Below, piece by piece: positions 1 through 64,000 of a stretch of DNA of 64,000 nucleotides (positions within the stretch are counted from its first letter, which is position 1; every line of letters starts with the position of its first letter). The notes under the pieces were generated by a model. That model saw nothing but the letters and a program-made list of their open reading frames with translations. It was not told the DNA's origin and made no database searches. The translations under genes were made by a program, and so were the position numbers. This stretch comes from Halobacterium rubrum (GTDB lineage Archaea > Halobacteriota > Halobacteria > Halobacteriales > Halobacteriaceae). Where the stretch lies: positions 186,001 through 250,000 of the forward strand of contig NZ_JAJQQZ010000003.1 in the NCBI RefSeq assembly GCF_021729015.1, given 5' to 3'.

Positions 1-1383
1 ATCCAGCAGATCGTCGACACCGTCCGGGAGGCCCAGTCCCGGCAGCCCGACATCCAGAACCTCGCCGACCGCATCAGCGCGTACTTCGTGCCCGCCGTCA
101 TCGCGAACGCCGTCCTCTGGGGCGTCGTCTGGTTCTTCGCGCCCGGCGTGCTGGCGGACGTCGTCGCCGCGCTCCCGCTGTGGGGGCTCGTCGGTGGCGG
201 TCCGGTGGCCGTCGGCGCCTTCGAGTTCGGCGTCGTCGTGTTCGCTTCGGCTGTGCTCATCGCCTGTCCCTGCGCGCTCGGGCTCGCCACCCCGGCGGCG
301 ACGATGGTCGGGACGAGCATCGGCGCGCAGAGCGGCGTGCTCTTCCAGGGCGGCGACGTCCTCGAGCGCGTCACCGAAATCGACGCCGTCGTCTTCGACA
401 AGACGGGCACCCTGACCACGGGCGAGATGGAGCTCACTGACGTCGAAGTCGTCGAGAGCGACGCAGCCCCGGACGGCGGTGCCGTCGAACAGACCGTCGA
501 CGAGGGGTTCGTCCTCCGGCTGGCTGCCGCCGCCGAGTCCAACAGCGAACACCCGCTGGGCGAAGCAATCGTCGCGGGCGCCGAGGACCGCGGCCTCGAC
601 GTCCCCGACGTCGACGACTTCGAGAACGTCCCCGGCAAGGGCATCGAGGCGACTGTCGAGGGCCACGACGTTCTCGTCGGCAACCGCGCGCTCCTGGAGA
701 GCGAGGGCGTCGACCCGTCGTCCGCCGACGACGCGATGGAGCGCCTCGAGCGCGAGGGGAAGACCGCGATGCTGGTCGCCGTCGACGGGCGCGTCGCCGG
801 CGTCGTCGCGGACGCCGACACCGTCAAGGACTCCGCGAAGCGCGCCGTGGGCGAACTCCGCGAGCGCGGCCTCGCTGTCCACATGATCACCGGCGACAAC
901 GAGCGCACCGCGCGGGCCGTCGCCGAGGAAGTCGGCGTCGACCCCGAGAACGTCCGTGCCGGCGTGCTCCCCGACGAGAAGGCCGACGCTGTCGCCGCCA
1001 TCCAGAACTCCGGCGCGGAGGCGATGATGGTCGGCGACGGCGTCAACGACGCGCCCGCACTCGCCGCAGCCCACGTCGGCGTCGCCATCGGCTCCGGCAC
1101 CGACGTCGCCATCGAGGCCGCCGACGTGACGCTGATGCGCGACGACCCCTACGACGTCGTGAAGGCCGTCCGCGTCGGCGAGGGCACCCTCGCGAAGATC
1201 AAGCAGAACCTCTTCTGGGCGCTCGGCTACAACACCGCCATGATTCCGCTGGCGTCCCTCGGGCTCCTCCAGCCCGTGCTCGCCGCCGGCGCGATGGCGA
1301 TTTCGAGCGTCAGCGTGCTCACGAACAGCCTCCTGTTCCGGCGCTACACGCCGGACGAAGACTATCGACTGTTCGGTCGGTAG
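1..1383 (+). CDS. copA: Copper-exporting P1B-type ATPase, C-terminal part (cut by window start)
   Basis: This membrane ATPase exports Cu(I) using ATP. The reading frame is open from base 1, so the N-terminal part (probable metal-binding domain and first membrane helices) lies outside the window. Visible motifs are the transmembrane CPC metal site (codons from base 264), the phosphorylation motif DKTGT (from base 397), the SEHPLG histidine-proline motif of the nucleotide domain, and GDGVNDAP of the hinge. Later helices carry GYN and MAISSxS, the pattern of the Cu(I) subgroup (P1B-1) rather than zinc or cadmium pumps. The HMA chaperone gene downstream fits copper handling. The family is certain; Cu(I) specificity is inferred from these motifs. 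Confidence 0.93.
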   Translation: MQQIVDTVREAQSRQPDIQNLADRISAYFVPAVIANAVLWGVVWFFAPGVLADVVAALPLWGLVGGGPVAVGAFEFGVVVFASAVLIACPCALGLATPAATMVGTSIGAQSGVLFQGGDVLERVTEIDAVVFDKTGTLTTGEMELTDVEVVESDAAPDGGAVEQTVDEGFVLRLAAAAESNSEHPLGEAIVAGAEDRGLDVPDVDDFENVPGKGIEATVEGHDVLVGNRALLESEGVDPSSADDAMERLEREGKTAMLVAVDGRVAGVVADADTVKDSAKRAVGELRERGLAVHMITGDNERTARAVAEEVGVDPENVRAGVLPDEKADAVAAIQNSGAEAMMVGDGVNDAPALAAAHVGVAIGSGTDVAIEAADVTLMRDDPYDVVKAVRVGEGTLAKIKQNLFWALGYNTAMIPLASLGLLQPVLAAGAMAISSVSVLTNSLLFRRYTPDEDYRLFGR

Positions 1384-1402
1384 TCGAGGCGGTGTGTCGC
1401 AC

Positions 1403-1419
1403 GGAAGACTGCGTCTTCC
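1403..1419 (+). terminator. Short perfect hairpin just after copA
   Basis: The arms GGAAGAC and GTCTTCC are separated by TGC, 20 bases after the copA stop. The position suits a transcription end or processing signal. No T-run follows, so the role is inferred. Confidence 0.35.
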
Positions 1420-1421
1420 CA

Positions 1422-1460
1422 CGCTACACGCCGGACGACGGTTACCGGCTGTTCGGTCGG
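1422..1460 (+). pseudogene. Relic of a second copA 3' end
   Basis: This 39-base stretch matches the last 39 coding bases of copA (1342-1380) at 34 positions. It encodes RYTPDDGYRLFGR, against RYTPDEDYRLFGR in the intact gene. Some of the changes are synonymous (Tyr and Arg codons), which suggests the remnant of a diverged paralogue rather than a fresh duplication. There is no start codon or upstream coding sequence, so only the tail survives. Confidence 0.6.
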
Positions 1461-1591
1461 TGCTCCGAGCTCGAGCCGCTCGGTGTCGGCTGTTCGCTCC
1501 TTCGTCCTGGCGTTCGCGTCCCCTCTTCGCGTGGCCGCTCGTCGCTGGAAGCCGCAAGACCCTAATCAGTCGACCGAGTAGCGCCGGTAGC

Positions 1592-1798
1592 ATGTCGAAG
1601 ACTCTCTCCATCGACGGGATGGGCTGTGACGGCTGCGAGGACATCGTCGAGAGCGCGCTCGGGGACGTGAGCGGCGTCTCGGACGTCGAAGCCGACCACG
1701 AAGCGGGCGAAGCGACCATCGAAGGCGACGCCGCCGACGAGGACCTGCTGCGGAGCGTCGAACTGGCCGGCTACGAGGCCGACCTGGGCGACGACTGA
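1592..1798 (+). CDS. HMA-domain copper chaperone (CopZ-like)
   Basis: This 68-residue ferredoxin-fold heavy-metal-associated protein has the metal-binding loop GMGCDGC (Cys12 and Cys15). It is expected to carry Cu(I) in the cytoplasm and pass it to the ATPase encoded upstream. The ATG at 1592 is chosen because a TATA-like CCCTAATC lies about 28 bases upstream, as in a leaderless transcript, and because the longer open frame upstream reads as arginine-rich non-coding sequence. The length is normal for stand-alone HMA chaperones. Copper rather than another soft metal is inferred from the neighbour. Confidence 0.88.
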   Translation: MSKTLSIDGMGCDGCEDIVESALGDVSGVSDVEADHEAGEATIEGDAADEDLLRSVELAGYEADLGDD

Positions 1799-1862
1799 CG
1801 GCACAGCCCCTTCTCGGAGACTGGTGTGTCAGGGTCGTAGCTGCAGGACTCCGCCGAACCGG

Positions 1863-1878
1863 GTTACCGGCTGGTAAC
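1863..1878. promoter_or_regulatory. Operator-like palindrome GTTAC-N6-GTAAC
   Basis: The inverted repeat GGTTACC-ggct-GGTAACC (1862-1879) contains GTTAC-N6-GTAAC. It lies about 57 bases before the regulator gene at 1936 and upstream of a TATA-like CCTAAGAG near 1904. The same architecture recurs at 2671-2686 in front of the HxlR gene, which supports a shared binding site. Confidence 0.55.
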
Positions 1879-1935
1879 CGGCTCACACCGGCGTTACCGA
1901 GCGCCTAAGAGGGCGGCGTCCTTTTAGACGAGTGA

Positions 1936-2244
1936 ATGAGCTCGACCGACGACATCGTCCAGGACCTGCCGCCGAGCGCGAAACTCGTACTGAAGGTACT
2001 GGAGTACAACGGTGGGCTGACGCAGAAACAGATCGTGGAGAACTCCCGGCTGTCCCAGCGCACGGTCCGCGACGCGCTGGACCGCCTCCAGGACGCTGAC
2101 GTGGTCGAGAAAGACATCTACATCCCGGACGCTCGGCAGAACCTCTACCGGCTGAAAATCGAGGACGAAGACGCAGCGGCCGAGGAGGAGACCGTGGACG
2201 CCGAAGAGGCTGAGGCGGCCGAAGCCAGCGCCGTTCTCGAGTAA
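1936..2244 (+). CDS. Small winged-helix transcriptional regulator (MarR/TrmB-like)
   Basis: This 102-residue protein has an N-terminal winged helix-turn-helix (about residues 10-75, with LTQKQIVENSRLSQRTVRDALDRL as two helices and the recognition helix) and a very acidic tail rich in Glu and Ala (about 77-102). It is probably a DNA-binding regulator acting as a dimer; no ligand-binding domain is visible. A TATA-like box about 27 bases before the ATG suggests a leaderless message. It converges on the HxlR gene, and both have the same palindrome upstream. The target is unknown; copper genes are upstream on the same strand, but a link is only inferred. Confidence 0.8.
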   Translation: MSSTDDIVQDLPPSAKLVLKVLEYNGGLTQKQIVENSRLSQRTVRDALDRLQDADVVEKDIYIPDARQNLYRLKIEDEDAAAEEETVDAEEAEAAEASAVLE

Positions 2245-2250
2245 CGCGGC

Positions 2251-2622
2251 CTAGACGACCGACGCGGCTTCTTCGTCGACGGGGTCGAGGTGTTTCTGTC
2301 CCCACTCTGCCATGGACATCACCACTGGCTCCAGCGACTCGCCGAGCTCGGTGAGCGCGTACTCGACGCGCACGGGTTTCTCGCTGACGATGGTGCGGGA
2401 GACGATGCGTTTGTCCTCGAGGTCGTCGAGGCTCTCCGAGAGCACCTTGCTGGAGATGCCGTCGACTTCCTCCTGGAGGGCGTTGAAGCCCAGTGGGCCC
2501 TCGCTGAGGAGGCGATGGATGATGACGGGATGCCACTTCTTGCCGACCAGCGACGCCGTCGTCGTGATCGAACACCAGCCGTCGCCGGGACACCAGGCTG
2601 GCAGCCGCTCCATGTCTGGCAT
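2251..2622 (-). CDS. HxlR-family transcriptional regulator
   Basis: This 123-residue winged-helix protein has the HxlR pattern: GKKWHPVIIHRLLSEGPLGF, then SSKVLSESLDDLEDKRIVSR, then the wing and a C-terminal dimer helix. Two cysteines near the N-terminus (Cys11 and Cys17, in WCPGDGWC) resemble the redox- or electrophile-sensing cysteines of YodB/HypR-type members, which is an inference by analogy. The ATG at 2622 is chosen because the frame upstream is antisense to the photolyase gene. A perfect 16-base palindrome lies 49 bases upstream, consistent with autoregulation. It converges on the regulator at 1936 with six bases between the stops. Confidence 0.88.
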   Translation of the reverse strand: MPDMERLPAWCPGDGWCSITTTASLVGKKWHPVIIHRLLSEGPLGFNALQEEVDGISSKVLSESLDDLEDKRIVSRTIVSEKPVRVEYALTELGESLEPVVMSMAEWGQKHLDPVDEEAASVV

Positions 2623-2670
2623 GCTTCCGAGTAGGCGCGCGGTCGTGTTAAGGCTACCTGACCACACCCG

Positions 2671-2686
2671 GTTACGGATCCGTAAC
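2671..2686. promoter_or_regulatory. Perfect 16-bp palindrome GTTACGGATCCGTAAC upstream of HxlR
   Basis: This is a perfect palindrome between the HxlR start (2622) and the photolyase stop (2730). It shares GTTAC-N6-GTAAC with 1863-1878. The likely role is an operator for the HxlR protein or for the neighbouring winged-helix regulator. Confidence 0.6.
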
Positions 2687-2729
2687 GTGACTGACCGGGG
2701 CGGGCCGACAGCGACGGGCAGCCCGGCAC

Positions 2730-4241
2730 TCAGAGGTCGCCGGCGGCGGCGCGTCGCCGGACGCGGCGGGCGCGCTCGCGTATCTCGGGGAGGGAGCCGG
2801 CCTCGCGTTTGTCGTCGAGGTGCGAGTACACGAGCCCCATCCGGTGGTTCGACCGGAGGCGGTCCTCGTGGGTGGCGAGGAAGTCCCAGTAGAGGCTGTT
2901 GAACGGGCAGGCGCGTTCGCCGGTGGTGCTGTCGGGGTCGAACGCGCAGCCCCTGCAGTGGTCGCTCATGCGGTCGACGTAGTTCGCGGACGCGGCGTAC
3001 GGCTTGGTCGTGAACGCGTCGGTACCGAAGACGCCCATGCCGACGACGTTCGGCGTGACGACCCAGTGGTAGGCGTCGACGAAGCCGCCGTGGAACCAGT
3101 CGTTGAGCGCCTGCGGGCTGGCGCCGTACGTGAGCGCGAAGTTCGACAGCAGCATCAGGCGCTCGATGTGGTGGGCGTAGCCGCGGTCGTAGACGCGGCC
3201 GACGGCCGACCCGAGACACGCCATGTCGGTGGCGTCGGGGTCCCAGTACAGCGGCGGGAGGTCGCGGTCGGCGCCGAGCTGGTTGGCCGACGCGAGCCCG
3301 GGCATCTGGTGGCGGTAGACGTGGCGCACGAACTCCCGCCAGCCGACAATCTGACGAACGAACCCCTCCACGGAGTTCAGGGGGACGTCGTCGCGTGAAC
3401 GGTACTCGTCGATGGCCGCCTCGACGACTTCCTCCGGGTCGAGGAGGCCGACGTTCAGCGCCGACGAGAGCAGGCTGTGTTCGAGGTGCCAGTCGTCGGC
3501 GAGCACGGCGTCCTCGTAGGGGCCGAAGCCCGGCAGGCGGTGGTCGAGGAAGTCCTCGAGCGCGCGCTCGGCCTGCTCGCGCGTGACCGGCCAGTCGAAC
3601 CCCTCGGGGTCACCCCAGGTGTCGAACTCGTCGGCGACCCACTCGCGGACGGCCGGGACGTGCTCGTCGTGGTCGAACGAGGGCACCGGCGGCGACTCGT
3701 AGTCGCTGGGCGGCGTCTCCCGGTTCTGGTCGTCGTAGTTCCAGTCGCCGCCCTCGGGGCTACCGTCGTCGTCCACGAGGTAGCCGGTCTCGCGGCGCAT
3801 CTCGCGGTAGAACGACTCGTGGTCGAACGGCGGCTCCGTCCCCTGCCACTCGTCGAACTGCGCGGGCGGACAGACGAAGTTCGCGTTCGCCACGACGTCG
3901 AGGCTGCCGCCCCGAGCTTCGACGAGGCGCCGGAGACGGTCGGCTGACCCGTGGCTCGCCGGCCGCTGGACGACGAGGTCGTCGCCGGGGTACTGCTCGA
4001 AGTACGCGTCCAGACCCTCGCCGAACGTCTCGGCGCGCTCGTAGACCACCTCGACGCCGTCCTCTCTGAGCTCGTCCCGGAGGTGGCGCATCGCCGCGAA
4101 CACGAGCACGAGCTTCTGGGGGTGGTAGCGTCGCCGGCGCGCGAACGCCGGGGCTTCCACCATCACGACCCGGTCGGGGTCGTCAGCGAGCGGTCCCTGC
4201 CGGCGGGAGAGCTGGTCGCCGAGCACCCAGACGGCGGTCAT
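2730..4241 (-). CDS. Iron-sulfur cryptochrome/photolyase, bacterial (6-4) type
   Basis: This 503-residue flavoprotein is expected to repair UV photoproducts in DNA using light. It belongs to the prokaryotic (6-4) photolyase/CryPro group rather than to class I CPD photolyases. Four cysteines (Cys342, Cys429, Cys432 and Cys445, in DMAC, CRGC and RACPF) have spacings of 87, 3 and 13, almost the pattern known for the [4Fe-4S] ligands of Agrobacterium PhrB. The N-terminal Rossmann part opens with VWVLGDQL, and the FAD region includes WREFVRHVYR. The length is normal for the group. It appears to be transcribed alone; repair rather than signalling is inferred from the family. Confidence 0.88.
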   Translation of the reverse strand: MTAVWVLGDQLSRRQGPLADDPDRVVMVEAPAFARRRRYHPQKLVLVFAAMRHLRDELREDGVEVVYERAETFGEGLDAYFEQYPGDDLVVQRPASHGSADRLRRLVEARGGSLDVVANANFVCPPAQFDEWQGTEPPFDHESFYREMRRETGYLVDDDGSPEGGDWNYDDQNRETPPSDYESPPVPSFDHDEHVPAVREWVADEFDTWGDPEGFDWPVTREQAERALEDFLDHRLPGFGPYEDAVLADDWHLEHSLLSSALNVGLLDPEEVVEAAIDEYRSRDDVPLNSVEGFVRQIVGWREFVRHVYRHQMPGLASANQLGADRDLPPLYWDPDATDMACLGSAVGRVYDRGYAHHIERLMLLSNFALTYGASPQALNDWFHGGFVDAYHWVVTPNVVGMGVFGTDAFTTKPYAASANYVDRMSDHCRGCAFDPDSTTGERACPFNSLYWDFLATHEDRLRSNHRMGLVYSHLDDKREAGSLPEIRERARRVRRRAAAGDL

Positions 4242-4307
4242 ACCTCGATACAGGGACGGCCGGACAAAAGAACTGGCGAGTGAGCGACAGCCGCCTCCCG
4301 GAGGCCG

Positions 4308-5306
4308 TCAGCGCAGCCGGTCGTAGACTTTCGCCACCGTGTTCACGCCGACAGACCCGGTCTGGAGGGCGTAGTAGGGCACGAGGTCCGGCGCGAACTT
4401 CGCCTTGTAGGGGTAGATGCGCTCGTGGTTCGCGCCCATCAGATCCAGCGCGTCGAGGCCGCGCTCGATGCCGTCGACGCATACTCGCCACTCCAGCAGG
4501 TCGTTGACGGGGACTGGCGCCTCGGTCTTCCCGGTGAGCAGCCAGGCGCCCGCGCACGTGTCGGTCTCGACGTCCACGAGCCCGCCGACGACCTCGCCGT
4601 CGACCCGGCAGACGTACGGCCGTATCGCGCCCGCCGGGAGCGCGTCGGCGAGGTCGCGCACGAACGACGCCGTCACCGGGAACGACTCGCCCTGCTCGCG
4701 GTGGCGCTCGCGCGTGAGCTCGACGATTGGCTCGATGACGTCTGTCCCGCCCTCCGTGACCTCGTAGCTGGCGTCGTAGTCGTCCCGGACGCGCTTCCGC
4801 AGGTCGGCGCTGAACCGCGCGAGCAGGTCCTCGGGGGTCGTGTCGAGGTCGACGACGTACGTGTACCGGGGCGTGACGTCGTAGTCGCGCCACTGGAACG
4901 GCCGCACGTCGTCGTACCCGACCGGCGTCCGGAGGTTCACGAGGCTCGGGGCCAGTGCCTCGTCGACCCAGTCGAGGGCGGCGTCGACGAACCGGCGGTG
5001 GCGGCGGTCGCGTTTGCGGCGCTTGAGCTTGTCCGTGTTCACCATCGCCGGCCCGAGGTACGGGAGCTTGAGGTCCGGTGGCGGCGACACCGCCAGCGTC
5101 GCCGGACCCTTCCGCACCTCGAAGACGGGGAAGACGCCGACCGGCTCCTCTCCCTTGAATCCCACGAGCCGGTGGAGGTCGGCGTCAGCGTGCTCGGCGA
5201 ACACGTCCAGTGCCGCCGCCCGGTGGAACGGCGTGCCGTGCGGGGAGTCGGTCACGATGTCGTCGTACCGCTCGTCGTCAGAGATTGGGCGAATATCGAC
5301 AGTCAT
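4308..5306 (-). CDS. FemAB/GNAT-like acyl- or aminoacyl-transferase
   Basis: This 332-residue protein has two GNAT-like lobes, as in FemAB/BioF2-type transferases found with polysaccharide genes: an N-terminal region with GTPFHRAAALDVFAEH and a C-terminal region with VGGLVDVETD and NDLLEWRVCVDG. The reaction is unknown; transfer of an acyl or aminoacyl group onto a surface glycan or lipid is typical of relatives. The ATG at 5306 overlaps the stop of the upstream phosphodiesterase gene (ATGA), so the two are translationally coupled. The frame stays open upstream only as antisense-like arginine-rich sequence. The fold is fairly sure, the substrate is not. Confidence 0.75.
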   Translation of the reverse strand: MTVDIRPISDDERYDDIVTDSPHGTPFHRAAALDVFAEHADADLHRLVGFKGEEPVGVFPVFEVRKGPATLAVSPPPDLKLPYLGPAMVNTDKLKRRKRDRRHRRFVDAALDWVDEALAPSLVNLRTPVGYDDVRPFQWRDYDVTPRYTYVVDLDTTPEDLLARFSADLRKRVRDDYDASYEVTEGGTDVIEPIVELTRERHREQGESFPVTASFVRDLADALPAGAIRPYVCRVDGEVVGGLVDVETDTCAGAWLLTGKTEAPVPVNDLLEWRVCVDGIERGLDALDLMGANHERIYPYKAKFAPDLVPYYALQTGSVGVNTVAKVYDRLR

Positions 5307-6952
5307 GGGTCGTCGAGGTAGCCGAGGTCGGCGAGCCGCCGTTCGACCGCCCGGTCGTCCGTGCTGCGCGCCGGTTCGTCCTCGTAGTCGTCGTAGCTGG
5401 CGGGTGGTACGGCGTCGACGACGGGCAGCGGTTCGCCGTCCATCGCGTCGCTCGGCGGGACGCCGAGCGCGGACAGCACCGTCGGCGCGACGTCGAAGAG
5501 GTGGGCGTCGCCCAGTTGTGCGTCTGTGTCGACGCCGTCGCCGACGGCAGCGAACAGGCCGTCGCGCTTGTGGTTCCAGGACTCCGACGCGGGTCCGAAC
5601 GCGTCGCCGCGCAGCGACGCCGTGAGGTAGGTGTCGAAGCCGTCGGGCACGACGACGACGTCGGCGGCGTCTTCGACGTGCTCGCCGTCGAAGTACGTCT
5701 CGCGGGGCTCGACCGCCGAGAACACCGGGTCGCCGTCCGGCGTCCGGGCCCCACGAAGCACCGCAATCAGGTCCTCCCGGACGTCGTCGTAGTCCTCCGG
5801 GGCGACCGTTCCCTCGGGCTCCCTGCCTTCGAGGTTGATGCGGACGCCGAGCTCGGTCCGCGACCGCATGTACGCCGTCGACTCGGCGAAGTCGACGCGC
5901 TCGGTGCCGGCCCGCACCGTCTCCGTCGAGACGACGCGCAGCGCGAGGTCCGCCAGCCCGAGCGCCGACAGCACGCGACCGATTCGCTGGCTGGTCAGTC
6001 CGACGGCCGCGGCCCGAGCGACCAGCCACGCGCTCAGGGGCTGCCCGCCGCCGTCTTCGGCCCCGCCGGCTTCGCCGTCGCGGGTCCGTTCGTCCCGGTG
6101 CAGCGAGGTCCACGACGGCATCCCGCCCTCGCCGCGGGTCGTCTCGACGTAGCCCGCCTCCCGGAGGTATTCGTTCACGCGGAACTCGTCAGGAGCGTAC
6201 GGCCCGATGCCGTGGTCGCTGGCGAGAATCACGGTGTCCGGGTCGCAGGCGTCGAGGACGGCGCCGACCTCGTCGTCGACGGCTTCGTAGACGGCGCGGA
6301 CGGCGTGGTCGTCTCCGGGCCGCTCGTGGAAGACGGTGTCCGTCTGCTGGAACTGGAGGAACCCGAACTCGGGGTCGAAACGGTCGGCGAGGTGCCGGAA
6401 CGCCGCGCCCCGCATCTCGGTGAGGCGCTCGTACCACGCGACCTGCTCGTCGCTGCCGTCCTCGACGTCCCGTGGGGCGTACACCCGGTAGTCGCCCAGT
6501 TCCCTCCGGAGGTCCTCGAGTAGCCCCTCGGGGTGGGTCGGCGGCGACTCCGGCGCGACGTAGCCGGGGACGAGCGCCCCGTCGAACGCCGTCGGCGGCG
6601 ACGTCACGGGCACGTTCACGACGACGCTAGTCAGTCCCTGTTCGGCGAGCAACTCCCAGAGCGCGCGCTGCCGGACGTGCGTGTGGTTGACCACGTCCCA
6701 GTCGTAGCCGTCGAACGCGAGGAAGTCGAAGACGCCGTGCTTGCCGGGGTTCGTGCCGGTGTACAGCGAGGGCCACGCGCTCGGGGTCCACGGCGGAATC
6801 TGTGACTGCAGCGGCCCCGCCGCCCCGCTGTCGACGAGGTCCCCCAGAACCGGGAGTCGCCCGTCCGCGACCAGCGGCTCGACCACCGGGAGGCACGCGC
6901 CGTCCACCCCCACGAGCAGCGTCCGCAGTCCGGTCGAGTCCTGTGTGCTCAC
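5303..6952 (-). CDS. Alkaline-phosphatase-superfamily phosphodiesterase/nucleotide pyrophosphatase
   Basis: This roughly 549-residue predicted cytoplasmic metal-dependent hydrolase is of the type I phosphodiesterase group. Motifs in order are VGVDGACLP (first metal Asp), YTGTNPGKHGVFDF (nucleophile Thr with His), QQTDTVFH (Asp/His pair), ASDHGIGPY (Asp-His) and a late NHKRDG. I chose the GTG at 6952 (VSTQDSTGLRTLLVG) because the strand of beta sheet begins just after it; a GTG at 7015 would add 21 unconvincing residues. Related haloarchaeal enzymes occur in glycan clusters, and this gene is coupled by a 4-base overlap to the FemAB-like gene. The substrate is unknown. Confidence 0.85.
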   Translation of the reverse strand: MSTQDSTGLRTLLVGVDGACLPVVEPLVADGRLPVLGDLVDSGAAGPLQSQIPPWTPSAWPSLYTGTNPGKHGVFDFLAFDGYDWDVVNHTHVRQRALWELLAEQGLTSVVVNVPVTSPPTAFDGALVPGYVAPESPPTHPEGLLEDLRRELGDYRVYAPRDVEDGSDEQVAWYERLTEMRGAAFRHLADRFDPEFGFLQFQQTDTVFHERPGDDHAVRAVYEAVDDEVGAVLDACDPDTVILASDHGIGPYAPDEFRVNEYLREAGYVETTRGEGGMPSWTSLHRDERTRDGEAGGAEDGGGQPLSAWLVARAAAVGLTSQRIGRVLSALGLADLALRVVSTETVRAGTERVDFAESTAYMRSRTELGVRINLEGREPEGTVAPEDYDDVREDLIAVLRGARTPDGDPVFSAVEPRETYFDGEHVEDAADVVVVPDGFDTYLTASLRGDAFGPASESWNHKRDGLFAAVGDGVDTDAQLGDAHLFDVAPTVLSALGVPPSDAMDGEPLPVVDAVPPASYDDYEDEPARSTDDRAVERRLADLGYLDDP

Positions 6953-7077
6953 GACTCTCCAGTCCCAACACACGCCATTTGTTACGCCGTTACTATCGGG
7001 TGCGTTAGGCGCCACAAACCACGTCAGCCGAGGGCGAACAGGCCCGTGGGGCGGCCGTGGAACGGCTCCGGCAGCCG

Positions 7078-10000
7078 TCAGCGGTGCCGCCGCGCGAGTG
7101 CAGTGCCGGCGAGCGCGATCAGTGTCGCGAACAGGGCGGCGTCGAGCGTGAACCCGGGTACCATCGCGGGCGCGTCCTCCCTGTCGTCGTCGGTCACCGT
7201 CGCCGAACCGTCGGTGTCGTCGACGACGGTGATGGAGACCGTCTGCCCGGCGACGCTCGCGGTGTAGGTGCCGGGCGCGCTCAGCCGGCGCGTGAACGTG
7301 ACGGTGCGCGTCTCGCCGGGCGGCACCGGCACCGTCTCCACCGCCACCACTTCGCCGAACAGTTCCAGCTCGACGTCCAGCGAGCCCACACGCCCGCCAT
7401 CGTTCCGGATGGAGGCGTTGACGTGCAGCGGGTCGCCGGGCGCCACTTCCTCGGCGCTGGCCGTCACCTCGGTCACGGAGAGCCGGGGGTCCGCCGGCGT
7501 CACCTCGACCTCGACGTGGCTCGCGTTCTCCGCGCCGACGAGGTACGACCCAGCCGTCTCGAAGCGGTGGCTGACGGTGACCGTCGTTCGCTCGCCTTCG
7601 TCCAGTTCGACGGTCTCGGTCGCGAGCGTGTCGCCGTCCAGCGTGAACGTCACGTTGGTCGTACCCGACGCGTTACCGGTGTTCGCGACGCCGACGCCGA
7701 ACGTCGCGTTCTGGCCGGCGACCGGGTCGGCGTTCGTCACGTTCAGTTCGCCGACCTCGAACGCCGGCTCACCGCCTGCGTCGTCCGGCGGGCCACCACC
7801 GCCGCCGCCGCCCACGTCGACACCCCCACCGCCTCCACTGCCACCACTACCGCCGCCGCCTCCGCCACCACCGCCACCACTACCGCCTCCACCGCCGCCA
7901 CTACCGCCGCCTCCGCCGCCACTACCGCCGCCTCCGCCGCCACTACCGCCGCCTCCGCCGCCACTACCGCCGCCACCGCCGCCACTACCGCCGCCTCCGC
8001 CGTTGTCTGGTTCGGAGACGACGATTTGGAGTGTCGCCGTGTCGTTCCGCGGCTCGCTGTCGTCGTCGTCGTCGTCGTCAGCGCTGCCGGTCACGGTCAG
8101 CTCGACCGTGTACGTCCCGGGGTCGTCGTAGGCGTGGTCGGCTGTCTCGCCGGTGGCGGTCTCGTCGTCACCGAACGCCCACTCGTAGGTGTCGATGGCG
8201 TCGGCGGGCGTCGACCCGCTGCCGTCGAAGGTCACCGGCTCGCCGGGTTCAGTCTCGGTCGCGGACGCCTCCGCAGCCGCCGACAGGTCGACCGTCTCGT
8301 TGGCCGTCTCGACCTCGATGCTCGCGGTCGCCTCGTCGGTCGCGCCGGCGTCGTCAGTGACGACCAGGGAGACATCGTACGTCCCGGCGTCGTCGAACGA
8401 GTACGTCGTCGACGGCCCGGTCGTCGTCTCGTTCAGGACTGCCGTCTCGTTCTCGTCGGTCACGCGCCACCGGTACTCGACGACAGCGTCGTCGTCACTG
8501 GAGTTCGACGCGTCGAACGTGACGGACTCGTCGACCGTGGCCGACGACGGCACCGACAGCGCGGCGGTCGGCGGGCTGTTCGGCTCCACCACGGTCAGCG
8601 CCGCGCTGGCGTTCGCGGTGTTCCCGCCGTCGTCCACGACGGTCACGTTCGCGGTGTAGTTCCCCGTCGCGTCGAAGCTGTAGGTCGCCGTCGGCTGGTC
8701 GGCTGCCGTGGTCGCGTCGACGGCGCCGTCGCCGTCGAAGTCCCACTGGTACTCTGCCACCCCGAAGTCGTCGCTGGAGCCCGACGCGTCGAAGGCCACC
8801 GACTCGCCGACCACCGGCTCCTCGGGCGCCGTCAGGGACGCAGTCGGCGGCCGGTCTTCGGCCACAGTCACCGTCGACGTCGCCGTGTCCGTCGCGTTCT
8901 GGGTGTCGACGGCGGTCACGCTGACGGTCCGCTCGCCGACGTCGGCGTAGCTCGTCGTGACGGTCGACTCCTCGGTCGTCCGGTCGACCTCGCCGTCGCC
9001 GGTGGTGTCCCACTGGTACTCGACGACGCCGTCGTCGTCGGTGGTGTTCGACGCGTCCAGCGTCACGGTCTCGTTCGGTCGCACGCGGTCCGGCGCGGAG
9101 AGATTGGCCGACGGCGGCTGGACGACCGACACGTCGACGCTCGCACTGTCGCTGTTCGCGTACTCGTCGAACACCGTCACCGACGCCTCGTACTCGCCGG
9201 CCGCCTCGTACTCGTGTGTCAGGGTCGGCCCCGTGGTGGTCGCCTCCACCGTGCCGTCGCCGTCGACGTCCCACTCGTAGCCCGCCGCGTCGCCGTCCGG
9301 GTCGACCGACCCCGACGCGTCCAGCGTCACGGCCTCACTGGTCGTGGCGTTCGCCGGGCCGTCCAGCGACGCCTCGGGCGCCGACCCCGAGCCGCAGGCG
9401 TCGTGGTGGACGAACGCCCGCCGGTCGAGCGCGAGGTCGGCGACCACGTCGCCGCCCGGCCCCCGGAGCGTCCACGCGTTGATCTCGTACTCCTCGCTGC
9501 CGGAGTAATTCCAGCTCCCCCAGTAGGTGGCTTCCTCGTTGTACGCCGGATCGATGGTGATCGACTCGAAGCCGTCGCCCTCCAGCCCCCGGAACGCGGC
9601 GCCGTCGGTGCGGTTGCTGCCGTACAGCCAGTCGATGTCGGCCGTCGCGTCGCCGTCCTCGTAGCCGAAGTTGTCGTCCTGCGTGCCGTTGGCGTAATAG
9701 TCGTCCTGAACGGCGAGGTCGCCCCCGGGCGGCAGGCCGGACAGCGACCACGTCACGGTAGTGCCGCCAGCCTCGTCGCCCACTTCCCCGTGGACGACGA
9801 CGAGGCTCGTGCCGTTGGCGCCGTCGTAGACGAACAGCGAGGACGTGTTCGTCGACTGGTACTCGGTCGTCCCGTACGAGCTGTACGTGTGGTTGCCGGA
9901 CTCGTTGGAGTTCTCGGGATTCCGGTAGTCGTAGAACGCCTCGACGGTCTCGCTGCCGTCGCCCGCGGGGTCGACGGTGTAACAGTTCGTGCCCTGAGCG

Positions 10001-10143
10001 ACGGCGACGGTGTCCGGCGCGTCCGCTGCAGCCGGCGTGGCGAACACGACCAGCCCCGGGACCGCGGTCACCGCGCCCATCGTGACGACGGCCGCGAGCG
10101 CGACTGCGAGCGCCCACCGGCCGGAGTCGGGTGTGCCGGTCAT
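7078..10143 (-). CDS. Large secreted PKD-repeat surface protein with Gly/Ser linker and PGF-CTERM-like anchor
   Basis: This 1021-residue exported protein has a signal peptide (about 1-42, ending ATPAAADA), a roughly 220-residue N-terminal domain of unknown type rich in Asn, Tyr and N-glycosylation sequons, and five PKD domains (WDVDGDG, WDTTGDG, WDFDGDG, WRVTDEN and WAFGDDE cores). A linker of GGGGGGS heptads follows, then two CARDB-like beta domains. The C-terminus VPGFTLDAALFATLIA plus LARRHR matches the PGF-CTERM pattern of archaeosortase substrates, predicting lipid anchoring in the surface layer. Adhesion or a structural role is inferred. The linker is coded by a 21-base tandem repeat. 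Confidence 0.88.
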   Translation of the reverse strand: MTGTPDSGRWALAVALAAVVTMGAVTAVPGLVVFATPAAADAPDTVAVAQGTNCYTVDPAGDGSETVEAFYDYRNPENSNESGNHTYSSYGTTEYQSTNTSSLFVYDGANGTSLVVVHGEVGDEAGGTTVTWSLSGLPPGGDLAVQDDYYANGTQDDNFGYEDGDATADIDWLYGSNRTDGAAFRGLEGDGFESITIDPAYNEEATYWGSWNYSGSEEYEINAWTLRGPGGDVVADLALDRRAFVHHDACGSGSAPEASLDGPANATTSEAVTLDASGSVDPDGDAAGYEWDVDGDGTVEATTTGPTLTHEYEAAGEYEASVTVFDEYANSDSASVDVSVVQPPSANLSAPDRVRPNETVTLDASNTTDDDGVVEYQWDTTGDGEVDRTTEESTVTTSYADVGERTVSVTAVDTQNATDTATSTVTVAEDRPPTASLTAPEEPVVGESVAFDASGSSDDFGVAEYQWDFDGDGAVDATTAADQPTATYSFDATGNYTANVTVVDDGGNTANASAALTVVEPNSPPTAALSVPSSATVDESVTFDASNSSDDDAVVEYRWRVTDENETAVLNETTTGPSTTYSFDDAGTYDVSLVVTDDAGATDEATASIEVETANETVDLSAAAEASATETEPGEPVTFDGSGSTPADAIDTYEWAFGDDETATGETADHAYDDPGTYTVELTVTGSADDDDDDDSEPRNDTATLQIVVSEPDNGGGGGSGGGGGGSGGGGGGSGGGGGGSGGGGGGSGGGGGGSGGGGGGGGGGSGGSGGGGGVDVGGGGGGGPPDDAGGEPAFEVGELNVTNADPVAGQNATFGVGVANTGNASGTTNVTFTLDGDTLATETVELDEGERTTVTVSHRFETAGSYLVGAENASHVEVEVTPADPRLSVTEVTASAEEVAPGDPLHVNASIRNDGGRVGSLDVELELFGEVVAVETVPVPPGETRTVTFTRRLSAPGTYTASVAGQTVSITVVDDTDGSATVTDDDREDAPAMVPGFTLDAALFATLIALAGTALARRHR
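7846..8003 (-). repeat. 21-bp tandem repeat coding GGGGGGS heptads
   Basis: The unit actaccgccgcctccgccgcc (plus strand) recurs about five times almost perfectly, flanked by shorter degenerate Gly/Ser codon runs. It codes the flexible linker of the PKD protein. The 21-base period keeps the frame, so copy-number change by slippage would alter linker length without breaking the gene. Confidence 0.85.
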
Positions 10144-10416
10144 CGTCGCTGCGTACCGCCGAGGACGGTATTGTTATGGGCTGGCTGCCGGCCGCTACCG
10201 GCGAGAAACAGCCGAGAGAGGTGGGCACATGTCGGCCGCGGGCGGGACGGTCACACGGTGTCAGTAAGTACGTCCTGCGGGCGCAACGGAGTCGCTATCA
10301 CGGAGTACGTTCTGTGTAACGCGGCCGTCTCCGGTGGACGCCGCTATCCGCGAACGGTCCTCGGGAACGCGTCTGTCGGCAAACGCCTAAGTCCCGACTG
10401 GCCGACCGGTCGAGTG
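10144..10416. other. Divergent intergenic region without an evident gene
   Basis: These 273 bases lie between the PKD-protein gene (minus) and the membrane-protein gene (plus). A TATA-like tattgttatg near 10168 suits the minus-strand start. Open frames here have no convincing start or composition, and I see no RNA gene. Confidence 0.5.
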
Positions 10417-11181
10417 ATGCCCTCCATCGTCTCCCGGGCCGCCCGCATCGCCGGACGCGTCGCCCCCTACGCTGCCGTGCCGTTCGTGCTGTCGCTGCTC
10501 GCCGTCCAGAAGGTGTCGTCGGCCACCGGCGCCAGCGACGTCGCCTTCAGCCTGAAGTTCGCGCTGCCGGCCGACGTCGCGACGCTGTGGACGGTCGTCG
10601 ACCCGCCCGCGGGAGGAGCCGCCGTCCAGAGTTCGGTCCCACTGGTAGCCGTGCCGGTGTTCCTCGTCGTCGAGGCGGCCGTCGTCGCCGGCTTCCTCGG
10701 CGGTGTCAGGGACGCCTACCGGGGCGACCGCCCCGACTTCGTCGCTGCCGCCAGCGACCACTGGGTGTCCGTGCTCGGCGTGCGCGTCGTGCAGTTCGTC
10801 GTCTTCGTCGGCCTCGGCGCCCTGCTCGTGACCGGCGGCCTGTTCGGCGTCGTCGTCGGGTTCCCGCTGTTCATCCTGCTTGGCTACCTCCTCTGGGGGG
10901 CGCCGTACCTCGTCGTGCTCCGGAACAGCGACGCGCTCACCGCCATCGCGGAGAGCGTCGAACTCGCGTCGGTCGGCGACCGCTACCTCTGGTTCTCCGT
11001 CGGCTACGCCCTCGTGGTCGCCGCCGCCTCCGTCCCCGCCTCGCTGCTCGTCTCGACGGGCGGTATCGCTGGCGTCGTCGTCGGCGCAGCCGCCGTCGCG
11101 TACCCGGCGCTGGTTGGGTCGGCGGCCGCCACTATCGTGGTCGACGAGACGGCCGAACTCGTCGCGTCTCGGGGTGCTTAA
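10417..11181 (+). CDS. Multi-pass membrane protein of unknown function
   Basis: This 254-residue integral membrane protein has about five or six helices: residues 10-30, 70-95, 115-140, 143-160, 190-212 and 214-240. A conserved-looking cytoplasmic stretch, RNSDALTAIAESVELASVGDRY, resembles the paired amphipathic segments of haloarchaeal DUF4013/DUF7847-type proteins, but I cannot assign the family. The ATG at 10417 follows an overlapping GTG (GTGATG); the longer open frame upstream is antisense to the PKD gene. It seems to be the first gene of a plus-strand run, but 25 bases separate it from the UDG-like gene. Confidence 0.8.
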   Translation: MPSIVSRAARIAGRVAPYAAVPFVLSLLAVQKVSSATGASDVAFSLKFALPADVATLWTVVDPPAGGAAVQSSVPLVAVPVFLVVEAAVVAGFLGGVRDAYRGDRPDFVAAASDHWVSVLGVRVVQFVVFVGLGALLVTGGLFGVVVGFPLFILLGYLLWGAPYLVVLRNSDALTAIAESVELASVGDRYLWFSVGYALVVAAASVPASLLVSTGGIAGVVVGAAAVAYPALVGSAAATIVVDETAELVASRGA

Positions 11182-11206
11182 GCCGCCGACTCGCCTACCG
11201 GGTGGC

Positions 11207-11830
11207 GTGCAGAACGTCACGGACCGAACGAGCAACCCCTTCGACATGCGGCCGCCCTGCGACGCCTCCGTGCCGGGCTACGGCGACGCCAACGCCGACT
11301 TCCACGTCGTCGGCGACCACCCGGGCGTCCACGGCGGCGCCGACACGAGCGTCCCGTTCACGGACTCGCTCGCGGGCGACCGCCTGCGCGCCGCGCTGCG
11401 CGCCGGGGGCGTCATCGGTGACGACGAGGACGCCTCGGAGAACATCTTCTTCTCGTACCTCCACGCCTGCGTCCCGAGCGACGGTGAGCCGACGGACGAC
11501 GACTACCGCGAACTGGAGCCGTTCTTCGACGCCGAACTGCGGGCAATCACCGCACACGTCCTGTTGCCGGTCGGCGAGCGCGCGACCCGCCACGTCCTCG
11601 AGACGTACACCGCCATCGACCCCGACGACGCCGCGCTCTCGGAGGTTCACGCGACGGAACTCCACGGCAGCGGCTGGCTCGTCGTGCCCTGTCTGGACCC
11701 CGCGGGCTGGAGCGACGACCAGGAAGCCGGCTACGTGAGCGCGCTCCAGACGGTGGTCTCCCAGGACTACCAGCGCGAGGCCGACCTCGGGCGGTTCCTC
11801 GTCGCCCCCGAGCCGTACACGGTCCGGTAG
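11207..11830 (+). CDS. Uracil-DNA-glycosylase-superfamily protein, divergent
   Basis: This 207-residue protein resembles family 4/5 uracil-DNA glycosylases at its start: a CDASVPGYGDANADF stretch followed by VVGDHPGVHGG, which occupies the place of the GEAPG catalytic loop. The middle LLPVGERATRHVLE and the later VPCLDPAG look like degenerate forms of the LGxxA and HPS motifs. The four cysteines that hold the iron-sulfur cluster in family 4 are not all present; single Cys residues occur in PPC, HAC and PCL. Base excision activity is therefore uncertain. The GTG at 11207 starts the conserved region 25 bases after the previous stop. Confidence 0.72.
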   Translation: MQNVTDRTSNPFDMRPPCDASVPGYGDANADFHVVGDHPGVHGGADTSVPFTDSLAGDRLRAALRAGGVIGDDEDASENIFFSYLHACVPSDGEPTDDDYRELEPFFDAELRAITAHVLLPVGERATRHVLETYTAIDPDDAALSEVHATELHGSGWLVVPCLDPAGWSDDQEAGYVSALQTVVSQDYQREADLGRFLVAPEPYTVR

Positions 11831-11839
11831 CCGGGTTAA

Positions 11840-11870
11840 CTCCGGGCCGTACGCAGTCGGGGGCCCGGAG
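11840..11870 (+). terminator. GC-rich hairpin after the UDG-like gene
   Basis: The nine-base arms CTCCGGGCC and GGCCCGGAG pair perfectly around a 13-base loop, beginning ten bases after the stop at 11830. No T-tract follows, so it may be a transcription end signal or mRNA 3' structure. Confidence 0.35.
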
Positions 11871-11937
11871 CGACCACGCCGAACCACCGACAGCCCGTTC
11901 AGGTAGGCCTATGTCGGGGTAGCGGCTACGCCGGAGC

Positions 11938-12885
11938 GTGCACCACCTCCAGCTGACGAACGCCGCCTTCGAGGGGCGAAACAGCATCTACCTCCTCGGG
12001 GCCGGCGACGACGCCGCGCCGACGACGCTCGTCGACACCGGCATCGCCACGCCGTCCGTCGAGGCGGAACTCCGGGCGGCCCTCGAGGACTGCGGCGCGT
12101 CCTTCGCCGCCGTCGACCAGATACTGCTGACACACTGGCACCACGACCACGCCGGCCTCGCCGGCAGGATTCAGGCCGAGAGCGACGCCACCGTCCACGT
12201 CCACGAGGCCGACGCCCCCATCGTGGCTCAGGACCCCGACGCCGTCGCGTCGATGGAGGCCCGGCAGGCCGACTACCTCGACGAGTGGGGGATGCCGGCC
12301 GACAAGCAGGCGGAGCTCGAAGACTTCCTCCAGACCCACGACGACCTTCAGGGCGAGACCGCCGACGTCACGCCGCTGACCGACGGCGACACCGTCGACC
12401 TCGGCTACTTCGAGGCAGAGGTCGTCCACCTCCCCGGGCACGCCGCCGGCCTCGCCGCCTACGCCTTCGAGTACGACGGCCGCCGGGAGGCGTTCGTCGG
12501 CGACGCCGTCCTCCCGAAGTACACGCCGAACGTCGGCGGCGCCGACGTGCGCGTCGACCGCCCGCTCCAGCAGTACCTCGACAGCCTCCGGCGCGTCGAG
12601 TCGCTGGCCCTCGACCGGGCGTGGCCCGGCCACCGCGGCCCCATCTTCGCGCCGACCGAGCGCGCCCGCGACATCGCCGCCCACCACGACGAGCGCACCG
12701 ACCGCGTCGTCGACGTCGTCCGCAAACGGGGCCCGGTCTCGGCGTGGGAAGTCAGCGCAGCGCTGTTCGGCGACCTCCGGAACATCCACGTCCTCCACGG
12801 CCCCGGCGAGGCCTTCGCCCACCTCGACCACCTCGTCCACGAGGGCGTCCTCGAGGCGACCGACGACGGCTACACCCTCGCGTAA
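11938..12885 (+). CDS. MBL-fold metallo-hydrolase
   Basis: This 315-residue metallo-beta-lactamase-fold hydrolase has the metal-binding motif THWHHDHAG (residues about 65-73), HLPGHAAG with the next histidine, FVGDAVLP with the bridging aspartate, and WPGHRG near the C-terminal helical part. The extra C-terminal region after the MBL core looks like a small winged helix (VVDVVRKRGPVSAWEVSAALFG), as in LACTB2/RNase-like and haloarchaeal MBL enzymes. The substrate is unknown. It starts at GTG 11938, the first plausible codon, immediately followed by the first beta strand. The thioredoxin-fold gene follows after 38 bases. Confidence 0.88.
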   Translation: MHHLQLTNAAFEGRNSIYLLGAGDDAAPTTLVDTGIATPSVEAELRAALEDCGASFAAVDQILLTHWHHDHAGLAGRIQAESDATVHVHEADAPIVAQDPDAVASMEARQADYLDEWGMPADKQAELEDFLQTHDDLQGETADVTPLTDGDTVDLGYFEAEVVHLPGHAAGLAAYAFEYDGRREAFVGDAVLPKYTPNVGGADVRVDRPLQQYLDSLRRVESLALDRAWPGHRGPIFAPTERARDIAAHHDERTDRVVDVVRKRGPVSAWEVSAALFGDLRNIHVLHGPGEAFAHLDHLVHEGVLEATDDGYTLA

Positions 12886-12923
12886 CCCAACGGTTTTTCG
12901 ACCCGGTCACGTTACGTCTCCGC

Positions 12924-13496
12924 ATGGTTCAGATGGAATCCGACGAGGAACTCGAAGCCGGCGACCGCGCCCCCGACTTCGACCTCCGCGGCACGGACGG
13001 CGAGACGTACACCCTCGACAGCTTCGCCGACCACGAGGCCGTCCTGCTCGTGTTCACGTGCAACCACTGCCCGTACGCGAAAGCGAAGTTCGACACCCTC
13101 AACGACATCGCCGCCGACTACGACGACGTCGCCGTGGTCGGCGTCAACCCCAACGACGCCGACGAGTACCCCGACGACTCCTTCGAGCGAATGCAGGAGC
13201 TCGTCGACGACGGCACCATCCAGTACGACGCCTACCTCCGCGACGACACGCAGGAGGCGGCCCGCGCCTACGGCGCCACCTGTACCCCGGACCCGTTCCT
13301 CCTGCGGAACACCGGCGAAGGGTTCGAGCTCGCCTACCACGGCCGGCTGGACGACGCCATGAACCCCGACGACGAGCCGACTCGCGAGGGCGGCGACGCC
13401 CGGGACGCCATCGACAGCGTGCTCGCCGGCGAGCCCGTCGAGACGGACTTCCAGCCGTCCCGCGGCTGCTCCATCAAGTGGACCGACGACGACTGA
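12924..13496 (+). CDS. Thioredoxin-fold protein (AhpC/TSA-type) with CNHCPYAK motif
   Basis: This 190-residue cytoplasmic protein of the redoxin/AhpC-TSA superfamily has the N-terminal signature LEAGDRAPDFDLRGTDG and the active-site motif FTCNHCPYAK, a CxxC redox pair. The later ATCTPDPFLL contains the cis-proline region. This subgroup (thioredoxin family protein, about 190 residues) usually occurs alone, and its thiol partner is unknown. The ATG at 12924 lies about 27 bases downstream of AT-rich sequence (cggtttttcgacc), fitting a leaderless start. The C-terminus RGCSIKW adds another cysteine, common in the family. Confidence 0.85.
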   Translation: MVQMESDEELEAGDRAPDFDLRGTDGETYTLDSFADHEAVLLVFTCNHCPYAKAKFDTLNDIAADYDDVAVVGVNPNDADEYPDDSFERMQELVDDGTIQYDAYLRDDTQEAARAYGATCTPDPFLLRNTGEGFELAYHGRLDDAMNPDDEPTREGGDARDAIDSVLAGEPVETDFQPSRGCSIKWTDDD

Positions 13497-13586
13497 CCCG
13501 CTGACCGGCGACTGCGCACTGCTGGTGGGTCGGCTCTGGTGGTGTGACCGCCAACGACTAACTGTCGGGCTGCCGTCACCCCGGCC

Positions 13587-14246
13587 ATGAGCCTCGTTCT
13601 CGGCGACGACGTCGAATCGCTGCTCGCCGCCGCGAACCCCCAGCCGTCGGCGCTGCTCGCGGAGATGACCGAGCACGGCGACGACCGGAACTTCCCCACG
13701 CTCGGGCCTGACGCCGGCCGATTCCTCCGGCTGCTGGCGACGCTCGCGGACGCGGACCGGGTCTTCGAGTTCGGCTCCGGGTTCGGGTACTCCGCGGCGT
13801 GGTTCCTGCCCGCACTCGGGTCCGAGGGCGAACTCGTCCTCACCGACTACGACGAACAGAACCTCGCAGAAGCACGCGAATTCCTCGACCGCCTCGACCC
13901 GGCCGCCGACGTCCACTACGAGGCCGGCGACGCCATCGAGACCTTCGAGCGCTACGACGGCCCCTTCGACGTCGTGTTGCTCGACCACGACAAGGAGCGG
14001 TACGCCGAGGCGTTCGACCAGGTGGTCGAGGACCTCGCGCCCGGGGGCGTGGTCGTCGCCGACAACATCATGCAGGGGCCCGTGAACACGGCGGATGTCA
14101 CCGATGCGCTCCGCGGTGGCGACCCGGTCGACGACGCCACTGCGGGCGTCGCCGCCTACGTCGAGCGAGTGCGCGACGACCCGGACTTCGAGACGGCGGT
14201 CGTGCCCCTCGGTGAAGGCCTCGCCGTCAGCACGCCGACCCGCTGA
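13587..14246 (+). CDS. Class I SAM-dependent O-methyltransferase
   Basis: This 219-residue Rossmann-fold methyltransferase is of the catechol/caffeoyl-CoA O-methyltransferase group. Motif I is VFEFGSGFGYSAAWFL, followed by the acidic LTDYD strand and, after the binding strand, FDVVLLDHDKERY, which in this family includes a metal-binding Asp. VVVADNIMQGPV provides the second Asp-Asn metal pair. The acceptor cannot be predicted. The ATG at 13587 directly precedes the conserved N-terminal helix. It appears monocistronic and converges on the phosphate permease gene with 28 bases between stops. Confidence 0.87.
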   Translation: MSLVLGDDVESLLAAANPQPSALLAEMTEHGDDRNFPTLGPDAGRFLRLLATLADADRVFEFGSGFGYSAAWFLPALGSEGELVLTDYDEQNLAEAREFLDRLDPAADVHYEAGDAIETFERYDGPFDVVLLDHDKERYAEAFDQVVEDLAPGGVVVADNIMQGPVNTADVTDALRGGDPVDDATAGVAAYVERVRDDPDFETAVVPLGEGLAVSTPTR

Positions 14247-14274
14247 ACGGGCGCAGCACGTCGCCCACCACGGC

Positions 14275-15276
14275 TCAGACCGCTTTCGCTCCGGTGTAGA
14301 GCACGTACGCCGTCAGCGTCGACCCGAAGAGCGTCGCCACCCAGCTCGCGAGCGTGCCGGCGTACTTCCGGGTGTCGACGCCAGCCCCGCCGCCACTGGC
14401 GGCGAACCCGCAGCCTGCGATGCTGTTGATGATGATGTGGTTGTACGAGATGGGCACACCGAGCACGTTCGCGATGACCTGCACCATCGGAATCGCCGTC
14501 ACGAGCACAGCCAGCGACGTGCGCTGGCCGAGACTCGCGTACTGGCGGCCGACGGCCTGCAGCATCACCGGACTCTTCACCCACGCGCCGAGCGTGATGC
14601 CGAGTCCGCCGAACGCCATCAGCGACAGCAGACTGAACCCGAGGTCGTCGACCGTGCCGACGAGGGGTCCGACGGCCAGACCCACCTGACTGCCGCCGCC
14701 GATGAACGAGAACACGACACCGGCGAACAGCACGGCGCTGTCGACCCACCGCTCGACACGCGGCGACTCGGGCACGAACCGCTTGAGGGCGACTGTGACG
14801 CCGTACGCCAGTACGACGGCGACGACGCCCGACGCGACCCACGCGCCGAGCGTGAGCGCCCAGTAGTCGAGGTTCGCGCTGTAGTCGGCAGCGAACCCGA
14901 CGCCGGCGACGGCGCCGAACGTCGAGAACGCCACCGGTATCGAGTGTTCGAAGTAGATGCCCAGTCCGACGAAGACGCCGATGACCACGAGCGCGACCGT
15001 CCCCATCCCGAACGTCACGGGCCCGGAGACGATCTCCGTCCCGACCCCCCGAGTGACGGCGGCGCCCTGCGCGACGGCGCCGACGAACCCGACGGCGCCG
15101 ACGACGAACGCCCCACGAAGGACCGTGATGGAGTTCGACCCGACTGCGGGCGCCATCGACACCGAGACGCTGCTGGCACCCGTCACTGCTGCGACGGTGA
15201 ACGAGATGAGAAACGCCCCCACCAGGAGAATCAGCGAAGGCACGTACTGGCCGGCAGTAGACCTCGTCGCGCTCAA
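14275..15276 (-). CDS. Inorganic phosphate transporter, PiT family
   Basis: This integral membrane permease has about ten helices and two PiT/PHO4 halves: TVAAVTGASSVSVSMAPAVGS near the N-terminus and AFGGLGITLGAWVKSPVML plus NHIIINSIAGCGFAASGG in the second half. It is expected to import phosphate by cation symport. The start is uncertain: the family core begins just after a TTG at 15276 (LSATRSTAGQYVPSLILL), preceded by a TATA-like CCTAAATCC near 15325. The only in-frame ATG is at 15450 and would add 58 residues of composition unlike a haloarchaeal protein. The typical two-half signature is clear despite some divergence in the first motif. Confidence 0.8.
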   Translation of the reverse strand: MSATRSTAGQYVPSLILLVGAFLISFTVAAVTGASSVSVSMAPAVGSNSITVLRGAFVVGAVGFVGAVAQGAAVTRGVGTEIVSGPVTFGMGTVALVVIGVFVGLGIYFEHSIPVAFSTFGAVAGVGFAADYSANLDYWALTLGAWVASGVVAVVLAYGVTVALKRFVPESPRVERWVDSAVLFAGVVFSFIGGGSQVGLAVGPLVGTVDDLGFSLLSLMAFGGLGITLGAWVKSPVMLQAVGRQYASLGQRTSLAVLVTAIPMVQVIANVLGVPISYNHIIINSIAGCGFAASGGGAGVDTRKYAGTLASWVATLFGSTLTAYVLYTGAKAV

Positions 15277-15612
15277 AAACGTGGCGGATTCGGTCCGTGC
15301 GACGGTTTCCTGCGTCCGAGGATTTAGGTGGCTTCGCGCGCACCTCCCCGGCGCCGACGCGGCTGACGAATCGAGCCGAGTGAGCGACCTGCGGCTACGA
15401 CACCAGTCACGTGCCCGGTGAAACCCAGACCACGTCGTCGCCGTCCACACGAATCGTCTCGGAATCGCTGCGCGGCCCCCGCCTACACGAGTTCAGTCCG
15501 CCGGTACGCCCGTACGTGGAACGGGTCCGCGAACTGCTCGGTGGCCGGGATGTGAGCGGGCCAATCGCCGGCTGACCGGCGGCGCCGCGCCACGGCCGAG
15601 TGAGCGCCCGAT
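15277..15612. other. 336-bp gap; only weak small open frames
   Basis: This region holds the probable permease promoter (CCTAAATCC, minus strand, near 15325). A plus-strand frame of 54 codons from GTG 15411 to a stop ending at 15575 has a protein-like end (VRPYVERVRELLGGRDVSGP). A minus-strand frame ending at 15407 also looks protein-like (RVDGDDVVWVSPGT). They overlap, so at most one is real. Neither is recognisable. Confidence 0.3.
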
Positions 15613-15888
15613 TCAGGGCTCGGCCTCGACACTCGCGGTCCGCTCTTTGAACTCCTCGACGCGCGTCAGCGCGGCGTCCTCGCTGCCGACCTCCACGCGC
15701 TCGTACGCCGACCCGTCGCCGGCCTGCTCGAGGCGGTCGTACGTGACCGCCCAGTCGCCGCGCGCGGTCTGCCGCAGCCGGATGACGGCGTGGCCGTCCT
15801 CGCGCTCCCACTCCCGCCCGGTCTGCCGGTCGACTTCGTGCCACTCCATGCCCGCGAGTTCGGGCGCTCCGATGTAAGCGCGGCGCAT
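15613..15888 (-). CDS. Small acidic haloarchaeal protein of unknown function
   Basis: This protein of up to 91 residues has a compact beta-rich pattern: WEREDGHAVIRLRQTARGDWAVTYDRLEQA, then an acidic Cys-free tail. It resembles the many short conserved haloarchaeal proteins of unknown role, and I recognise no family. The start may be ATG 15888 or, more compactly, ATG 15849 (MEWHEVDRQTGREWE); the first 13 residues are not typical. It lies 16 bases downstream of the MazG-like gene on the same strand, so the two may be cotranscribed. Confidence 0.65.
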   Translation of the reverse strand: MRRAYIGAPELAGMEWHEVDRQTGREWEREDGHAVIRLRQTARGDWAVTYDRLEQAGDGSAYERVEVGSEDAALTRVEEFKERTASVEAEP

Positions 15889-15904
15889 CCGGCGCGAGGT
15901 GCTC

Positions 15905-16261
15905 CTACTCGTCTGGCGACTCCCAGTCCGGCGCCCGGTGCTCCTCGGTCGGTTCGACCTGCTCCAGTACTACGCCCTCCACGAAGCCGCCGCGCTCCTC
16001 GGTCTTCGCGGCGCGCATGTCGTCGAGGTAGTCGCGGTCGACGTCGCGGGCGGCACAGATGGCGTCGACGACGTCGAGCACGTCCCCGATCTCGGCGACG
16101 GTGCGGTTGTCAGCGAACTCCTCGGCCTCCTCGACGAGCTTCGCCGCGAGTCGGTCGCGGTACTCCTCGCCCTCGGCGCGGTGGGTCACTGGCGTCTCGC
16201 CGTCCTCGCGGATGACGTCGGGGACTTCGTCCCGGACCAGTTTGTCGTACTCTCGGCTCAC
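15905..16261 (-). CDS. MazG-like nucleoside triphosphate pyrophosphohydrolase
   Basis: This 118-residue all-alpha NTP pyrophosphohydrolase has EYDKLVRDEVPDVI at the N-terminus, the metal-binding KLVEEAEEF, and EIGDVLDVVDAI as the second ExxD element. Relatives hydrolyse non-canonical or phosphoribosyl nucleoside triphosphates to monophosphate and pyrophosphate. The 'phosphoribosyl-ATP pyrophosphohydrolase-like' label is often used for this short form, but it is unlikely to be HisE. The ATG at 16261 is the only good start. It is transcribed with the peroxiredoxin upstream, with 37 bases between the genes. Confidence 0.85.
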   Translation of the reverse strand: MSREYDKLVRDEVPDVIREDGETPVTHRAEGEEYRDRLAAKLVEEAEEFADNRTVAEIGDVLDVVDAICAARDVDRDYLDDMRAAKTEERGGFVEGVVLEQVEPTEEHRAPDWESPDE

Positions 16262-16298
16262 AGGGGCAGTGACGGGGACACCGACAAAGTGCTGTCGA

Positions 16299-16763
16299 CT
16301 ACGCGGCGTCCTCGATGGCGGCCAGCACCTCGTCGGCGTGCCCGTCCGGGTCGACGCCCTCGAAGGCAGCCTCGATGGTGCCGTCCGGACCGACGACGTA
16401 CGTGTTCCGGTGGGTGACGTCCATCACGTCGCCCATGATTTCGCGTTCGCCGTAGGACTCGTAGGCGGTCGCGACCTCGCCGTCCGCGTCGCTCAGGAGG
16501 TCGAACGGCAGGCTGTAGTCCGAACTGAACTCGGCGAGGTCCTCGACGGGGTCGTCGCTGACGCCGACCACGGGGACGTCGGCGTCCTCGTAGCGGCCCC
16601 AGTTGTCCCGGAACTCGCAGGCCTCCATGGTGCAGCCCGGCGTGTCGGCACGCGGGTAGAAGTAGACGACGACGTACTGGTCGTCGAAGTCGGAGAGCGC
16701 GACCGTGTCGCCGTCCTGGTTCGGTAACTCGAAGTCGGGAGCGGTGGTGCCTTCGGCGAGCAT
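16299..16763 (-). CDS. Peroxiredoxin, Bcp/PrxQ type
   Basis: This 154-residue thiol peroxidase has the signature FYPRADTPGCTMEACEFRD. The first Cys of PGCTMEAC is peroxidatic, and the Cys five residues later is the resolving cysteine of atypical two-Cys PrxQ enzymes. It reduces hydrogen peroxide and organic peroxides in the cytoplasm with electrons from a thioredoxin-like partner. The N-terminal LAEGTTAPDFELPNQDGD and the C-terminal NTYVVGPDG are standard. The start at ATG 16763 gives the normal length. Confidence 0.92.
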   Translation of the reverse strand: MLAEGTTAPDFELPNQDGDTVALSDFDDQYVVVYFYPRADTPGCTMEACEFRDNWGRYEDADVPVVGVSDDPVEDLAEFSSDYSLPFDLLSDADGEVATAYESYGEREIMGDVMDVTHRNTYVVGPDGTIEAAFEGVDPDGHADEVLAAIEDAA

Positions 16764-16795
16764 ACCCCGGGGTTCGCGGGCAGCCCGGGAACCAG

Positions 16796-17119
16796 TTACG
16801 GAACCAGCGAGAGCGCGTACAGCGCGAGCATCCCGACGACCACCGTCGCGAGCATGTCCTCGGTCTTCCAGGCGACGGCGGCGGCGACCAGCCCCGCCAG
16901 CAGCCGGTCGTTCCCGAGCGAGACTGAGAGGCCGCCGTCGCCGTACAGCACGAGCTCCGGGAGCACGAGCGCCGCGAGGACCGCCGGCGGCACGAACGCC
17001 AGCACGCGCTTGACGCGCGCCGGCACCTCGTCGGCGCGCCCGAGCAGCGTCACGAACGACACCCGGAGCAGGTAGGTTCCGAAGGCGGCGGCGAACACCA
17101 CCAGCCAGAGTTCCATCAC
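16796..17119 (-). CDS. azlD: AzlD-type membrane subunit
   Basis: This 107-residue protein with about four membrane helices matches the AzlD family (GTYLLRVSFVTLLGR near the N-terminus; FVPPAVLAALVLPEL in the middle). With AzlC it forms an exporter of branched-chain amino acids, as in BrnFE and AzlCD. The start at 17119 overlaps the azlC stop by four bases, so the two are translationally coupled. Substrate specificity is inferred from the family. Confidence 0.88.
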   Translation of the reverse strand: MMELWLVVFAAAFGTYLLRVSFVTLLGRADEVPARVKRVLAFVPPAVLAALVLPELVLYGDGGLSVSLGNDRLLAGLVAAAVAWKTEDMLATVVVGMLALYALSLVP

Positions 17120-17808
17120 TGCCCCACCCCCGCGACGTCGGTGAGAGCCGCCGCCGCCACGCCGGCCAGCGCGGCGACCACGATGCCGACGTTCATCGGC
17201 AGCCCGGCAGCGGCGACGGCGACGAAGCCGCCGACGGCGGCCGCGACGCTCGTCGCCTCGTCCGTGATCGAGGGGACGAGCAACGCGAGGAACAACAGGG
17301 GCACGGCGAAGTCCAGCTGGAGCCCCTCGGGGACGGCGTCACCGGCGACCACGCCGGCGGCCGTCCCGGCGACGTACCCGACGTAGATTGTCGCGGACTC
17401 CCCGAGATAGTACGACAGCTCGTCCGTCGACTCGTCGCGCTCGTACTCGGTGACGGCGATGGCGAACGTCGTGTCGACGAGGAACTGGCTGGCGAACAGC
17501 CGCGCCTTCGACCCGAACTCCCGGAAGTACGGCGCGATGGCGGCGCTGTACATCACGTACCGAAGGTTCACGACGACGGCCGTCAGCACGACGATGGCCA
17601 GCGGCGCGCCGGCGTCCAGCAGGTCGATGGCGGCCAGCTGGCTCGCGCCGCCGAAGACGAACGCCGACAGCGCCACCGCCTGCAGGTCACTGAACCCCGC
17701 CTGCACGGCGGCCGCGCCGGCGACGAACCCGAACGGGACGTTCGCCGGCAGCGTCGGCACGGCGTCCCAGGCGCCCGCGAGGAAGTCCCGTCGGTCTGTC
17801 GGTGTCAC
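17116..17808 (-). CDS. azlC: AzlC-type branched-chain amino acid exporter subunit
   Basis: This 230-residue integral membrane protein has the AzlC/YgaZ pattern: FLAGAWDAVPTLPANVPFGFVAG at the N-terminus, FVFGGASQLAAIDLLDAG, and NLRYVMYSAAIAPYFRE, followed by further helices to the end. It pairs with the downstream azlD, which overlaps it by four bases. Export of leucine, isoleucine, valine or analogues is expected from relatives. No regulator (such as AzlB) lies next to it. Confidence 0.9.
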   Translation of the reverse strand: MTPTDRRDFLAGAWDAVPTLPANVPFGFVAGAAAVQAGFSDLQAVALSAFVFGGASQLAAIDLLDAGAPLAIVVLTAVVVNLRYVMYSAAIAPYFREFGSKARLFASQFLVDTTFAIAVTEYERDESTDELSYYLGESATIYVGYVAGTAAGVVAGDAVPEGLQLDFAVPLLFLALLVPSITDEATSVAAAVGGFVAVAAAGLPMNVGIVVAALAGVAAAALTDVAGVGQ

Positions 17809-17863
17809 TGGCTCCGGGTAGACGCCACGGCGGACAAGAGCGTTCCCGTTCCGGCAGGCGGGG

Positions 17864-19078
17864 TCACGCGAGCGCGACCAGCGCGGTCTCGCCCTCCTCG
17901 ACCTCGGCGACCGTGTACAGCGTGCCGTCGTCGAGCACGGGGCCGGGGCCGACGCGACCGGCGAACGAGTGCTCGAACCGGAGCGCGGGGCCGCCGTCGG
18001 GGTCGCCGCCGGGCGTCGCGTCGAACGCGTACAGCGCGGCCCCGCCGACGAAGACGGTGTCGCGGGCGGCGGTCGGCGCCGTGTGCCGCCAGTCGCCGGT
18101 GGCCTCGCTCCACGCCGTCGACCCGGAGCCGGTGTGGACGGCCTCCAGTGTCCCGCCGTTGGCCACGAGCGCGAGGCCGTCGACGACCGCCACGCCGCCG
18201 TCGGCCCACCCGGTGTCGGCGCTCCACCGCTGCCCCATCTCGGAGCCGTCGCTGTCGTCTTTCAGTGCGTACGTGTTGCCGTCCTCGCAGTTCACGTAGA
18301 CGGACTCGGCGTCGGCTGCCGGCGGCGCGACCGGGCGCGCGGGCAGCTGCCACTGCCAGCTCCCCACACCGTCGCGGTCCAGCAGGTAGACGCGGCCGGC
18401 GTCGGTCGCGACGACCGCCCAGTACCCCGACAGGAACGCCGCGTGGTGGTGGACCTGCCCGAACACCGTCTGGGTCCACACCTCGTCGCCGGATTCCGGG
18501 TCGAGGCCGAGGACGCGTTCGCCGACGCCACACACCAGCTGGTCGCCGCCGTACGTCGACGGCGACGTGACCTGCCCGGGGCCGTCGAACTCGCGGGCCC
18601 AGACCACCTCGCCGCTGTCGGCGTTCAGCGCCCGCAGCGTCCGACTCCGTGCGGCGTACACCACGCCGTCGAGCACGAGCGGCGGCGCGTCGGCGCCGTC
18701 GGCACTCCAGCGTTCGTCGCCCGTCTCGGCGTCCAGCGCCCGCAGGCGGTCTCTGGTCGCCACGTAGACGGTGCCGTCGGCGACCACGGGCTCCTGGTGG
18801 GAGAGCTGCGGGAACGGCGCCCGCCACTGCTCGGTGACGCCGTCGATCGGCGCCCGGCCGTCGGCCACCTGCCTGTTGTTGGCGGCGTTCGCGCCGAACG
18901 ACGACCAGTCGCCGGTCGCGCCGTACACGTGTCGGTCGCGCTCCCCCAGCGAGACGTCACCAGACGGCGGCGGGTCGTCCGGCGTCCCTCCCCCTGAGAG
19001 AGACGCGCAGCCGGCGAGGAGCGCCGACGCCGCGGCTGCGGTGCTGCTCGCGAGAAACGACCGTCGAGTGGAGGGCAT
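17864..19078 (-). CDS. PQQ-binding-like beta-propeller lipoprotein
   Basis: This 404-residue exported lipoprotein has a twin-arginine signal (STRRSFLASS), a lipobox LLAGC around residue 24, then a beta-propeller of PQQ/pyrrolo-quinoline repeats. Typical blade motifs are VYVATRDRLRALDAETGDERW, VYAARSRTLRALNADSGEVVW and VYLLDRDGVGSWQWQ. No enzyme domain or PQQ-dehydrogenase catalytic residues are visible, so a structural, binding or assembly-scaffold role outside the membrane is more likely. It stands alone between the AzlC gene and the flavoprotein gene. The start at ATG 19078 precedes the twin-Arg motif by four residues. Confidence 0.87.
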   Translation of the reverse strand: MPSTRRSFLASSTAAAASALLAGCASLSGGGTPDDPPPSGDVSLGERDRHVYGATGDWSSFGANAANNRQVADGRAPIDGVTEQWRAPFPQLSHQEPVVADGTVYVATRDRLRALDAETGDERWSADGADAPPLVLDGVVYAARSRTLRALNADSGEVVWAREFDGPGQVTSPSTYGGDQLVCGVGERVLGLDPESGDEVWTQTVFGQVHHHAAFLSGYWAVVATDAGRVYLLDRDGVGSWQWQLPARPVAPPAADAESVYVNCEDGNTYALKDDSDGSEMGQRWSADTGWADGGVAVVDGLALVANGGTLEAVHTGSGSTAWSEATGDWRHTAPTAARDTVFVGGAALYAFDATPGGDPDGGPALRFEHSFAGRVGPGPVLDDGTLYTVAEVEEGETALVALA

Positions 19079-19131
19079 CGCCTCGGAGTTCTCCCGCTCG
19101 GCTGAAGTGCTTTCGGGAGCGCCCAGCCCGT

Positions 19132-20508
19132 TCAGAACGAGTAGTCCGACTCGCGGAGCTGCGCGTACCGGCCCTTCCGCAGCCCGAACTTCGTCTTCCG
19201 GTACTTCCCGTAGAGCTTGAGGCCGCCAGCAGCCGAGCGCGCGTTCGACTTCGAGATGATCTGGCCGTCGTCGCTGGCCGCCAGCATCTCCCGCGTGACG
19301 TGGATGGTGTCGTCCCAGTCGTCCGGGTCGAAGTCACTGACCACGTCGGCCATCGCGACGTTCCGCTTGAGCTCCTCGCCGATGGCGTCGTGCCACGCGT
19401 CGTTGTAGTCCTCGAGGCGTCCTTCGGCGGCGAGCCGACCGGCGAGCAGGCCGGTGCGGTGGGCGACGTGGTCGCCGCCCTCGTGGAACGCCGACGTGGT
19501 GCCCATCGCGCCGCCCGCGACGGCAATTCCGGCCTCGACGGGGGACTCGATGGGGCGCGTCGACGAGATGGGGTACGTCTCCGTCCCCTTCGATTTCCCG
19601 TGGCCGTTCGCGAGCGGGAAGTCCGCCTCGACGTCGTACTCGTCGCCGTACAGCTCCTCGAGCAGCCGCCGGATGTACTCCGAGCCCGACGGGATCTTCT
19701 CGTCGTCCTCGCGGAGCAGCCGCCACTCCGAGGCGTCGAAGTCCTCGACGTCCAGCCCGATGGGCATCGTCAGCCCGACCCGGGCGACGTTGTCCCGGTT
19801 CGGGAACACCCACGGGTAGGCCGTCTCGCCCGGCATCCAGCCCCACCAGAACTTCAGCGAGTCGTCGTCGAACAGCTCCTCGGGGAACCGCCGGTACTCC
19901 TGGTACGCGATGTGGTTGGCGCTCGGCGGGCTGAGGACCTCACTTGCCTGCTTGCCCTCGGGCAGCAGCGGGTCGAGGACGCGCATGGTCACCTGGCGCT
20001 GGGGACCGTCCGCGAGCACGAGGTACTCCGCGGTCACCGTCTCGCCGTCGCCCAGGTGCAGCGTGTGCTCGTGGCCGGTCCCGGAGAGCTGCGAGTCGAC
20101 GCCCGTCACGCTCGTCCCGGCCTCGTAGCGCGCACCGGCGGCCTCCGCTCGCTCCCGAAGCCAGTCGTCGAACTTCGCGCGGTGGAAGGTGAAGCCGAAG
20201 TGCTCGTAGTCGCTGTCGATACCGGTGCGGTCGACAGTCACGCGCTCGCTGGGCCCGATGAACTCGGCGTCGACGAGCTCCTGCTCGACGACGTCCTCGG
20301 GGACGTCCTCGACGTCGAGGTCGGCGACGTCCAGCCAGTAGTCGAGGAATCCCGCCGCGTCCGTCGAGTCCGGCCCGAGTCGCTCCCGGTCGTCTCTCGG
20401 AACGCCTTTCTCGTAGACCACCGCGTCAGCGCCAGCCTCCGCGGCCGCGTAGGCGGCGGTCGACCCCGCAGGCCCGCCACCCACGACAGCTACGTCCACG
20501 TCAGTCAT
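19132..20508 (-). CDS. FAD-dependent geranylgeranyl-reductase-family oxidoreductase
   Basis: This 458-residue flavoprotein has the dinucleotide-binding motif VAVVGGGPAGSTAAYAAAEAG at residues 5-25, an EKG acidic end, the conserved LVLADGPQRQV second FAD region, and AVAGGAMGTTSAFHEGGD as the GD motif near residue 340. The overall pattern is that of digeranylgeranylglycerophospholipid reductases, which saturate archaeal lipid chains, and of related halogenase-like reductases. Haloarchaea carry several paralogues, so lipid saturation is possible but not proven. It is divergent to the Old Yellow Enzyme gene with 67 bases between starts. Confidence 0.82.
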   Translation of the reverse strand: MTDVDVAVVGGGPAGSTAAYAAAEAGADAVVYEKGVPRDDRERLGPDSTDAAGFLDYWLDVADLDVEDVPEDVVEQELVDAEFIGPSERVTVDRTGIDSDYEHFGFTFHRAKFDDWLRERAEAAGARYEAGTSVTGVDSQLSGTGHEHTLHLGDGETVTAEYLVLADGPQRQVTMRVLDPLLPEGKQASEVLSPPSANHIAYQEYRRFPEELFDDDSLKFWWGWMPGETAYPWVFPNRDNVARVGLTMPIGLDVEDFDASEWRLLREDDEKIPSGSEYIRRLLEELYGDEYDVEADFPLANGHGKSKGTETYPISSTRPIESPVEAGIAVAGGAMGTTSAFHEGGDHVAHRTGLLAGRLAAEGRLEDYNDAWHDAIGEELKRNVAMADVVSDFDPDDWDDTIHVTREMLAASDDGQIISKSNARSAAGGLKLYGKYRKTKFGLRKGRYAQLRESDYSF

Positions 20509-20575
20509 ACCTCCACCCTGACCGCGCTGGTCTTAAAGTGCTTCGAGTTTTCGACCGCCGACCAGGTACGGTCGG

Positions 20576-21934
20576 GTGCCGGATTCCACTCCGGGTGCCC
20601 CCACGCTGAAGCCGCCGGCGCCCGTGTGTCGGTCTGTGACGCACCTCGACGACCAGGTGGCCGTGGGCGGGCTGCGGCTCCGGAACCGGCTGTACCGCGC
20701 GCCGCTGCTGGAGTGTGCGGGCACCGGCCCGGACACCGCCGAGACGCTCCGCGACGAACTCGAACCCGCTGCGGCGGCCGGCGCGGGACTCGTCTGCCAG
20801 GGCGCGACCATCGTCCGTGGCGAGGGCGGCTGCGCCGCCCCCGGCATGACCCGGGTCCACGACGACGACTTCGTCGCCGGGCTCTCGCCGGTCCCCGAGG
20901 CCATCGAGGCCCACGGCGGTCGCGTGTTCGCGCAACTCGAACACGGCGGGCTGCGCTCGATGGAGGTCTGGCACGCCGGCTACCGGGACGCCCACCCCGA
21001 CCTCGACCAGCTCGCCGTCTCCCGGCCGCCGCTCCCGCTCCGGGCCGCCGACCGACTCGGCCTGCTCGACGTCTCGCCGCGCGTGCTCTCCACGGACGAC
21101 GTGTACGAGCTCGCCGCGGACTTCGGGCGCGCGGCGGGCCGGCTGGCCGACGCCGGCTACCACGGCATCCACGTCGCCGGCGCGAACATGGGCATCGTCC
21201 AGCAGTTTCTCTCCCCGTTCTACAACCGCCGCAGCGACGAGTTCGCCGACGGCTTCCGGTTCCTCGAACTCGTCGCCGAGGAGGTCCGCCAGCGCACCGA
21301 CCTCTCGCTCGTGACGAAGATTCCCGCCGAGACCCGGGCGCCGCCGGGCATCCGCCGCCACCTCACCGCCGACGACTGCGTGCGGCTCTGCGAGCGCGCC
21401 GTCGAGGACGCCGGCTTCGACGCCGTCGCGCCCGTCTCCGGCAGCGTCTTCTGGGACATGCACGTCGTGAGAGGGGAGTACCCCGAGCGTGCGTGGCGCG
21501 ACGACCAGTTCCAGGCGGGCTACGCCGACGCCTTCGGCGGCCGGTGGCGCGCGAAGCTGGTGTCGCTGGCGAACCGCCTGCAGGCCCGCCGCGCGACCTT
21601 CGAGCCCGCGTGGAACGCCGACCTATGCCGGCGCGTCCGGGAGCGCGTCGACGTCCCGGTGATGCTGGAGGGCGGCGTCAGGGAGCGAGCCCGCATCGAC
21701 CGCCTGCTCGGGGACGCCTGCGACCTCGTCGGGATGGGCCGGCCGTTCTACGCGGAGCCCCGGTTGCCGGCGCGACTGCTCGACAATTCCGGGGCATCCG
21801 TGGCCTGCGAGAACTGCAACAACTGCACTGTGCCGCAGGCCGCGGGCGCCGACGGCGTCTGCCGCACGCCGTCGGTGCTCGCCGAACGCGGCCGCCTGGC
21901 TCGCGAGGGCGCGTACGATACTGGGCAGGTGTGA
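20576..21934 (+). CDS. Old Yellow Enzyme/2,4-dienoyl-CoA-reductase-type flavin oxidoreductase
   Basis: This 452-residue TIM-barrel FMN enzyme has LRNRLYRAPLLECAGTG at the start of the barrel, FAQLEHGGLRS (QLxHxGR-like), DAGYHGIHVAGANMGIVQQFLSP with the catalytic-region His and Asn, VMLEGGVR, and LVGMGRPFYAEP for FMN phosphate. The C-terminal CENCNNC resembles the first cysteines of the iron-sulfur motif of dienoyl-CoA reductases, although the protein then ends, so the flavin/FeS C-terminal domain is absent. The GTG start at 20576 could instead be GTG 20636. The last 120 bases are repeated at 24037-24160, and the C-terminus here (GAYDTGQV) may be altered. Confidence 0.85.
   Translation: MPDSTPGAPTLKPPAPVCRSVTHLDDQVAVGGLRLRNRLYRAPLLECAGTGPDTAETLRDELEPAAAAGAGLVCQGATIVRGEGGCAAPGMTRVHDDDFVAGLSPVPEAIEAHGGRVFAQLEHGGLRSMEVWHAGYRDAHPDLDQLAVSRPPLPLRAADRLGLLDVSPRVLSTDDVYELAADFGRAAGRLADAGYHGIHVAGANMGIVQQFLSPFYNRRSDEFADGFRFLELVAEEVRQRTDLSLVTKIPAETRAPPGIRRHLTADDCVRLCERAVEDAGFDAVAPVSGSVFWDMHVVRGEYPERAWRDDQFQAGYADAFGGRWRAKLVSLANRLQARRATFEPAWNADLCRRVRERVDVPVMLEGGVRERARIDRLLGDACDLVGMGRPFYAEPRLPARLLDNSGASVACENCNNCTVPQAAGADGVCRTPSVLAERGRLAREGAYDTGQV
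21830..21879 (+). repeat. Left copy of 50-bp perfect direct repeat
   Basis: The 50 bases inside the 3' end of the Old Yellow Enzyme gene are identical to 24067-24116. The surrounding 119 bases match at about 110 positions. The two copies bracket the AT-rich island. Confidence 0.9.
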
Positions 21935-21944
21935 GCGAGGCGAC

Positions 21945-22078
21945 TCAGTTCGGAGTGGTGTCGCCGCGGGCTCTCACGGTGAGGACCGCGTTGAAGGCGA
22001 GCGACAGCGGGATGAACGCGCAGCCGCCCGTTACGACTGCGCGGCCGACAATGTGGGAGACGATTTCAGTAAGGCAAT
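21945..22078 (-). pseudogene. C-terminal fragment of a membrane protein gene
   Basis: The minus strand reads a protein-like tail with a hydrophobic segment (GRAVVTGGCAFIPLSLAFNA, then VLTVRARGDTTPN and a stop). The sequence is GC-rich like the chromosome. Upstream of about 22080 the composition drops sharply and homologous-looking coding stops. A GTG at about 22103 could open a short peptide, but the likeliest reading is a gene truncated at the island edge. Confidence 0.5.
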
Positions 22079-22116
22079 GCCGGTGAGGAGAAATCTGCTG
22101 AGTCACTCACCGGCCT

Positions 22117-22359
22117 CTACTTCTTCATTCGTATCTTTGGGACGTAGTTACTAGGTCTCGATGAATCCCTCCTCACCGTCTCAACTCCCTCTAGACTCAC
22201 CGACTCTTCTCTTAGGTCACGTGCAGGAACCTCGTATGTATGGCATCTAGTCGTTTCTTTGACGACAATAACCGCCACCTGTTCGCACCTGGACTGAGCA
22301 ACTGTTGAAGACACCTTTACATCCAGATTCCGCACCAATCTTGGGATACTTATAGCCAA
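22117..22359 (-). CDS. Possible small island protein (80 aa), unrecognised
   Basis: This open frame of 80 codons begins at ATG 22359. Its composition is mixed: a hydrophobic/basic start (MAISIPRLVRN), a central SRCEQVAVIVVKETTRCHTYEV with two cysteines, and a basic end. It follows the exported-protein gene on the same strand after 55 bases. No family is recognised and no clear promoter or Shine-Dalgarno sequence is visible, so it may be chance. Confidence 0.3.
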   Translation of the reverse strand: MAISIPRLVRNLDVKVSSTVAQSRCEQVAVIVVKETTRCHTYEVPARDLREESVSLEGVETVRRDSSRPSNYVPKIRMKK

Positions 22360-22414
22360 CCGAGGGAATATCCCGGGTTGGACAAATCCTTGAGTGGATG
22401 TGAATAGTCCTCTA

Positions 22415-23389
22415 TTACGAGAGTGTGGGGTCTAGCGGAGAAAATAGAAGCTTTGCGAGTGCTGCTAGTACGGCTATTATTAGTACGGCAACCTCAGAGC
22501 GGTTCAGATCATAATTCAGATTTGGGATGTCTGGGAAGAATTCGTCAAGTTCTTCCAGAGACGAATAGATGTAGGCCTCAAGTTGTTCTTCCCACTCCGC
22601 CATCGTGGCAGTTGGGCCGATCCCACACCAGCGATGGCAGAAGTCTAGCGAATCAGACCCGATGTAAGAACATTCCTCAACAGGCTGGTATCCCATCCAT
22701 AGATCGATTGAAATCGTATAGCTGGTACCAGCCGCTGAGATAGTAACCCCCTCAATTTCGGCACCTGCCAGAGTTTTATTTTCCCCATTACATGTAGCGA
22801 ATACCTTGGGAGACACCTCACCGACTTCAGCACACCAAGTCGAATACTCAAACCACTCTGGGCCGACCGATATGCATTCTTTTCCCCCTGAGTGGGTGTA
22901 AGAGGGATCGTCAACCCAGTCAGGAGCGCTACCTCCCGGAGGCTTTATGATTTGGTCTGGGTCGAACGAGGGGGTGCTTTGCACCTCCTCTATGCCGGGC
23001 ATGGGTTCCTTTTCTTTTACAGTAGTCGGCTTACCAACGCTACCACTCATGACGGAGACTTTTCTCACTTCACTGTTCTGCCAGAATCGAAGCTCCGTTG
23101 GCGATTTCCAGCGAATATTTCGGACAGATCCGTCATCTTTGCCAGCCACCCGGATGATATCTGCTGGGGTATCATCTTGCGAGGTGGTTCCTGTAGCTAT
23201 GTACAGTACCCTAGTAGCTTTGTCAAGGGTCGTGTATGCAAGGATATCCTGATTCGTGTTGGTTGCTTTCTCAACGAGGATGTCTGGCACTTCTTCCGCC
23301 GCGAATGCTGAACCAACACCCGGCAGCGATATCGTTCCTACGGCGCCAGAGCCGATTCCGAACAGGAGTTTGCGTTTTGAGAACTTCAT
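22415..23389 (-). CDS. Exported six-cysteine protein with C-terminal membrane helix, island-encoded
   Basis: This 324-residue protein has an N-terminal signal (SKRKLLFGIGSGAVGTI, a Lys-Arg variant of a twin-arginine signal) with likely cleavage after SAFA at residue 30. A beta-rich segment follows (about 35-115), then a Pro-rich linker and a C-terminal domain with six cysteines (172, 186, 200, 240, 251, 255), which could form three disulfides outside the cell. A hydrophobic helix at 300-317 may anchor it. The ATG at 23389 is chosen because a full-strength Shine-Dalgarno GGAGGTGAT sits directly before it. No family is recognised. The small membrane protein upstream is a likely partner. Confidence 0.8.
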   Translation of the reverse strand: MKFSKRKLLFGIGSGAVGTISLPGVGSAFAAEEVPDILVEKATNTNQDILAYTTLDKATRVLYIATGTTSQDDTPADIIRVAGKDDGSVRNIRWKSPTELRFWQNSEVRKVSVMSGSVGKPTTVKEKEPMPGIEEVQSTPSFDPDQIIKPPGGSAPDWVDDPSYTHSGGKECISVGPEWFEYSTWCAEVGEVSPKVFATCNGENKTLAGAEIEGVTISAAGTSYTISIDLWMGYQPVEECSYIGSDSLDFCHRWCGIGPTATMAEWEEQLEAYIYSSLEELDEFFPDIPNLNYDLNRSEVAVLIIAVLAALAKLLFSPLDPTLS

Positions 23390-23398
23390 ATCACCTCC
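23390..23398 (-). promoter_or_regulatory. Strong Shine-Dalgarno site fixing the island gene start
   Basis: GGAGGTGAT, fully complementary to the 16S rRNA 3' end, directly abuts the ATG at 23389. Such strong sites are uncommon in this window, where most starts look leaderless or overlap the gene before. Confidence 0.7.
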
Positions 23399-23450
23399 AA
23401 CATCCGACGTTATTAATTTTTTCCAGATTTCAACTAAATTGAGAAGGAGA

Positions 23451-23822
23451 TTAGGAATTAGAAACATACTTAGAATTAATAGACTCAACTACAGTAGAAA
23501 AGAACACTAACAAGATCGGAACAATCGATGGGAGAGAATCCCCCAACTCAACAAAGCGAATATATATCCAACTTAGTGTCGCCGTACCCAGAATAATGAT
23601 ATTCACTGCGAAGGGGATTGGAGTATCGTAATTCGCTCTACTGAGCGCGAAATGATAATACATTGTAATTGGTGATAAAACTAGAAACAGGAGCCCCGCA
23701 GTAGCGATAGCGAGTTGCCGCTGGGAAAGTACGACTAATATTACGTACACTATCAACGCCCCAGCAAATATACGCTGCAACGCGTTGTAGGATCGAGTGA
23801 ATTGGTCAGTTCCTACTTCCAT
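23451..23822 (-). CDS. Small four-helix membrane protein, island-encoded
   Basis: This 123-residue protein has four predicted membrane helices: about 18-36 (FAGALIVYVILVVL), 40-58, 70-88 and 97-113. The loops are short and there are no catalytic motifs. It is AT-rich like the rest of the island. It lies 61 bases upstream of the six-cysteine exported protein on the same strand, so the two are probably cotranscribed. An accessory, export or self-protection role for the partner would fit the arrangement but is not shown by the sequence. Confidence 0.7.
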   Translation of the reverse strand: MEVGTDQFTRSYNALQRIFAGALIVYVILVVLSQRQLAIATAGLLFLVLSPITMYYHFALSRANYDTPIPFAVNIIILGTATLSWIYIRFVELGDSLPSIVPILLVFFSTVVESINSKYVSNS

Positions 23823-24027
23823 CCTGAATCTGCATTCTCGATATGTGTTCTAAACCTTTGTGGCTGGAAAGAATAACTCGGACGGCGGGACCGAACGCTC
23901 GTGACCATCTCCGTGCTGCTGGACGACTATCGAAGATGAGGCAAACCGAGAACTAGAGCGTTTACGACGAATTCACCCACCATCAACGGTCACGACACAG
24001 TGCCACTGTTGGAGCCGAGACGACCAC

Positions 24028-24195
24028 GGAGCCTCGGTGGTCTGCGAGAACTGCAACAACTGTGCGGTGCCGCAGGCCGCGGGCGCCGACGGCGTCTGCC
24101 GCACGCCGTCGGTGCTGGCCGAGCGCGGCCGGCTGGCCCGCGAGGGCGCCTACGAGACGGCGGAAGACGGAGCCACCGACAGCACTCGCCGATAG
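24028..24195 (+). pseudogene. Truncated second copy of Old Yellow Enzyme 3' end
   Basis: The frame GASVVCENCNNCAVPQAA through REGAYETAEDG to the TAG at 24195 matches the C-terminus of the gene at 20576 at about 92 percent of bases over 119. The tail ETAEDGATDSTRR differs from the intact gene's DTGQV. No barrel sequence precedes it; homology stops near 24025. It is either the original gene end displaced by the island or a relic of a paralogue. Confidence 0.8.
24067..24116 (+). repeat. Right copy of 50-bp perfect direct repeat
   Basis: Identical to 21830-21879, at a distance of 2237 bases. It marks the right edge of the island-bracketing duplication. Confidence 0.9.
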
Positions 24196-24203
24196 CAGAC
24201 TGG

Positions 24204-24869
24204 CTACCGGGAGCGCTCGGCGACGACGGTTCGGACGAACCCCAGCACGCGACGGTCCTCCTCGAGTAGGTCGGCGTCCGCCGCGAGGGCGTCCCGGGCC
24301 GCGGTGACTCGCTCGTCGAGCGTCCCCGAGGCGTCGCGCCCGTCGGCTCCGCCGGGCGCGCCGGCGGCGACCAGCGAGTCGAACACGCGGTTCAGTCGGC
24401 CGCCGACGGGGTGCGTCGAGCGCGTCGCTTCGAGCACGGCGACTCGCCCGCCCGGGTTCAGGCAGTCCAGCCACGCCCGCATCCCTGACACCGGGTCGGC
24501 GAGCATCCCGACGACGAACGTCCCGAGCACGGCGTCCACGTCGTCGACCGGTGGCCGGGCGGCGTCGCCACACACGAGGTGGACGTTCCGCCAGCCCGCC
24601 GTTTCGACTCGCTGGCTGGCGCGAGCCAGCATCCCCGGCGTGAGGTCGACGCCGACGACGGTCCCCGACGGGCCGACGGCGTCCCGGAGGTGGGGGAGGT
24701 TCGCGCCCGTCCCGCAGCCGATGTCCACGGCGGTGTCTCCCGGAGAGAGGTCGAGGCCCGCCACGGCGCGCGCCCGCAGGCCGTCCAGTCCCGGGAGCAG
24801 GCGCACCAGCCAGTCGTAGGCCCGCGCCCACCGGCCGTACGCCGCCTGCGTCTCCGCGACAGTCGTCAC
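24204..24869 (-). CDS. Class I SAM-dependent methyltransferase (UbiE/ArsM-like)
   Basis: This 221-residue methyltransferase has the N-terminal helix TVAETQAAYGRWARAYDWLV typical of UbiE/COQ5-like enzymes, motif I AVDIGCGTGANLPHLRD, the acidic VVGVDLTPGMLARA strand, motif II DAVLGTFVVGMLAD, and LNPGGRVAVLEATRS for motif III. The target is unknown; menaquinone or lipid methylation is possible for this subgroup. The GTG at 24869 is used because sequence further upstream is antisense-like. The gene ends nine bases from the pseudogene stop at the island's right edge. Confidence 0.85.
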   Translation of the reverse strand: MTTVAETQAAYGRWARAYDWLVRLLPGLDGLRARAVAGLDLSPGDTAVDIGCGTGANLPHLRDAVGPSGTVVGVDLTPGMLARASQRVETAGWRNVHLVCGDAARPPVDDVDAVLGTFVVGMLADPVSGMRAWLDCLNPGGRVAVLEATRSTHPVGGRLNRVFDSLVAAGAPGGADGRDASGTLDERVTAARDALAADADLLEEDRRVLGFVRTVVAERSR

Positions 24870-24953
24870 GCCTCCCGGTTCGGCGCCGGCGGGCAAAAGC
24901 AGTCCGCCGCCAGACCCGAACGCATAACTCCGTCGACACCAGATAGTCGCCCG

Positions 24954-25160
24954 ATGGACCGGGTCCGGCTCGGCTACGACCTCGTCAGGGCGTACGTGTA
25001 CGCGCTCGTGCTGGCGGCCGTCGGCACTGGCGTGTGGTTTCTCGCGCCCGACGTCGCGGCGTCGCCGCAGGTCGCGTCCCTCTGGTTCGCCATCGCCGGG
25101 TTCGGAATGCTCGTCCTCGTGACGTTCGTGCTCACGCAGTACGCGCGCCGGACGGCCTGA
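24954..25160 (+). CDS. Small two-helix membrane protein
   Basis: This 68-residue protein has two membrane segments (about 10-32 and 43-62) and the basic end TQYARRTA. It is conserved in style with other haloarchaeal small membrane proteins, but I cannot name a family. It is divergent to the methyltransferase gene. Its 3' end overlaps the convergent gene at 25132 by 29 bases. Confidence 0.65.
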   Translation: MDRVRLGYDLVRAYVYALVLAAVGTGVWFLAPDVAASPQVASLWFAIAGFGMLVLVTFVLTQYARRTA

Positions 25161-25455
25161 GCCCGTACGAGAGCGCGCCGACCAGTCCGAGCGCGAGCGG
25201 GATGCCGACGCTCGCGTACAGCAGGAGGCCGGCGTCCCAGTAGGCCGCCAGCCGGCCGGCCCGCCACAGCGTCCCGAGGAAGGCCAGCCACGCGAGCGCA
25301 CCGAACCCGAGGCCCGCAGCGAGCGCGCGCGGCCACGACGACGCGAGCAGTCCGACGGCCACGCCGCCGACCAGCAGCCCGAGCCAGTGGACCGACGCCA
25401 GTGCCAGCGACGCGACGACTGCCACCACCGCGACCAGCACCTGCTCTCGGTCCAT
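25132..25455 (-). CDS. Small membrane protein, four helices
   Basis: This protein of about 107 residues is almost entirely hydrophobic, with helices near 8-22, 25-42, 48-65 and 78-95, and no recognisable motif. The ATG at 25455 overlaps the stop of the penicillin-acylase-like gene (TGATG), so it is the translationally coupled second gene of that operon. A GTG at 25458 is equally possible. The function is unknown; a role in the membrane placement of its partner is only a guess. Confidence 0.7.
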   Translation of the reverse strand: MDREQVLVAVVAVVASLALASVHWLGLLVGGVAVGLLASSWPRALAAGLGFGALAWLAFLGTLWRAGRLAAYWDAGLLLYASVGIPLALGLVGALSYGLRPSGARTA

Positions 25456-27845
25456 CACTCACCACCCCCGAACTCGATGCGGGGTCCGCGGAACTCCCGG
25501 TCGAACGCGTAATACTGGCCGTCTGCCCACGCCCGGAGCTGGTCGCTGTACTGGTCGCTGAACGGGTCGCCGTCGTTCCCGCCGGGCAGGACGACCGACG
25601 CGTCGGCGCCGTCGGCCATCGGGACGACCATGCGCCACGAACTGCCCGCGTCGCTGTCCCGCCGGAAGTTGTTCAGCGACGCCGGGGAGCCGTCCGTCGC
25701 CAGCCGCGGATAGTTCAGGAAGGGCTGGTCGAAGGGATGGTCGAGTGCGACGACGTTGTAGTCGCCGTACGTCGTCCAGCCCTCGTCGGCGACGCGCGCT
25801 GCTGCCGCGTCGAGTGCGGTCCGCATCGCCGCTGCGGCCGACTCCGGCGTCTCCTCGCGGTCGAACCATTCAGCGTCGTCCGCGAGGGTGACGGTCACCC
25901 AGTCGTTCGGCCAGTAGTCCTCGCTCAGGTCGGCGTCGGCGAATCCATCACTGTACAGCGCCTCGCGGTAGGCGTCGAGGACGACGGCGAACGCCAGCGC
26001 CGCCTCGCTGTCGCGGTCCATCCGGTAGTCCCACTCTTCGAGCGCGTCGAACGGCGCGCCGGCCGACTCGACGTCGACGGCGTCGAGGAGTCTGGGGACG
26101 AGCCGCCGGGCGCGCGTGTCGACGGTGTCCCGCTGGAGGTCGCGCATGTCCCCGGGCGTCGTGCCGGCCTCGCCGTCTCCCGCCCAGTCGTCCAGCACTT
26201 CGTTGAGGCGTTCGCCGCGGAACGGCGGGCTGTACCCCTCGGAGAGGTAGTACTCGGGGTCGTCGACGATGCGCTGGTTCGCCGTGCCGACGTAGCCCGG
26301 GTTCACCGCGCCGGGCTTGGCGTCGAACGGCACGAACCCTTCCCACGAGGACTCACCGTAGGGCGTGTAGCCCGGCCACTCCCCCGCTCGCTCGGAGCCG
26401 TCGAACACCTGCCAGCCGGGCACGCGCTCGCCGTCGGTGTGCCTGACGGGAATCCGGCCCGTGACCTTGTGGTAGGTGTTGCCGTCGCGGTCGGCGTAGA
26501 CGACACACTGCGTCGGCAGGTCGAAGTCCCGGACGGCCTCCCGAAAGTCCTCGAGGCCGTCGCTGTGTGCCATCGCGTGTACGGCGTCGGTGGTCGCTGT
26601 CGCGGACAGGCCGGTCCACGCCACGCCGACCTGCTCGCCCTCGCGCTCGACGACCGGGCCGTGGACCGTCTTCCGCCTCGTCACCGTCACGTCCTCGGCG
26701 CCGTCGACGGCGATGGTGTGCTCGTCGGTCTCGAAGTCCCGGTACTCGTCGCCGTACCGGTACTGGTCGCCGTCTGTCTCGTACGTGTAGCAGTCGAGGA
26801 CGTCGGCGCCGGCGTTCGTGAACCCCCACGCGCCGGCGTCGTTCTCCCCGATGATGACGAACGGCACGCCGGGGAACGTCACCCCGCGGACCCAGCCGTC
26901 GCCCCAGTCGAGGTGCTGCTGGTACCAGACGGGCGGCGCGAGCAGCGACAGGTGGGGGTCGTTCGCCAGCAGCGGCTCGCCGCTCTCGGTGTGCTCGCCG
27001 CTCACCACCCACGAGTTCGACCCGATGCCGGGCGGCGACTCGAAACTCGACAGCCAGCCCGCGAAGTCACTGGAGACGCGAGACGTCCCCGACGCCTGCT
27101 CGCTCCGACCTGGCGTCGCGCTCGCCGCCCCGGAGCCGCTGTTGCCACGCAGAATCGGGCTGTCGTGGTCGTACCGCCGCGGGAACAGCTCGTCGACCGC
27201 GTCCGCACCGAGTTCCCCGGCGAGCACGTCCCGGCGCAGTGACGCGAAGCTCCCGGTGAGTGTCCACGAGATCTGCAACTGCAACAGCAGCGTGTCAGTC
27301 GGCGTCCACGCTGCCGGCTCGTAGTCCAGCAGGACGAACTCCGGCGGGAGCGACTGGTCCTCGCGTGCCGCGTTCACGCCATCCGCGTACGCCTCCAGCA
27401 GCCCGGCGACCTCGGGGTCGCGGTCCTGGAGCGCCCCCCAGTTCGCGTCGGCTGCCTGCGCGAAGTCCATCTGCACGCGGAACTCGTCGGAGTCCAGCGC
27501 GGCCTCGCCCACGACCGCCGACAGCTGGCCGCGCATCAGCCGGCGCTGGAGGTCCATCGCGAACAGCCGGTCGGTCCCGTGAGCGTACCCGACGGCGTGG
27601 TACAGCGCCGCCTCGTCGTCCGCTTCGACGCGCGGCACCCGGTTCCCGTCGTACTGGACCGTCGCCGGCCCGTACTCGCTGTCCACTGTCCCCGGCGGCT
27701 CGTCGGTCGTCGCGGCCCAGACGTCCCCCGAGAGCGGCGCGAACTGCTCGAGATACGTGGACGCTGGCGTGAAGAAGCCGCCCGCCGCGACGCCGCCGAG
27801 CACGGCGGCAATCAGCCCACGGCGCGCGGTGTCGACGTCGTCCAT
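25455..27845 (-). CDS. Penicillin-acylase-family N-terminal-nucleophile hydrolase
   Basis: This 796-residue exported precursor has an N-terminal RRGLIAAVLGG export signal with twin arginines, an A-chain region including YGYAHGTDRLFAMDLQRRLMRG-type sequence (residues 84-106), and the autocleavage site GIGSNSWVVSG, with Ser276 the likely nucleophile after processing. The B-chain follows with NDPHLSLLAPPVWYQ. Relatives cleave amide bonds of penicillins, acyl-homoserine lactones or acyl-amino compounds outside the membrane. The natural substrate here cannot be predicted. It is cotranscribed with a small membrane protein. Confidence 0.9.
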   Translation of the reverse strand: MDDVDTARRGLIAAVLGGVAAGGFFTPASTYLEQFAPLSGDVWAATTDEPPGTVDSEYGPATVQYDGNRVPRVEADDEAALYHAVGYAHGTDRLFAMDLQRRLMRGQLSAVVGEAALDSDEFRVQMDFAQAADANWGALQDRDPEVAGLLEAYADGVNAAREDQSLPPEFVLLDYEPAAWTPTDTLLLQLQISWTLTGSFASLRRDVLAGELGADAVDELFPRRYDHDSPILRGNSGSGAASATPGRSEQASGTSRVSSDFAGWLSSFESPPGIGSNSWVVSGEHTESGEPLLANDPHLSLLAPPVWYQQHLDWGDGWVRGVTFPGVPFVIIGENDAGAWGFTNAGADVLDCYTYETDGDQYRYGDEYRDFETDEHTIAVDGAEDVTVTRRKTVHGPVVEREGEQVGVAWTGLSATATTDAVHAMAHSDGLEDFREAVRDFDLPTQCVVYADRDGNTYHKVTGRIPVRHTDGERVPGWQVFDGSERAGEWPGYTPYGESSWEGFVPFDAKPGAVNPGYVGTANQRIVDDPEYYLSEGYSPPFRGERLNEVLDDWAGDGEAGTTPGDMRDLQRDTVDTRARRLVPRLLDAVDVESAGAPFDALEEWDYRMDRDSEAALAFAVVLDAYREALYSDGFADADLSEDYWPNDWVTVTLADDAEWFDREETPESAAAAMRTALDAAAARVADEGWTTYGDYNVVALDHPFDQPFLNYPRLATDGSPASLNNFRRDSDAGSSWRMVVPMADGADASVVLPGGNDGDPFSDQYSDQLRAWADGQYYAFDREFRGPRIEFGGGE

Positions 27846-27933
27846 ACCACCCGACTGATTGCCGCCACCCCATAACTGTGCAGGATGCTACGCAGTCACG
27901 CAGTACCGCCCCGGGGAGCGAGAGCCGGGGTAG

Positions 27934-28569
27934 CTACTCCTCGGACTGGCCGTAGGATTCGAACTTCGCTTCGACGGCTGCCAGCTGGTCGTCGGTGAGC
28001 TCGTTGGGCTCGCCGTGCTGGCGCGCCCGCAGGTAGACCTTGCAGAGTTCCTCGACGTGGACGGTGTTCTCGATGGCCGTCGGCAGGTCCTCGCCGACGA
28101 CGACGAGGCCGTGGTTCGCGAGGATGCAGGCGTCCGACTGGGCGGCCTCCATCTCCTCGACGACGAGTTCGGCGAGGTCGTCGGTGCCGTAGGGGGCGTA
28201 CCCCGCGACGGGCACCTTCCGGCCGACCGCGGTAATCATGTAGTGGACGGGGGGCAGCTCCTCGCCGAGCACCGCGAGCGTCGACGCCCACGGCGAGTGC
28301 GTGTGGACGATGGCCCCTGCGTCCAGCCGCCGGTAGATGCCGGTGTGCATCGGGACCTCGCTCGTCGGGTCCATCTCGCCCGCCACCACGTCGCCGTCGA
28401 GGGTGACGACGGGGACGTCGCTGGCGTCGAAGCCGTCGTAGGGGACGCCGGTCGGCGTCGCGGCGAACCGGTCGCCGTCCCGGACGCTCAGGTTCCCGGT
28501 GCGGCCCGGGGTGAGGTCACTCAGCAGCGGTGCGTGGTCGACGACGTCGACGCGTTCGCGAGCAAGCAT
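27934..28569 (-). CDS. Class II aldolase (fuculose/ribulose-phosphate aldolase-like)
   Basis: This 211-residue zinc-dependent aldolase is of the AraD/FucA group. Zinc ligands are visible in HTHSPWAS and in [10 protein letters not shown] with later VEELCKVYL. The early [23 protein letters not shown] matches the substrate phosphate loop GNLSVR. It would cleave a sugar phosphate into dihydroxyacetone phosphate plus an aldehyde, or act on a related metabolite. The start is two bases after the stop of the HAD hydrolase gene, so the two are cotranscribed and may act in one pathway. Confidence 0.9.
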
Positions 28570-28571
28570 GG

Positions 28572-29270
28572 TTACAGTACGACGTCCGTAACCTCGGGGA
28601 AGGATTCAATCCTGTGGTCCGGCCGCTCGCGGTGGTCGAGGCCGGTCGCGTCGCTGTTGAACAGGACGGTCGTCAGCCCCAGCGCGTTCCCGCCCTCGAT
28701 GTCCGACGAGACGGAGTCGCCGACCATCACCGTCTCGCTGGGCCTGACGTCCAGTTGCGCCATCGGCAGCGTGAACATCACGCTGGAGGGCTTCTCGCGG
28801 CCCGTCTCCTCGCTGGTCATCACGAGGTCGACGTGGTCGTCGATGCCGAGCTCCTCGATCTTCTTCATCTGGATGCGCGTCGTCAGATTCGTCACCACCG
28901 CCACGGCGAGCCCGGCGTCCTGGAGCGCGGCCAGCGTCTCGACCACGCCGTCGAACAGCTCCATCTCGTCGACGTAGGCGTCCCAGTACGCCTCGCCGAG
29001 CGCCAGCGCGTCCTTCGCGTCGTGCGTTCCGGTGTGGATCTGGATGGCGCGCTTGAAGTAGAGAAAGCGCTCGTGGGCGCTCGCCGTGCCCGCGAGCTCG
29101 CGTTTGACCTCCCGGCGAGCCTCTAGATAGAGCTCCTCGAAGTCGTCGCGGCTGGACTGGTAGCCGAGTTCTTTCGCCTTCTCCCAGGCCGCCGCCTTCC
29201 CGGCCTCGTTGCACTCGTCGTACGGGTAGAGGGTGTCGTCGAGGTCGACGAACACCGCCTCGAAGGTCAT
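28572..29270 (-). CDS. HAD-superfamily hydrolase
   Basis: This 232-residue phosphatase-like protein has HAD motif [11 protein letters not shown], motif [10 protein letters not shown], motif III lysine in [11 protein letters not shown], and motif [15 protein letters not shown], with a helical cap between I and II. The length and the motif spacing fit the subfamily of sugar- or nucleotide-phosphate phosphatases (TIGR02253/YjjG-like). The ATG at 29270 is preferred over 29312 because motif I normally sits within ten residues of the start. The aldolase gene follows with a two-base gap, suggesting joint action on a sugar phosphate. Confidence 0.88.
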
Positions 29271-29352
29271 GCTCCCGCGTCCACGTTCGACCGGGTTAAC
29301 TCCTCGGTCCACAGGCGGCGTACGGACGCGGGCGATTACGGAACGACGCGAG

Positions 29353-30567
29353 CTACTCCTCCCACTCCGGGGTTGTGACGCCCGTCAGCAATCGGTAGTG
29401 GACGGTTTCGTTGCCGCCCGTGACGCTGGCAGCTCCGAAGGCATACTCGCCGCGCGTCGGGCTCTCGTGGAGCGCGAACGACGCCGCGCTCCCGTCGACG
29501 CTCGCGGTCACGTAGACGATGTCGCCCGGCTCGAGTCGGGCGTCCGTCGTGACGGTCCCGCTACGGTCACTGCTCGGGTGAATGCGATGCTTCACGACCG
29601 GCTCGTCGTGACCGGCGACACTGAACGTCGTGTTCGCCGGGAGAGCTGTCCCGCCAGTGTTCCGAATCTCGACGGCGTGGCCGTCCTCGACGATGGACAG
29701 CGAGAGGTGCGAGACGTCGGTTGTCCACGACGGGGAACCGCACCACTCGACGTCGGTGTCGAGGGTTACCGAGCCCTCGTAGCGTTTCTCGATGGTGCCG
29801 TTCGTGCCCGTCCCGAAGGACTCCTCGACTTCGTGGACGACCCCCTCGGGCGTGACGAGCGCCGTCCCGTCGTACGTCACGAACGAGTCGCGCGTCCAGG
29901 GAGGAGATCCCTCGGTGGCGGTGAGCTGGACGAACGTTCGACCGTCGCGCTCGACGGTGCCGTTGACGGTGTAGTTCCCCCTCGCGAGGAACCTCTCGAG
30001 GCTGCTCTGAGGACCGAACGTGTCGTCTCTCGTCCAGGCGCTGCCGTGGTAGCTGGTGTTCTGTCCGACCTGGTAGAGCGTCTCGTTCTCACCGGTGAAC
30101 TGGAGGTAGTGCTGCGAGCCCGTCACGTACAGCCTCTCCGTCTTCGGGGTGTCGCTTCCCGAGGTCGTCCCGTCGAACGTGCTGTAGTACGTGGACGGAT
30201 CGGGACCGGACACGATTCGCCTGACGAAGTCCTTGTTCGGGTCCTCCCAGTCGACAGAGAACCCCGTCGACCGGTTCGCCGTCTCGTCGAAGTGTGCGTT
30301 AGCGAGGACGGAGGCGTTGCTGAGCGTGCCGTTTCCGGCGACGCCCTGCGGGTACTGGTCCACCGAGGCGTTGGGCGACCAGGTGCCCGTTTCGGTCGCA
30401 GCAGCCGTGCTGGCGTTGTACGTGCAGCTCTCGGCCGTGTCGTCAGTGCTGTCGGGCGTGGACGAGGTGCTGCCGTCGCTCGGATTCGTCCCGCCGAGAC
30501 AGCCCGCGGTGACGAGGAGGACGGCGACGCCGACGGCGAGCGCCGCGCGTCGTGTCGGGGACTCCAT
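29353..30567 (-). CDS. Extracellular lipoprotein of unknown function
   Basis: This 404-residue lipoprotein starts with PTRRAALAVGVAVLLVTAGC, a signal peptide with a lipobox at residues about 19-23. A Ser/Thr/Asp-rich spacer follows, then a long mature part rich in N-glycosylation sequons and beta-strand patterns. The last third looks like an immunoglobulin-like domain (DGHAVEIRNTGGTALPANTTFSVAG). This architecture is frequent among haloarchaeal surface lipoproteins without known role. The ATG at 30567 is chosen because the signal begins there; the upstream in-frame ATG at 30600 adds residues outside it. Confidence 0.75.
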   Translation of the reverse strand: MESPTRRAALAVGVAVLLVTAGCLGGTNPSDGSTSSTPDSTDDTAESCTYNASTAAATETGTWSPNASVDQYPQGVAGNGTLSNASVLANAHFDETANRSTGFSVDWEDPNKDFVRRIVSGPDPSTYYSTFDGTTSGSDTPKTERLYVTGSQHYLQFTGENETLYQVGQNTSYHGSAWTRDDTFGPQSSLERFLARGNYTVNGTVERDGRTFVQLTATEGSPPWTRDSFVTYDGTALVTPEGVVHEVEESFGTGTNGTIEKRYEGSVTLDTDVEWCGSPSWTTDVSHLSLSIVEDGHAVEIRNTGGTALPANTTFSVAGHDEPVVKHRIHPSSDRSGTVTTDARLEPGDIVYVTASVDGSAASFALHESPTRGEYAFGAASVTGGNETVHYRLLTGVTTPEWEE

Positions 30568-30673
30568 CGGCTTTTCCTGCGCCAGAGAAGTGTAAAACAA
30601 TACTGGCTTCAGGCCGACCTCGTCTGTCCGGCCTGCTGCCGACCGTTCCCGCCGTCGCCGACGCTGACCGCTC

Positions 30674-31924
30674 TTACGGGAACAGCCCGCGGTACTCGTG
30701 GGCGTCCGCGCTGCGCTCTAAGGCGATGGTGTAAGCGGCCGTGCGGAGCGTCGGGATGTCGCGGGCCTCGTAAGCGCCGAGCATCTCGTCGAACGCGCTC
30801 GTGAGCCGCTGGCGGAGGTCGCGGTTGACCTCCTCGACGTCCCAGGAGTACTGCTGGCTGTTCTGCACCCACTCGAGGTAGGAGACGATGACGCCGCCCG
30901 CGTTTGCCAGGATGTCCGGCACGACGGGCACGTCGCGCTCCTGCAGGATCTGTGCGGCGTCGAACGTCGTCGGGCCGTTGGCGGCCTCGACGACGACGTC
31001 GGCCTCCAGCCGTTCGGCGACGTCGACGGTGATGACGTCCTCGATGGCCGCCGGAATCAGGGCGTCGACGTCCAGCGTCAGCAGGTCGTCGTTGGAGATG
31101 GCCTCAGCGTCGTAGCCCTCCAGCCGGCCGTCGTTGGACTCGACGTACGCCTGCACGTCCTCGATGTCGAGGCCGTCCGGGTCGTAGATGGCGCCGCTGA
31201 CGTCGGAGACGGCGACGACGTTCGCGCCGCGCTCGGTCAGCAGGTCGGCGGTGACGCTGCCGACGTTCCCGAAGCCCTGGATGGCGACGTCCGCGTTCTC
31301 GACGTCCGTGTCGAAGTACTCGAAGGTCTCCTCCGTGGTGATGGCGACGCCGCGGCCGGTCGCCTCGACGCGGCCGTCGGTTCCACCGATCTCCGGCGGC
31401 TTGCCGGTGACGACCTCGGGAACAGCGTACCCCTGGTAGACGGAGTACGTGTCCATGACCCACGCCATCGTGCGCTCGTCGGTGTTCATGTCCGGCGCGG
31501 GGATGTCGGTCTCCGGACCGATCATCCGACGGATTCCCTCGGTGTAGCGGCGCGTGAGCTGCTCGACCTCGTTGTCGGAGAGCTCCTTCGTGTTACAGAC
31601 GATGCCACCCTTCGCGCCGCCGAACGGCAGGTCTACCAGGGCCGTCTTCCACGTCATCCAGCCGGCGAGCGCCGAGACCTCCTCCTCGGAGACGTTCGGG
31701 TGGTAGCGGATGCCGCCCTTGTACGGGCCGCGGGCGCTGTCGAACTGGCAGCGGTAGGCGTCGAAGACCTCGACGGACCCGTCGTCCATCCGTACCGGGA
31801 GACTCACGGACAGCGTCCGCTCCGGGGACTTCAGTCGCTCGAAAATACCGTCGTCGATGTCGACGTACTCGCGGGCCTGCTCCATCTGCGCGAGCATGTT
31901 CTCCAGTGGACCACTCTCGGTCAT
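30674..31924 (-). CDS. gdh: Glu/Leu/Phe/Val-type glutamate dehydrogenase
   Basis: This 416-residue oxidoreductase interconverts glutamate and 2-oxoglutarate plus ammonia. The substrate-binding GPYKGGIRYHP and the catalytic-lysine region PFGGAKGGI lie in the N-terminal domain, and the nucleotide domain follows with IQGFGNVGSVTADLL. The motif AANGPTT and the C-terminal LANAGGVIVSYLEWVQN complete the family pattern. Haloarchaea have several paralogues, so NAD versus NADP use and direction are not assigned. The ATG at 31924 gives the usual length. It could take up glutamate made by the hut operon, an inference from shared metabolites only. Confidence 0.93.
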   Translation of the reverse strand: MTESGPLENMLAQMEQAREYVDIDDGIFERLKSPERTLSVSLPVRMDDGSVEVFDAYRCQFDSARGPYKGGIRYHPNVSEEEVSALAGWMTWKTALVDLPFGGAKGGIVCNTKELSDNEVEQLTRRYTEGIRRMIGPETDIPAPDMNTDERTMAWVMDTYSVYQGYAVPEVVTGKPPEIGGTDGRVEATGRGVAITTEETFEYFDTDVENADVAIQGFGNVGSVTADLLTERGANVVAVSDVSGAIYDPDGLDIEDVQAYVESNDGRLEGYDAEAISNDDLLTLDVDALIPAAIEDVITVDVAERLEADVVVEAANGPTTFDAAQILQERDVPVVPDILANAGGVIVSYLEWVQNSQQYSWDVEEVNRDLRQRLTSAFDEMLGAYEARDIPTLRTAAYTIALERSADAHEYRGLFP

Positions 31925-32003
31925 ACCCCCGCAAAATCTGCCGTCGTTCAAGTACGTCTCGGCTCGGACCGGCCGTGCTACGGGAGGACACGCCGCCCGG
32001 CCG

Positions 32004-33203
32004 CTACTCGTCGAGGTCGTCGGCGTCCGGAAGTTTCAGGACGTTCTCCCGGCCGATGCGGAACTTCTCGATGGCGTCGTTCTCGTGCATCTCGCTGACG
32101 ACCTGGCTGGTCTTGGCCTCCGTCCAGTCAAGCGCCTCCACGACAGCCTGCTGTTTCGCGCGGCCGCCCTCGGACTCGAGGAACTGTTCGACGCGCTCCT
32201 CGTTGCTCAACAGCTCGGACGGCGGTCCGCCGTCGTCGCCGCTGTCGTCGTCACCGCCGCTGCCAGCACCGGCGCCCGCTGCAGCACCAGCCGCTTCGCC
32301 AGTACCGCCACCGCCTGCACCGTCGTCGGGCTCGGTCGTCCCTGCGACCGGCGGACTCGACCCCTCGCCGGTGTCGTGCTGGCGGACGTACAGCCAGCCA
32401 CCCGCACCCAGCACGACGACGGCGACGAGCGCGCCAATCGCCGCCGGCACGACGAGGCCACCACTGTCGCCCGTCGACTCGTCGCTGTCGTCACCGCCCG
32501 AGCCGCCGGTGGTCGTCGTCGTCGTCGTCTCTTCCGGTGCCGGCGCCACAACGACCCGCGGCTCGTCCGGGCCGAACTCTACCGGGCCGCTCCAGCGCAC
32601 GGCGCCCTCCTTGGGCTGGCTCCCCACCGGGTCGACGGATTCGAGCGCGTAGCCGCTCGGCCACGACACCGTCAGCGACGTCTTCTCGTCGAGGTAGAAC
32701 CCCTCGAGGGCGTCGCCGGCCGTCACCCGCTCGCCGTCGGTCTCCGCGAACCCGCGCCACTGGAAGCTGTACGTCACGACACCCAGCGACTCCTCGTTGA
32801 GGCTGTTGACGCGCGTCGACACGGAGACGTTCTCGACGGCCATCTCGCGGCCAGTGGCGTTCGCCGCGGCGTCGACCGTGTTCGTGATGCGCCCACGGAA
32901 CCGGTCGAGGTAGTCCGAGGTGTTGGCGTTGATGTCGTCCCGGAGGTCCTCGAACGCAGCCGTCTCGTTGTCGGTCTCCAGTCGCATCCGGTACGTGAAC
33001 TGCCACTCGGCGTCGCCGTCGGCGGCCAGGTCCGCGCTCAGGGAGACGGTGTCGGGGTCGAACTCCTGGGGGAGCCCGAACGCGTCTCCGTCCTGCGCGC
33101 TCACCGACTCTGCAGCGGGCGCTCCGGCAGCCGACGCGCCCGGCGCTACGACGGCGAGCACGACGATTGCGGCGACCAGCCAGCACGCCACTCCTCGCTC
33201 CAT
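32004..33203 (-). CDS. Membrane-anchored protein with extracellular domain and cytoplasmic winged helix
   Basis: This 399-residue protein has a signal sequence (1-25), an extracellular domain of about 190 residues with sequons and a beta-rich pattern, a Thr-rich stalk, and one membrane helix (VVPAAIGALVAVVVLGAGGWLYV, about 245-267). A Gly/Ala/Asp-rich linker and a C-terminal winged helix-turn-helix follow (NEERVEQFLESEGGRAKQQAVVEALDWTEAKTSQVVSEM). The layout suggests one-component sensing at the cell surface coupled directly to DNA binding, as seen for other haloarchaeal membrane HTH proteins. The signal and targets are unknown. Confidence 0.82.
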   Translation of the reverse strand: MERGVACWLVAAIVVLAVVAPGASAAGAPAAESVSAQDGDAFGLPQEFDPDTVSLSADLAADGDAEWQFTYRMRLETDNETAAFEDLRDDINANTSDYLDRFRGRITNTVDAAANATGREMAVENVSVSTRVNSLNEESLGVVTYSFQWRGFAETDGERVTAGDALEGFYLDEKTSLTVSWPSGYALESVDPVGSQPKEGAVRWSGPVEFGPDEPRVVVAPAPEETTTTTTTGGSGGDDSDESTGDSGGLVVPAAIGALVAVVVLGAGGWLYVRQHDTGEGSSPPVAGTTEPDDGAGGGGTGEAAGAAAGAGAGSGGDDDSGDDGGPPSELLSNEERVEQFLESEGGRAKQQAVVEALDWTEAKTSQVVSEMHENDAIEKFRIGRENVLKLPDADDLDE

Positions 33204-33257
33204 AGGGGGACCGATGCGGGGCGCGCTTGAAAGAATGACGGCTCGGCAGGCGTGCTC

Positions 33258-34067
33258 TCAGCGCCCCTGCCAGTCGGGCTCGCGGTCCTCGAGGAAGGCG
33301 TCGATGCCCTCGTCCTTGTCGGCGGTCGCGAACAGGCCCGCGAACAGTTCGGCCTCGTACTCGATGCCGGCGTCGAGGTCCATCCGACTGGCCGCCTTCA
33401 CGGCGTCCTTCCCGCGTTCGAGCGCGAGCGGGCTGTGGTCGGCCATCGACGCCGCCAGCTCCCGGACGGCGTCGTCGAACTCGCTGTCTGCGTGGACGTC
33501 CTCGACGAGGCCGATGTCCTCGGCTTCCCCGGCGTCCACGAGGTCGCCGGTGAGCACGAGCTTCATGGCCTGCCCCTCACCTACCAGCCGGGGGAGTCGC
33601 TGGGTCGCGCCGCCGCCCGGGATGATGCCGAGGTTGATCTCGGGACTGCCGAGTTTCGCGTCCTCGTGGGCGACACGGACGTCGCAGGCCAGCGCGAGTT
33701 CGAGGCCGCCGCCGAGCGCGTGGCCGTTGATGGCCGCGATGACGGGCTGGCGCAGCGACTCGACGGTCTCGTACACCCGGGGGCGTTCGCTCGCCCGGCG
33801 CTGCTCGGCGGCGTCGCGCTCCCGGAGTTCGGTCACGTCCGCGCCGGCGACGAACGCGCCCGACTCGTCGCTGCCGGTCAGCACGGCGACTCGGGCGTCC
33901 TCGCTGTCGTCGACTGCCTCGCAGACCCGCTTCAGCTCGTCGCGGACCTGCGCGTTCAGTGCGTTCCGGGCGTCCGGTCGCTCGATGGTGACGGTGACGA
34001 CGTGTTCGGGGTCGTCCTCGGTCACGGCGACGAACTCGCAGTCGGCTGCGGTCTCGGAGACGGTCAC
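33258..34067 (-). CDS. Enoyl-CoA hydratase/isomerase (crotonase family)
   Basis: This 269-residue crotonase-fold enzyme has RPDARNALNAQVRDEL, the oxyanion-hole segment GAFVAGADVTEL, NGHALGGGLELALACDVRVA, and GIIPGGGATQRLPRLVG, with both catalytic glutamates apparently in place (PEINLGIIPGGG and the segment before it). It should hydrate trans-2-enoyl-CoA. The start overlaps the stop of the 3-hydroxyacyl-CoA dehydrogenase gene by four bases (ATGA). The pair performs consecutive beta-oxidation steps and could also serve as PaaF/PaaH-like enzymes for the phenylacetate route at 56-59 kb, which is inference. Confidence 0.92.
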   Translation of the reverse strand: MTVSETAADCEFVAVTEDDPEHVVTVTIERPDARNALNAQVRDELKRVCEAVDDSEDARVAVLTGSDESGAFVAGADVTELRERDAAEQRRASERPRVYETVESLRQPVIAAINGHALGGGLELALACDVRVAHEDAKLGSPEINLGIIPGGGATQRLPRLVGEGQAMKLVLTGDLVDAGEAEDIGLVEDVHADSEFDDAVRELAASMADHSPLALERGKDAVKAASRMDLDAGIEYEAELFAGLFATADKDEGIDAFLEDREPDWQGR

Positions 34068-34933
34068 TCCGACACCCCCACGATTTCGCCGTCCGCCCAG
34101 ACGTAGAACCCCTCGCCGGTCTTCTGCCCGAGCTTGCCCGCGCGGATCTTCCGCTTGAGAATCTGGGGCGGCCGGAAGCGCTCACCGAGCTCCTCCCGGA
34201 GGTGTTCGAGGATGTCCAGTCGCACGTCCAGCCCGACGACGTCCCCGAGCTCGATGGGGCCCATCGGGTGGTTGTACCCGAGTTCCATCGACTGGTCGAC
34301 GTCCCGGGGGCTGGCGACGCCCTCCTGGACCATCCGCATCGCCTCGACGCCGAGGGCGACGCCGAGCCGCGAGGACGCGAAGCCCGGCGAGTCCGCCACC
34401 TCGATGGGCGTCTTCCCGACGTCCTCGACGAACTCGGTGGCGAACGCCAGCGTCTCCTCGCTCGTCTGCTCGGCGACGACCACCTCGACCAGCCCCATGA
34501 TGTGGACGGGGTTGAAGAAGTGCAGGCCGACGAACTGCCCGGGCGCGTCGAGGGCGGCCGCAATCTCCGTGACCGGGAGGCTGGACGTGTTCGACGCGAC
34601 GACGGCGCCGTCCGGCGCCACCTCCTCTGCCTCTCCGAGCACGTCCTGTTTCAGTTCGACGTCCTCGGGGACCGCCTCCACGACGAGGCCGGCGCCGTCG
34701 ACGGCAGCGGCGAGGTCGGTCGTGCCCTCGATGCGGTTCAGCGTGGCCTCGCGCTCCTCGGGGGTGACTTTGTCTCGTTCGACCCCGCCCCGGAGGTTCT
34801 CGTCGACCGATTCGACGCCCGCCGCGACTCGCTCCTCGTCGACGTCCCGGAGCGCGACGTCGTGGCCCGCCATCGCCGCCACCTGGGCGATGCCGTGGCC
34901 CATCGTCCCCGCGCCGAGTACGGCTACGTGCAT
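34064..34933 (-). CDS. 3-Hydroxyacyl-CoA dehydrogenase
   Basis: This 289-residue NAD-dependent enzyme oxidises 3-hydroxyacyl-CoA. The Rossmann motif VAVLGAGTMGHGIAQVAAMAG begins at residue 3. The conserved VASNTSSLPVTEIA and the catalytic HFFNPVHIMGLVEVV follow, and the C-terminal helical domain contains the GYNHPMGPIELGDVVGLD signature. The length is that of the short single-function form. The ATG at 34933 sits at the Rossmann motif; an open frame upstream is low-complexity. It is coupled to the enoyl-CoA hydratase gene by overlap. Confidence 0.94.
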   Translation of the reverse strand: MHVAVLGAGTMGHGIAQVAAMAGHDVALRDVDEERVAAGVESVDENLRGGVERDKVTPEEREATLNRIEGTTDLAAAVDGAGLVVEAVPEDVELKQDVLGEAEEVAPDGAVVASNTSSLPVTEIAAALDAPGQFVGLHFFNPVHIMGLVEVVVAEQTSEETLAFATEFVEDVGKTPIEVADSPGFASSRLGVALGVEAMRMVQEGVASPRDVDQSMELGYNHPMGPIELGDVVGLDVRLDILEHLREELGERFRPPQILKRKIRAGKLGQKTGEGFYVWADGEIVGVSE

Positions 34934-34973
34934 GCTCCGGGGTACTGCACCCCCGCTCAAAAAGGTGGACCCG

Positions 34974-35093
34974 TCACGCGAGCGCGCCGAGGACCTCCCC
35001 ACACGTCGGACACGCTGGCTCGTCATCGGTGCTCGCGACCGAATCGGACTGCCCCGTCCAGCCGCAGGCGGGACACAGCACTGGCTCAGACAT
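34974..35093 (-). CDS. Very small zinc-ribbon protein (39 aa)
   Basis: This 39-residue protein consists of a single zinc ribbon, with CPAC near residue 7 and CPTC near residue 28 (PVLCPACGWTG and EPACPTCGEVL). Haloarchaea encode many such micro-proteins, several of which affect growth or stress responses; this one is unassigned. The ATG at 35093 gives a minimal complete ribbon. It is divergent to the small gene at 35184 and lies 40 bases before the dehydrogenase start on the same strand. Confidence 0.7.
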   Translation of the reverse strand: MSEPVLCPACGWTGQSDSVASTDDEPACPTCGEVLGALA

Positions 35094-35183
35094 TCCGTCT
35101 TGACGTCCGAACGCCGGCCCGAAAAGTGTGGTGCAGCGTCGCACGCCCCGAAGGGATTTGCCGGTCCCGGCGGAACACTCGGT

Positions 35184-35408
35184 ATGGTCGTCTCCACCGA
35201 GTCCGTCTGGGACCAGGCAGTCGAGGACGCACTGGAGGGGTTCGTCCGCGAGTACGAGTCGGCGGTCGTCTACGGCGACCGCGAGGGCGATGTCGTGCTC
35301 CACCAGGGCCCGGTGCGCCTGCTGGCGAACGGCTGGCTCGCGGTTCCGAGCGGCCGCCTGCTCTCCCCGGACGCCGTCCACCATGTCGACCCCGCACCAG
35401 CCGAGTAA
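35184..35408 (+). CDS. Small acidic protein of unknown function
   Basis: This 74-residue cytoplasmic protein has an amphipathic N-terminal helix (SVWDQAVEDALEGFVREYE) followed by short beta strands (AVVYGDREGDVVLHQGPVRLLANGWLAVPSGRLLSPDAV). It is recognisable only as a haloarchaeal small protein. It begins at ATG 35184, the first start after the divergent promoter region with the zinc-ribbon gene. Confidence 0.65.
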   Translation: MVVSTESVWDQAVEDALEGFVREYESAVVYGDREGDVVLHQGPVRLLANGWLAVPSGRLLSPDAVHHVDPAPAE

Positions 35409-35445
35409 CGCAGGGTTCGAGTACCAGCGGGCCATCCAGCCGACG

Positions 35446-35658
35446 ATGCCCGACGCCGAGCCCGCGACGGCCGACACCCGATTCTCCCCGCAGCGCGCCC
35501 TCGACTGGCTGCGCGCCCGCCTCGTCCCACGGATGGCGGCCAGCGACCGGGTGTCCGACGAACTCGCCGCGCTCGTCGAGGAACTGCTGCGAGCGGACCG
35601 CGACCCCGACCGGGCGACCGAGAAGCTCGACGACTGGGTCGACTCGCGGAAGGGGTAG
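35446..35658 (+). CDS. Small helical protein of unknown function
   Basis: This 70-residue, mostly helical protein (RFSPQRALDWLRARLVP and SDELAALVEELLRADRDPD) has no motif I can assign. The ATG at 35446 is preferred. An ATG at 35383 would overlap the preceding gene by 26 bases and add a less typical start. It precedes the toxin-antitoxin pair but has its own stop 54 bases before, and a separate promoter box lies between. Confidence 0.55.
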   Translation: MPDAEPATADTRFSPQRALDWLRARLVPRMAASDRVSDELAALVEELLRADRDPDRATEKLDDWVDSRKG

Positions 35659-35680
35659 TTGTGGCCAACAGTCGGACACG

Positions 35681-35690
35681 AATTTAAGAG
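35681..35690 (+). promoter_or_regulatory. TATA-like promoter of the toxin-antitoxin pair
   Basis: AATTTAAGAG lies about 27 bases before the antitoxin ATG at 35713, the spacing expected for a haloarchaeal leaderless transcript. Confidence 0.55.
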
Positions 35691-35712
35691 TGGGGGCGCC
35701 CAAGCCGGAGGT

Positions 35713-35964
35713 ATGGCTGCGGACATCTCTGACCGGGTTCGGGAGATTGCGGAGGCCCGCGACCTCCCCGAGTCCGAGGTCTTCGAGCGCGCGCTCGAAC
35801 ACGGACTGGAGCAACTCTGGGAGGACCTCGTGCTCGCACGCTACCTCGACGGAGAACTGGACCGGGAGGAAGCAGTCAGCCGGGTCGGCCGGACGAAGGT
35901 CGAGCGAGCCGAACGAGAGTGCGAAGCGGTTGAGGCGGACGTGGACTGGGGCCAGGACGCGTGA
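35713..35964 (+). CDS. VapB-like antitoxin
   Basis: This 83-residue acidic helical protein (ISDRVREIAEARDLPESEVFERALEHGLEQLWEDLV) is of the kind that precedes DUF3368 PIN toxins in archaea. The N-terminal part would dimerise and bind DNA or the toxin, and the C-terminal charged tail would block the nuclease. The ATG at 35713 sits 27 bases after a TATA-like box. The stop overlaps the toxin start by four bases, typical of toxin-antitoxin operons. The assignment rests on arrangement and composition. Confidence 0.7.
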   Translation: MAADISDRVREIAEARDLPESEVFERALEHGLEQLWEDLVLARYLDGELDREEAVSRVGRTKVERAERECEAVEADVDWGQDA

Positions 35965-36434
35965 CGACGGTAGCCGTCTCAGACGCGGGCCCACTCATTC
36001 ACCTCGCGGAAATCGGCTCGCTCGAGCTGCTCGACGCGTTCGACACGCTGCTTGTTCCGGAAGTCGTCCACGACGAAGTCGAAGTCGGAGGGCTTCCGGA
36101 TGGGCTATCGGAAGTCGCCGACAAGGTCGTGGCTGCTGACGGTGGCGATACCGGTGTCGGGGGCGAACTCGACGCAGGGGAGCGAGCCGCGATTTCGGTC
36201 GCTCGGGGGCGTGAACTCGTCCTTCTGACAGACGACCTCGCCGCCCGGGAAGTGGCGTCGGAGGCTGGCATTGACGTGCACGGTTCCATCGGCGTAATCG
36301 CCCTCGGGTACAGCCGTGGGTTGCTCGACAGAGACGAGGCGGCGTCCCGGATGCGCGCGCTCCAGCGGGAGACCAGTCTGTTCGTCACCGAGGCGGTGGT
36401 AGAGCGTGGCATCCGGCTGCTGGACGAGCGATAG
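35961..36434 (+). CDS. PIN-domain ribonuclease toxin, DUF3368/VapC-like
   Basis: This 157-residue PIN-fold nuclease has the N-terminal VSDAGPLIHLAEIGSLELL with the first catalytic Asp and a Ser/Pro-Leu pattern. LDAGERAAISVARG supplies the central Glu, and LVLLTDDLAAREVASEAG supplies the acidic pair near the C-terminus, followed by GSIGVIALGYSRGLLD. Such toxins cut RNA and stop growth until neutralised. The GTG start at 35961 overlaps the antitoxin stop (GTGA). No other mobile genes lie next to the pair. Confidence 0.85.
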   Translation: MTTVAVSDAGPLIHLAEIGSLELLDAFDTLLVPEVVHDEVEVGGLPDGLSEVADKVVAADGGDTGVGGELDAGERAAISVARGRELVLLTDDLAAREVASEAGIDVHGSIGVIALGYSRGLLDRDEAASRMRALQRETSLFVTEAVVERGIRLLDER

Positions 36435-36497
36435 AACGGGGCAGCCGACGGAGCGACGAGAATCTCGACAACTGTGCTGAGATGGAGAGCTCGCCCC

Positions 36498-37793
36498 TCA
36501 GAGTTCGGCGGCGAACTCCCGCGCTCGCTCCCGCACCTGCTCGGCGTCCATCCGGACGTGCTCGCCGTCCCGGTAGAGCACGTCGCCGTCGACCATCGTC
36601 AGGGTCACGTCGTCGCCGTGGGCGGCGTAGACGAGGTGCGAGTAGGGGTCGTGGATGGGCGTCGAGCGCGCGTTCTCCGTGGTGAGCCCGACGAGGTCGG
36701 CCGTCCAGCCCTCTCGGATGCGGCCGACGTCGTCGAAGCCCGCCGCCTTCGCGCCGTTCCGGGTCGCCATCTCGAAGACGGTGCGGGCCGCCAGCGCCGT
36801 CGGGTCCAGTTCTTCGACCTTCCCGAGCAGGCTCGCCTGACGCATCTCGGTGAAGGCGTCGAGGGTGTTGTTGCAGGGCGGGCCGTCGTTGCCGAGCGCG
36901 ACGTTGATTCCCCGGCCGAGGTAGTCCTCGACGGGCGCCACGCCGGACGCGAGCTTCATGTTCGACGACGGGCAGTGCGTGACGTGTGTCCCGGTCTCGG
37001 CGAGCAGTTCGCGCTCGGTCTCGTCCGTCCACACGCAGTGCGCGAGCACCACGTCCTCGCCGGTGAGGCCGACCTCGTCCAGCCAGTGGATGTTGCGCTT
37101 GCCGGTCTCCGCCTCGACGGTCTCGATCTCGCCCTGGTTCTCGCTGGCGTGCGTGTGAATCCGGACGTCGTACTCGTCGGCGAGCTCGCGGCAGCCCCGC
37201 AGGCACGCCTCGGTGCAGGAGACGGCGAACCGCGGCGTGACGGCGTACTGGATGCGGCCGTCGCGGGCGCCGTCCCACTCCCGGATGAGCGCCTCCGTCT
37301 CGCCGAGCGCGTCGTCGGTGTCCTCCAGCAAGCCCTCGGGCGAGTCCTTGTCCATGAGGACCTTCCCGAGGCGGGCGCGCACGCCGCTGTCGGCCGCCGC
37401 CGCGAACGCCTCGCCGGCGTGGTCGACCGAGAGGTGGTCGACGACGCCGGTCGTCCCGGACTCCACGAACTCCAGGTACGCGAGGTCGGCTGCCGCCCGC
37501 ATCTCCTCGGCGCCCATCGAGGCCTCCATCGGGAGCACGTGGTCGAACAGCCAGTCCAGCAGCTCCTGGTCGTCGGCGATGCCCCGGCCGAGGCTCTGCA
37601 CCGAGTGGACGTGTGCGCCCACCAGCCCCGGCGCGAGCACGTCCACGTCGATTCGCTCGTGGTCGGGGTAGGCGTCGGCCAGCTCCTCGCGGTCGCCGAC
37701 CGCCGCGACCCGGTCGCCCTCGACGACCACGGCCCCGTCGTGGAGCACGCTGTCGGCGTCCCGGACCACGGTGTCGGCGCGCAGTAGCGTCAT
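36498..37793 (-). CDS. Amidohydrolase, 5'-deoxyadenosine/methylthioadenosine deaminase type
   Basis: This 431-residue TIM-barrel metal hydrolase has PGLVGAHVHSVQSLGRG with the first two metal His, HTHASENQGEIE, VLAHCVWTD with the third His, THCPSSNMKLASG, and ALGNDGPPCNN with the catalytic Asp. These are the motifs of MtaD/DadD/SAH deaminases, which remove the amino group from adenosine-type by-products of SAM enzymes. The short beta sandwich is split over both ends. Exact substrate preference cannot be read. The gene stands alone, converging on the toxin gene. Confidence 0.88.
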   Translation of the reverse strand: MTLLRADTVVRDADSVLHDGAVVVEGDRVAAVGDREELADAYPDHERIDVDVLAPGLVGAHVHSVQSLGRGIADDQELLDWLFDHVLPMEASMGAEEMRAAADLAYLEFVESGTTGVVDHLSVDHAGEAFAAAADSGVRARLGKVLMDKDSPEGLLEDTDDALGETEALIREWDGARDGRIQYAVTPRFAVSCTEACLRGCRELADEYDVRIHTHASENQGEIETVEAETGKRNIHWLDEVGLTGEDVVLAHCVWTDETERELLAETGTHVTHCPSSNMKLASGVAPVEDYLGRGINVALGNDGPPCNNTLDAFTEMRQASLLGKVEELDPTALAARTVFEMATRNGAKAAGFDDVGRIREGWTADLVGLTTENARSTPIHDPYSHLVYAAHGDDVTLTMVDGDVLYRDGEHVRMDAEQVRERAREFAAEL

Positions 37794-37858
37794 TCCCTCA
37801 CTCCGTACGGCGTCGACCCCTCTAAGGGGTTGCGGTCCAGCCGGCGGCCCTGCCGCCG

Positions 37859-39295
37859 TCAGCGCCGCCGGGCGTCGGCCGGCAGCCCCTTCGCGCCGTA
37901 CCGCCGGACGCCCTCCTGGTCGTACAGCACCCGGGGTACCGCGACCACTTCGTCCCGGATTCCGGGAGTGTCGTCGTCGCCGGCGAGCACGACCTGCAGG
38001 GGGACGCTGACCTCGCGGTCGCCGCCCCCCTGCGCGCCGAAGGCGACGATAGCGCTCGCGTACTCGCCGCTGCGAGCCTGCTGGGCCGCGAACTCGGGCG
38101 GCGCACCGCCCTGCGAGATGGTCGTCGCGGTCTCGACGACTCCCCGCCGGCGGAGCGGTGCGTCCTCGTACCCGTCGGTCGCACTGCAGTCGGGACAGGC
38201 GCCCTCGGGGGGGAACTGGAGCGCGCCACAGGCCCGGCAGCGACCGGCGACGAGCCGCTGTCGCGCAGCGAGCGTCCGCCGGTACGAGGGAACGCTGACG
38301 TACGCGCCACCGCCCGCTGGCGTCCCCGAGTCGAAGTCCCCGCGACGGCGCCGGGCGGCCGCGAACGACAGCGTCTGGTCGCTGCCGAGCGCCGCCCGGA
38401 CCGGGACGTCGCGCTCGCAGACGAGCCGGAACGCGTGGCTCGCAGCGCCGCTGCCGTAGGTCGCCAGCAGGACCTCGTCAGTGTCGTCCTCGCGGAGGGC
38501 GTCGGCGAGCCCGAGGAACGCGCTCGCCGCCCCGGCGTCGCCGACGCCCTCGACGACGCTGCCGGCTGCCACTGCCTCGGGGTTCACGCCGAGTGCGCCC
38601 GCCGAGCGGTACGGCAGGTCGCCGTCCGGCGCCTGGAGCGCGGCCGCGTCGACGCCCGAGACGTCGAGTTCGCCGACCGCTCCCGCCAGCGTCTCCCGGT
38701 AGGCCTGCCGGTCGTAGCTCGTGACGTCGAGGCCGGTCGTCTCGGTCTGGCCGCGCTCCCGGAACCTGGTCCCCGGGTACGTCGCGGTCTGGCTGGCCCG
38801 ACCCGCGACCCGACCGGGGCCGTCTCGGGCGACGACGAGTGCTCCGGCGCCCGCGCCTGCGGCGTGTCCGAGCGCCTCGTCGTCGGCGCCCTGGGGCGCG
38901 TCGCTGGCGACGACGAGCACGGTGTCGGCCCCGCCGCCGCCGTCCAGCGCCGCTGCGAGCGCGGCGCCGCCGGCGTCAGTGCTGCCGCCGAACTGCGCGC
39001 TCGCCACGTTCTCTGGGAGTCCGAGCAGGCTCCGAAGTCGGCCCGTGCCCGCCTCCTCGTCGTACGGCAGGGACGTCGACGCGAGGTGGAGCGCGTCGAC
39101 GGCGTCGGGGTCGACGCCCGCCGCGTCGAGTGCCCGCTGGGCGGCCTCGGCAGCCATCGTGAGCGCGTCCTCGTCGGCGTCCGGGACCGCGACCGCCTCG
39201 ACGCCGCGGGCGTGGAACTGACCGAGCGCATCCGCGACTGCGTCGCCGGCGAGCCGGAACCGCGGCGTGTACGCCCCGACGCCCGCGACCCTCAT
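37859..39295 (-). CDS. Thiolase-fold HMG-CoA-synthase-like protein fused to a zinc-ribbon/OB domain
   Basis: This 478-residue protein starts like archaeal HMG-CoA synthase (VAGVGAYTPRFRL) and has two thiolase-type halves to about residue 330. The region of the active-site cysteine (about 95-112, ASAQFGGSTDAGGAAL) contains no Cys, so acyl-enzyme chemistry looks impossible. The C-terminal part carries a rubredoxin-like ribbon (CRACGALQFPPEGACPDC) and an OB domain (DUF35). In the known archaeal thiolase/HMGS complex, DUF35 is a separate scaffold subunit. It overlaps the thiolase gene by four bases, so it is probably the non-catalytic, CoA-binding partner. Confidence 0.82.
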   Translation of the reverse strand: MRVAGVGAYTPRFRLAGDAVADALGQFHARGVEAVAVPDADEDALTMAAEAAQRALDAAGVDPDAVDALHLASTSLPYDEEAGTGRLRSLLGLPENVASAQFGGSTDAGGAALAAALDGGGGADTVLVVASDAPQGADDEALGHAAGAGAGALVVARDGPGRVAGRASQTATYPGTRFRERGQTETTGLDVTSYDRQAYRETLAGAVGELDVSGVDAAALQAPDGDLPYRSAGALGVNPEAVAAGSVVEGVGDAGAASAFLGLADALREDDTDEVLLATYGSGAASHAFRLVCERDVPVRAALGSDQTLSFAAARRRRGDFDSGTPAGGGAYVSVPSYRRTLAARQRLVAGRCRACGALQFPPEGACPDCSATDGYEDAPLRRRGVVETATTISQGGAPPEFAAQQARSGEYASAIVAFGAQGGGDREVSVPLQVVLAGDDDTPGIRDEVVAVPRVLYDQEGVRRYGAKGLPADARRR

Positions 39296-40470
39296 CGCTG
39301 CCCCTCCGAACGCGGGGCCGCCAGAATCGTCACGACCGCCGCGCCGCCGCTGCCGCCGACGTTGTGCGCGAGCCCGACGTCCGGGTCGTCGAGCTGTCGG
39401 TCGCCCGCCCGCCCAGTAAGCTGGGTCCAGAGTTCGACAATCTGGCCGGCGCCGGTCGCACCGATGGGATGCCCCTTCGACTTGAGGCCGCCCGAGACGT
39501 TGACGGGCAGGTCGCCGTCCCGGTCGGTGACGCCCTCGCGGAGCAGCTCTGGGGCCTCGCCGCGCCCGCAGAACCCGAGGTCCTCGTACGCGAGCAGCTC
39601 GGCGATGGCGAAGCAGTCGTGGACCTCGGCGAAGTCGACGTCGTCGGGGCCGACACCCGCCATCTCGTAGGCCGCCTCGGCGGCGCGCTCGCTGGCCGGA
39701 ATCGCGGTGTACGTGTCGCGCTCGAACAGGCCGACGCGGTCGCTGGCGGCGCCGACGCCTGCGATTCTCGCGGCGTCCAGCTCACTCTCGGCGACCACGT
39801 CCTCGCTGGCGACGAGCACTGCGGCCGCGCCGTCGGTGGTGGGACAGCAGTGGTACAGCGTCAGGGGGTCGGCGACCGTCGCGGCCTCGGTGGCGTCCTC
39901 GAGGCTGCACCCGAACTGGAGTTGCGCGTGCGGGTTCTGGCTGCCGTTGGCGTGGTTCTTCACGGCGACCCGTGAGAGGTCCTCGACCGTGGCGTCGTCG
40001 TGCTCGTCGAGGTACGCCCGCGCCATCTGGGCGTACGTTCCCGCGAACGTCGCGCCGGTGAGGCGCTCCCACTCGGTCTCCCCGCTGACGCCGAGCCAGT
40101 ACTTCGTCGCGTCGCCGCTCGCGTCGGTCATCACCTCGTAGCCGCCCGCGAGCACGACGTCCGCCATCCCGGACTTGACCGCCTGTACGGCGTTCCGGAC
40201 GGCGTACCCGCTGGCGGCGCAGGCGTTCTCGACTCGCGTCGTCGGCACCGACAGGCCGGCGTGTTCGGTGACCGCCGGCCCCGACAGCCCGAGCTGGCGG
40301 CCGCCGACCCCGAGCGTACCGACGACCGCCTCGTCGACGTCCTCGCGCGTCAGGCCGTCTGCACTCCCCAGCGCGTGCTCGACGGCAGTGGCGAACAGCG
40401 ACCGGTAGGACTCGTCGGGGAACGACCCGAAGTCGGTCTGGCCCGCCCCGACGACGTACGCGTCTCGCAT
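39292..40470 (-). CDS. Thiolase/acetyl-CoA acetyltransferase family protein
   Basis: This 392-residue thiolase is of the archaeal/SCP-x type. The nucleophile lies in VENACAASG, HDCF supplies the first His, GGLKSKGHPIGATG the second, and HNVGGSGGA the C-terminal loop, where the usual second cysteine is replaced by glycine/serine, as in SCP-x-like thiolases. It condenses or cleaves acyl-CoA. The ATG at 40470 matches the family start MRDAYVVGAGQTDFG. Translational overlap with the DUF35 fusion gene downstream implies a stable complex. Confidence 0.9.
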   Translation of the reverse strand: MRDAYVVGAGQTDFGSFPDESYRSLFATAVEHALGSADGLTREDVDEAVVGTLGVGGRQLGLSGPAVTEHAGLSVPTTRVENACAASGYAVRNAVQAVKSGMADVVLAGGYEVMTDASGDATKYWLGVSGETEWERLTGATFAGTYAQMARAYLDEHDDATVEDLSRVAVKNHANGSQNPHAQLQFGCSLEDATEAATVADPLTLYHCCPTTDGAAAVLVASEDVVAESELDAARIAGVGAASDRVGLFERDTYTAIPASERAAEAAYEMAGVGPDDVDFAEVHDCFAIAELLAYEDLGFCGRGEAPELLREGVTDRDGDLPVNVSGGLKSKGHPIGATGAGQIVELWTQLTGRAGDRQLDDPDVGLAHNVGGSGGAAVVTILAAPRSEGQR

Positions 40471-40579
40471 ACCCGGTGGTTCGCGGCCGCCCCCCATAGT
40501 CGTCGGGGGCTGTCTGCCGGCAGTCGCAGTGCCTGCCGTCAGTCGGTAGTTTCACCCGGCTGGCCGCCAGTGACGGCGT

Positions 40580-40957
40580 ATGACACTCCGTGAGCGCTTC
40601 CGGGCGTACCTCGGGAGCGCGGACTTCGTCGTGTCGGCGACCGCCATCGTCGTCGCGCTGGCCGCCGGTGCCGCCGCCTTCGAACAGCTGTCCGGTGGGT
40701 CCGACGGCTACTTCGTCGTCCTGCTGGCGGGCATCGGCGTGCCCAGCATCTACGAGAACCAGTGGCCGGCCGACCACGACAGCCGCGCCGCAGCGGTCGC
40801 CTGGACGCTCGGCGCGTGCCTCGTCCTGCTGACGACGTACGTCGTCCTGACGACGGCTCTCACCGCCCTCCTCGACGACTTCGTGTCGAGCGCCGTCGCG
40901 TTCGCGACCGCGTGGCTGCTCGGCGTGATGGGTGCACAGCGCTACGGCGACCGCTGA
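40580..40957 (+). CDS. Small multi-pass membrane protein
   Basis: This 125-residue protein has about four helices: 16-34, 43-58, 72-95 and 100-118. A charged loop, ENQWPADHDSRAAAVA, lies between the second and third. No family is recognised. The ATG at 40580 begins a basic amphipathic start (TLRERFRAYLGSADF). It is divergent to the thiolase operon with 109 bases between starts. Confidence 0.7.
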   Translation: MTLRERFRAYLGSADFVVSATAIVVALAAGAAAFEQLSGGSDGYFVVLLAGIGVPSIYENQWPADHDSRAAAVAWTLGACLVLLTTYVVLTTALTALLDDFVSSAVAFATAWLLGVMGAQRYGDR

Positions 40958-41071
40958 CCTCGACGCGCGCTCTTGAAGACCCACAGTATGGTGGGTTCGG
41001 CGGGCTCGACTTGTCCCGCGAACAAATCTGGAGGCCGCACATTACGGGTGGGGTGCCTCGGTCCACATGCA

Positions 41072-41770
41072 ATGGTGTCCAGAAAACCCATCGTGGCGAT
41101 CGCACTGGTCGGTGTCATGCTACTCGCTGCGGTCGGCCCGGCCAGCGCGCACGGCTGGCAGACGACCGTCGAACAGGGACCGATGGAGCTCGGCGTCAGC
41201 AGCTCGCCGGCGACCCCGGTCGGCGGCCTGCAGACGGAGTTCTCGGCCCGCATCGCCGACAACGACGCGGCCGGCGACGAGGACCGCCTCGACTGGGGCG
41301 GCGTGACCAACCAGACGGTGGAGGTCCACATCCGCGGACCGAACGACTTCCACGACCACGTCAAGACTCAGATTCCGGAGGACGACGCACACTTCGAGTG
41401 GACGTACATGTTCCCCGACGAGGGGACGTACACGATGGCAGTGGTGACCGAACTGGAGGGCGAGGAGTACGCCTTCGAGTTCCAGCGGAACGTCTCGCTC
41501 ATCCCGACGGAGGCGAAAGGCGAACGGGTCGAGCACCTCTCCGAGGAGGTCCACGGCGTGAACGAGAACGTCGACTCAGTCGGTGAGGACGTCAGCTCGG
41601 TCCAGACGCAGGTCGACGACCTGCAGACGCAGGTCGACGAGCTCCAGACCGAGCTCGAGGACACCCGGGAGGCGGAGGCGTCGAACTCCGGGTTCCCGGG
41701 CACCGGCATCTCGGCCGCCGTCGTGGCGGTGACGGGCGGGCTGGCGTTCGTCGCGGGCCGGCGGAGCTGA
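41072..41770 (+). CDS. Exported protein with coiled coil and C-terminal anchor, beside halocyanin
   Basis: This 232-residue protein has a signal peptide (1-26, ending GPASAHG), then an Ig/cupredoxin-like beta domain (about 28-150, with FHDHVKTQIPEDDAHFEW). A heptad coiled coil follows (VQTQVDDLQTQVDELQTELE, about 178-200), and then a C-terminal hydrophobic anchor (GTGISAAVVAVTGGLAFVAGRR). The mature N-terminus begins HGW, and a His-rich segment follows, which could bind metal, but this is not established. The halocyanin gene follows after 55 bases on the same strand, so a joint copper or electron-transfer role is plausible. The ATG at 41072 opens the signal peptide. Confidence 0.75.
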   Translation: MVSRKPIVAIALVGVMLLAAVGPASAHGWQTTVEQGPMELGVSSSPATPVGGLQTEFSARIADNDAAGDEDRLDWGGVTNQTVEVHIRGPNDFHDHVKTQIPEDDAHFEWTYMFPDEGTYTMAVVTELEGEEYAFEFQRNVSLIPTEAKGERVEHLSEEVHGVNENVDSVGEDVSSVQTQVDDLQTQVDELQTELEDTREAEASNSGFPGTGISAAVVAVTGGLAFVAGRRS

Positions 41771-41825
41771 CGGCCGCGCGAGAGACGCCCCGCACGACCA
41801 ACACCTCACTTCGTTTCCGTACCCA

Positions 41826-42452
41826 ATGACAGATACTACCCAATCCCGGCGACGGTTCGTCGTCAGCGTCGGTGGTGCAGCGCTCGCGGGGCTGGCCGGC
41901 TGCAGCAGTCAGTCCGACGGCCCCGGAGACTCGCAGACGACGACGGCGCCGCCGGACACGACCGACGCGACGACGACTGCCGAACCGACGACCTCCCAGC
42001 AGACGACCACCGGAGCCCAGAATCGGGGGTCCAGCGGGCAAGTCGTGGACATGGTCACGGACAACCAGGGGTCGTACTTCGACCCGGTCGGCCTCCTGGT
42101 CGAACCGGGGACGACGGTGACGTTCGTCAACGCCTCCGGGGACCACTCCGCGACGGCCTACCACCCGGACAGCGGCGACCAGCCGTTGCGAATCCCGGAG
42201 GACGCGGCGCCGTTCGACTCCGGCGTCTACACCGAGGACGGCGCGACCTTCGAGTACACCTTCGACGTCGAGGGCGTCTACGACTACTACTGCACGCCCC
42301 ACGAGGCGATGGGGATGGTCGGTCGAATCGTGGTCGGAGCCCCGAACGGGGGGCCGGCTACCGAACCGCCCGACGACCTGCCGCCGGGCGCGCGCGACGC
42401 ACTGCCGTCCGTCGGCACAATCGTCGAGCAGACGACCGTGGACGGGCCGTAG
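41826..42452 (+). CDS. Halocyanin-like blue copper lipoprotein
   Basis: This 208-residue exported cupredoxin has a twin-arginine signal (QSRRRFVVSVGG), a lipobox LAGC with Cys26 as the lipid site, a Thr/Pro/Ser-rich stalk to about residue 70, and the cupredoxin domain. Copper ligands are His107 in GDHSATAYH, and Cys156, His159 and Met164 in YYCTPHEAMGM, the complete type 1 set. It carries electrons on the outer face of the membrane. A Pro-rich 30-residue tail follows the domain. It lies between an exported anchor protein and a cysteine-rich regulator. Confidence 0.92.
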   Translation: MTDTTQSRRRFVVSVGGAALAGLAGCSSQSDGPGDSQTTTAPPDTTDATTTAEPTTSQQTTTGAQNRGSSGQVVDMVTDNQGSYFDPVGLLVEPGTTVTFVNASGDHSATAYHPDSGDQPLRIPEDAAPFDSGVYTEDGATFEYTFDVEGVYDYYCTPHEAMGMVGRIVVGAPNGGPATEPPDDLPPGARDALPSVGTIVEQTTVDGP

Positions 42453-42539
42453 CAGCGCGCGCAGCCGGCGGCCGCCCCGATTTTCGCCGCGTGGAAATCG
42501 CAGCCGGGTTTTCGGTCCCGTGCGGGGAACGTCCACGTG

Positions 42540-43190
42540 ATGAGCACGCCAATCCGGGCGGAGGTTCGGGCGAGCGACCTGCATCGCTGTCCGGTCGCCC
42601 GCGCGTCGGCCGACGCCGACGGGCGAGTCACCCACGTCGCCCGCTCGACGGCGACGACCCGGGACGGGTGCGTCACCGAGGAGTTCGCCGTCGAGGACGC
42701 CGCGTCGTCGCTGCCGCGGGAGGGCTTCGACGACGTCCTCGAGTTCGAGCGCCGCGACGTCTACCGGTTCGAGCGCCCCCAGAACCGGGGCTGTGTCTGC
42801 GAGTGCATCGAACGCCACGGCTGTCCGGTCGCGGACGTCCGCGCCCGTGACGGCGACCTCTACGTGTCGTTTTACGCGGCCGACGTCGAGACCGTGCAGG
42901 ACGCGCTCGCGGACCTCCAGGACTGGTTCGACGACGTCACGGTCCGGCAGCTCACGCAGTCCAGCGACGACGACGACGACAGACGGGACGCGGTGGTCGT
43001 CGACCGCGGCCGGCTGACCGCCCGACAGCGCGAGGTCCTCGAGACCTGCGTCGAGATGGGGTACTTCGAGCACCCCCGGGAGGCGAACGGGACGGAGGTG
43101 GCGTCGGCGCTGGGCATCTCGCCCGCCACGTTCCGCGAGCACCTCGCCGCCGCCCAGCGAGGGCTCCTCGAGTCGGTTCTGGACTGCTGA
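42540..43190 (+). CDS. HTH-10 (Bat/DmsR-type) regulator with cysteine cluster
   Basis: This 216-residue transcriptional regulator has an N-terminal part with six cysteines (17, 44, 85, 87, 89, 95). The run GCVCECIERHGCPV has the CxCxC...C arrangement found in DmsR-like haloarchaeal activators, probably a metal or redox sensor. A C-terminal HTH-10 domain follows (LTARQREVLETCVEMGYFEHPRE, then ALGISPATFREHLAAAQRGLL). The ATG at 42540 follows an overlapping GTG. It is 87 bases downstream of the halocyanin gene, and control of the copper proteins is the simplest inference. Confidence 0.85.
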   Translation: MSTPIRAEVRASDLHRCPVARASADADGRVTHVARSTATTRDGCVTEEFAVEDAASSLPREGFDDVLEFERRDVYRFERPQNRGCVCECIERHGCPVADVRARDGDLYVSFYAADVETVQDALADLQDWFDDVTVRQLTQSSDDDDDRRDAVVVDRGRLTARQREVLETCVEMGYFEHPREANGTEVASALGISPATFREHLAAAQRGLLESVLDC

Positions 43191-43235
43191 GCGCGCCCGG
43201 CGGTGATCGCGCGCCGCGGCGACCCGGAGTACAAT

Positions 43236-43243
43236 TATTTATC
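43236..43243 (+). promoter_or_regulatory. Strong TATA box of the MaoC gene
   Basis: TATTTATC within an AT-rich patch, about 25 bases before the ATG at 43266, predicts a leaderless transcript. It is one of the clearest promoter boxes in the window. Confidence 0.65.
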
Positions 43244-43265
43244 GTTCGGAATTCGGGGTGTGGGT

Positions 43266-43733
43266 ATGGCATACAGCTACGAGCCACACCACTTCGAGGA
43301 CTTCGAGGTCGGCGAGACCTTCGAGAGCGTCGGCCGCACCGTGACCGAGTCGGACTTCACGATGCACTCGATGTTCACGGGCGACTGGACGGAGCTGCAC
43401 TCGAACGCCGAGTACGCCGACGACCAGGAGTTCGGCGAGCGCGTCGCCCACGGCCCGATGACGTTCGTGCTCGCGACCGGGTTCGTCTACCGGTGTGGCT
43501 TCCTCGAGCGCACCGTCGTCGCCTTCCTCGGCATGAACTACATGGACATCCCGGCGCCGGTGAAGATGGACGACACCATCTCGCTGGACATGGAGGTCAC
43601 GGAGACGAAGGAACTCTCCTCCCGGGACGACGCCGGCCTCGTCACCATCGACACCGAGATGACGAACCAGCACGACGAGACCGTCTTCCAGGGGGACATG
43701 AAGTTCCTCGTGAAGCGCGACGGCAGCGAGTGA
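43266..43733 (+). CDS. MaoC-like (R)-specific enoyl-CoA hydratase
   Basis: This 155-residue hot-dog-fold protein has the FEDFEVGETFESVGRTVTESDF start typical of MaoC dehydratases, the catalytic pair in FTGDWTELHSNAEYA (Asp and His), and VAHGPMTFVLATG for the CoA-binding turn. It hydrates an enoyl-CoA or acts on a related thioester. It is a single-domain form, unlike PaaZ, where a MaoC domain is fused to an aldehyde dehydrogenase. A role near the phenylacetate route is possible but only by gene presence. The start at ATG 43266 is supported by the TATA box. Confidence 0.88.
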   Translation: MAYSYEPHHFEDFEVGETFESVGRTVTESDFTMHSMFTGDWTELHSNAEYADDQEFGERVAHGPMTFVLATGFVYRCGFLERTVVAFLGMNYMDIPAPVKMDDTISLDMEVTETKELSSRDDAGLVTIDTEMTNQHDETVFQGDMKFLVKRDGSE

Positions 43734-43843
43734 CCGCGTTCGAGTACCTCCCGGAACGGCCGGCGGCCCCTCGTCGTCCCTACGGAACGAGAACGGTTCG
43801 TTAGACCCCAAAATATTCAGATTCGAATTGATGAAGTGATTAC

Positions 43844-44509
43844 ATGAACCGCCGCCAGGTCCTCCGACGGCTCTCCGTGGCCGGCATCGCTTCGCTGACC
43901 GCCGGGTGTCTGGGAGACCGAACCCCCGCTACCGAGTCCACTACACCACCACAGACAACCACTGAATCCACCACCTCGACTCGAACGACCCTGGACCCGT
44001 CACGTTTCTACAACGTCGTGGACGTGAAGGAGCTTCCCGCCAAACCTCCACAGACAGATGTTGCGTGCGGCGACGACACCCTGGACGACGTCGAACGTCC
44101 ATACGAACACTCCCCCCCGCAGGAAGTCTCCGGACTGGAGCTGACCGCATCGAAGGACAACGTCGCTATCGGCGAGGACATCACGTTCTCGCTCAGGAAC
44201 GTCACCGAGGAACCCATCGAAGTCGGGACGATATACAAGTACAACGTCCAGCGGCTGGAAAACGACCGGTGGACACCACTCTTCCAAACACCGACCAAGG
44301 CGTGGCACGACATCGCGTTCGGGCTCGCGCCAGGCGCTGGCTACGACTGGTCGTTCACCGTCGACCGCGAGGGCCTCGAACGCGAACACAAACCACACGA
44401 AGTCAGCTACCATGTCTGCTCGCCGCTCGAACCCGGAACCTACCGCTTCGCGTTCTGGGGTGTACTCGACGACGCGCTAGCCACCCGGCTCACCGTCGAA
44501 TCGCCGTGA
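43844..44509 (+). CDS. Lipoprotein of unknown function
   Basis: This 221-residue exported lipoprotein has a twin-arginine-like start (MNRRQVLRRLSVAGIASL), a lipobox TAGC at residues about 19-22, a Thr-rich stalk, and a beta-sandwich domain (DNVAIGEDITFSLRNVTEEPIEVGTIYKYNVQRLE). Three cysteines remain in the mature part besides the lipid site. The gene is less GC-rich than its neighbours, which may mean recent arrival. A TATA-like AAAATATT lies about 28 bases before the ATG. No function can be assigned; the domain resembles intracellular-proteinase-inhibitor-like Ig folds. Confidence 0.72.
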   Translation: MNRRQVLRRLSVAGIASLTAGCLGDRTPATESTTPPQTTTESTTSTRTTLDPSRFYNVVDVKELPAKPPQTDVACGDDTLDDVERPYEHSPPQEVSGLELTASKDNVAIGEDITFSLRNVTEEPIEVGTIYKYNVQRLENDRWTPLFQTPTKAWHDIAFGLAPGAGYDWSFTVDREGLEREHKPHEVSYHVCSPLEPGTYRFAFWGVLDDALATRLTVESP

Positions 44510-44654
44510 ACCGTCCACAGTACACCTGAGAGTCCCCCGTCCACGCACACCACCGGGTCGTCGAGAACCCTCGCGACGAGCGATTTTGGGAGCAGTCGAC
44601 GACGCGAGCAACGCCGGGCAGACTTTTCAGTCGGCGCTACGACACCTCGGCACG

Positions 44655-45527
44655 ATGCCCCTCGCCGACCTGCTCGCCGAGACGCGCGCCGTCGACACGC
44701 ACGCCCACCAGCCCACCGCCGAGTTCCTCGAGGACGCCGGCGGCCAGATGATGGCGGACGCTGCCGACAAGTTCGGCTCCGAGATGGACACGTGGGACTA
44801 CGACGAGATGGTCGAGGAGTACCACGACGCCGGCGTCGGCCGCGCCGTCATGCTGGGCTGGGACGCCGAGACGAACACCGGGAACCCGCCCGTGCCGAAC
44901 GACTACGTCGCCGAGGTTCGCGACGAGCACCCCGACTTCCTCGTCGGGTTCGCGTCCGTCGACCCCCTCAAAGACGACTGTGTCGAGGAGGCCTACCGGG
45001 CCGTCGAGGACCTCGACCTCTCCGGGTTCAAGTTCCAGCAGATCGCGCAGGGCTTCGACCCCAGCGACCCCGAGCACGACGACCTCTGGGACGCCATCGA
45101 GAACCTCGGCGTCCCCTGCGTGTTCCACGGCGGGAACTCCACGCTCGGCGCCGGCGCACCGGGTGGGCGGGGGCTGAAGGTCAAACACGGGAACCCGATG
45201 CTGCTGGACGACGTCGCCGCCGAACACCCCGAGCTACAGATACTCATCGCCCACCCCGCGTTCCCCTGGGAGAAAGAACAGCTCGCGATCTGCCAGCAGA
45301 AGGGCAACGTCAAGATGGACCTCTCGGGGTGGCTGCCGAAGTACATCGACGACCAGGTGTTGCAGTACGCCGGCAGCGTGCTCCAGGACGACGTGATGTT
45401 CGGCACGGACTACCCGATGATCGGCCCCGAGGAGTGGCTGGACTCGTTCGCCGAACACACCGACTACAGCGACGACGTCTACCGGAAGCTGCTCTGGGAG
45501 AACGCCGAGGACTTCCTCGGGCTCTAG
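44655..45527 (+). CDS. Amidohydrolase, ACMSD-like (amidohydrolase_2)
   Basis: This 290-residue TIM-barrel metal enzyme has VDTHAHQPTAEFL (HxH metal pair), LVGFASVDPLKDD, GFKFQQIAQGFDPSDP, LIAHPAFPWEKE with the third His, and FGTDYPMIGPEEW with the catalytic Asp. The pattern is that of amidohydrolase_2 decarboxylases and hydrolases such as ACMSD and gamma-resorcylate decarboxylase. The substrate is unknown. The ATG at 44655 fits the family start. The 3' end overlaps the convergent zinc-ribbon gene by four bases. Confidence 0.87.
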   Translation: MPLADLLAETRAVDTHAHQPTAEFLEDAGGQMMADAADKFGSEMDTWDYDEMVEEYHDAGVGRAVMLGWDAETNTGNPPVPNDYVAEVRDEHPDFLVGFASVDPLKDDCVEEAYRAVEDLDLSGFKFQQIAQGFDPSDPEHDDLWDAIENLGVPCVFHGGNSTLGAGAPGGRGLKVKHGNPMLLDDVAAEHPELQILIAHPAFPWEKEQLAICQQKGNVKMDLSGWLPKYIDDQVLQYAGSVLQDDVMFGTDYPMIGPEEWLDSFAEHTDYSDDVYRKLLWENAEDFLGL

Positions 45528-45817
45528 CGCGTCAGCCAGCCGGGCGGGCTGGCCCGCTGCCGGGTCGACCCGGCGCCCGGCAGCTGGGCGACACAGGACC
45601 GACAGAACCGGTACTCGGGGTCGTTCTCGGTGCCACACCGCGGACACTCCACGCCGTCGTCGCCGGGCGCTGTCGACGACTGGTCGCCGTTCTCCACCGT
45701 GCGAGCGGTGACGGCTTGCCCGCTGTCGCCGCCGAGCCAGTCGAGGAGGGACGTGGCGGCGAGGTTCACCGCGAGCAGCGCCACGGCGACGCCGAACAGC
45801 CACGCTCCGGTGAGCAT
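45524..45817 (-). CDS. Small membrane-anchored zinc-ribbon protein
   Basis: This 97-residue protein has one N-terminal membrane helix (LTGAWLFGVAVALLAVNLA), an acidic linker, then a zinc ribbon with CPRC and CRSC (ECPRCGTENDPEYRFCRSC), leaving about 23 residues. Similar double-CxxC ribbons on a membrane helix are common in haloarchaea, with unknown role. It converges on the amidohydrolase gene with stops overlapping, and is 46 bases before the next minus-strand stop. Confidence 0.75.
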   Translation of the reverse strand: MLTGAWLFGVAVALLAVNLAATSLLDWLGGDSGQAVTARTVENGDQSSTAPGDDGVECPRCGTENDPEYRFCRSCVAQLPGAGSTRQRASPPGWLTR

Positions 45818-45863
45818 CGTTGCATTCGAACGTTGGTGTCGTTCGACAAAAAATCCAGCGCCG

Positions 45864-46292
45864 TCAGTCGGGTGCCGCCGTCGCCGCCCAGCCGCCGAGC
45901 CGGCCGCCGAGCGCGAACGCCGCCGCGACCAGCAGCGCCGCGGCCGCCACCACGACCCGGGGCACGTCGCGAATCAGCCGGCTGGGGACGCCGGCGGTCG
46001 CCAGCGCGTAGTGGAGGTGGTGGAAGACGCCCACCGTGTCGCCGTACAGCACCGCCCACCAGAACGCGACGGCGACGCCGACGCCCGCGCTCGCGCCGGC
46101 CGCGAGCGCTGCGCGCTCCCGCCGTCGGACCGCCAGTTTCGCGGCGACGTACCCGCCGAGGACGCCGACCGCGACGACCCGGAACGCCGTCGTCGCCGTG
46201 CTCGGGTGGTGTGGCGGGAGCGCCCGGAACGTCGCGAGCACGGCTGCCTGCACGAGCACGCCGGCGGCGACGGCGGCGACGAATCTGCGCAC
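45864..46292 (-). CDS. Four-helix membrane protein of unknown function
   Basis: This 142-residue protein has four membrane helices (about 5-22, 34-52, 65-84 and 115-133) and a loop YGDTVGVFHHLHYALATAG with three His. I recognise no family. It is transcribed on the minus strand downstream of the HTH-10 regulator of the hut region, separated by 37 bases, and may belong to the same transcript. Confidence 0.7.
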   Translation of the reverse strand: MRRFVAAVAAGVLVQAAVLATFRALPPHHPSTATTAFRVVAVGVLGGYVAAKLAVRRRERAALAAGASAGVGVAVAFWWAVLYGDTVGVFHHLHYALATAGVPSRLIRDVPRVVVAAAALLVAAAFALGGRLGGWAATAAPD

Positions 46293-46329
46293 GTGTGTCT
46301 CTCGGCGGGCCGGAGACAGAAGCGTTGCG

Positions 46330-46959
46330 TTACCCCCGGAGCGCCGCCCGCGCGAGCTTCCCCTCGGCGCGCCGAAGGTGTTCTTCGAGCGTCGAGCGCG
46401 CGAGCCCGAACTGGTCGGCGAGGTCGGCGGTGGTCGCGCCCCGGGGGAGGTCGTAGAAGCCCGCTTCGACCGCTGCGCGCAGGACCGCCGCCTGCCTCGC
46501 AGTGAGGTCGGCGGCCGCCGCTCCGGGCGCCGCCGACGCCGGCGCGCTCACCTCGCGCTTGTCCGCGACGGTGACGTCGTAGTCCGCGCGCAGGTCGTGG
46601 TAGACGTCGGTGAGCGCCGCCGGCGAGAGCGCGAGCACCTGGAGGCGCTTCTCGCCGGCCTCGTAGGTCAGCGGCGGGACGAGCAGACAGCCGTGGGCGG
46701 CGAGCGTGTCCTCGACGCCGTCGTCGGACTCGGCGCGTAGACACGCCTCCGTCACGGCCAGGGTCGTGTCGCCTTCCGCGACTCGCTCGCCGACGCCGAC
46801 GCGCTCGTCGACGGCGTCGAGCACGCGTTCGGCGCCGCCACCTCGGACTTCGAGCAGGTCGCAGTGGTCGTTGCACCAGAGCCGCATCCGTGCGTCCGTG
46901 TCGGCGGTCGCGGCGGCGTACGCCCCGCCGCCCGCGAGCCGGAAGGTCGCCTGCTGCAC
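46330..46959 (-). CDS. HTH-10 regulator divergent from the hut operon
   Basis: This 209-residue protein has a mixed alpha/beta sensor-like N-terminal part (about 1-140, with RMRLWCNDHCDLLEVRG) and a C-terminal HTH-10 DNA-binding domain (LTARQAAVLRAAVEAGFYDLPRG, then QFGLARSTLEEHLRRAEGKLAR). The GTG at 46959 is chosen because TATAAATA lies 20-27 bases upstream, giving a leaderless start. It is divergent to hutU with 83 bases between the start codons, so it is the natural candidate for the histidine-degradation regulator. The CNDHC motif could bind a ligand or metal. Confidence 0.82.
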   Translation of the reverse strand: MQQATFRLAGGGAYAAATADTDARMRLWCNDHCDLLEVRGGGAERVLDAVDERVGVGERVAEGDTTLAVTEACLRAESDDGVEDTLAAHGCLLVPPLTYEAGEKRLQVLALSPAALTDVYHDLRADYDVTVADKREVSAPASAAPGAAAADLTARQAAVLRAAVEAGFYDLPRGATTADLADQFGLARSTLEEHLRRAEGKLARAALRG

Positions 46960-46979
46960 GGCGCCCCTTCCACGCCCAC

Positions 46980-46987
46980 GTATAAAT
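46980..46987 (-). promoter_or_regulatory. TATA box for the hut-adjacent regulator
   Basis: TATAAATA (read as TATTTATA on the minus strand) lies 21-28 bases upstream of the GTG at 46959, fixing that start and predicting a leaderless mRNA. It lies within the intergenic region shared with hutU. Confidence 0.65.
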
Positions 46988-47042
46988 AGCCCGTCGTTAG
47001 GAGGGGTGCACGCCTTTGTGATGCGTCCCCGAACTACGGTGT

Positions 47043-48821
47043 ATGGACGCACCAGACGCGGACTTCGAGGTGGGCGAGCCCTCTCCCGAGTGGGAGTCCT
47101 ACCGGGGCGCGCCCACGGGAACGGACATCGAGTGCGAGGGGTGGCGACAGGAAGCCGCCCTACGGATGCTGAACAACAATCTGGACCCGGAGGTCGCCGA
47201 GCAGCCCGAGGACCTCGTCGTCTACGGCGGGACCGGCCGAGCAGCCCGCTCGTGGGACGCCTACGACGCCATCCTCGAGGAACTCCGGGACCTCGGCGAC
47301 ACCGAGACGCTGCTCGTGCAGTCCGGGAAGCCGGTCGGCGTCTTCGATACCCACGAGCGCGCGCCCAGGGTCCTCATCGCGAACTCGAACCTCGTCGGGA
47401 AGTGGGACAACTGGGAGCACTTCCACGAACTCGAAGCCGACGGCAAGATCATGTACGGCCAGATGACCGCCGGATCGTGGGCGTACATCGGCACGCAGGG
47501 CATCATCCAGGGCACCTTCGAGACGCTCGCCGAGCTCGCGCGCGAGCACTACCCCGAGAACGACGGCCTCCGCGGGAAGATTGTCGCCACCGGCGGCCTC
47601 GGCGGCATGGGCGGCGCGCAGCCGCTGGCTGTCACGATGAACCACGGGGTCTGCATCGCGGCCGAGGTCGACGAGGCCCGCATCGACCGCCGCATCGAGA
47701 CCGGCTACTGCATGGAGAAGACCGACGACCTCGACGACGCTATCGAGCGCGCACGGGAGGCCGCCGAGGCCGGCGAGCCGTACTCCGTCGGCGTCCACGG
47801 CAACGCCGCCGACGTGCTGGAGGGCATGCTCGACAGGGGTTTCGTGCCCGACGTCGTTACCGACCAGACCAGCGCCCACGACGAACTGGAAGGGTACTAC
47901 CCCAGCGGCTACACCGTCGACGAAGCCGACCAGCTCCGGGAGGACGACCCCGTTGCCTACCGCGAGGCGTCGATGGACACGATGGCGCGCCACGTCGCCG
48001 CCATCCTCGAGCTCCAGGACGAGGGCGCCGTCGCCTTCGAGTACGGCAACAACATCCGCGGACAGGTCGCCGACCACCGCGGGGACGTGACGACGACCGC
48101 CGGCGAGTCCCACGACCCGTTCGACTTCCCGGGGTTCGTGCCGGCGTACATCCGGCCGCTGTTCTGCCGCGGGAAGGGGCCGTTCCGGTGGGCGGCGCTG
48201 TCCGGGAACCCCGCGGACATCCACCGAACCGACGAGGCCGTCAAGGAGCTGTTCCCGGAGAAAGCCGACCTGCACCGCTGGATCGACCTCGCACAGGAGC
48301 AGGTCGAGTTCCAGGGACTACCCAGCCGGGTGTGCTGGCTCGGCTACCGCAGCGAAGACGACCCGGACGGCCTCACGGAGCGGGCCAGGTTCGCGCTCAG
48401 AATCAACGAACTCGTCGCCGACGACGAAATCGAGGCGCCAGTCGTCGTGACTCGTGACCACCTCGACGCCGGGAGCGTCGCCAGCCCCAACCGCGAGACG
48501 GAAGCCATGAAGGACGGGACGGACGCGGTGGCGGACTGGCCGATTCTGAACGCGCTGCTGAACACGGCTGCCGGCGCGGACATCGTCAGCGTCCACGACG
48601 GCGGCGGCGTCGGCATCGGGAACTCGCTGCACACCAACAACCACGTCGTCCTCGACGGCTCGGACCACGCAGCGGAGACGGCGCGACGGGTGTTCACGAC
48701 CGACCCCGGCATGGGCGTGATTCGCCACGCTGACGCCGGCTACGACGAAGCGCTCGACGAGGCCGCCGACTCCGGCGTCACCGTCCCGATGCGCGACGAG
48801 CACGCGGAGGGCGAGCGGTGA
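47043..48821 (+). CDS. hutU: Urocanate hydratase
   Basis: This 592-residue NAD-containing enzyme makes imidazolone propionate from urocanate, the second step of histidine breakdown. [20 protein letters not shown] and [23 protein letters not shown] (with the NAD-binding GGxGGMGGAQ) are family signatures. The active-site region [25 protein letters not shown] contains the conserved Cys, and [16 protein letters not shown] occurs near the C-terminus. It is the first gene of the hutUGIH operon, and its stop overlaps the hutG start (TGATG). Confidence 0.96.
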
Positions 48822-49738
48822 TGTTCCGGGACGCCTCCGACTGGGCGCCGACCAGCACGGACCCGAACGACGAGCAGTTCGGGGACGCCGTCGACCCGGT
48901 CGGCGTCGAGGACGCCGACAGCTACGACGCCGTCCTCGTCGGTGAACCCTACGACGGCGCCGTCATCGGCCGCGAGGGAGCGCGCGAGGGGCCCGCCGCA
49001 GTCCGGTCGTCGCTGGCGGGCGCGAAGACCAACCACTTCGAGGCCGGCCCAGTCGACAGCGTGGCGGACCTCGGAGACGTCGTGATTCCGGACGAGGACG
49101 TGGCTGGTGCGCAAGCCACCGTCAGGGAGGCCGCTGCGTCCGTCCACGAGACGGACGCGCTCCCGGTGTTCGTCGGCGGCGACAACTCGCTGTCGTACGC
49201 GAACGTCGCGCCGCTGCTCGACGACGGCGGTCATAGCGTCGGCGTCGTGAGCTTCGACGCCCACCTCGACTGCCGCGAGGTCGGCGACGACGGACCGACG
49301 AGCGGGACGCCCTATCGCCAGCTGTTCGACGCCGGGCTGGACTCGCTGGCCGTCGTCGGCGCCCGGCACTTCGAGACGAGCACGCCGTACGCTGGGTTCC
49401 TCCGAGAACAGGGCGGCCACGTCGTCACGAGCGAGGAGGTCGCCGTCGACCCGACCGGCGCGCTGGACGTCGCCCGGTCGGCGCTCGACGGTGTCGACCA
49501 CGTCTACGTGAGCGTCGACGTCGACGTCCTCGACGCCGCCTACCCAGGTGCGAGCGCGCCGACACCCGGCGGCCTCCAGCCCCGCGAGCTGTTCCGACTC
49601 GTTCGGTCGCTGGCCGACAGCGACGACCGAATCCGGGGGTTCGAGGTGGTGGAGACGGCGCCGCCACTCGACACCGCGAATCGCACCGTCGACGCCGCGG
49701 CTCGAACGATTGCGCACTTCCTCGCGGGGGCACGATGA
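48821..49738 (+). CDS. hutG: Formimidoylglutamase (arginase family)
   Basis: This 305-residue binuclear manganese hydrolase has the arginase-family ligand motifs [22 protein letters not shown] and [16 protein letters not shown]. These are complete except that the typical GGxH is GGDN, as in formiminoglutamase-like members. In this operon it should convert N-formimidoylglutamate to glutamate and formamide. The ATG at 48821 overlaps the hutU stop by one base, and the gene overlaps hutI by four bases. The position between hutU and hutI supports the assignment over agmatinase or arginase. Confidence 0.93.
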
Positions 49739-50976
49739 GCGACCTCGACGCCGTCGTCTACGGCGCCAGCGAAGTGGTGGTCGGCCCAGACGACGCTGGT
49801 GGACTGAACACGTGCGAGGACGGCGCAGTCGCGGTCGTCGACGGGACAGTCGCTGCCGCCGGTGAGACCGACGACGTGCTCGCCGAGTATCCGGCCGAGA
49901 ACGCCGAGACGGCCATCGAGGCCGGAGGCAAAACCGTGCTGCCGGGATTCGTGGACCCCCACACGCACGCGCTGTTCGCGGGCGACCGCAGCGACGAGTT
50001 CGCCGCGAAGCTCCGGGGCAAGCCGTACCAGGAGATTCTCGCCGAGGGCGGCGGCATCCTGCGGACGGTCGAGGCGGTCCGTGCGGCCAGCGACGAGGAA
50101 CTGGTCGCGAACCTCACCGACCAGCTCGACGCGATGCTGGCCCACGGGACGACGACGGCCGAGGTGAAGACCGGCTACGGGCTCGACACCGAGACCGAGC
50201 TCCGGATGCTGGACGCCGTCGAGGCCGCCGCCGCCGACCACCCGGTCGACGTGGTCGCGACGTTCCTCGGTGCGCACGCCGTCCCGGACGGCACCGACAC
50301 CGACGACTACGTCGACGAGGTGGTCGACGAGCAGATTCCGGCCGCCGCGGAGCACGGCGCGGCCGAGTTCTGTGACGTGTTCTGCGAGGAGGGCGTGTTC
50401 ACCGTCGAGCAGTCCCGGCGCGTCCTCGAAGCCGGCCGTGAGCACGGCCTCACGCCGAAGATTCACGCAGAGGAGTTTACCCGGCTTGGCAGCGCACAGC
50501 TGGCCGCGGACCTCGGCGCAGCCAGCGCCGACCACCTCCTGCACGCCAACCGAGAGGACGCCGAGGCACTTGCTGACGCAGACGTGAGGCCGGTGCTCCT
50601 CCCGGGGACGGCGTTCGCGCTCGGCGAGGACTACGCCGACCCCGAGCAGTTCGAAGCGGCCGGTGCGCCGGTCGCGCTCGCGACGGACCTGAACCCGAAC
50701 TGCTACTCCCAGTCGATGGGGTTCGTCGTCGCGCTCGCCTGCAACGGGATGCGGATGGCGCCCGCCGACGCGCTGCTCGGCGCGACCACGCGGGCTGCCC
50801 GGGCGATCGACCGCGACGGCGACGGCACCGGGACGCTCCGCGAGGGGACCGCAGCCGACCTCCTCGTGGCCGACGGGCCGAGCCACGTCCACGTCCCGTA
50901 CAACTTCGGCGTGAACAGCGTCGAGACCGTGCTGAAAGACGGTTCGGTCGTCGCCAGCGGGGGTGAGCGAGTGTGA
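49735..50976 (+). CDS. hutI: Imidazolonepropionase
   Basis: This 413-residue amidohydrolase opens imidazolone propionate to formimidoylglutamate. Metal ligands are in [42 protein letters not shown] is the substrate loop. [34 protein letters not shown] with the next His, and [11 protein letters not shown] with the catalytic Asp follow. All family landmarks are present. It starts at ATG 49735 overlapping the hutG stop by four bases, and in turn overlaps hutH. Confidence 0.95.
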
Positions 50977-52592
50977 GCGGCCAAACGGTGGTCGTCGACG
51001 GGGAGTCACTGTCCCCGGAGGACGTCGAAGCGGTCGCGCGGCACGGCGCGCCCGTCGCCATCGCCGACGACGCCCGCGAGGCGGTTCGGGCGTCCCGCGA
51101 GCGCGTCGAGGACGTCCTCGACAGCGACGAGGCCGTCTACGGCGTGAACACTGGCTTCGGGTCGCTGGTCGACACCCGCATCGACGCCGACGACCTCGAA
51201 GCGCTCCAGACGAACCTCCTGCGCAGCCACGCCGCCGGCGCCGGCGACGAACTCGGCGAGGAGGCCGTTCGCGCGCTCCTCCTGACGCGACTGAACGCGC
51301 TCGCGAAGGGGTACTCCGGCATCCGAGAGCGCGTGCTCGACCTGCTCGCGGACATGCTCAACGGGTCGGTTCACCCGGTGGTGCCGTCGCGCGGGAGCCT
51401 CGGCGCCAGCGGCGACCTCGCCCCGCTGGCGCACCTCTCGCTCGTGTTGATCGGCGAAGGTGCCGCCCGCGTGTCGCCACGCGACACGGACCGAGCGAGC
51501 GGGGAACCGCAAGCCGACGGCGACCGCCTGCCCGGCGACGAGGCGCTGGCGGCAGGCGGGCTGGAGCCGGTGACGCTGCGCGCGAAGGAGGGACTGGCGC
51601 TCATCAACGGGACCCAGTTGACCTCGGGGCTGGCGGCGCTCGCACTCGTCGACGCCGAGCGCGTGCTGCGAGCGGCGGACGCCGCCGGCGCGCTCACGAC
51701 GGAGGTGACGATGTCGACGACGGCGAACTGCGACCCCGCCATCCACGAGGTCCGGCCACACGACGGGCAGGCTGCGAGCGCGCGCAACGTCAAACGCCTC
51801 ACCGCCGACAGCGAGGTCGTGGAGAGCCACCGGAACTGCGACCGCGTGCAGGACGCGTACTCGATTCGCTGCCTCCCCCAGGTCCACGGCGCCGTCCGCG
51901 ACGCCCTCGCCCACCTCCGGGACGCCGTCGAGACCGAGCTCAACAGCGCGACCGACAACCCCCTCGTGTTCGACGGCGACCGCGTGAACTCGCGGGCCAG
52001 CGGCACCGAGCGTGCCGCCGTCGTCTCCGGCGGGAACTTCCACGGCGAACCGCTGGCGCTCCGGCTGGACTACGCCGCGAGCGCGCTCGCCGAACTCGCC
52101 GCCGTCAGCGAGCGCCGCATCGACCGCCTGCTCAATCCCGAGACCCAGGAGACCCACCTGGTCCCGTTCCTCTCCCCGGAGAGCGGCCTGCACTCGGGGC
52201 TGATGATTCCCCAGTACACGGCGGCCTCGCTCGTCAACGACCTCCGGTCGCTCGGCCAGCCGGCAGTCGACAACACGCCTGTCTCCGGCAATCAGGAGGA
52301 CCACGTCAGCATGAGCGGCGGGTCGGCGTACAACATCCGTGAGGCCGCCGAGAAGGCTGCCACCGTCGTCGGCGTCGAACTACTCTGCGCCGCGCAGGCC
52401 CGCGAGTTCGTCGACGACGGCCTCGCGCTCGGCACGGGCACGGCGGCCGTCTACGACCTCGTGCGGGAGGTCTCGGACCCCGTGACCGTCGACCGCTCGC
52501 TGTCGGGCGAGATGGAGACGCTCGCCGACCTGATTCGGGAGGGGATGGTGGACGAGTCAGTGGAACGCGCGCTCGGCGAGAGCTTGGAGTAG
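50973..52592 (+). CDS. hutH: Histidine ammonia-lyase
   Basis: This 539-residue lyase removes ammonia from histidine to give urocanate, the first step of the pathway. The MIO cofactor forms from Ala-Ser-Gly in SLGASGDLAPLAHL. YGVNTGFGSLVDTRI, QDAYSIRCLPQVHGA, NSATDNPLVF and GGNFHGEPLAL are standard active-site regions. The start GTG 50973 overlaps the hutI stop by four bases. An insertion after the MIO region rich in Arg, Asp and Glu (RDTDRASGEPQADGDRLPGD) is typical of halophilic adaptation. It is the last gene of the operon. Confidence 0.96.
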   Translation: MSGQTVVVDGESLSPEDVEAVARHGAPVAIADDAREAVRASRERVEDVLDSDEAVYGVNTGFGSLVDTRIDADDLEALQTNLLRSHAAGAGDELGEEAVRALLLTRLNALAKGYSGIRERVLDLLADMLNGSVHPVVPSRGSLGASGDLAPLAHLSLVLIGEGAARVSPRDTDRASGEPQADGDRLPGDEALAAGGLEPVTLRAKEGLALINGTQLTSGLAALALVDAERVLRAADAAGALTTEVTMSTTANCDPAIHEVRPHDGQAASARNVKRLTADSEVVESHRNCDRVQDAYSIRCLPQVHGAVRDALAHLRDAVETELNSATDNPLVFDGDRVNSRASGTERAAVVSGGNFHGEPLALRLDYAASALAELAAVSERRIDRLLNPETQETHLVPFLSPESGLHSGLMIPQYTAASLVNDLRSLGQPAVDNTPVSGNQEDHVSMSGGSAYNIREAAEKAATVVGVELLCAAQAREFVDDGLALGTGTAAVYDLVREVSDPVTVDRSLSGEMETLADLIREGMVDESVERALGESLE

Positions 52593-52645
52593 GCTGACTA
52601 CCGGCTCTCGGTGTTTATTTCCCCACTGGCCGAGTGAGCGGAAGC

Positions 52646-53230
52646 ATGAGTGTGCAGCGGCGAGTCCAGCTCGGCGCGATTGTAGCGACGTTGGTCGCCG
52701 TAGCGGGTACCCTCTTGGCCGCGGCGAGTGACTCGCTGGACTCGGTCGTCCTCCTCATCTTCCTGGGGTGCGCCGTCCTCGCTACCAGTGTCTACTGGGT
52801 CGCGTCCCGCTACCCGAGCTTCGTCGAGTTGACGCCCGACGTGGACCCGGGCAGTGACCGGATGCTCGCTGGCGGACTCTTCGGGCTTCTGGGCTTCTGT
52901 TTTCCGGCACTCGCCCTCGCGTACGTCTGGGTGGCCACCGGCTGGGTGAGCGACGCCGCGCTGACCGTCGTCCCACCGGGGCTCTCGACCGCAATCGCCG
53001 CTGTGCTCCCCGGCGTCTTCCTCGGTTTTGTCGTGCCCGTGCTGGCCGAACGCGAGGTGCTGTTCCACTGGTTCGACCAGTCGTACCGGAAGCGATTCGT
53101 CGGTAAATCCCTGCGGAGCGTCGTGTTCCTATCTCTGTTGGTCGTGCTCCCCACTGCAGTCGTCGGATTCGTCGGAACGTACGCCGGCAGTCGACTCGTC
53201 CTCCTGGCGTGGTGGCGTGCGAACGGCTGA
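52646..53230 (+). CDS. Multi-pass membrane protein of unknown function
   Basis: This 194-residue protein has about five helices: 12-30, 35-52, 75-95, 117-135 and 155-180. The central VLAEREVLFHWFDQSYRKRFVGKSLR is a basic cytoplasmic loop. There is no family that I can name. The start at ATG 52646 gives the best signal-anchor. It lies 53 bases after hutH on the same strand; an AT-rich tttatttcccc just upstream suggests its own promoter. Confidence 0.72.
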   Translation: MSVQRRVQLGAIVATLVAVAGTLLAAASDSLDSVVLLIFLGCAVLATSVYWVASRYPSFVELTPDVDPGSDRMLAGGLFGLLGFCFPALALAYVWVATGWVSDAALTVVPPGLSTAIAAVLPGVFLGFVVPVLAEREVLFHWFDQSYRKRFVGKSLRSVVFLSLLVVLPTAVVGFVGTYAGSRLVLLAWWRANG

Positions 53231-53257
53231 CTGCCCCGGTCGCCAATCGGGATTCGC

Positions 53258-54019
53258 TCAGAACTCCGGCTCTCTCCCTTCGAGGAACGCCGCAACGCCC
53301 TCCTCGTGTTCGTCGGTGTCGTAGGCCTGACTCTGCAGCAGATTCTCGTGGTCGAGGGCGTCGCCCCACTCCCTGCCGAGGTTGTCGTGGAGCGCCTGGC
53401 GGATGATACCGATAGTTTCGGTGGGTCGCGCTCGCAGCGTGTCGAGCAGGCGCTCGATGGTCTCGTCCAGTTCGTCCTCGGGGACGGCCTCGTTCACGAG
53501 CCCGAGTTCGGCGGCCGCCTCGGCGTCGACGAACTCGGCGGTGAACGCCAGCCGTTTCGCCGCGCGCAGGCCGACGAGCTTCGGGAGGAGGTAGCTGCCG
53601 CCGGTGTCGGGAATCAGGCCGACTCGCACGAACGCGCAGGAGAACCGGGCGTTCGGCGTGGCGTACGCGAAGTCCGAGAGCGCGACGACGGCGAGCCCGG
53701 CGCCGACAGCGTCGCCGTCCACCTTCGCGACGATGGGGACGCGGCTCTCCATCGCCGCCTCCGCGAGCCGGCCGAAGGCGTCCTCGACGGTCTCGTAGTA
53801 CTCGCGGACGGTGCCGTCGCGCTCCGCCATCGTCTGCACGTCGCCGCCCGCGGAGAAAGCCGGCCCTTCGCCGGCGAGCACGACGGCGTCGTGGGTGTCG
53901 GGGTCGACGGCTTCCAGTTTGGCGGCGAGCTCGGCCGCCACCTCGGTCGTGAACGCGTTCATGACGTCCGGCCGGTCGAACGTGACTCGGCGGACGCCGT
54001 CGGTCGTCTCGGTGTGCAC
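53258..54019 (-). CDS. Enoyl-CoA hydratase/isomerase (crotonase family; possible PaaG)
   Basis: This 253-residue crotonase-fold protein has FDRPDVMNAFTTEVAAEL, GPAFSAGGDVQTMAER (oxyanion hole), KVDGDAVGAGLAVVALSDFAYA, and GLIPDTGGSYLLPKLVGL with the Asp-Thr-Gly pattern. The second catalytic Glu of true hydratases is replaced by Asp-type residues, as in isomerases. Together with the nearby paa operon it is a candidate for the ring-epoxide isomerase PaaG, but this is not proven by motifs. It is the gene nearest to paa with a fatty acid or ring role, although separated by the monooxygenase and the regulator. Confidence 0.85.
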   Translation of the reverse strand: MHTETTDGVRRVTFDRPDVMNAFTTEVAAELAAKLEAVDPDTHDAVVLAGEGPAFSAGGDVQTMAERDGTVREYYETVEDAFGRLAEAAMESRVPIVAKVDGDAVGAGLAVVALSDFAYATPNARFSCAFVRVGLIPDTGGSYLLPKLVGLRAAKRLAFTAEFVDAEAAAELGLVNEAVPEDELDETIERLLDTLRARPTETIGIIRQALHDNLGREWGDALDHENLLQSQAYDTDEHEEGVAAFLEGREPEF

Positions 54020-54125
54020 GTCCGGCGGTTACGCGGGCAGCGTGATAACTACCGACCCCGCCGGCACTTAAACTGCCGTTCCTGTGGCGCGGTCGAGTCT
54101 TCTCCCTGTGGTCCCTTCCTCCAGT

Positions 54126-55310
54126 ATGAACAGCCACGACGCGGAGACGGCCCGCGAGCGCGACGTGGTGGTCGTCGGCGGCGGCATCTGCGGACTCACG
54201 ACGGCGCTCGCCCTCGAACAGTTCGGCGCCACGCCGACCGTCTACGAGGCCGCCAGCGAGTACCGGCCCGTCGGCGCCGGCATCCTGCTGCAGACCAACG
54301 CCCTGCTCGTGTTCGACCGACTCGGCGTGGCCGACCGCGTCCGCGCGGCCGGCGTACCGCTCGACCGCGTCTCGATTCGCTCGCCGAACGGGCGACCGCT
54401 CGTCGGCTTCGACCTCGACGACGTGGAACGCAGCGAGTTCGAGTACGGCGCCGTGGCGATACACCGCGCGGCGCTCCAGCGCGTGCTCCTGGACGCCCTC
54501 GACGCCGATGTCCAGACGGGCAAAGCCTGCGTTCGGGTCACCGACCCCGAGCAGCCGACCGTCGCGTTCGCGGACGGCACTCGGGTCTGTCCCGATGTCG
54601 TGGTCGGTGCCGACGGCATCGACTCCGCGGTCCGCGACACCGTCGCGCCGGACGCCGAGACGCGAACGCTCCCGGCAGCCGTCTACCGGACGGTCGCTGA
54701 CGTCTCGCTGCCCGCCGACCACGCTACCCGTGGCAGTGAGGTCTGGAGCCACGGCGCCTACACCGGCGGGGCACCGGTCGACGACGACCGGTTCTACTGG
54801 TTCGGGGTGCTGCCCGAGCGCGTCGCGCCCTCGCAGGGCGCCGAGGCGACGCTGCGCGCGCTCCGGGCCTCCTTCACCGACGCTCCGGAGCCGATTCCGC
54901 GCGTGCTCGACGCAGCCGACCCCGGAGACGTGTTCGCTACCGACCTCCGCGACCTGCCGTCGCTGCCTCGCTGGCACCGCGGCCGCGTCGCGCTCGCCGG
55001 AGACGCGGCCCACGCGATGCTCCCGTTCGCCGGACAGGGCGCCGCACAGGCCGTGGAGGACGCGGTGTCGCTGGCGCACGGACTCGCGACGGGCGACGAC
55101 CACCGGGAGGCCTTCGAGGCCTACGTCGACGAGCGCCAGTCACGGGCTGACGCGGTGCGGGCGGAGTCCCGCGCACTCGGCCGGCTCGGCACGACTCAGT
55201 CGGGCGTGGTGTCGACCGCTCGGAACGCGGCGGCGCGACTGTTGCCCGGCCGTGTCGTCCGTCGGTTCCGGCGGGAGCGGGCGGCCGGAACGTCGCTCCC
55301 GCCGATGTGA
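54126..55310 (+). CDS. FAD-dependent monooxygenase (PHBH/UbiH family)
   Basis: This 394-residue class A flavoprotein monooxygenase has RDVVVVGGGICGLTTALAL for FAD, VYEAASEYRPVGAGILLQ, and VVVGADGIDSAVRDTV (the DG motif). RVALAGDAAHAMLPFAGQGAAQAVEDA gives the GD motif with the bound flavin. Such enzymes hydroxylate aromatic rings, quinones or terpenoids with NAD(P)H and oxygen. The ATG at 54126 is placed ten or so residues before the FAD motif, as usual. It is divergent to the crotonase gene at 53258 and upstream of the paa region, so an aromatic substrate is a fair inference. Confidence 0.88.
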   Translation: MNSHDAETARERDVVVVGGGICGLTTALALEQFGATPTVYEAASEYRPVGAGILLQTNALLVFDRLGVADRVRAAGVPLDRVSIRSPNGRPLVGFDLDDVERSEFEYGAVAIHRAALQRVLLDALDADVQTGKACVRVTDPEQPTVAFADGTRVCPDVVVGADGIDSAVRDTVAPDAETRTLPAAVYRTVADVSLPADHATRGSEVWSHGAYTGGAPVDDDRFYWFGVLPERVAPSQGAEATLRALRASFTDAPEPIPRVLDAADPGDVFATDLRDLPSLPRWHRGRVALAGDAAHAMLPFAGQGAAQAVEDAVSLAHGLATGDDHREAFEAYVDERQSRADAVRAESRALGRLGTTQSGVVSTARNAAARLLPGRVVRRFRRERAAGTSLPPM

Positions 55311-55505
55311 CCGACAGGCCTGTCAGGGTGCAGACCGCACTCGTTCACTCCCGCGGCTGTCTCCGTTCACGATTCCCGAGGCGGGCGGCAGTTTCCCTGC
55401 CGCGCCCGTCCGCGTCTCCTACCACTTCCCCGAGGCGGGGTCTCTCGTCTCCGGTGGCGCCCTGCGCTTCCCTGACGGCCTCGACGACTGCCTTGGGGGC
55501 GCCTC
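55311..55505. other. Convergent intergenic region with imperfect hairpin
   Basis: These 195 bases lie between the monooxygenase stop (plus) and the HTH-10 regulator stop (minus). GGGCGGCAG (55383-55391) pairs with CTGCCGCGCCC (55396-55406), with a two-base bulge, as a possible end signal. No gene with a convincing start is seen. Confidence 0.4.
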
Positions 55506-56141
55506 CTACAGCGCCCCGCCGAGCAGCCGGTCGAGCCCGCGCCGGAGGCGTTCGAGGAACGCGGACTTCGAGACGCCGAGGGCGGCGGCGACGTCGGCGG
55601 CGTCGGCGTCCCGGGGCACGGCGAAGTACCCGAGTTCGTGGGCGGTGCGGAGCGCGTCGGCCTGCGCGGGGGTGACGCCCCAGCGTTCGGCGACGGCGGC
55701 GTCGTCGCGCTCGCCGATGGGGTAGGTGCGTTCGAGCGTGACGCCGACGGCGTCGCCGGCGGCCGACAGCACTTCGTGCAACACGTCGCGGCCGACCACG
55801 GCGCCCGTGACTCGGGCGCTGCCGTCCCGGTAGTGGAGGCCGTCGACGAGCAAGCCGGCGTTCGAGAGTTCGTGTACCACGCAGGGGTGCTTGGAGAGAC
55901 AGCGGTACGTGTACCGGCCGTCGTCGCGAGCGAGGTGGAGGTAGCGCACGCGGTCGTCGGTGTCGAGGGCGGCCGCGAGCGCGTCGCCGTTCGACGACGA
56001 GAACTGGAGGAGTGCGTTGCCGTCCGCGCGCAACTGCGGCGGTCGGGCGTCGACGGTGGCGCCGGTCGCTCGCGTCGCGTCTGCCAGCGGGCAGTCGTCG
56101 CCGTCGAGGTCGAACTCGACGAACAGGCACTCCCCGATCAC
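55506..56141 (-). CDS. HTH-10 regulator divergent from paaABCD
   Basis: This 211-residue regulator has a sensor-like N-terminal region (about 1-140, VIGECLFVEFDLDGDDCPLADATR and YTYRCLSKHPCVVHELS with several cysteines) and a C-terminal HTH-10 domain (WGVTPAQADALRTAHELGYFAVPRDADAADVAAALGVSKSAFLERL). The GTG at 56141 is chosen because TTGATAAGC about 25-33 bases upstream reads as a TATA box; a GTG at 56192 would include the promoter. It is divergent to paaA with 83 bases between starts. Control of the phenylacetate operon is inferred from this arrangement. Confidence 0.82.
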   Translation of the reverse strand: MIGECLFVEFDLDGDDCPLADATRATGATVDARPPQLRADGNALLQFSSSNGDALAAALDTDDRVRYLHLARDDGRYTYRCLSKHPCVVHELSNAGLLVDGLHYRDGSARVTGAVVGRDVLHEVLSAAGDAVGVTLERTYPIGERDDAAVAERWGVTPAQADALRTAHELGYFAVPRDADAADVAAALGVSKSAFLERLRRGLDRLLGGAL

Positions 56142-56224
56142 GTGAACACGTTCGGCGCCGTTGCTTATCAACCCCGTGTATGTGCGGGTCAACGACTACC
56201 CACGCGTGTCCCTCACAAACGTAC

Positions 56225-57172
56225 ATGAATATCGAGGCGGTCAAGGAGCGCGCCGGTCCCCGGGAGTTCAGTCCCGCCGACGACCTCCCGAGAGAGTACC
56301 GTGAGGCCGCGACACGCATGATCCAGTTCCACGCGAACAGCGAGGTGATGGGCGGCTACCTCGACAAGGAGTTCACGCGGATGGCGCCCAGTCTGGACCG
56401 GAAGCTGGCGTGCACGGCGAAGTGCCAGGACGAGATCGGGCACGCCCAGTTGCTGTACCGGGCCGCCGAGAGTCTCGGCGTGAAGACGCGAGAACAGATG
56501 CTGGACGAACTCCAGGCCGGCGAGGGGAAGTTCCTGAACTGCTTCCACTACCCCGTCGACTCGTGGTACGAGGCGCCGATGATCGACTTCTTCGTCGACG
56601 GCGGGGCGATGCGCCGGCAGGCCACGCTGAAGAACACGTCTTGGGAGCCGTACGCCCACGCGATGGACAAGGTCTGCTTCGAGGAGGGGTTCCACGTCAA
56701 ACACGGCGAGGACATCCTCCGGGAGCTGATGCGGTCCTCGAAGGCCAACCAGGAGCGCACGCAGGCGGCCTTCGACGAGTGGTGGCCGCGCATCCTCCAG
56801 TTCTTCGGGCCGACCAACGACGAGTCCCACCACGACGACTTCGCCCAGCAGGTCGGCCTGAAGACCGTCTCCAACGACGAACTCCGGAACTCCTTCCTGA
56901 ACATGTACGTCCCGAAGGCCGAGAAGTACGGCCTCGAGATTCCGGAGTACCCCCGCATCTTCGAGCGCGACGACGGCACCATGGCAGTCCGAGAGGAGGA
57001 CCTCGACTGGGACGAGTTCTGGACCATCGCGAAAAACGACTACCCCGGCAGCGAGGTCCAGATCGGGAGCCGCCGGGACCGCCAGGAGGCGGTCGCGTGG
57101 GTCCGCGAGTCGATGGACGACTGGGAGGCCAGTGCCGGCGACGACGGCCGGACGCCAGCGGGGGCGGACTGA
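56225..57172 (+). CDS. paaA: Phenylacetyl-CoA epoxidase catalytic subunit A
   Basis: This 315-residue diiron oxygenase subunit epoxidises phenylacetyl-CoA. Ferritin-like ligands are visible as Glu40 (NSEVMG), Glu70 and His73 (DEIGH), Asp125 (VDGG), and Glu154 and His157 (EEGFH), the full set known for PaaA. QFFGPTNDESHHDDFAQQVGLK is the conserved late part. The ATG at 56225 gives the usual N-terminus. It heads the paaABCD operon, and paaB starts two bases after its stop. No paaE reductase gene follows. Confidence 0.95.
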   Translation: MNIEAVKERAGPREFSPADDLPREYREAATRMIQFHANSEVMGGYLDKEFTRMAPSLDRKLACTAKCQDEIGHAQLLYRAAESLGVKTREQMLDELQAGEGKFLNCFHYPVDSWYEAPMIDFFVDGGAMRRQATLKNTSWEPYAHAMDKVCFEEGFHVKHGEDILRELMRSSKANQERTQAAFDEWWPRILQFFGPTNDESHHDDFAQQVGLKTVSNDELRNSFLNMYVPKAEKYGLEIPEYPRIFERDDGTMAVREEDLDWDEFWTIAKNDYPGSEVQIGSRRDRQEAVAWVRESMDDWEASAGDDGRTPAGAD

Positions 57173-57174
57173 CC

Positions 57175-57495
57175 ATGATCTGGGAGGTCTTCCGCCAGGA
57201 GGAGCCCGGCGACCGACACACGCACTGCGGGAACGTCCACGCACCGGACCGGGAGATGGCGACGCTGTTCGCGCAGGTCCAGCACGGCCGCCGGATGCAG
57301 ACGAACTCGCTGTGGGTCGCGCCGAAAGACGAGATCGGCGAGGTGGACGCCGACGAGACCGAGTTCGGCGGGACGACGGACAAGTCCTACCGGTGGGCCA
57401 TCACGTACAACAACATCGACGCGAGCTTCGCCGAGGAGGTCGCCGAGAGCGAGGCCGACCAGGAGGAACACGCCGAGAAGCGGGGTGGGACGTGA
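57175..57495 (+). CDS. paaB: Phenylacetyl-CoA epoxidase subunit B
   Basis: This 106-residue structural subunit has the PaaB signature IWEVFRQEEPGDRHTHCGNVHAPDREMA and QNHGRR-like QHGRRMQTNSLWVAP, with an acidic C-terminus (ESEADQEEHAEKRGG). In known complexes PaaB bridges the PaaAC pairs. It begins three bases after the paaA stop region and ends three bases before paaC, consistent with one operon. Confidence 0.93.
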   Translation: MIWEVFRQEEPGDRHTHCGNVHAPDREMATLFAQVQHGRRMQTNSLWVAPKDEIGEVDADETEFGGTTDKSYRWAITYNNIDASFAEEVAESEADQEEHAEKRGGT

Positions 57496-57497
57496 CC

Positions 57498-58280
57498 ATG
57501 GAGCCCGCCGAGGCCGAGCTGTTCCGGCTGGCCGACGACGAACTCGTGCTCGCCGAGCGGTACACCGAGTGGCAGATTTTCGCGCCGACGCCGGAGTCCG
57601 ACCTCGCGCTGGCGAACATCGCACAGGACGAGTTCGGACACGCGCGGCTCTGGTACGACCTGCTGGAGGACGAGTTCGGCTACGACGAGGCCGACCTGGT
57701 CTGGGAGCGCGACCCCGACGACTTCGTCCACAGCACGCTCGTCGAACTCGAGACGCCGGAGGGCGACTGGGCGGACACCGTGGTCCGGGGGTACCTCTAC
57801 GACGTGGCCGAGCGGCTGCGCCTCGAGGCACTCGAGGACTCGTCGTACGCCGCCATCGCCGACCGCGTGGCGAAGGTGCAGGGCGAAGAGGAGTACCACC
57901 GCGAGCACGCGCAGTCGTGGCTCGACCGCCTGACCGCCAGCGACGAGTCCCGGGAGCGCGTGCAGGCCGCCGTCGACCGGCTGTTCCCGCACGCGCTGAC
58001 GCTGTTCGTGCCGACTGAGCACGAACACGACATTGTCGAGGCCGGCGTCCGCACGCGCTCGCTGGCCGAGCTCCGGGAGGACTGGCTGGACGAGGTCGTC
58101 CCCGCCCTCGAGTCACTCGACGTCGAGGTTCCCGAACCCGGAGCCGTCGTGCGGCCCGAACCCCTGGGGCGGGACGGCAGCCACACCGACGACTGGTTCG
58201 CCCTCCACGAGGAGTTCACCGCGACCTACCACGAGCTCGGGTTCGACGAGCCAGCCGAGCTCCGGGGTGAGAACGCGTGA
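57498..58280 (+). CDS. paaC: Phenylacetyl-CoA epoxidase subunit C, with intact-looking diiron ligands
   Basis: This 260-residue ferritin-like partner of PaaA is regarded as a structural subunit in Escherichia coli, where metal ligands are lost. Here all ligand positions look filled: Glu20 (LAER), Glu45 and His48 (DEFGH), Asp102 (LYDVAE), and Glu131 and His134 (EEYH). The E. coli protein has Gln, Leu/Gln, Asp and Ala/His at those places, as I recall its sequence. A second diiron site is therefore possible. It is cotranscribed with paaA, paaB and paaD, and the stop overlaps the paaD start. Confidence 0.93.
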   Translation: MEPAEAELFRLADDELVLAERYTEWQIFAPTPESDLALANIAQDEFGHARLWYDLLEDEFGYDEADLVWERDPDDFVHSTLVELETPEGDWADTVVRGYLYDVAERLRLEALEDSSYAAIADRVAKVQGEEEYHREHAQSWLDRLTASDESRERVQAAVDRLFPHALTLFVPTEHEHDIVEAGVRTRSLAELREDWLDEVVPALESLDVEVPEPGAVVRPEPLGRDGSHTDDWFALHEEFTATYHELGFDEPAELRGENA

Positions 58281-58669
58281 GCTCGGACGCCTGTTCGTAC
58301 ACGGACTACGAGGACGGCGAGGTGCCGGAGGGCTTCCCCCGCACTGGCGAGGGGGCGACCGGCGCCGAGGCCGAGGTCTGGGACGCGCTCTGCGAGGTCG
58401 AGGACCCCGAGATGCCGGTGTCCATCGTGGACCTCGGGCTGGTCTACGACGTGACGGTCGCCGGCGACGAGGCCGAGGTGGAGATGACCCTGACGTACAC
58501 GGGCTGCCCGGCGAAGGACATGCTGCAGAACGACGTTCGGTGTGCCGCCCTGACGGCGTCGGGCGTGCGGGACGCGTCTGTGTCGATTCAGTACTCGCCG
58601 CCGTGGTCCGTCGAGATGGTGACCGAGGACGGCAGAGAACAACTGCGGGAGTTCGGGCTGAGCGTATGA
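58277..58669 (+). CDS. paaD: PaaD, MIP18/DUF59 domain only
   Basis: This 130-residue protein belongs to the MIP18 (DUF59/SufT-like) family needed to mature the phenylacetate epoxidase. VWDALCEVEDPEMPVSIVDLGLVYDVTV and LTYTGCPAKDMLQNDV carry the family Cys and Asp-Pro-Glu motif. Bacterial PaaD usually has a further zinc-ribbon domain at the C-terminus; here that ribbon is encoded by the next overlapping gene. The start GTG 58277 overlaps the paaC stop by four bases. Confidence 0.92.
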   Translation: MSSDACSYTDYEDGEVPEGFPRTGEGATGAEAEVWDALCEVEDPEMPVSIVDLGLVYDVTVAGDEAEVEMTLTYTGCPAKDMLQNDVRCAALTASGVRDASVSIQYSPPWSVEMVTEDGREQLREFGLSV

Positions 58670-58836
58670 GGGGGGTCGACCCGAGCACGTCGACGTCCGG
58701 CGACGGCGAGGAACCGGCCGAGTGTCCCTACTGCGGGTCGACGAACACGCAGCGAGAGCACCCGAAGGGACCGGGGCTCTGTCGGTCGATGCACTTCTGT
58801 GTCGCCTGCGAGCAGCCGTTCGAGCAGTTCGGGTAG
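58666..58836 (+). CDS. Detached PaaD-type zinc ribbon (56 aa)
   Basis: This 56-residue protein has AECPYCGSTNTQREHPKGPGLCRSMHFCVACEQPFEQF, whose four-cysteine spacing and the CxxCxxPF end match the C-terminal ribbon of bacterial PaaD. The ATG at 58666 overlaps the paaD stop (ATGA), so the ribbon is probably translated immediately after PaaD and binds back to it. It is too short for ordinary annotation cut-offs. The split could be ancestral in archaea rather than a break in this genome. Confidence 0.82.
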   Translation: MRGVDPSTSTSGDGEEPAECPYCGSTNTQREHPKGPGLCRSMHFCVACEQPFEQFG

Positions 58837-59018
58837 GGCTGCCCGGCCCGACGACCCTCGAGCGACACACCTTACCAGTAAGGGAGAAGATTGAGGTACT
58901 GGGATGTATTACCGGAGAATGTTCACCGGCCGATACGCAGTTCCGGTGGACGTGCCTCTGACATCGGGCGGCCGCTGCCCACGGCCGCTCACTTCTCGAC
59001 TTCCCAGCGACGCGACTG
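58837..59018. other. Convergent intergenic region with CCTTAC/GTAAGG dyad
   Basis: These 182 bases lie between the end of the paa operon and the stop of the EthD-like gene. CCTTAC-CA-GTAAGG at 58870-58883 is an inverted repeat of six-base arms; followed by no T-run, it may be an end signal or a binding site. No gene is supported here. Confidence 0.4.
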
Positions 59019-59336
59019 TCAGGCCTCGTACTCGACCTGTTCTTCGACGTACAGCGTCTCGCCAGCGTCCATGTCGGCGAACTCGGCTGCGTCGGCCTGA
59101 ACCGCCTCTCCGAGCTCGGAGTCGAAGGCAGCGGCCAGCGCGTCCATGTCCTCGAAGTACAGTTCGACGACGCCGTCGTGACTGGACCGCTCGGGGTCGT
59201 TCGGCACCGCCGTGACGTACTTCTGGAGCCCCGGCAGGTCTCGGGCCATGTCGGCGTGCTCGCCGCGCCACCGCTCGACGAACGCCTCGTGGCTGTAGTC
59301 GTCGCGCTTCACGAGTAACTGGACCATCTTCACCAT
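59019..59336 (-). CDS. EthD-family dimeric alpha/beta-barrel protein
   Basis: This 105-residue protein has the EthD/ferredoxin-like pattern: VKMVQLLVKRDDYSHEAFVERWRGEHADMARDLPGLQKYVTAV, then DGVVELYFEDMDALAAAFDSELG and an acidic tail. EthD-like proteins act on polyketide or aromatic breakdown products or bind small ligands. It converges on the paa operon and is divergent from the nuclease gene. The ATG at 59336 is followed by the first strand at once. Its function is inferred from family only. Confidence 0.8.
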   Translation of the reverse strand: MVKMVQLLVKRDDYSHEAFVERWRGEHADMARDLPGLQKYVTAVPNDPERSSHDGVVELYFEDMDALAAAFDSELGEAVQADAAEFADMDAGETLYVEEQVEYEA

Positions 59337-59413
59337 ACTGGCGAGTCGGCGGCCCGGGGGCTTGGTAGTTCGGGACCGCGGCGCCTATGTGCGGCGCCGT
59401 CCAGTGCTCGGGT

Positions 59414-60166
59414 ATGCGCGTCGAGAACTCCTTCCTGCCCGCTTCGGGCGTGGGGGAGCGCACGGAACGACGGCTCTGGGAGGCGGGAGTCACCCACTGG
59501 GACGACTTCGACGGCGACGGTCCCGGCGTCGGGGACGTCACCGCCGAGAACATCTACTCGTTCATCGACGAGGCCGAGCGCGCCCTCGACGACGGCGACA
59601 CGACGTTCTTCGGGGACGTCCTGCCGGACGGCGAGCTCTGGCGGCTGTACGAGAACGTCGCCGACGACGCGGCGTTCTTCGACATCGAGACGACGGGGCT
59701 GGACAAACGCAGCAGCGTGGTCACGACCGTGAGCGTCCACCGGGGCGGGGAGACGACGACGCTCGTCCGCGGTAGCGACCTCACCGACGACCGCCTGCGG
59801 GACCTGCTGGACGCGCCGATGGTGGTGTCGTTCAACGGGAAGCGCTTCGACGCGCCGTTCCTCGAGCACAACTTCGACGTCTCGCTGGACGGTCCCCACC
59901 TCGATCTGATGTACCCGTGTCGGCGCCTCGAGTTCACCGGCGGCCTGAAGCAGGTCGAGAAAGACCTCGGCGTCGCGCGCGACGGCGTGGAGGACGTCGA
60001 CGGCCGGGAGGCCGTCCGGCTCTGGCGGCGCTACGAGAACCGCAACGACGAGGCCGCCCTCGACCGCCTGGTGGAGTACAACCGCTACGACACGCAGAAC
60101 CTCCAGACGATTCTCGACGACGTCGCAGACCGCCTGCACCGGGACGTGTTCCAGCCCCACGTCTGA
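59414..60166 (+). CDS. RNase-H-fold exonuclease-like protein (YprB family)
   Basis: This 250-residue protein starts with a helical region (LPASGVGERTERRLWEAGVTHWDDF) like a helix-hairpin segment. The 3'-5' exonuclease fold follows, with AFFDIETTGLDKRSS (first Asp and Glu), VVSFNGKRFDAPFLEHNF (Asn-Gly-Lys plus Asp), and LVEYNRYDTQNLQTILDD with the final Tyr-Asp motif. It would degrade single-stranded DNA or RNA. The ATG at 59414 is preferred over ATG 59387 because the conserved part begins there. It lies upstream of thiC but separated by 136 bases. Confidence 0.85.
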   Translation: MRVENSFLPASGVGERTERRLWEAGVTHWDDFDGDGPGVGDVTAENIYSFIDEAERALDDGDTTFFGDVLPDGELWRLYENVADDAAFFDIETTGLDKRSSVVTTVSVHRGGETTTLVRGSDLTDDRLRDLLDAPMVVSFNGKRFDAPFLEHNFDVSLDGPHLDLMYPCRRLEFTGGLKQVEKDLGVARDGVEDVDGREAVRLWRRYENRNDEAALDRLVEYNRYDTQNLQTILDDVADRLHRDVFQPHV

Positions 60167-60270
60167 GGCGGCCGTTCACTCGAATCGACTCGCTTCTGCC
60201 TCGGTGACTGCCTGCCTGTCGACTGGCAGTGCTCCGGTCCCACGAGACCAGCGGGCTGTCGACCACCGAC

Positions 60271-60277
60271 ATTTATT
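60271..60277 (+). promoter_or_regulatory. TATA box of thiC
   Basis: ATTTATT, about 26-32 bases before the ATG at 60303, is a clear TATA element and predicts a leaderless message. Its right end overlaps the dyad at 60275-60300. Confidence 0.65.
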
Positions 60278-60300
60278 ATCCAGTTGTATAACTAGGTAAT
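60275..60300. promoter_or_regulatory. Operator-like dyad over the thiC transcription start
   Basis: The 26 bases from 60275 match their reverse complement at 20 of 26 positions (core AGTT-GTAT-AACT, ends ATTA and TAAT). The dyad spans the space between TATA box and start codon, where bound protein would block the polymerase. In Haloferax a TrmB-family repressor (ThiR) is known to control thiC; whether this site is used that way is inferred. Confidence 0.55.
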
Positions 60301-60302
60301 CG

Positions 60303-61790
60303 ATGCCGACACAGCTCGAACGCGCCCGTGACGGAGCCGTCACCGACGCCGTGCGACGCGTCGCCGAACGCGAGAACCGCGACCCCGAGTTCGTCCGCCA
60401 GCAGGTCGCGGACGGACAGGCCGTCGTCCCCGCGAACCACCACCACGACGCCCTCGACCCGATGGGCATCGGCCGCGAGTTCGCCACCAAGGTCAACGCC
60501 AACATCGGGAACAGCGAGACCACCGGCGGGATCGACGAGGAACTCGAGAAGCTCCACACCGCCGTCCACTTCGGCGCCGACACCGTCATGGACCTCTCGA
60601 CGGGTGACGACCTCGACGAGATCCGCACCGCGAACGTCGAGCACTCCCCGGTCCCGCTCGGCACCGTCCCCATCTACGAGGCGGTCACGCGCGTCGACGA
60701 CGTCGCCGACATCACCGCCGACCTCCTGCTCGACGTCGTCGAGAAGCAGGCCGAACAGGGCGTCGACTACATGACGCTGCACGCCGGCGTGCTCGCCGAA
60801 CACCTCCCGCTCACCGACGGCCGCACCACCGGCATCGTCTCCCGCGGCGGCTCCATCCTCGCGCAGTGGATGGAGGAACACGGCGACCAGAACCCCCTGT
60901 TCACCCACTACGACGAGCTCTGCGAGATTCTCCGGGAACACGACGTGACCATCTCGCTCGGCGACGGGCTCCGGCCCGGCTCGCTCGCCGACGCCAGCGA
61001 CGACGCCCAGTTCGCCGAACTCGACACGCTCGGCGACCTCACGCGGCGCGCCTGGGACCACGGCGTCCAGGTGATGGTCGAAGGCCCCGGCCACGTCCCG
61101 ATGGACCAGATTCGGGACAACGTCGAACGCCAGCAGGCGGTCTGTGACGGCGCGCCGTTCTACGTGCTCGGCCCGCTCGTCACCGACGTCGCGCCCGGCT
61201 ACGACCACGTCACGAGCGCCATCGGCGCCACCGAGGCCGCTCGCGCCGGCGCCGCGATGCTGTGCTACGTCACGCCGAAAGAACACCTCGGGCTGCCCGA
61301 CGCCGAGGACGTCCGGGACGGCATGGCCGCCTACCGCATCGCCGCCCACGCCGGCGACGTCGCCGCCGGGAAGCCCGGCGCCCGCGACTGGGACGACGCC
61401 GTCTCCGAGGCGCGCTACGACTTCGACTGGGAGCGCCAGTTCGACCTCTCGCTGGACCCCGAGCGCGCGCAGGCCTACCACGACCAGACGCTACCCGGTG
61501 ACAACTACAGGGACGCCCGGTTCTGCTCGATGTGCGGCGTCGAGTTCTGCTCGATGCGCATCGACCAGGACGCCCGCGCGCTCGCCGACAGCGAGGGCGA
61601 CGCCGAGGGCGCGACAGCCGGCGAGGACGGGACGGGGACCATGACGGAACTCGCCGGCGACACGGACCTCGAGGCCTCCGAGGCGGCCGAGGTGAACCTC
61701 CCGCCGACCGGGACGCACGACGCCGCCGACCTCCCCGAGGAGTCACCCGTCGAGGGCGAGCACGCCAGCGGGCACGGGGACGACGACTAG
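60303..61790 (+). CDS. thiC: Phosphomethylpyrimidine synthase
   Basis: This 495-residue radical-SAM enzyme makes the pyrimidine part of thiamine from aminoimidazole ribotide. [41 protein letters not shown] and [12 protein letters not shown] are core motifs. The C-terminal [13 protein letters not shown] gives the CxxCx4C ligands of the [4Fe-4S] cluster. An acidic extension of about 65 residues follows the cluster, larger than in most bacteria. It begins at ATG 60303 directly after a dyad and TATA box. No TPP riboswitch element is seen. Confidence 0.95.
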
Positions 61791-63421
61791 AGCTCGGGCT
61801 CGAACTCCACGCCCCGCACGTCGAAGCGCGCGCCGCCGTCCTCGCCGTTCCCCGCCGAAACCGTCCAGCCGTGGGCCTCGACGACCGCTTCGACGATACT
61901 GAGCCCGTAGCCCGTGCCCCCGGTGCGCGTCGTGAACCCCTGCTCGAACACGTCCCCGGGGTCGGTGTCCCCGAACCCGGGACCGTCGTCCGCGACGGAG
62001 AACCCCGCCTCGCCGCCCCCCGATTGTGGGTCGACGCTCGCCACCGTCACGGCCACGTCCTCGCCGCCGTGCTCGACGGCGTTCCGGAAGAGGTTCTCGA
62101 AGACGGTGCGGAGTCGCTCGGGGTCCGCCGCCAGCCGCTCGCCGGCGTCCGTGTCGACGGTCAGCGACGCCGTCTCGGGGAGTGCTGTCGACGCGGCGGC
62201 GGTCGCGACCTCCGCCAGCGACACGACCTCGAGGTCGCCGACAACCGTCCCCTGCGAGGCGAGCTCTCTGACCTCCTCGACGAGTTCGCTCATCCGGTCG
62301 ACGGCCGACTGCGCCTCCGCGACTGACGCCGCGCCGTCCTCGCCCTCGTCGAGGCGTTCGGCCGCCAGCTCGAGGTGTCCGGAGGCGGCGTTCAGTGGGC
62401 TCCGGAGGTCGTGGCTGACGACGCCCGCGAACTCGTCGAGGCGGTCCGCCTGCCTGCCGAGCCGGTCGCGCTCGCGCTCGTGCTCGAGTTCGCGCTCCAG
62501 CCAGCTCGCGAGCAGGTCGACGAACGCCTCGTCGGCCGCCGTGATGGGTTCGGGATGAGCGTCCCTGTCGGCGAAACACACCGTCCCGTGGGTCGTGCCG
62601 TCGAGGCGGATCTCCGAGCCGACGTAGCACTCCAGCCCGAACACGTCGTACGCGCGGTCGTCGCCGAACGGCGACTCGCCGACGTCCTCCAGCACGTTCG
62701 GGGAGTCGGCCGCGATGGTGTCCTTGCAGTACGTGTCGAGGAGGTCGGCCTGCTCGCCCGGCTGCAGGAGCGGGTGGTCGCCGACGGACGCCCGGACGAA
62801 CTGAGCGTCACCGTCGATCCTCGTGTAGAACCCCACCGGAAGCCCGAGGTAGTCGCTCCCGAGTTCGAGGACGGCCTGCACGCGCTCCGCGAAGCCGGTT
62901 TCCTCGCCGCTTGCCGTTCGCTCGAGGAGCGCACGCAGTGTCTCGAGGGCCGCAGCGACGTCGGCGGTCGCCGAGTCGTCGACCGGCTGCCCCGTCACCG
63001 CCACGGCGTGCGATTCCTCGTCGGTCTCCTCCCTGTCGGTCTCCTCCCCGTCGTCGACGGCCAGTGCCGGCATCGGCTGGAGTTCGAGGTCGACGGTCAC
63101 CGTCTCGCCCTCTGCGTCGACGTGCGTCGACCTGAACTCGCAGGCCTCGCCGCCGACGGCGGCCGCGACCCGGTCCCGGACCGCCGCCTGGACCTCCGGG
63201 TCGTGTTCGAACCACGGCGTCTCCCAGAAGAACTCGCCGTCGACGTCCCCCTCGGACGCGCCGACGAGCTCCCGGGCGGCGTCGTTGGCGTACTCCAGGC
63301 GGCCGTCCGGTCCGACGACACCCGCGTACCACGACTGTGGCCCGAACAGCAGTTCGGCGATCTCCCGACGGAGTCCGCGGTCGGACTCGGACAGATTCCG
63401 GCGCAGGGGAGTGTCGCTCAT
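61787..63421 (-). CDS. PAS-GAF sensor histidine kinase
   Basis: This 544-residue soluble kinase has a PAS domain (about 28-120, [25 protein letters not shown]), a GAF domain (about 170-315, [22 protein letters not shown] to [13 protein letters not shown]), and HisKA with His337 in [13 protein letters not shown]. The ATPase domain has [11 protein letters not shown] (N box), VADDGPGFG (G1) and [11 protein letters not shown] (G2). It has no membrane segment or receiver domain, and no response regulator lies adjacent, so the output partner is unknown. The start at ATG 63421 follows the TATA-poor divergent region with the gene at 63514. Confidence 0.92.
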
Positions 63422-63513
63422 CAGTTTGCCGGAAGGAGGACCGCCACCAGCGTAAGTCTGGCCCTCGGCGCGGGTGCCGTGGCTTTTTGCCCGCCAAGGC
63501 ACTACGGGAGCGC

Positions 63514-63840
63514 ATGGCTGCGCGTCCACCGACGGGTGACGACGAGAACGCCGACGCCGAGCCGGTCGTGTTCGGTATCGCCACCGTCGACGAGTACCTC
63601 CGCGACGCCGACGTCTCCTTCCCGGCGGCGGGCGACGAGGTCGTCGCCGCCGTCGGCGACCCCGACGTGAAGGTGGGGCCGACCGCACACACCGTCGCGC
63701 TCTCGACGGCCGTCGAGCGCACCGGCCGCAGCGAGTTCGAGACGCGACGCGAGTTCCTCGACGCGCTCCACGACGAGTTCGAGCGCGAACGCCACCAGAG
63801 CGGCGGCATCGTCTCCTGGCTGCGGTCGCTGGTGCCCTGA
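63514..63840 (+). CDS. Small haloarchaeal protein (DUF5789-like)
   Basis: This 108-residue acidic protein has a compact fold pattern: VVFGIATVDEYLRDADVSFPAAGDEVVAAVGDPDVKVGP, then AVERTGRSEFETRREFLDALHDEFERER and a hydrophobic end. It resembles the DUF5789 family of haloarchaea by my recollection, without known function. The ATG at 63514 lies after an AT-rich ggctttttgcc. It is divergent to the histidine kinase gene and 14 bases before the next plus-strand gene. Confidence 0.7.
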   Translation: MAARPPTGDDENADAEPVVFGIATVDEYLRDADVSFPAAGDEVVAAVGDPDVKVGPTAHTVALSTAVERTGRSEFETRREFLDALHDEFERERHQSGGIVSWLRSLVP

Positions 63841-63854
63841 CGAGCGTCGCCGCG

Positions 63855-64000
63855 ATGTACCTCGTGACCTTCCGCATCGACCCGGGGGAGTACGACGAGG
63901 CGTTCCACGACCTGAACGACCGGATTCAGGCGGCCGCCGAGGCCACGGACGGGTACCGCGGCAAGCGCACGTGGAACGACCCGGAGAGCGGCGATGTCCT
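63855..64000 (+). CDS. ABM-like small ferredoxin-fold protein (cut by window end)
   Basis: The first 48 codons of a gene: MYLVTFRIDPGEYDEAFHD, then a helix LNDRIQAAAEATDGYRGKRTW and NDPESGDV. This resembles the start of antibiotic-biosynthesis-monooxygenase (ABM)-fold proteins or heme-degrading relatives. The end is outside the window, so function cannot be judged. It follows the small protein at 63514 after 14 bases on the same strand. Confidence 0.6.
   Translation, partial: MYLVTFRIDPGEYDEAFHDLNDRIQAAAEATDGYRGKRTWNDPESGDV

Follow-up and report, generated by a model that had tools for sequence, protein, structure and literature searches.

An AT-rich foreign block at the end of an Old Yellow Enzyme-family gene of Halobacterium rubrum, flanked by two versions of the gene end

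How does a block of AT-rich DNA come to lie between two versions of the same gene end in a GC-rich archaeal chromosome? The question is raised by a locus of Halobacterium rubrum, a haloarchaeon with a high-GC genome of 3.07 Mb assembled in 7 contigs. The locus comprises the end of an Old Yellow Enzyme (OYE)-family gene (20576-21934, + strand) and the next 2.2 kb. We have analysed it within a 64-kb stretch (the window) from the interior of a 500-kb contig. In 1-kb steps, GC content was 0.51 and 0.46 between 22 and 24 kb and 0.65-0.78 in the rest of the 64 kb. The island is the sole AT-rich block of the window (GC 0.46-0.51 vs. ~0.72 in the flanks). The foreign composition that an initial annotation had attributed to its genes was confirmed at third codon positions (GC3 0.51 and 0.43 vs. 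0.93 for OYE and 0.92 for the methyltransferase gene on the other side). The same annotation had counted two to three genes in the block. Two are credible (324 and 123 aa), while the third, an 80-aa ORF with a TTG start, was unsupported; it is all that an otherwise geneless AT-rich stretch offers (22065-22414, GC 0.49). A GC-rich spacer follows the left gene end (21935-22064, GC 0.68). On the - strand, its 130 nt read as the final 39 aa of a membrane-like protein (..VGRAVVTGGCAFIPLSLAFNAVLTVRARGDTTPN), for which searches gave no convincing relative; a known neighbour gene and a methyltransferase remnant were dropped as identities for lack of a match. Three genes downstream of the island lies a 796-aa penicillin-amidase-family protein (25455-27845, - strand; PF01804, E 9.9e-184).

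The OYE gene is intact (Oxidored_FMN, Pfam PF00724, E 2.8e-26). Its true start may lie a few codons downstream of 20576, judging from congener orthologues that align from residue 8-11 on. Twelve congeners were searched, and five carried an orthologue, at 81-86% amino acid identity; the gene body diverges from congeners much as the neighbour gene does. In all five, OYE directly abuts a convergent methyltransferase gene, the two stop codons being spaced by -16, -16, -16, 0 and +3 nt. Upstream synteny was also conserved, and the cargo was absent from this site in all congeners. The methyltransferase gene of the window (24204-24869, - strand; Pfam methyltransferase hits) shares 60-79% amino acid identity with the OYE-adjacent gene of the five congeners and is the ancestral downstream neighbour of OYE. 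It lies ~2.3 kb from the left gene end, and its stop codon is 10 nt from the right copy. Hence, the empty site of the congeners and the right copy at the ancestral junction together indicate that the block was inserted at the OYE end and that the resident end, now displaced, survives as the right copy. The block is a foreign insertion at this gene end, as the initial annotation had suggested.

The repeat search paired 21790-21936 with 24027-24173 (147 nt, 86% identity). Its 119-nt core (21800-21918 and 24037-24155) showed 9 mismatches (110/119) and contained a 50-nt perfect run (21830-21879 and 24067-24116), in agreement with the duplication first noted around the island. The left copy (21790-21934, + strand), which we read as the incoming replacement, ends in GAYDTGQV, unlike the nearest congener. 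The right copy (24021-24193, + strand) has an intact frame and no start, and its C-terminus (GAYETAED...) is closer to that of the nearest congener (GAYETSEED). Nucleotide identity to the nearest congener over the gene end was tied, with 117/139 for each copy. The right copy is instead taken as the native end because it retains the methyltransferase junction, which together with the congener-like C-terminus supported the earlier proposal of a chromosome-like right copy and a rebuilt left one.

Over 41 aligned codons, the two ends differed by nine synonymous and two nonsynonymous changes (dS 0.34, dN 0.023). Had the right copy evolved neutrally after the two ends separated, so few amino acid changes over these 41 codons would be improbable (P = 0.009). 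The dS between the ends was somewhat below that of either end against the nearest congener (0.44 and 0.56). Both ends thus appear to have evolved as coding sequence, with moderate evidence from 41 codons only. Such differences look like those between orthologues of two species, and unlike those between a gene and a decaying pseudogene. The divergence would be accounted for by the recent union of coding ends from two related lineages, for which the evidence is likewise moderate. A fresh duplication, against which the initial annotation had already argued, was ruled out by the differences being too many and mostly silent.

The right copy is preceded by what is probably an older trace of OYE, a conclusion that rests on match scores and position. 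A DNA profile of the OYE end built from relatives (nhmmer) gave a further same-strand match (E 5.5e-5 on 2.4 kb) at 23862-23923, which precedes the right copy on its upstream side and stands in the correct order relative to it. The match scored 9.6 bits, whereas 2000 dinucleotide shuffles peaked at 2.3. In a control of 1.26 Mb of haloarchaeal DNA, it was the best non-OYE match with one broad profile and the second with another, with chance matches near; with a congener-only profile it reached just 5.6 bits, a level met by chance elsewhere in the window. The decayed piece (23862-24020, + strand) is collinear with the right copy, recognisable over 23862-23923 and then unrecognisable for ~96 nt, and it holds an in-frame stop. 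Identity changed abruptly, from ~60% in this piece to 92% in the preserved tail. A pseudogene of a single age should not show such a change, which points to a recombination joint on the right side. This side is likely composite, with an old OYE piece joined near 24020-24042 to a fresh resident end. With the decayed piece included, the duplicated stretch is ~330 nt instead of 119-147. The composite right copy with its upstream OYE piece is a likely addition to the first reading. The initial annotation had regarded a gradually decaying second paralogue as evidence against an insertion. An older decayed OYE piece was indeed present, but the well-preserved last 170 nt are of a different age.

On balance, we lean towards an entry of the foreign cargo by homologous recombination at the OYE 3' end, with replacement of the gene end. 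The incoming DNA would have brought a functional OYE end of its own, then the cargo and, on the far side, the old decayed OYE piece. A first crossover within OYE would have fused the body of the resident gene with this incoming end, giving the left copy; the second junction, near 24020-24042, would have stranded the resident end beside the methyltransferase gene as the right copy. The decayed piece upstream of the right copy probably means that the island already lay beside an OYE gene in the donor. This arrangement would then have been moved by homologous recombination into a chromosome with the empty site, and the spacer at 21935-22064 may be the donor's own DNA from downstream of OYE. We infer the crossover positions, a congeneric donor and the lack of an integrase at the time of entry. 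OYE remains intact, so the gene need not be lost through an insertion of this kind. Of the two routes suggested initially, recombination with an incoming homologue gives the best fit; the other, an integron-like replacement of the gene end, did not hold. To our knowledge, integrons do not work by gene-end replacement. Replacement of a gene end has its fitting precedent in a prophage of the e14/icd type, not in an integron. Haloarchaeal islands are thought to be swapped via recombination in flanking core genes (PMC11078007). The same island was sought elsewhere, as initially proposed, but neither a donor nor a second copy was found among 394 genomes of the class, a scan of GTDB genomes, plasmids, phages or IMG/VR; the donor may belong to a lineage not sampled there.

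The main rival to integrase-free recombination is an integrase that has been lost. An element whose attachment site included a replacement OYE end would have integrated site-specifically, as in the e14/icd case, and most of it, including the integrase, would later have been deleted. The anatomy and size match, since the e14 duplicate of E. coli icd spans 165 bp, shows 12 changes and has an intact frame (PMC11148124), and archaeal integrases are able to use protein-coding genes (PMC8371274). We nevertheless consider this history rather unlikely. It gives no reason to expect a collinear, decayed stretch of OYE upstream of the right copy, and cargo relatives were absent from phage, IMG/VR and plasmid records. 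The block holds no integrase or integrase remnant: neither cargo gene matched an integrase or transposase family, in keeping with the initial annotation, and the nearest Phage_integrase match (PF00589) lies ~213 kb away on the same contig. Outside the window, the same genome has four Phage_integrase matches within 5 kb (G000:C2:474649-479387), probably an integrase-rich mobile region. A tRNA-linked insertion was excluded, the window being without tRNA.

The decayed piece can also be read the other way. OYE could have been duplicated locally in tandem, with the cargo inserted between the copies and the second copy decaying while gene conversion from the intact copy kept its last 150 nt similar. 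The right side does run on into decayed OYE, the 50-nt perfect run might have arisen by such conversion, and recombination is free in haloarchaea (PMC11078007). However, mostly silent differences are unexpected for a freely drifting copy (the same P = 0.009), the congener-like residues of the right end are absent on the left and cannot have come by conversion from there, and the abrupt shift in identity, from ~60% to 92%, would demand an extra explanation. We thus regard a tandem origin as unlikely. A mis-joining of the block or of the repeated end during assembly is possible in principle in a 7-contig genome; yet the copies differ at many sites, which makes one an improbable echo of the other, and the locus is interior to its 500-kb contig with synteny conserved on both sides. 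Such an error is very hard to credit.

Cargo gene 1 (22415-23389, - strand) encodes a 324-aa cysteine-rich protein, as read from its ORF, family alignments and a structure model. The product runs from a Tat-like signal through a beta domain (pLDDT mostly 77-94, AlphaFold) and a conserved Cys/Trp/Gly domain to a C-terminal hydrophobic helix. The Tat-type signal (KRKLLFGIG-type N-terminus) was called by eye and from the family alignment, with no dedicated predictor. In Foldseek searches, the AlphaFold model resembled beta-propeller blades only locally (query TM ~0.2), and this was not taken as a clue to function. Cargo gene 2 (23451-23822), also on the - strand and upstream of gene 1, encodes a 123-aa membrane protein with at least three transmembrane stretches by hydropathy, a possible immunity partner. 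The island contained no further membrane gene resembling the 82-aa one of loci L044/L045.

Relatives of cargo gene 1 are patchy in haloarchaea (27/394 genomes, 18/86 genera). They have no curated family in Pfam or NCBIfam, and no halocin-named family was among the Pfam or NCBIfam matches. At about half of the examined loci, a small multi-transmembrane gene adjoins on the same strand, either upstream or downstream. The same patchy family was seen at L170, L173, L174, L181, L182, L183, L187, L189 and L190, often with an adjoining small, sequence-variable gene for 3-4 transmembrane stretches on the same strand. In two relatives of the cargo pair, L045 (5322-7200, - strand) and L046 (2713-4365, + strand), the frame of the secreted or membrane protein is broken or has no start codon, as if modules of this kind decay often. 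A secreted protein with a variable membrane partner is suggestive of an antagonism-immunity pair such as a halocin, and the cargo may have a halocin-like role in antagonism and immunity. It seems quite doubtful to us that the pair is a hitherto undescribed module for antagonism and immunity in haloarchaea that passes from one species to another with no recombinase, by taking with it the end of an adjacent metabolic gene, recombining through that end and restoring the gene wherever it lands.

The locus gives a readable snapshot of how a small foreign block that brings no recombinase can enter an archaeal chromosome, in which the displaced end, the replacement end and the empty sites of relatives are all visible. 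The patchy, uncharacterised family of secreted proteins that it carries, often with a small membrane partner, is a reasonable place to seek new halocin-like antagonism systems.

Among known systems, the outcome resembles that of the cryptic prophage e14 in E. coli icd, with its duplicated and diverged gene end icdC, but without an integrase. There, too, an insertion at the 3' end supplied a replacement end, left an old end of ~165 nt on the far side and kept the frame, with about a dozen mostly silent changes. The e14-type hallmark, an uninterrupted target gene whose end is directly repeated at each border, was present here as the 147-nt repeat. Unlike e14, the island has no integrase or phage genes, measures only 2.2 kb and carries on its right an additional, decayed stretch of its target gene. 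For effector-immunity and Rhs loci, it has been suggested that homology-facilitated recombination leaves old 3' ends stranded (PMC5361080), an incoming module likewise recombining via a shared gene and the old 3' end remaining downstream; the cargo here also resembles a secreted protein with a membrane partner. The shared gene of our locus is, however, an unrelated metabolic enzyme and not the effector, and a single displacement was seen. The islands and homeocassettes of Halorubrum ezzemoulense are similarly patchy low-GC blocks between conserved genes, with homologous recombination in their flanks as the presumed means of transfer; at the present locus, by contrast, the crossover has left a footprint that can still be read in the two versions of the gene end. 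Halocin C8 is Tat-exported, with its immunity within the same precursor (PMC11509114). Cargo gene 1 is like that precursor in plan only: a Tat-exported haloarchaeal protein of patchy distribution, in which a Tat-type signal, read by eye and alignment, is followed by a distinct, cysteine-containing C-terminal part. Unlike the halocin C8 precursor, it is paired with a separate membrane-protein gene. Set beside these systems, the event is a clear case of a known kind, informative and not unprecedented, and the cargo family is what is most worth following.

Follow-up and report, generated by a model that had tools for sequence, protein, structure and literature searches.

The locus described here raises the question of whether PaaC, a subunit described as structural and non-iron (PMC4498308, PMC7497051, PMC9493321), is metal-free throughout its family. 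In the reviews (PMC4498308, PMC7497051), the metal-free designation is based on the proteins from E. coli and Klebsiella. The gene under study is located in a window (i.e. the whole stretch of DNA that was analyzed) of 64,000 nucleotides from Halobacterium rubrum. An earlier note, made from the sequence of the window, had observed that this PaaC appears to retain a complete set of diiron ligands, and had considered the set as a possible feature of archaeal complexes.

The paaC gene and its six ligand positions

The paaC gene (57498..58280, forward strand) starts with ATG and encodes a protein of 260 amino acids, a ferritin-like (BMM-type) four-helix-bundle subunit bearing a complete dinuclear-metal ligand set. 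The product was identified using NCBIfam profile TIGR02158 (182.5 bits; cut-off 133.35) and is matched by Pfam PF05138 (203 bits); against the PaaA profile, TIGR02156, it scored 73.5 bits, short of the cut-off of 280. The gene order is A-B-C-D, with 2-nt gaps or short overlaps between genes, and all features given here are on the forward strand. The catalytic subunit is encoded by paaA (56225..57172; TIGR02156, 262 bits, slightly below the cut-off of 280) and the bridging subunit by paaB (57175..57495; NF041867 paab_haloarch, 189 bits; PF06243). As expected for this subunit, paaC sits between paaB and paaD. PaaD is split in this operon: a gene for its N-terminal half (58277..58669; DUF59/FeS_assembly_P; NF041868, 202 bits; TIGR02159 positions 1–89) overlaps the paaC stop, and a separate gene for its C-terminal part (58666..58836; PF23451 Zn_ribbon_PaaD; TIGR02159 positions 101–143) encodes a 56-residue zinc ribbon. 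The latter is named “subunit PaaE” in NF041869 and was rejected as a candidate for the PaaE reductase; it matches the C-terminus of PaaD and nothing of the reductase. Automated annotation may for this reason list a PaaE in haloarchaea, which do not have one. The best match to the PaaE reductase profile, TIGR02160, in the H. rubrum genome reached 49 bits (cut-off 420.8).

In every alignment made, the six ligand columns of PaaC coincided with those of PaaA, provided that Glu15 was used as the first ligand. Glu15 (57540..57542) aligns with PaaA Glu40, Glu45-x-x-His48 of the motif DEFGH (57630..57641) with Glu70/His73, Asp102 (57801..57803) with Asp125, and Glu131-x-x-His134 of EEYH (57888..57899) with Glu154/His157; the PaaA of the operon also has the bridge lysine, Lys66. 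All six ligands were kept in every full-length PaaA seen. The earlier note had correctly named five of the PaaC residues (Glu45, His48, Asp102, Glu131, and His134), which are present and aligned with the PaaA ligands. Its first ligand, Glu20 (57555..57557), was replaced by Glu15 on three grounds. Alignment places Glu15, in LADDE, opposite PaaA Glu40, in HANSE. Position 20 is not conserved beyond the haloarchaea, being Glu in 32 of 33 haloarchaeal sequences (Glu or Asp overall) and His, Gln, or Tyr in 38/38 from Deinococcota. Finally, the ligand spacing is 30-3-54-29-3 with Glu15 and 25-3-54-29-3 with Glu20, compared to 30-3-52-29-3 in PaaA; the PaaA-like pattern and spacing that had been claimed hold with the former residue and fail with the latter. 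The loss of ligands that the earlier note gave for E. coli PaaC was borne out, the six positions reading C/L/Q/D/A/H there and E/E/H/D/E/H in H. rubrum. The phrase “no metal ligands”, which belongs to the description of E. coli PaaC and is not a criterion for the family, does not apply to the present protein, which has 6/6.

The AlphaFold2 model of PaaC (55-sequence alignment) had a mean pLDDT of 92.7 and a pTM of 0.90. In the model, each of the four core helices (residues 3–28, 32–60, 91–112, and 118–145, in the order given above) bears one group of ligands, and the antiparallel bundle thus carries the pattern E / E-x-x-H / D or E / E-x-x-H. The best PDB matches of the model were E. coli and Klebsiella PaaC (Z of about 33), followed by SSO1313 (22.8), aldehyde-deformylating oxygenase (ADO; about 19), BoxB (18.7), MMOH-alpha (about 17), and R2lox (15.5). 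VIA superposition put model residue 1 at ADO 31 (2oc5 numbering), BoxB 106, MMOH-alpha 100, and R2lox 54. Residue 15 accordingly lies over ADO 45, BoxB 120, MMOH 114, and R2lox 68, a placement that was derived from the offset of the first aligned residue (the superposition tables list the first and last ones) and presupposes a gap-free first helix. We take these four residues to be the first metal ligand in each protein.

Distribution and phylogeny of the ligand set

PaaC sequences were obtained from genomes sampled at random, or nearly so, within phyla, from a scan of a genome collection, and from plasmid records; together these covered haloarchaea, Deinococcota, Chloroflexota, Actinomycetota, Bacteroidota, Gemmatimonadota, and Pseudomonadota. 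A complete set was defined as E/E/H, D or E, and E/H at the six positions in order, and two mis-binned haloarchaeal paralogue loci (L163, L166) were subtracted from the counts. The complete set was found in all haloarchaeal (33/33) and Deinococcota (38/38) PaaC. It was also found in 21 of about 33 sequences from Chloroflexota, 27 of 52 from Actinomycetota, and 3 of 58 from Bacteroidota (in the GTDB sense), proportions that are approximate because they depend on the matches fetched. None was found in Gemmatimonadota (0/9), among about 60 PaaC from Pseudomonadota, or in the PaaC of 29 PaaC-bearing genomes of a separate Pseudomonadota sample. The complete set is thus not an archaeal trait, and that framing was abandoned. 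The alignment of many PaaC, by which the earlier note had proposed to judge whether the set is special, gave a divided outcome: the residues are kept in many bacteria and are absent in the lineage to which the solved enzymes belong. Glu takes the place of Asp102 (EEHEEH) in one group of Chloroflexota and in a single Actinomycetota genome (L226–L231, L236–L239, L324). In some Deinococcota (L198, L199; also G476, G471), PaaC is split over two frames, and in G471 both PaaA and PaaC are broken; these copies are pseudogenes or frameshift errors.

Trees were calculated with PaaA as the outgroup and with the ligand columns removed, using a careful IQ-TREE run. The rooted tree required four changes of state (4–4 over the 5%–95% bootstrap range), and a bigger, quickly made tree had the same outline. 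The complete-set lineages are paraphyletic at the base of the tree, with the haloarchaea the first to branch, and the losses are derived; the complete set is accordingly ancestral, as one of the alternatives in the earlier note had it. Because the branch between PaaA and PaaC is long, the exact position of the root among the complete-set lineages is less certain than the nested placement of the main loss clade. That clade (100/100) comprises Gemmatimonadota, Rhodothermota, Bacteroidota, Pseudomonadota, and the PaaE-type Actinomycetota and Chloroflexota, and its sister is a clade of complete-set Deinococcota and Chloroflexota (100/98). The E. coli type is a product of this main loss. Three smaller losses are placed in a Bacteroidota clade (Glu45 to Lys, Glu131 to Leu/Ile), in one Chloroflexota genome (A/E/H/D/K/H), and in an Actinomycetota clade. 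As reconstructed from these sequences, loss of the PaaC ligands is an event that happened four times independently. Outside of the metal site, the complete-set PaaC groups with metal-free PaaC and away from PaaA.

In the Bacteroidota clade (L330, L335, L339–L342, L345–L348), the residue replacing Glu45 is Lys (or Gln), and His48, Asp102, and His134 are mostly retained. The change of Glu45 to Lys recalls the lysine substitution of the metal-free class Ie ribonucleotide reductase R2.

The PaaE reductase (TIGR02160) was found in none of 95 complete-set genomes (21 haloarchaea, 24 Deinococcota, 21 Chloroflexota, 26 Actinomycetota, and 3 Bacteroidota), in which the best matches were generic reductase or ferredoxin proteins of at most 208 bits vs. 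the cut-off of 420.8. It was present in 61 of the 86 main-clade loss genomes tested. Within Chloroflexota, all ten degenerate-set genomes had PaaE (nine as a full-length gene adjoining paaC, and the tenth in two fragments on the contig that carries paaC), compared to none of 17 complete-set genomes. Fisher's test of this exclusion gave a p of approximately 3e-28, which was not relied upon, as PaaE entered the tree once; the anticorrelation amounts to one event and is no proof of a functional link. In Gemmatimonadota (0/9), as in Rhodothermota/Balneolota, no PaaE was found, and the ligands are lost in all of these groups. The loss therefore probably came first, with PaaE being recruited later, once, inside the main loss clade. 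A gain of PaaE as the cause of ligand loss is not supported, on these grounds and because the three small losses lie outside the PaaE clade. The PaaC of the PaaE-bearing Chloroflexota operons (L211–L219, L222) groups with actinobacterial PaaC in the tree, which suggests transfer of the whole operon.

Interpretation of the PaaC site

The explanation that we favor, with a probability of roughly two in three, is that PaaA and PaaC go back to the duplication of a single diiron oxygenase subunit and that the present PaaC keeps the ancestral, predicted dinuclear site. The PaaC metal center would most likely be a second, dinuclear, and probably diiron one. Each PaaA-PaaC heterodimer would then have two dinuclear centers; the prediction is 4 Fe (or Fe/Mn) for each AC pair vs. 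2 in E. coli. PaaA would carry out epoxidation using its lysine bridge, and the bridge-less center of PaaC would have an auxiliary role, e.g. electron buffering or the reduction of O2 or peroxide from uncoupled turnover. Complete-set complexes would be fed by a general ferredoxin in place of PaaE, and the metal-free PaaC of E. coli would date from the common ancestor of the clade in which PaaE was subsequently gained. For the predicted center, an auxiliary redox role is put forward tentatively, at somewhat less than even odds; that it holds a structural metal is unlikely. A broader proposal, which we regard as doubtful, is that phenylacetyl-CoA epoxidase originally had two sites, with active dinuclear centers in both homologous subunits and a general ferredoxin as the driver. 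Complexes of this kind would still operate in haloarchaea, Deinococcota, Chloroflexota, and Actinomycetota, and the PaaABCE enzymes that have been studied, with their single site, would represent a later simplification.

Constraint on the site was assessed using every haloarchaeal and Deinococcota PaaC irrespective of the trait, a total of 71 sequences that are 48% identical on average. Of 242 columns, 22 were invariant, and these include all six ligand columns; the hypergeometric probability of 3e-7 is indicative only, as the sequences are related. A chance origin of the ligand set appears unlikely from these comparisons. The sole change tolerated in complete-set lineages, Asp102 to Glu, keeps the carboxylate. 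Gln43, beside the ligands, is Gln at a frequency of 0.99 in complete-set PaaC and in PaaA; in 86% of the remainder it is Leu.

Such conservation could also arise if the residues formed a buried network of salt bridges and hydrogen bonds in the helix bundle, with no metal. His134 is kept in nearly all PaaC, including that of E. coli, and PaaC that have lost the site likewise retain Glu130, so the pattern is in part a structural one; conserved ligands can outlast the metal, which counts against the metal-bound reading. Some losses, moreover, proceeded through replacement by Lys, which preserves a charge pair (EKHDLH, AKHDIH, AEHDKH). However, the exact E / E-x-x-H / D / E-x-x-H pattern is invariant over two domains, apart from the change of Asp to Glu, and Glu131 is altered in four of four losses and Glu45 in three of four. 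We consider a metal-free network to be an unlikely explanation.

It is rather improbable that the predicted center is a second oxygenation site, i.e. that PaaC is fully catalytic, binding and oxygenating an acyl-CoA in a complex with two active subunits. The first shell is complete, the fold is as in PaaA, and the solved PaaC structures found include none of the complete-set type. On the other hand, the column of the PaaA bridge lysine (E. coli Lys68), which is Lys in 244/244 PaaA, is Ile, Leu, Val, Asn, or Met in 124/124 complete-set PaaC (Ile41 in H. rubrum), which makes a second copy of the epoxidase site unlikely. The position of E. coli Glu49 is not conserved, and the clustering of the rest of the protein with metal-free PaaC, not PaaA, also speaks against this option.

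A very small probability is assigned to the reverse history, in which PaaC began in the E. coli state and acquired the complete set later, e.g. by gene conversion from PaaA. The proximity of paaA and paaC in the operon would favor such an exchange, but in a tree from which the ligand columns had been left out, the complete lineages are several and basal and the main clade of metal-free PaaC is nested within them, and several identical six-residue events would be needed. A compositional accident, in which acid-rich haloarchaeal proteins place Glu or Asp at ligand positions, may describe Glu20, but it is refuted for the Glu15 set, in which two of the six residues are histidines and all six are invariant in the non-halophilic Deinococcota.

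The favored reading, a retained ancestral dinuclear site, predicts approximately twice the iron per complex in complete-set enzymes. The complete ligand set is sound comparative biology; the metal site itself is a prediction and unproven. With the complete set ancestral and lost in the E. coli-type lineage, the label “metal-free” fits only part of the PaaC family; the description is indicated to be valid for one derived clade, and much of PaaC diversity has a predicted second metal site under strong constraint and no PaaE.

Comparison with known systems

No earlier report of a complete PaaC metal site or of a PaaE-less epoxidase was found in the open-access papers that were searched. A 2026 pathway survey lists partial epoxidation modules in Halobacteria and Deinococci; it contains no ligand analysis and never uses the word diiron (PMC13186573). 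The lysine bridge of PaaA has been proposed to be an electron relay (PMC7497051). For the E. coli complex, the iron is assigned to PaaE (two) and to two PaaA subunits (four) (PMC4498308).

PaaC from E. coli and Klebsiella (3PW1, 3PVR, 1OTK, 4IIT) is the orthologue of the present protein by TIGR02158, with the same fold and about 30% identity; E. coli paaC also has the same place between paaB and paaD, and the proteins differ at the ligand positions as given above. PaaA of the same operon is a paralogue with six identical ligands at near-identical spacing, and the lysine bridge is found in PaaA only. The complete-set PaaC of Deinococcota, Chloroflexota, and Actinomycetota has the same six residues, in genomes without PaaE; it differs at position 20 (His, Gln, or other) and, in one Chloroflexota group, in having Glu for Asp102.

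Two further kinds of related protein were observed. A second PaaA/PaaC-like pair occurs on a Thermus plasmid and in haloarchaea and Chloroflexota (L064 5541–6320, L067 6417–7181, L361–L370); in its C-like partner, Lys occupies the position of the first ligand and the other five are mostly kept (K/E/H/D/E/H), and one Deinococcota copy (L360) has Glu at that first position. A third PF05138-type protein, with E/K/H/G/E/H, is encoded near paaE in Alphaproteobacteria (L066 5388–6140; L072, L073, L146). SSO1313 of Sulfolobus solfataricus (PDB 4MUD) has a PF05138-type fold (Z 22.8), displays E, E-x-x-H, and E-x-x-H motifs in the alignment, and aligns partially to both the A and C types.

PaaC makes it possible to compare, among enzymes of a single family, the ways in which the metal of a partner subunit is lost. 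We know of no ligand-bearing beta subunit in methane monooxygenase or other BMMs, so the same comparison is not available there. BoxB, MMOH alpha, aldehyde-deformylating oxygenase, and R2lox share the fold and the first-ligand position with PaaC, and all are catalytic subunits with a proven metal; in MMOH beta, the usual analogue of PaaC, the ligands are lost.
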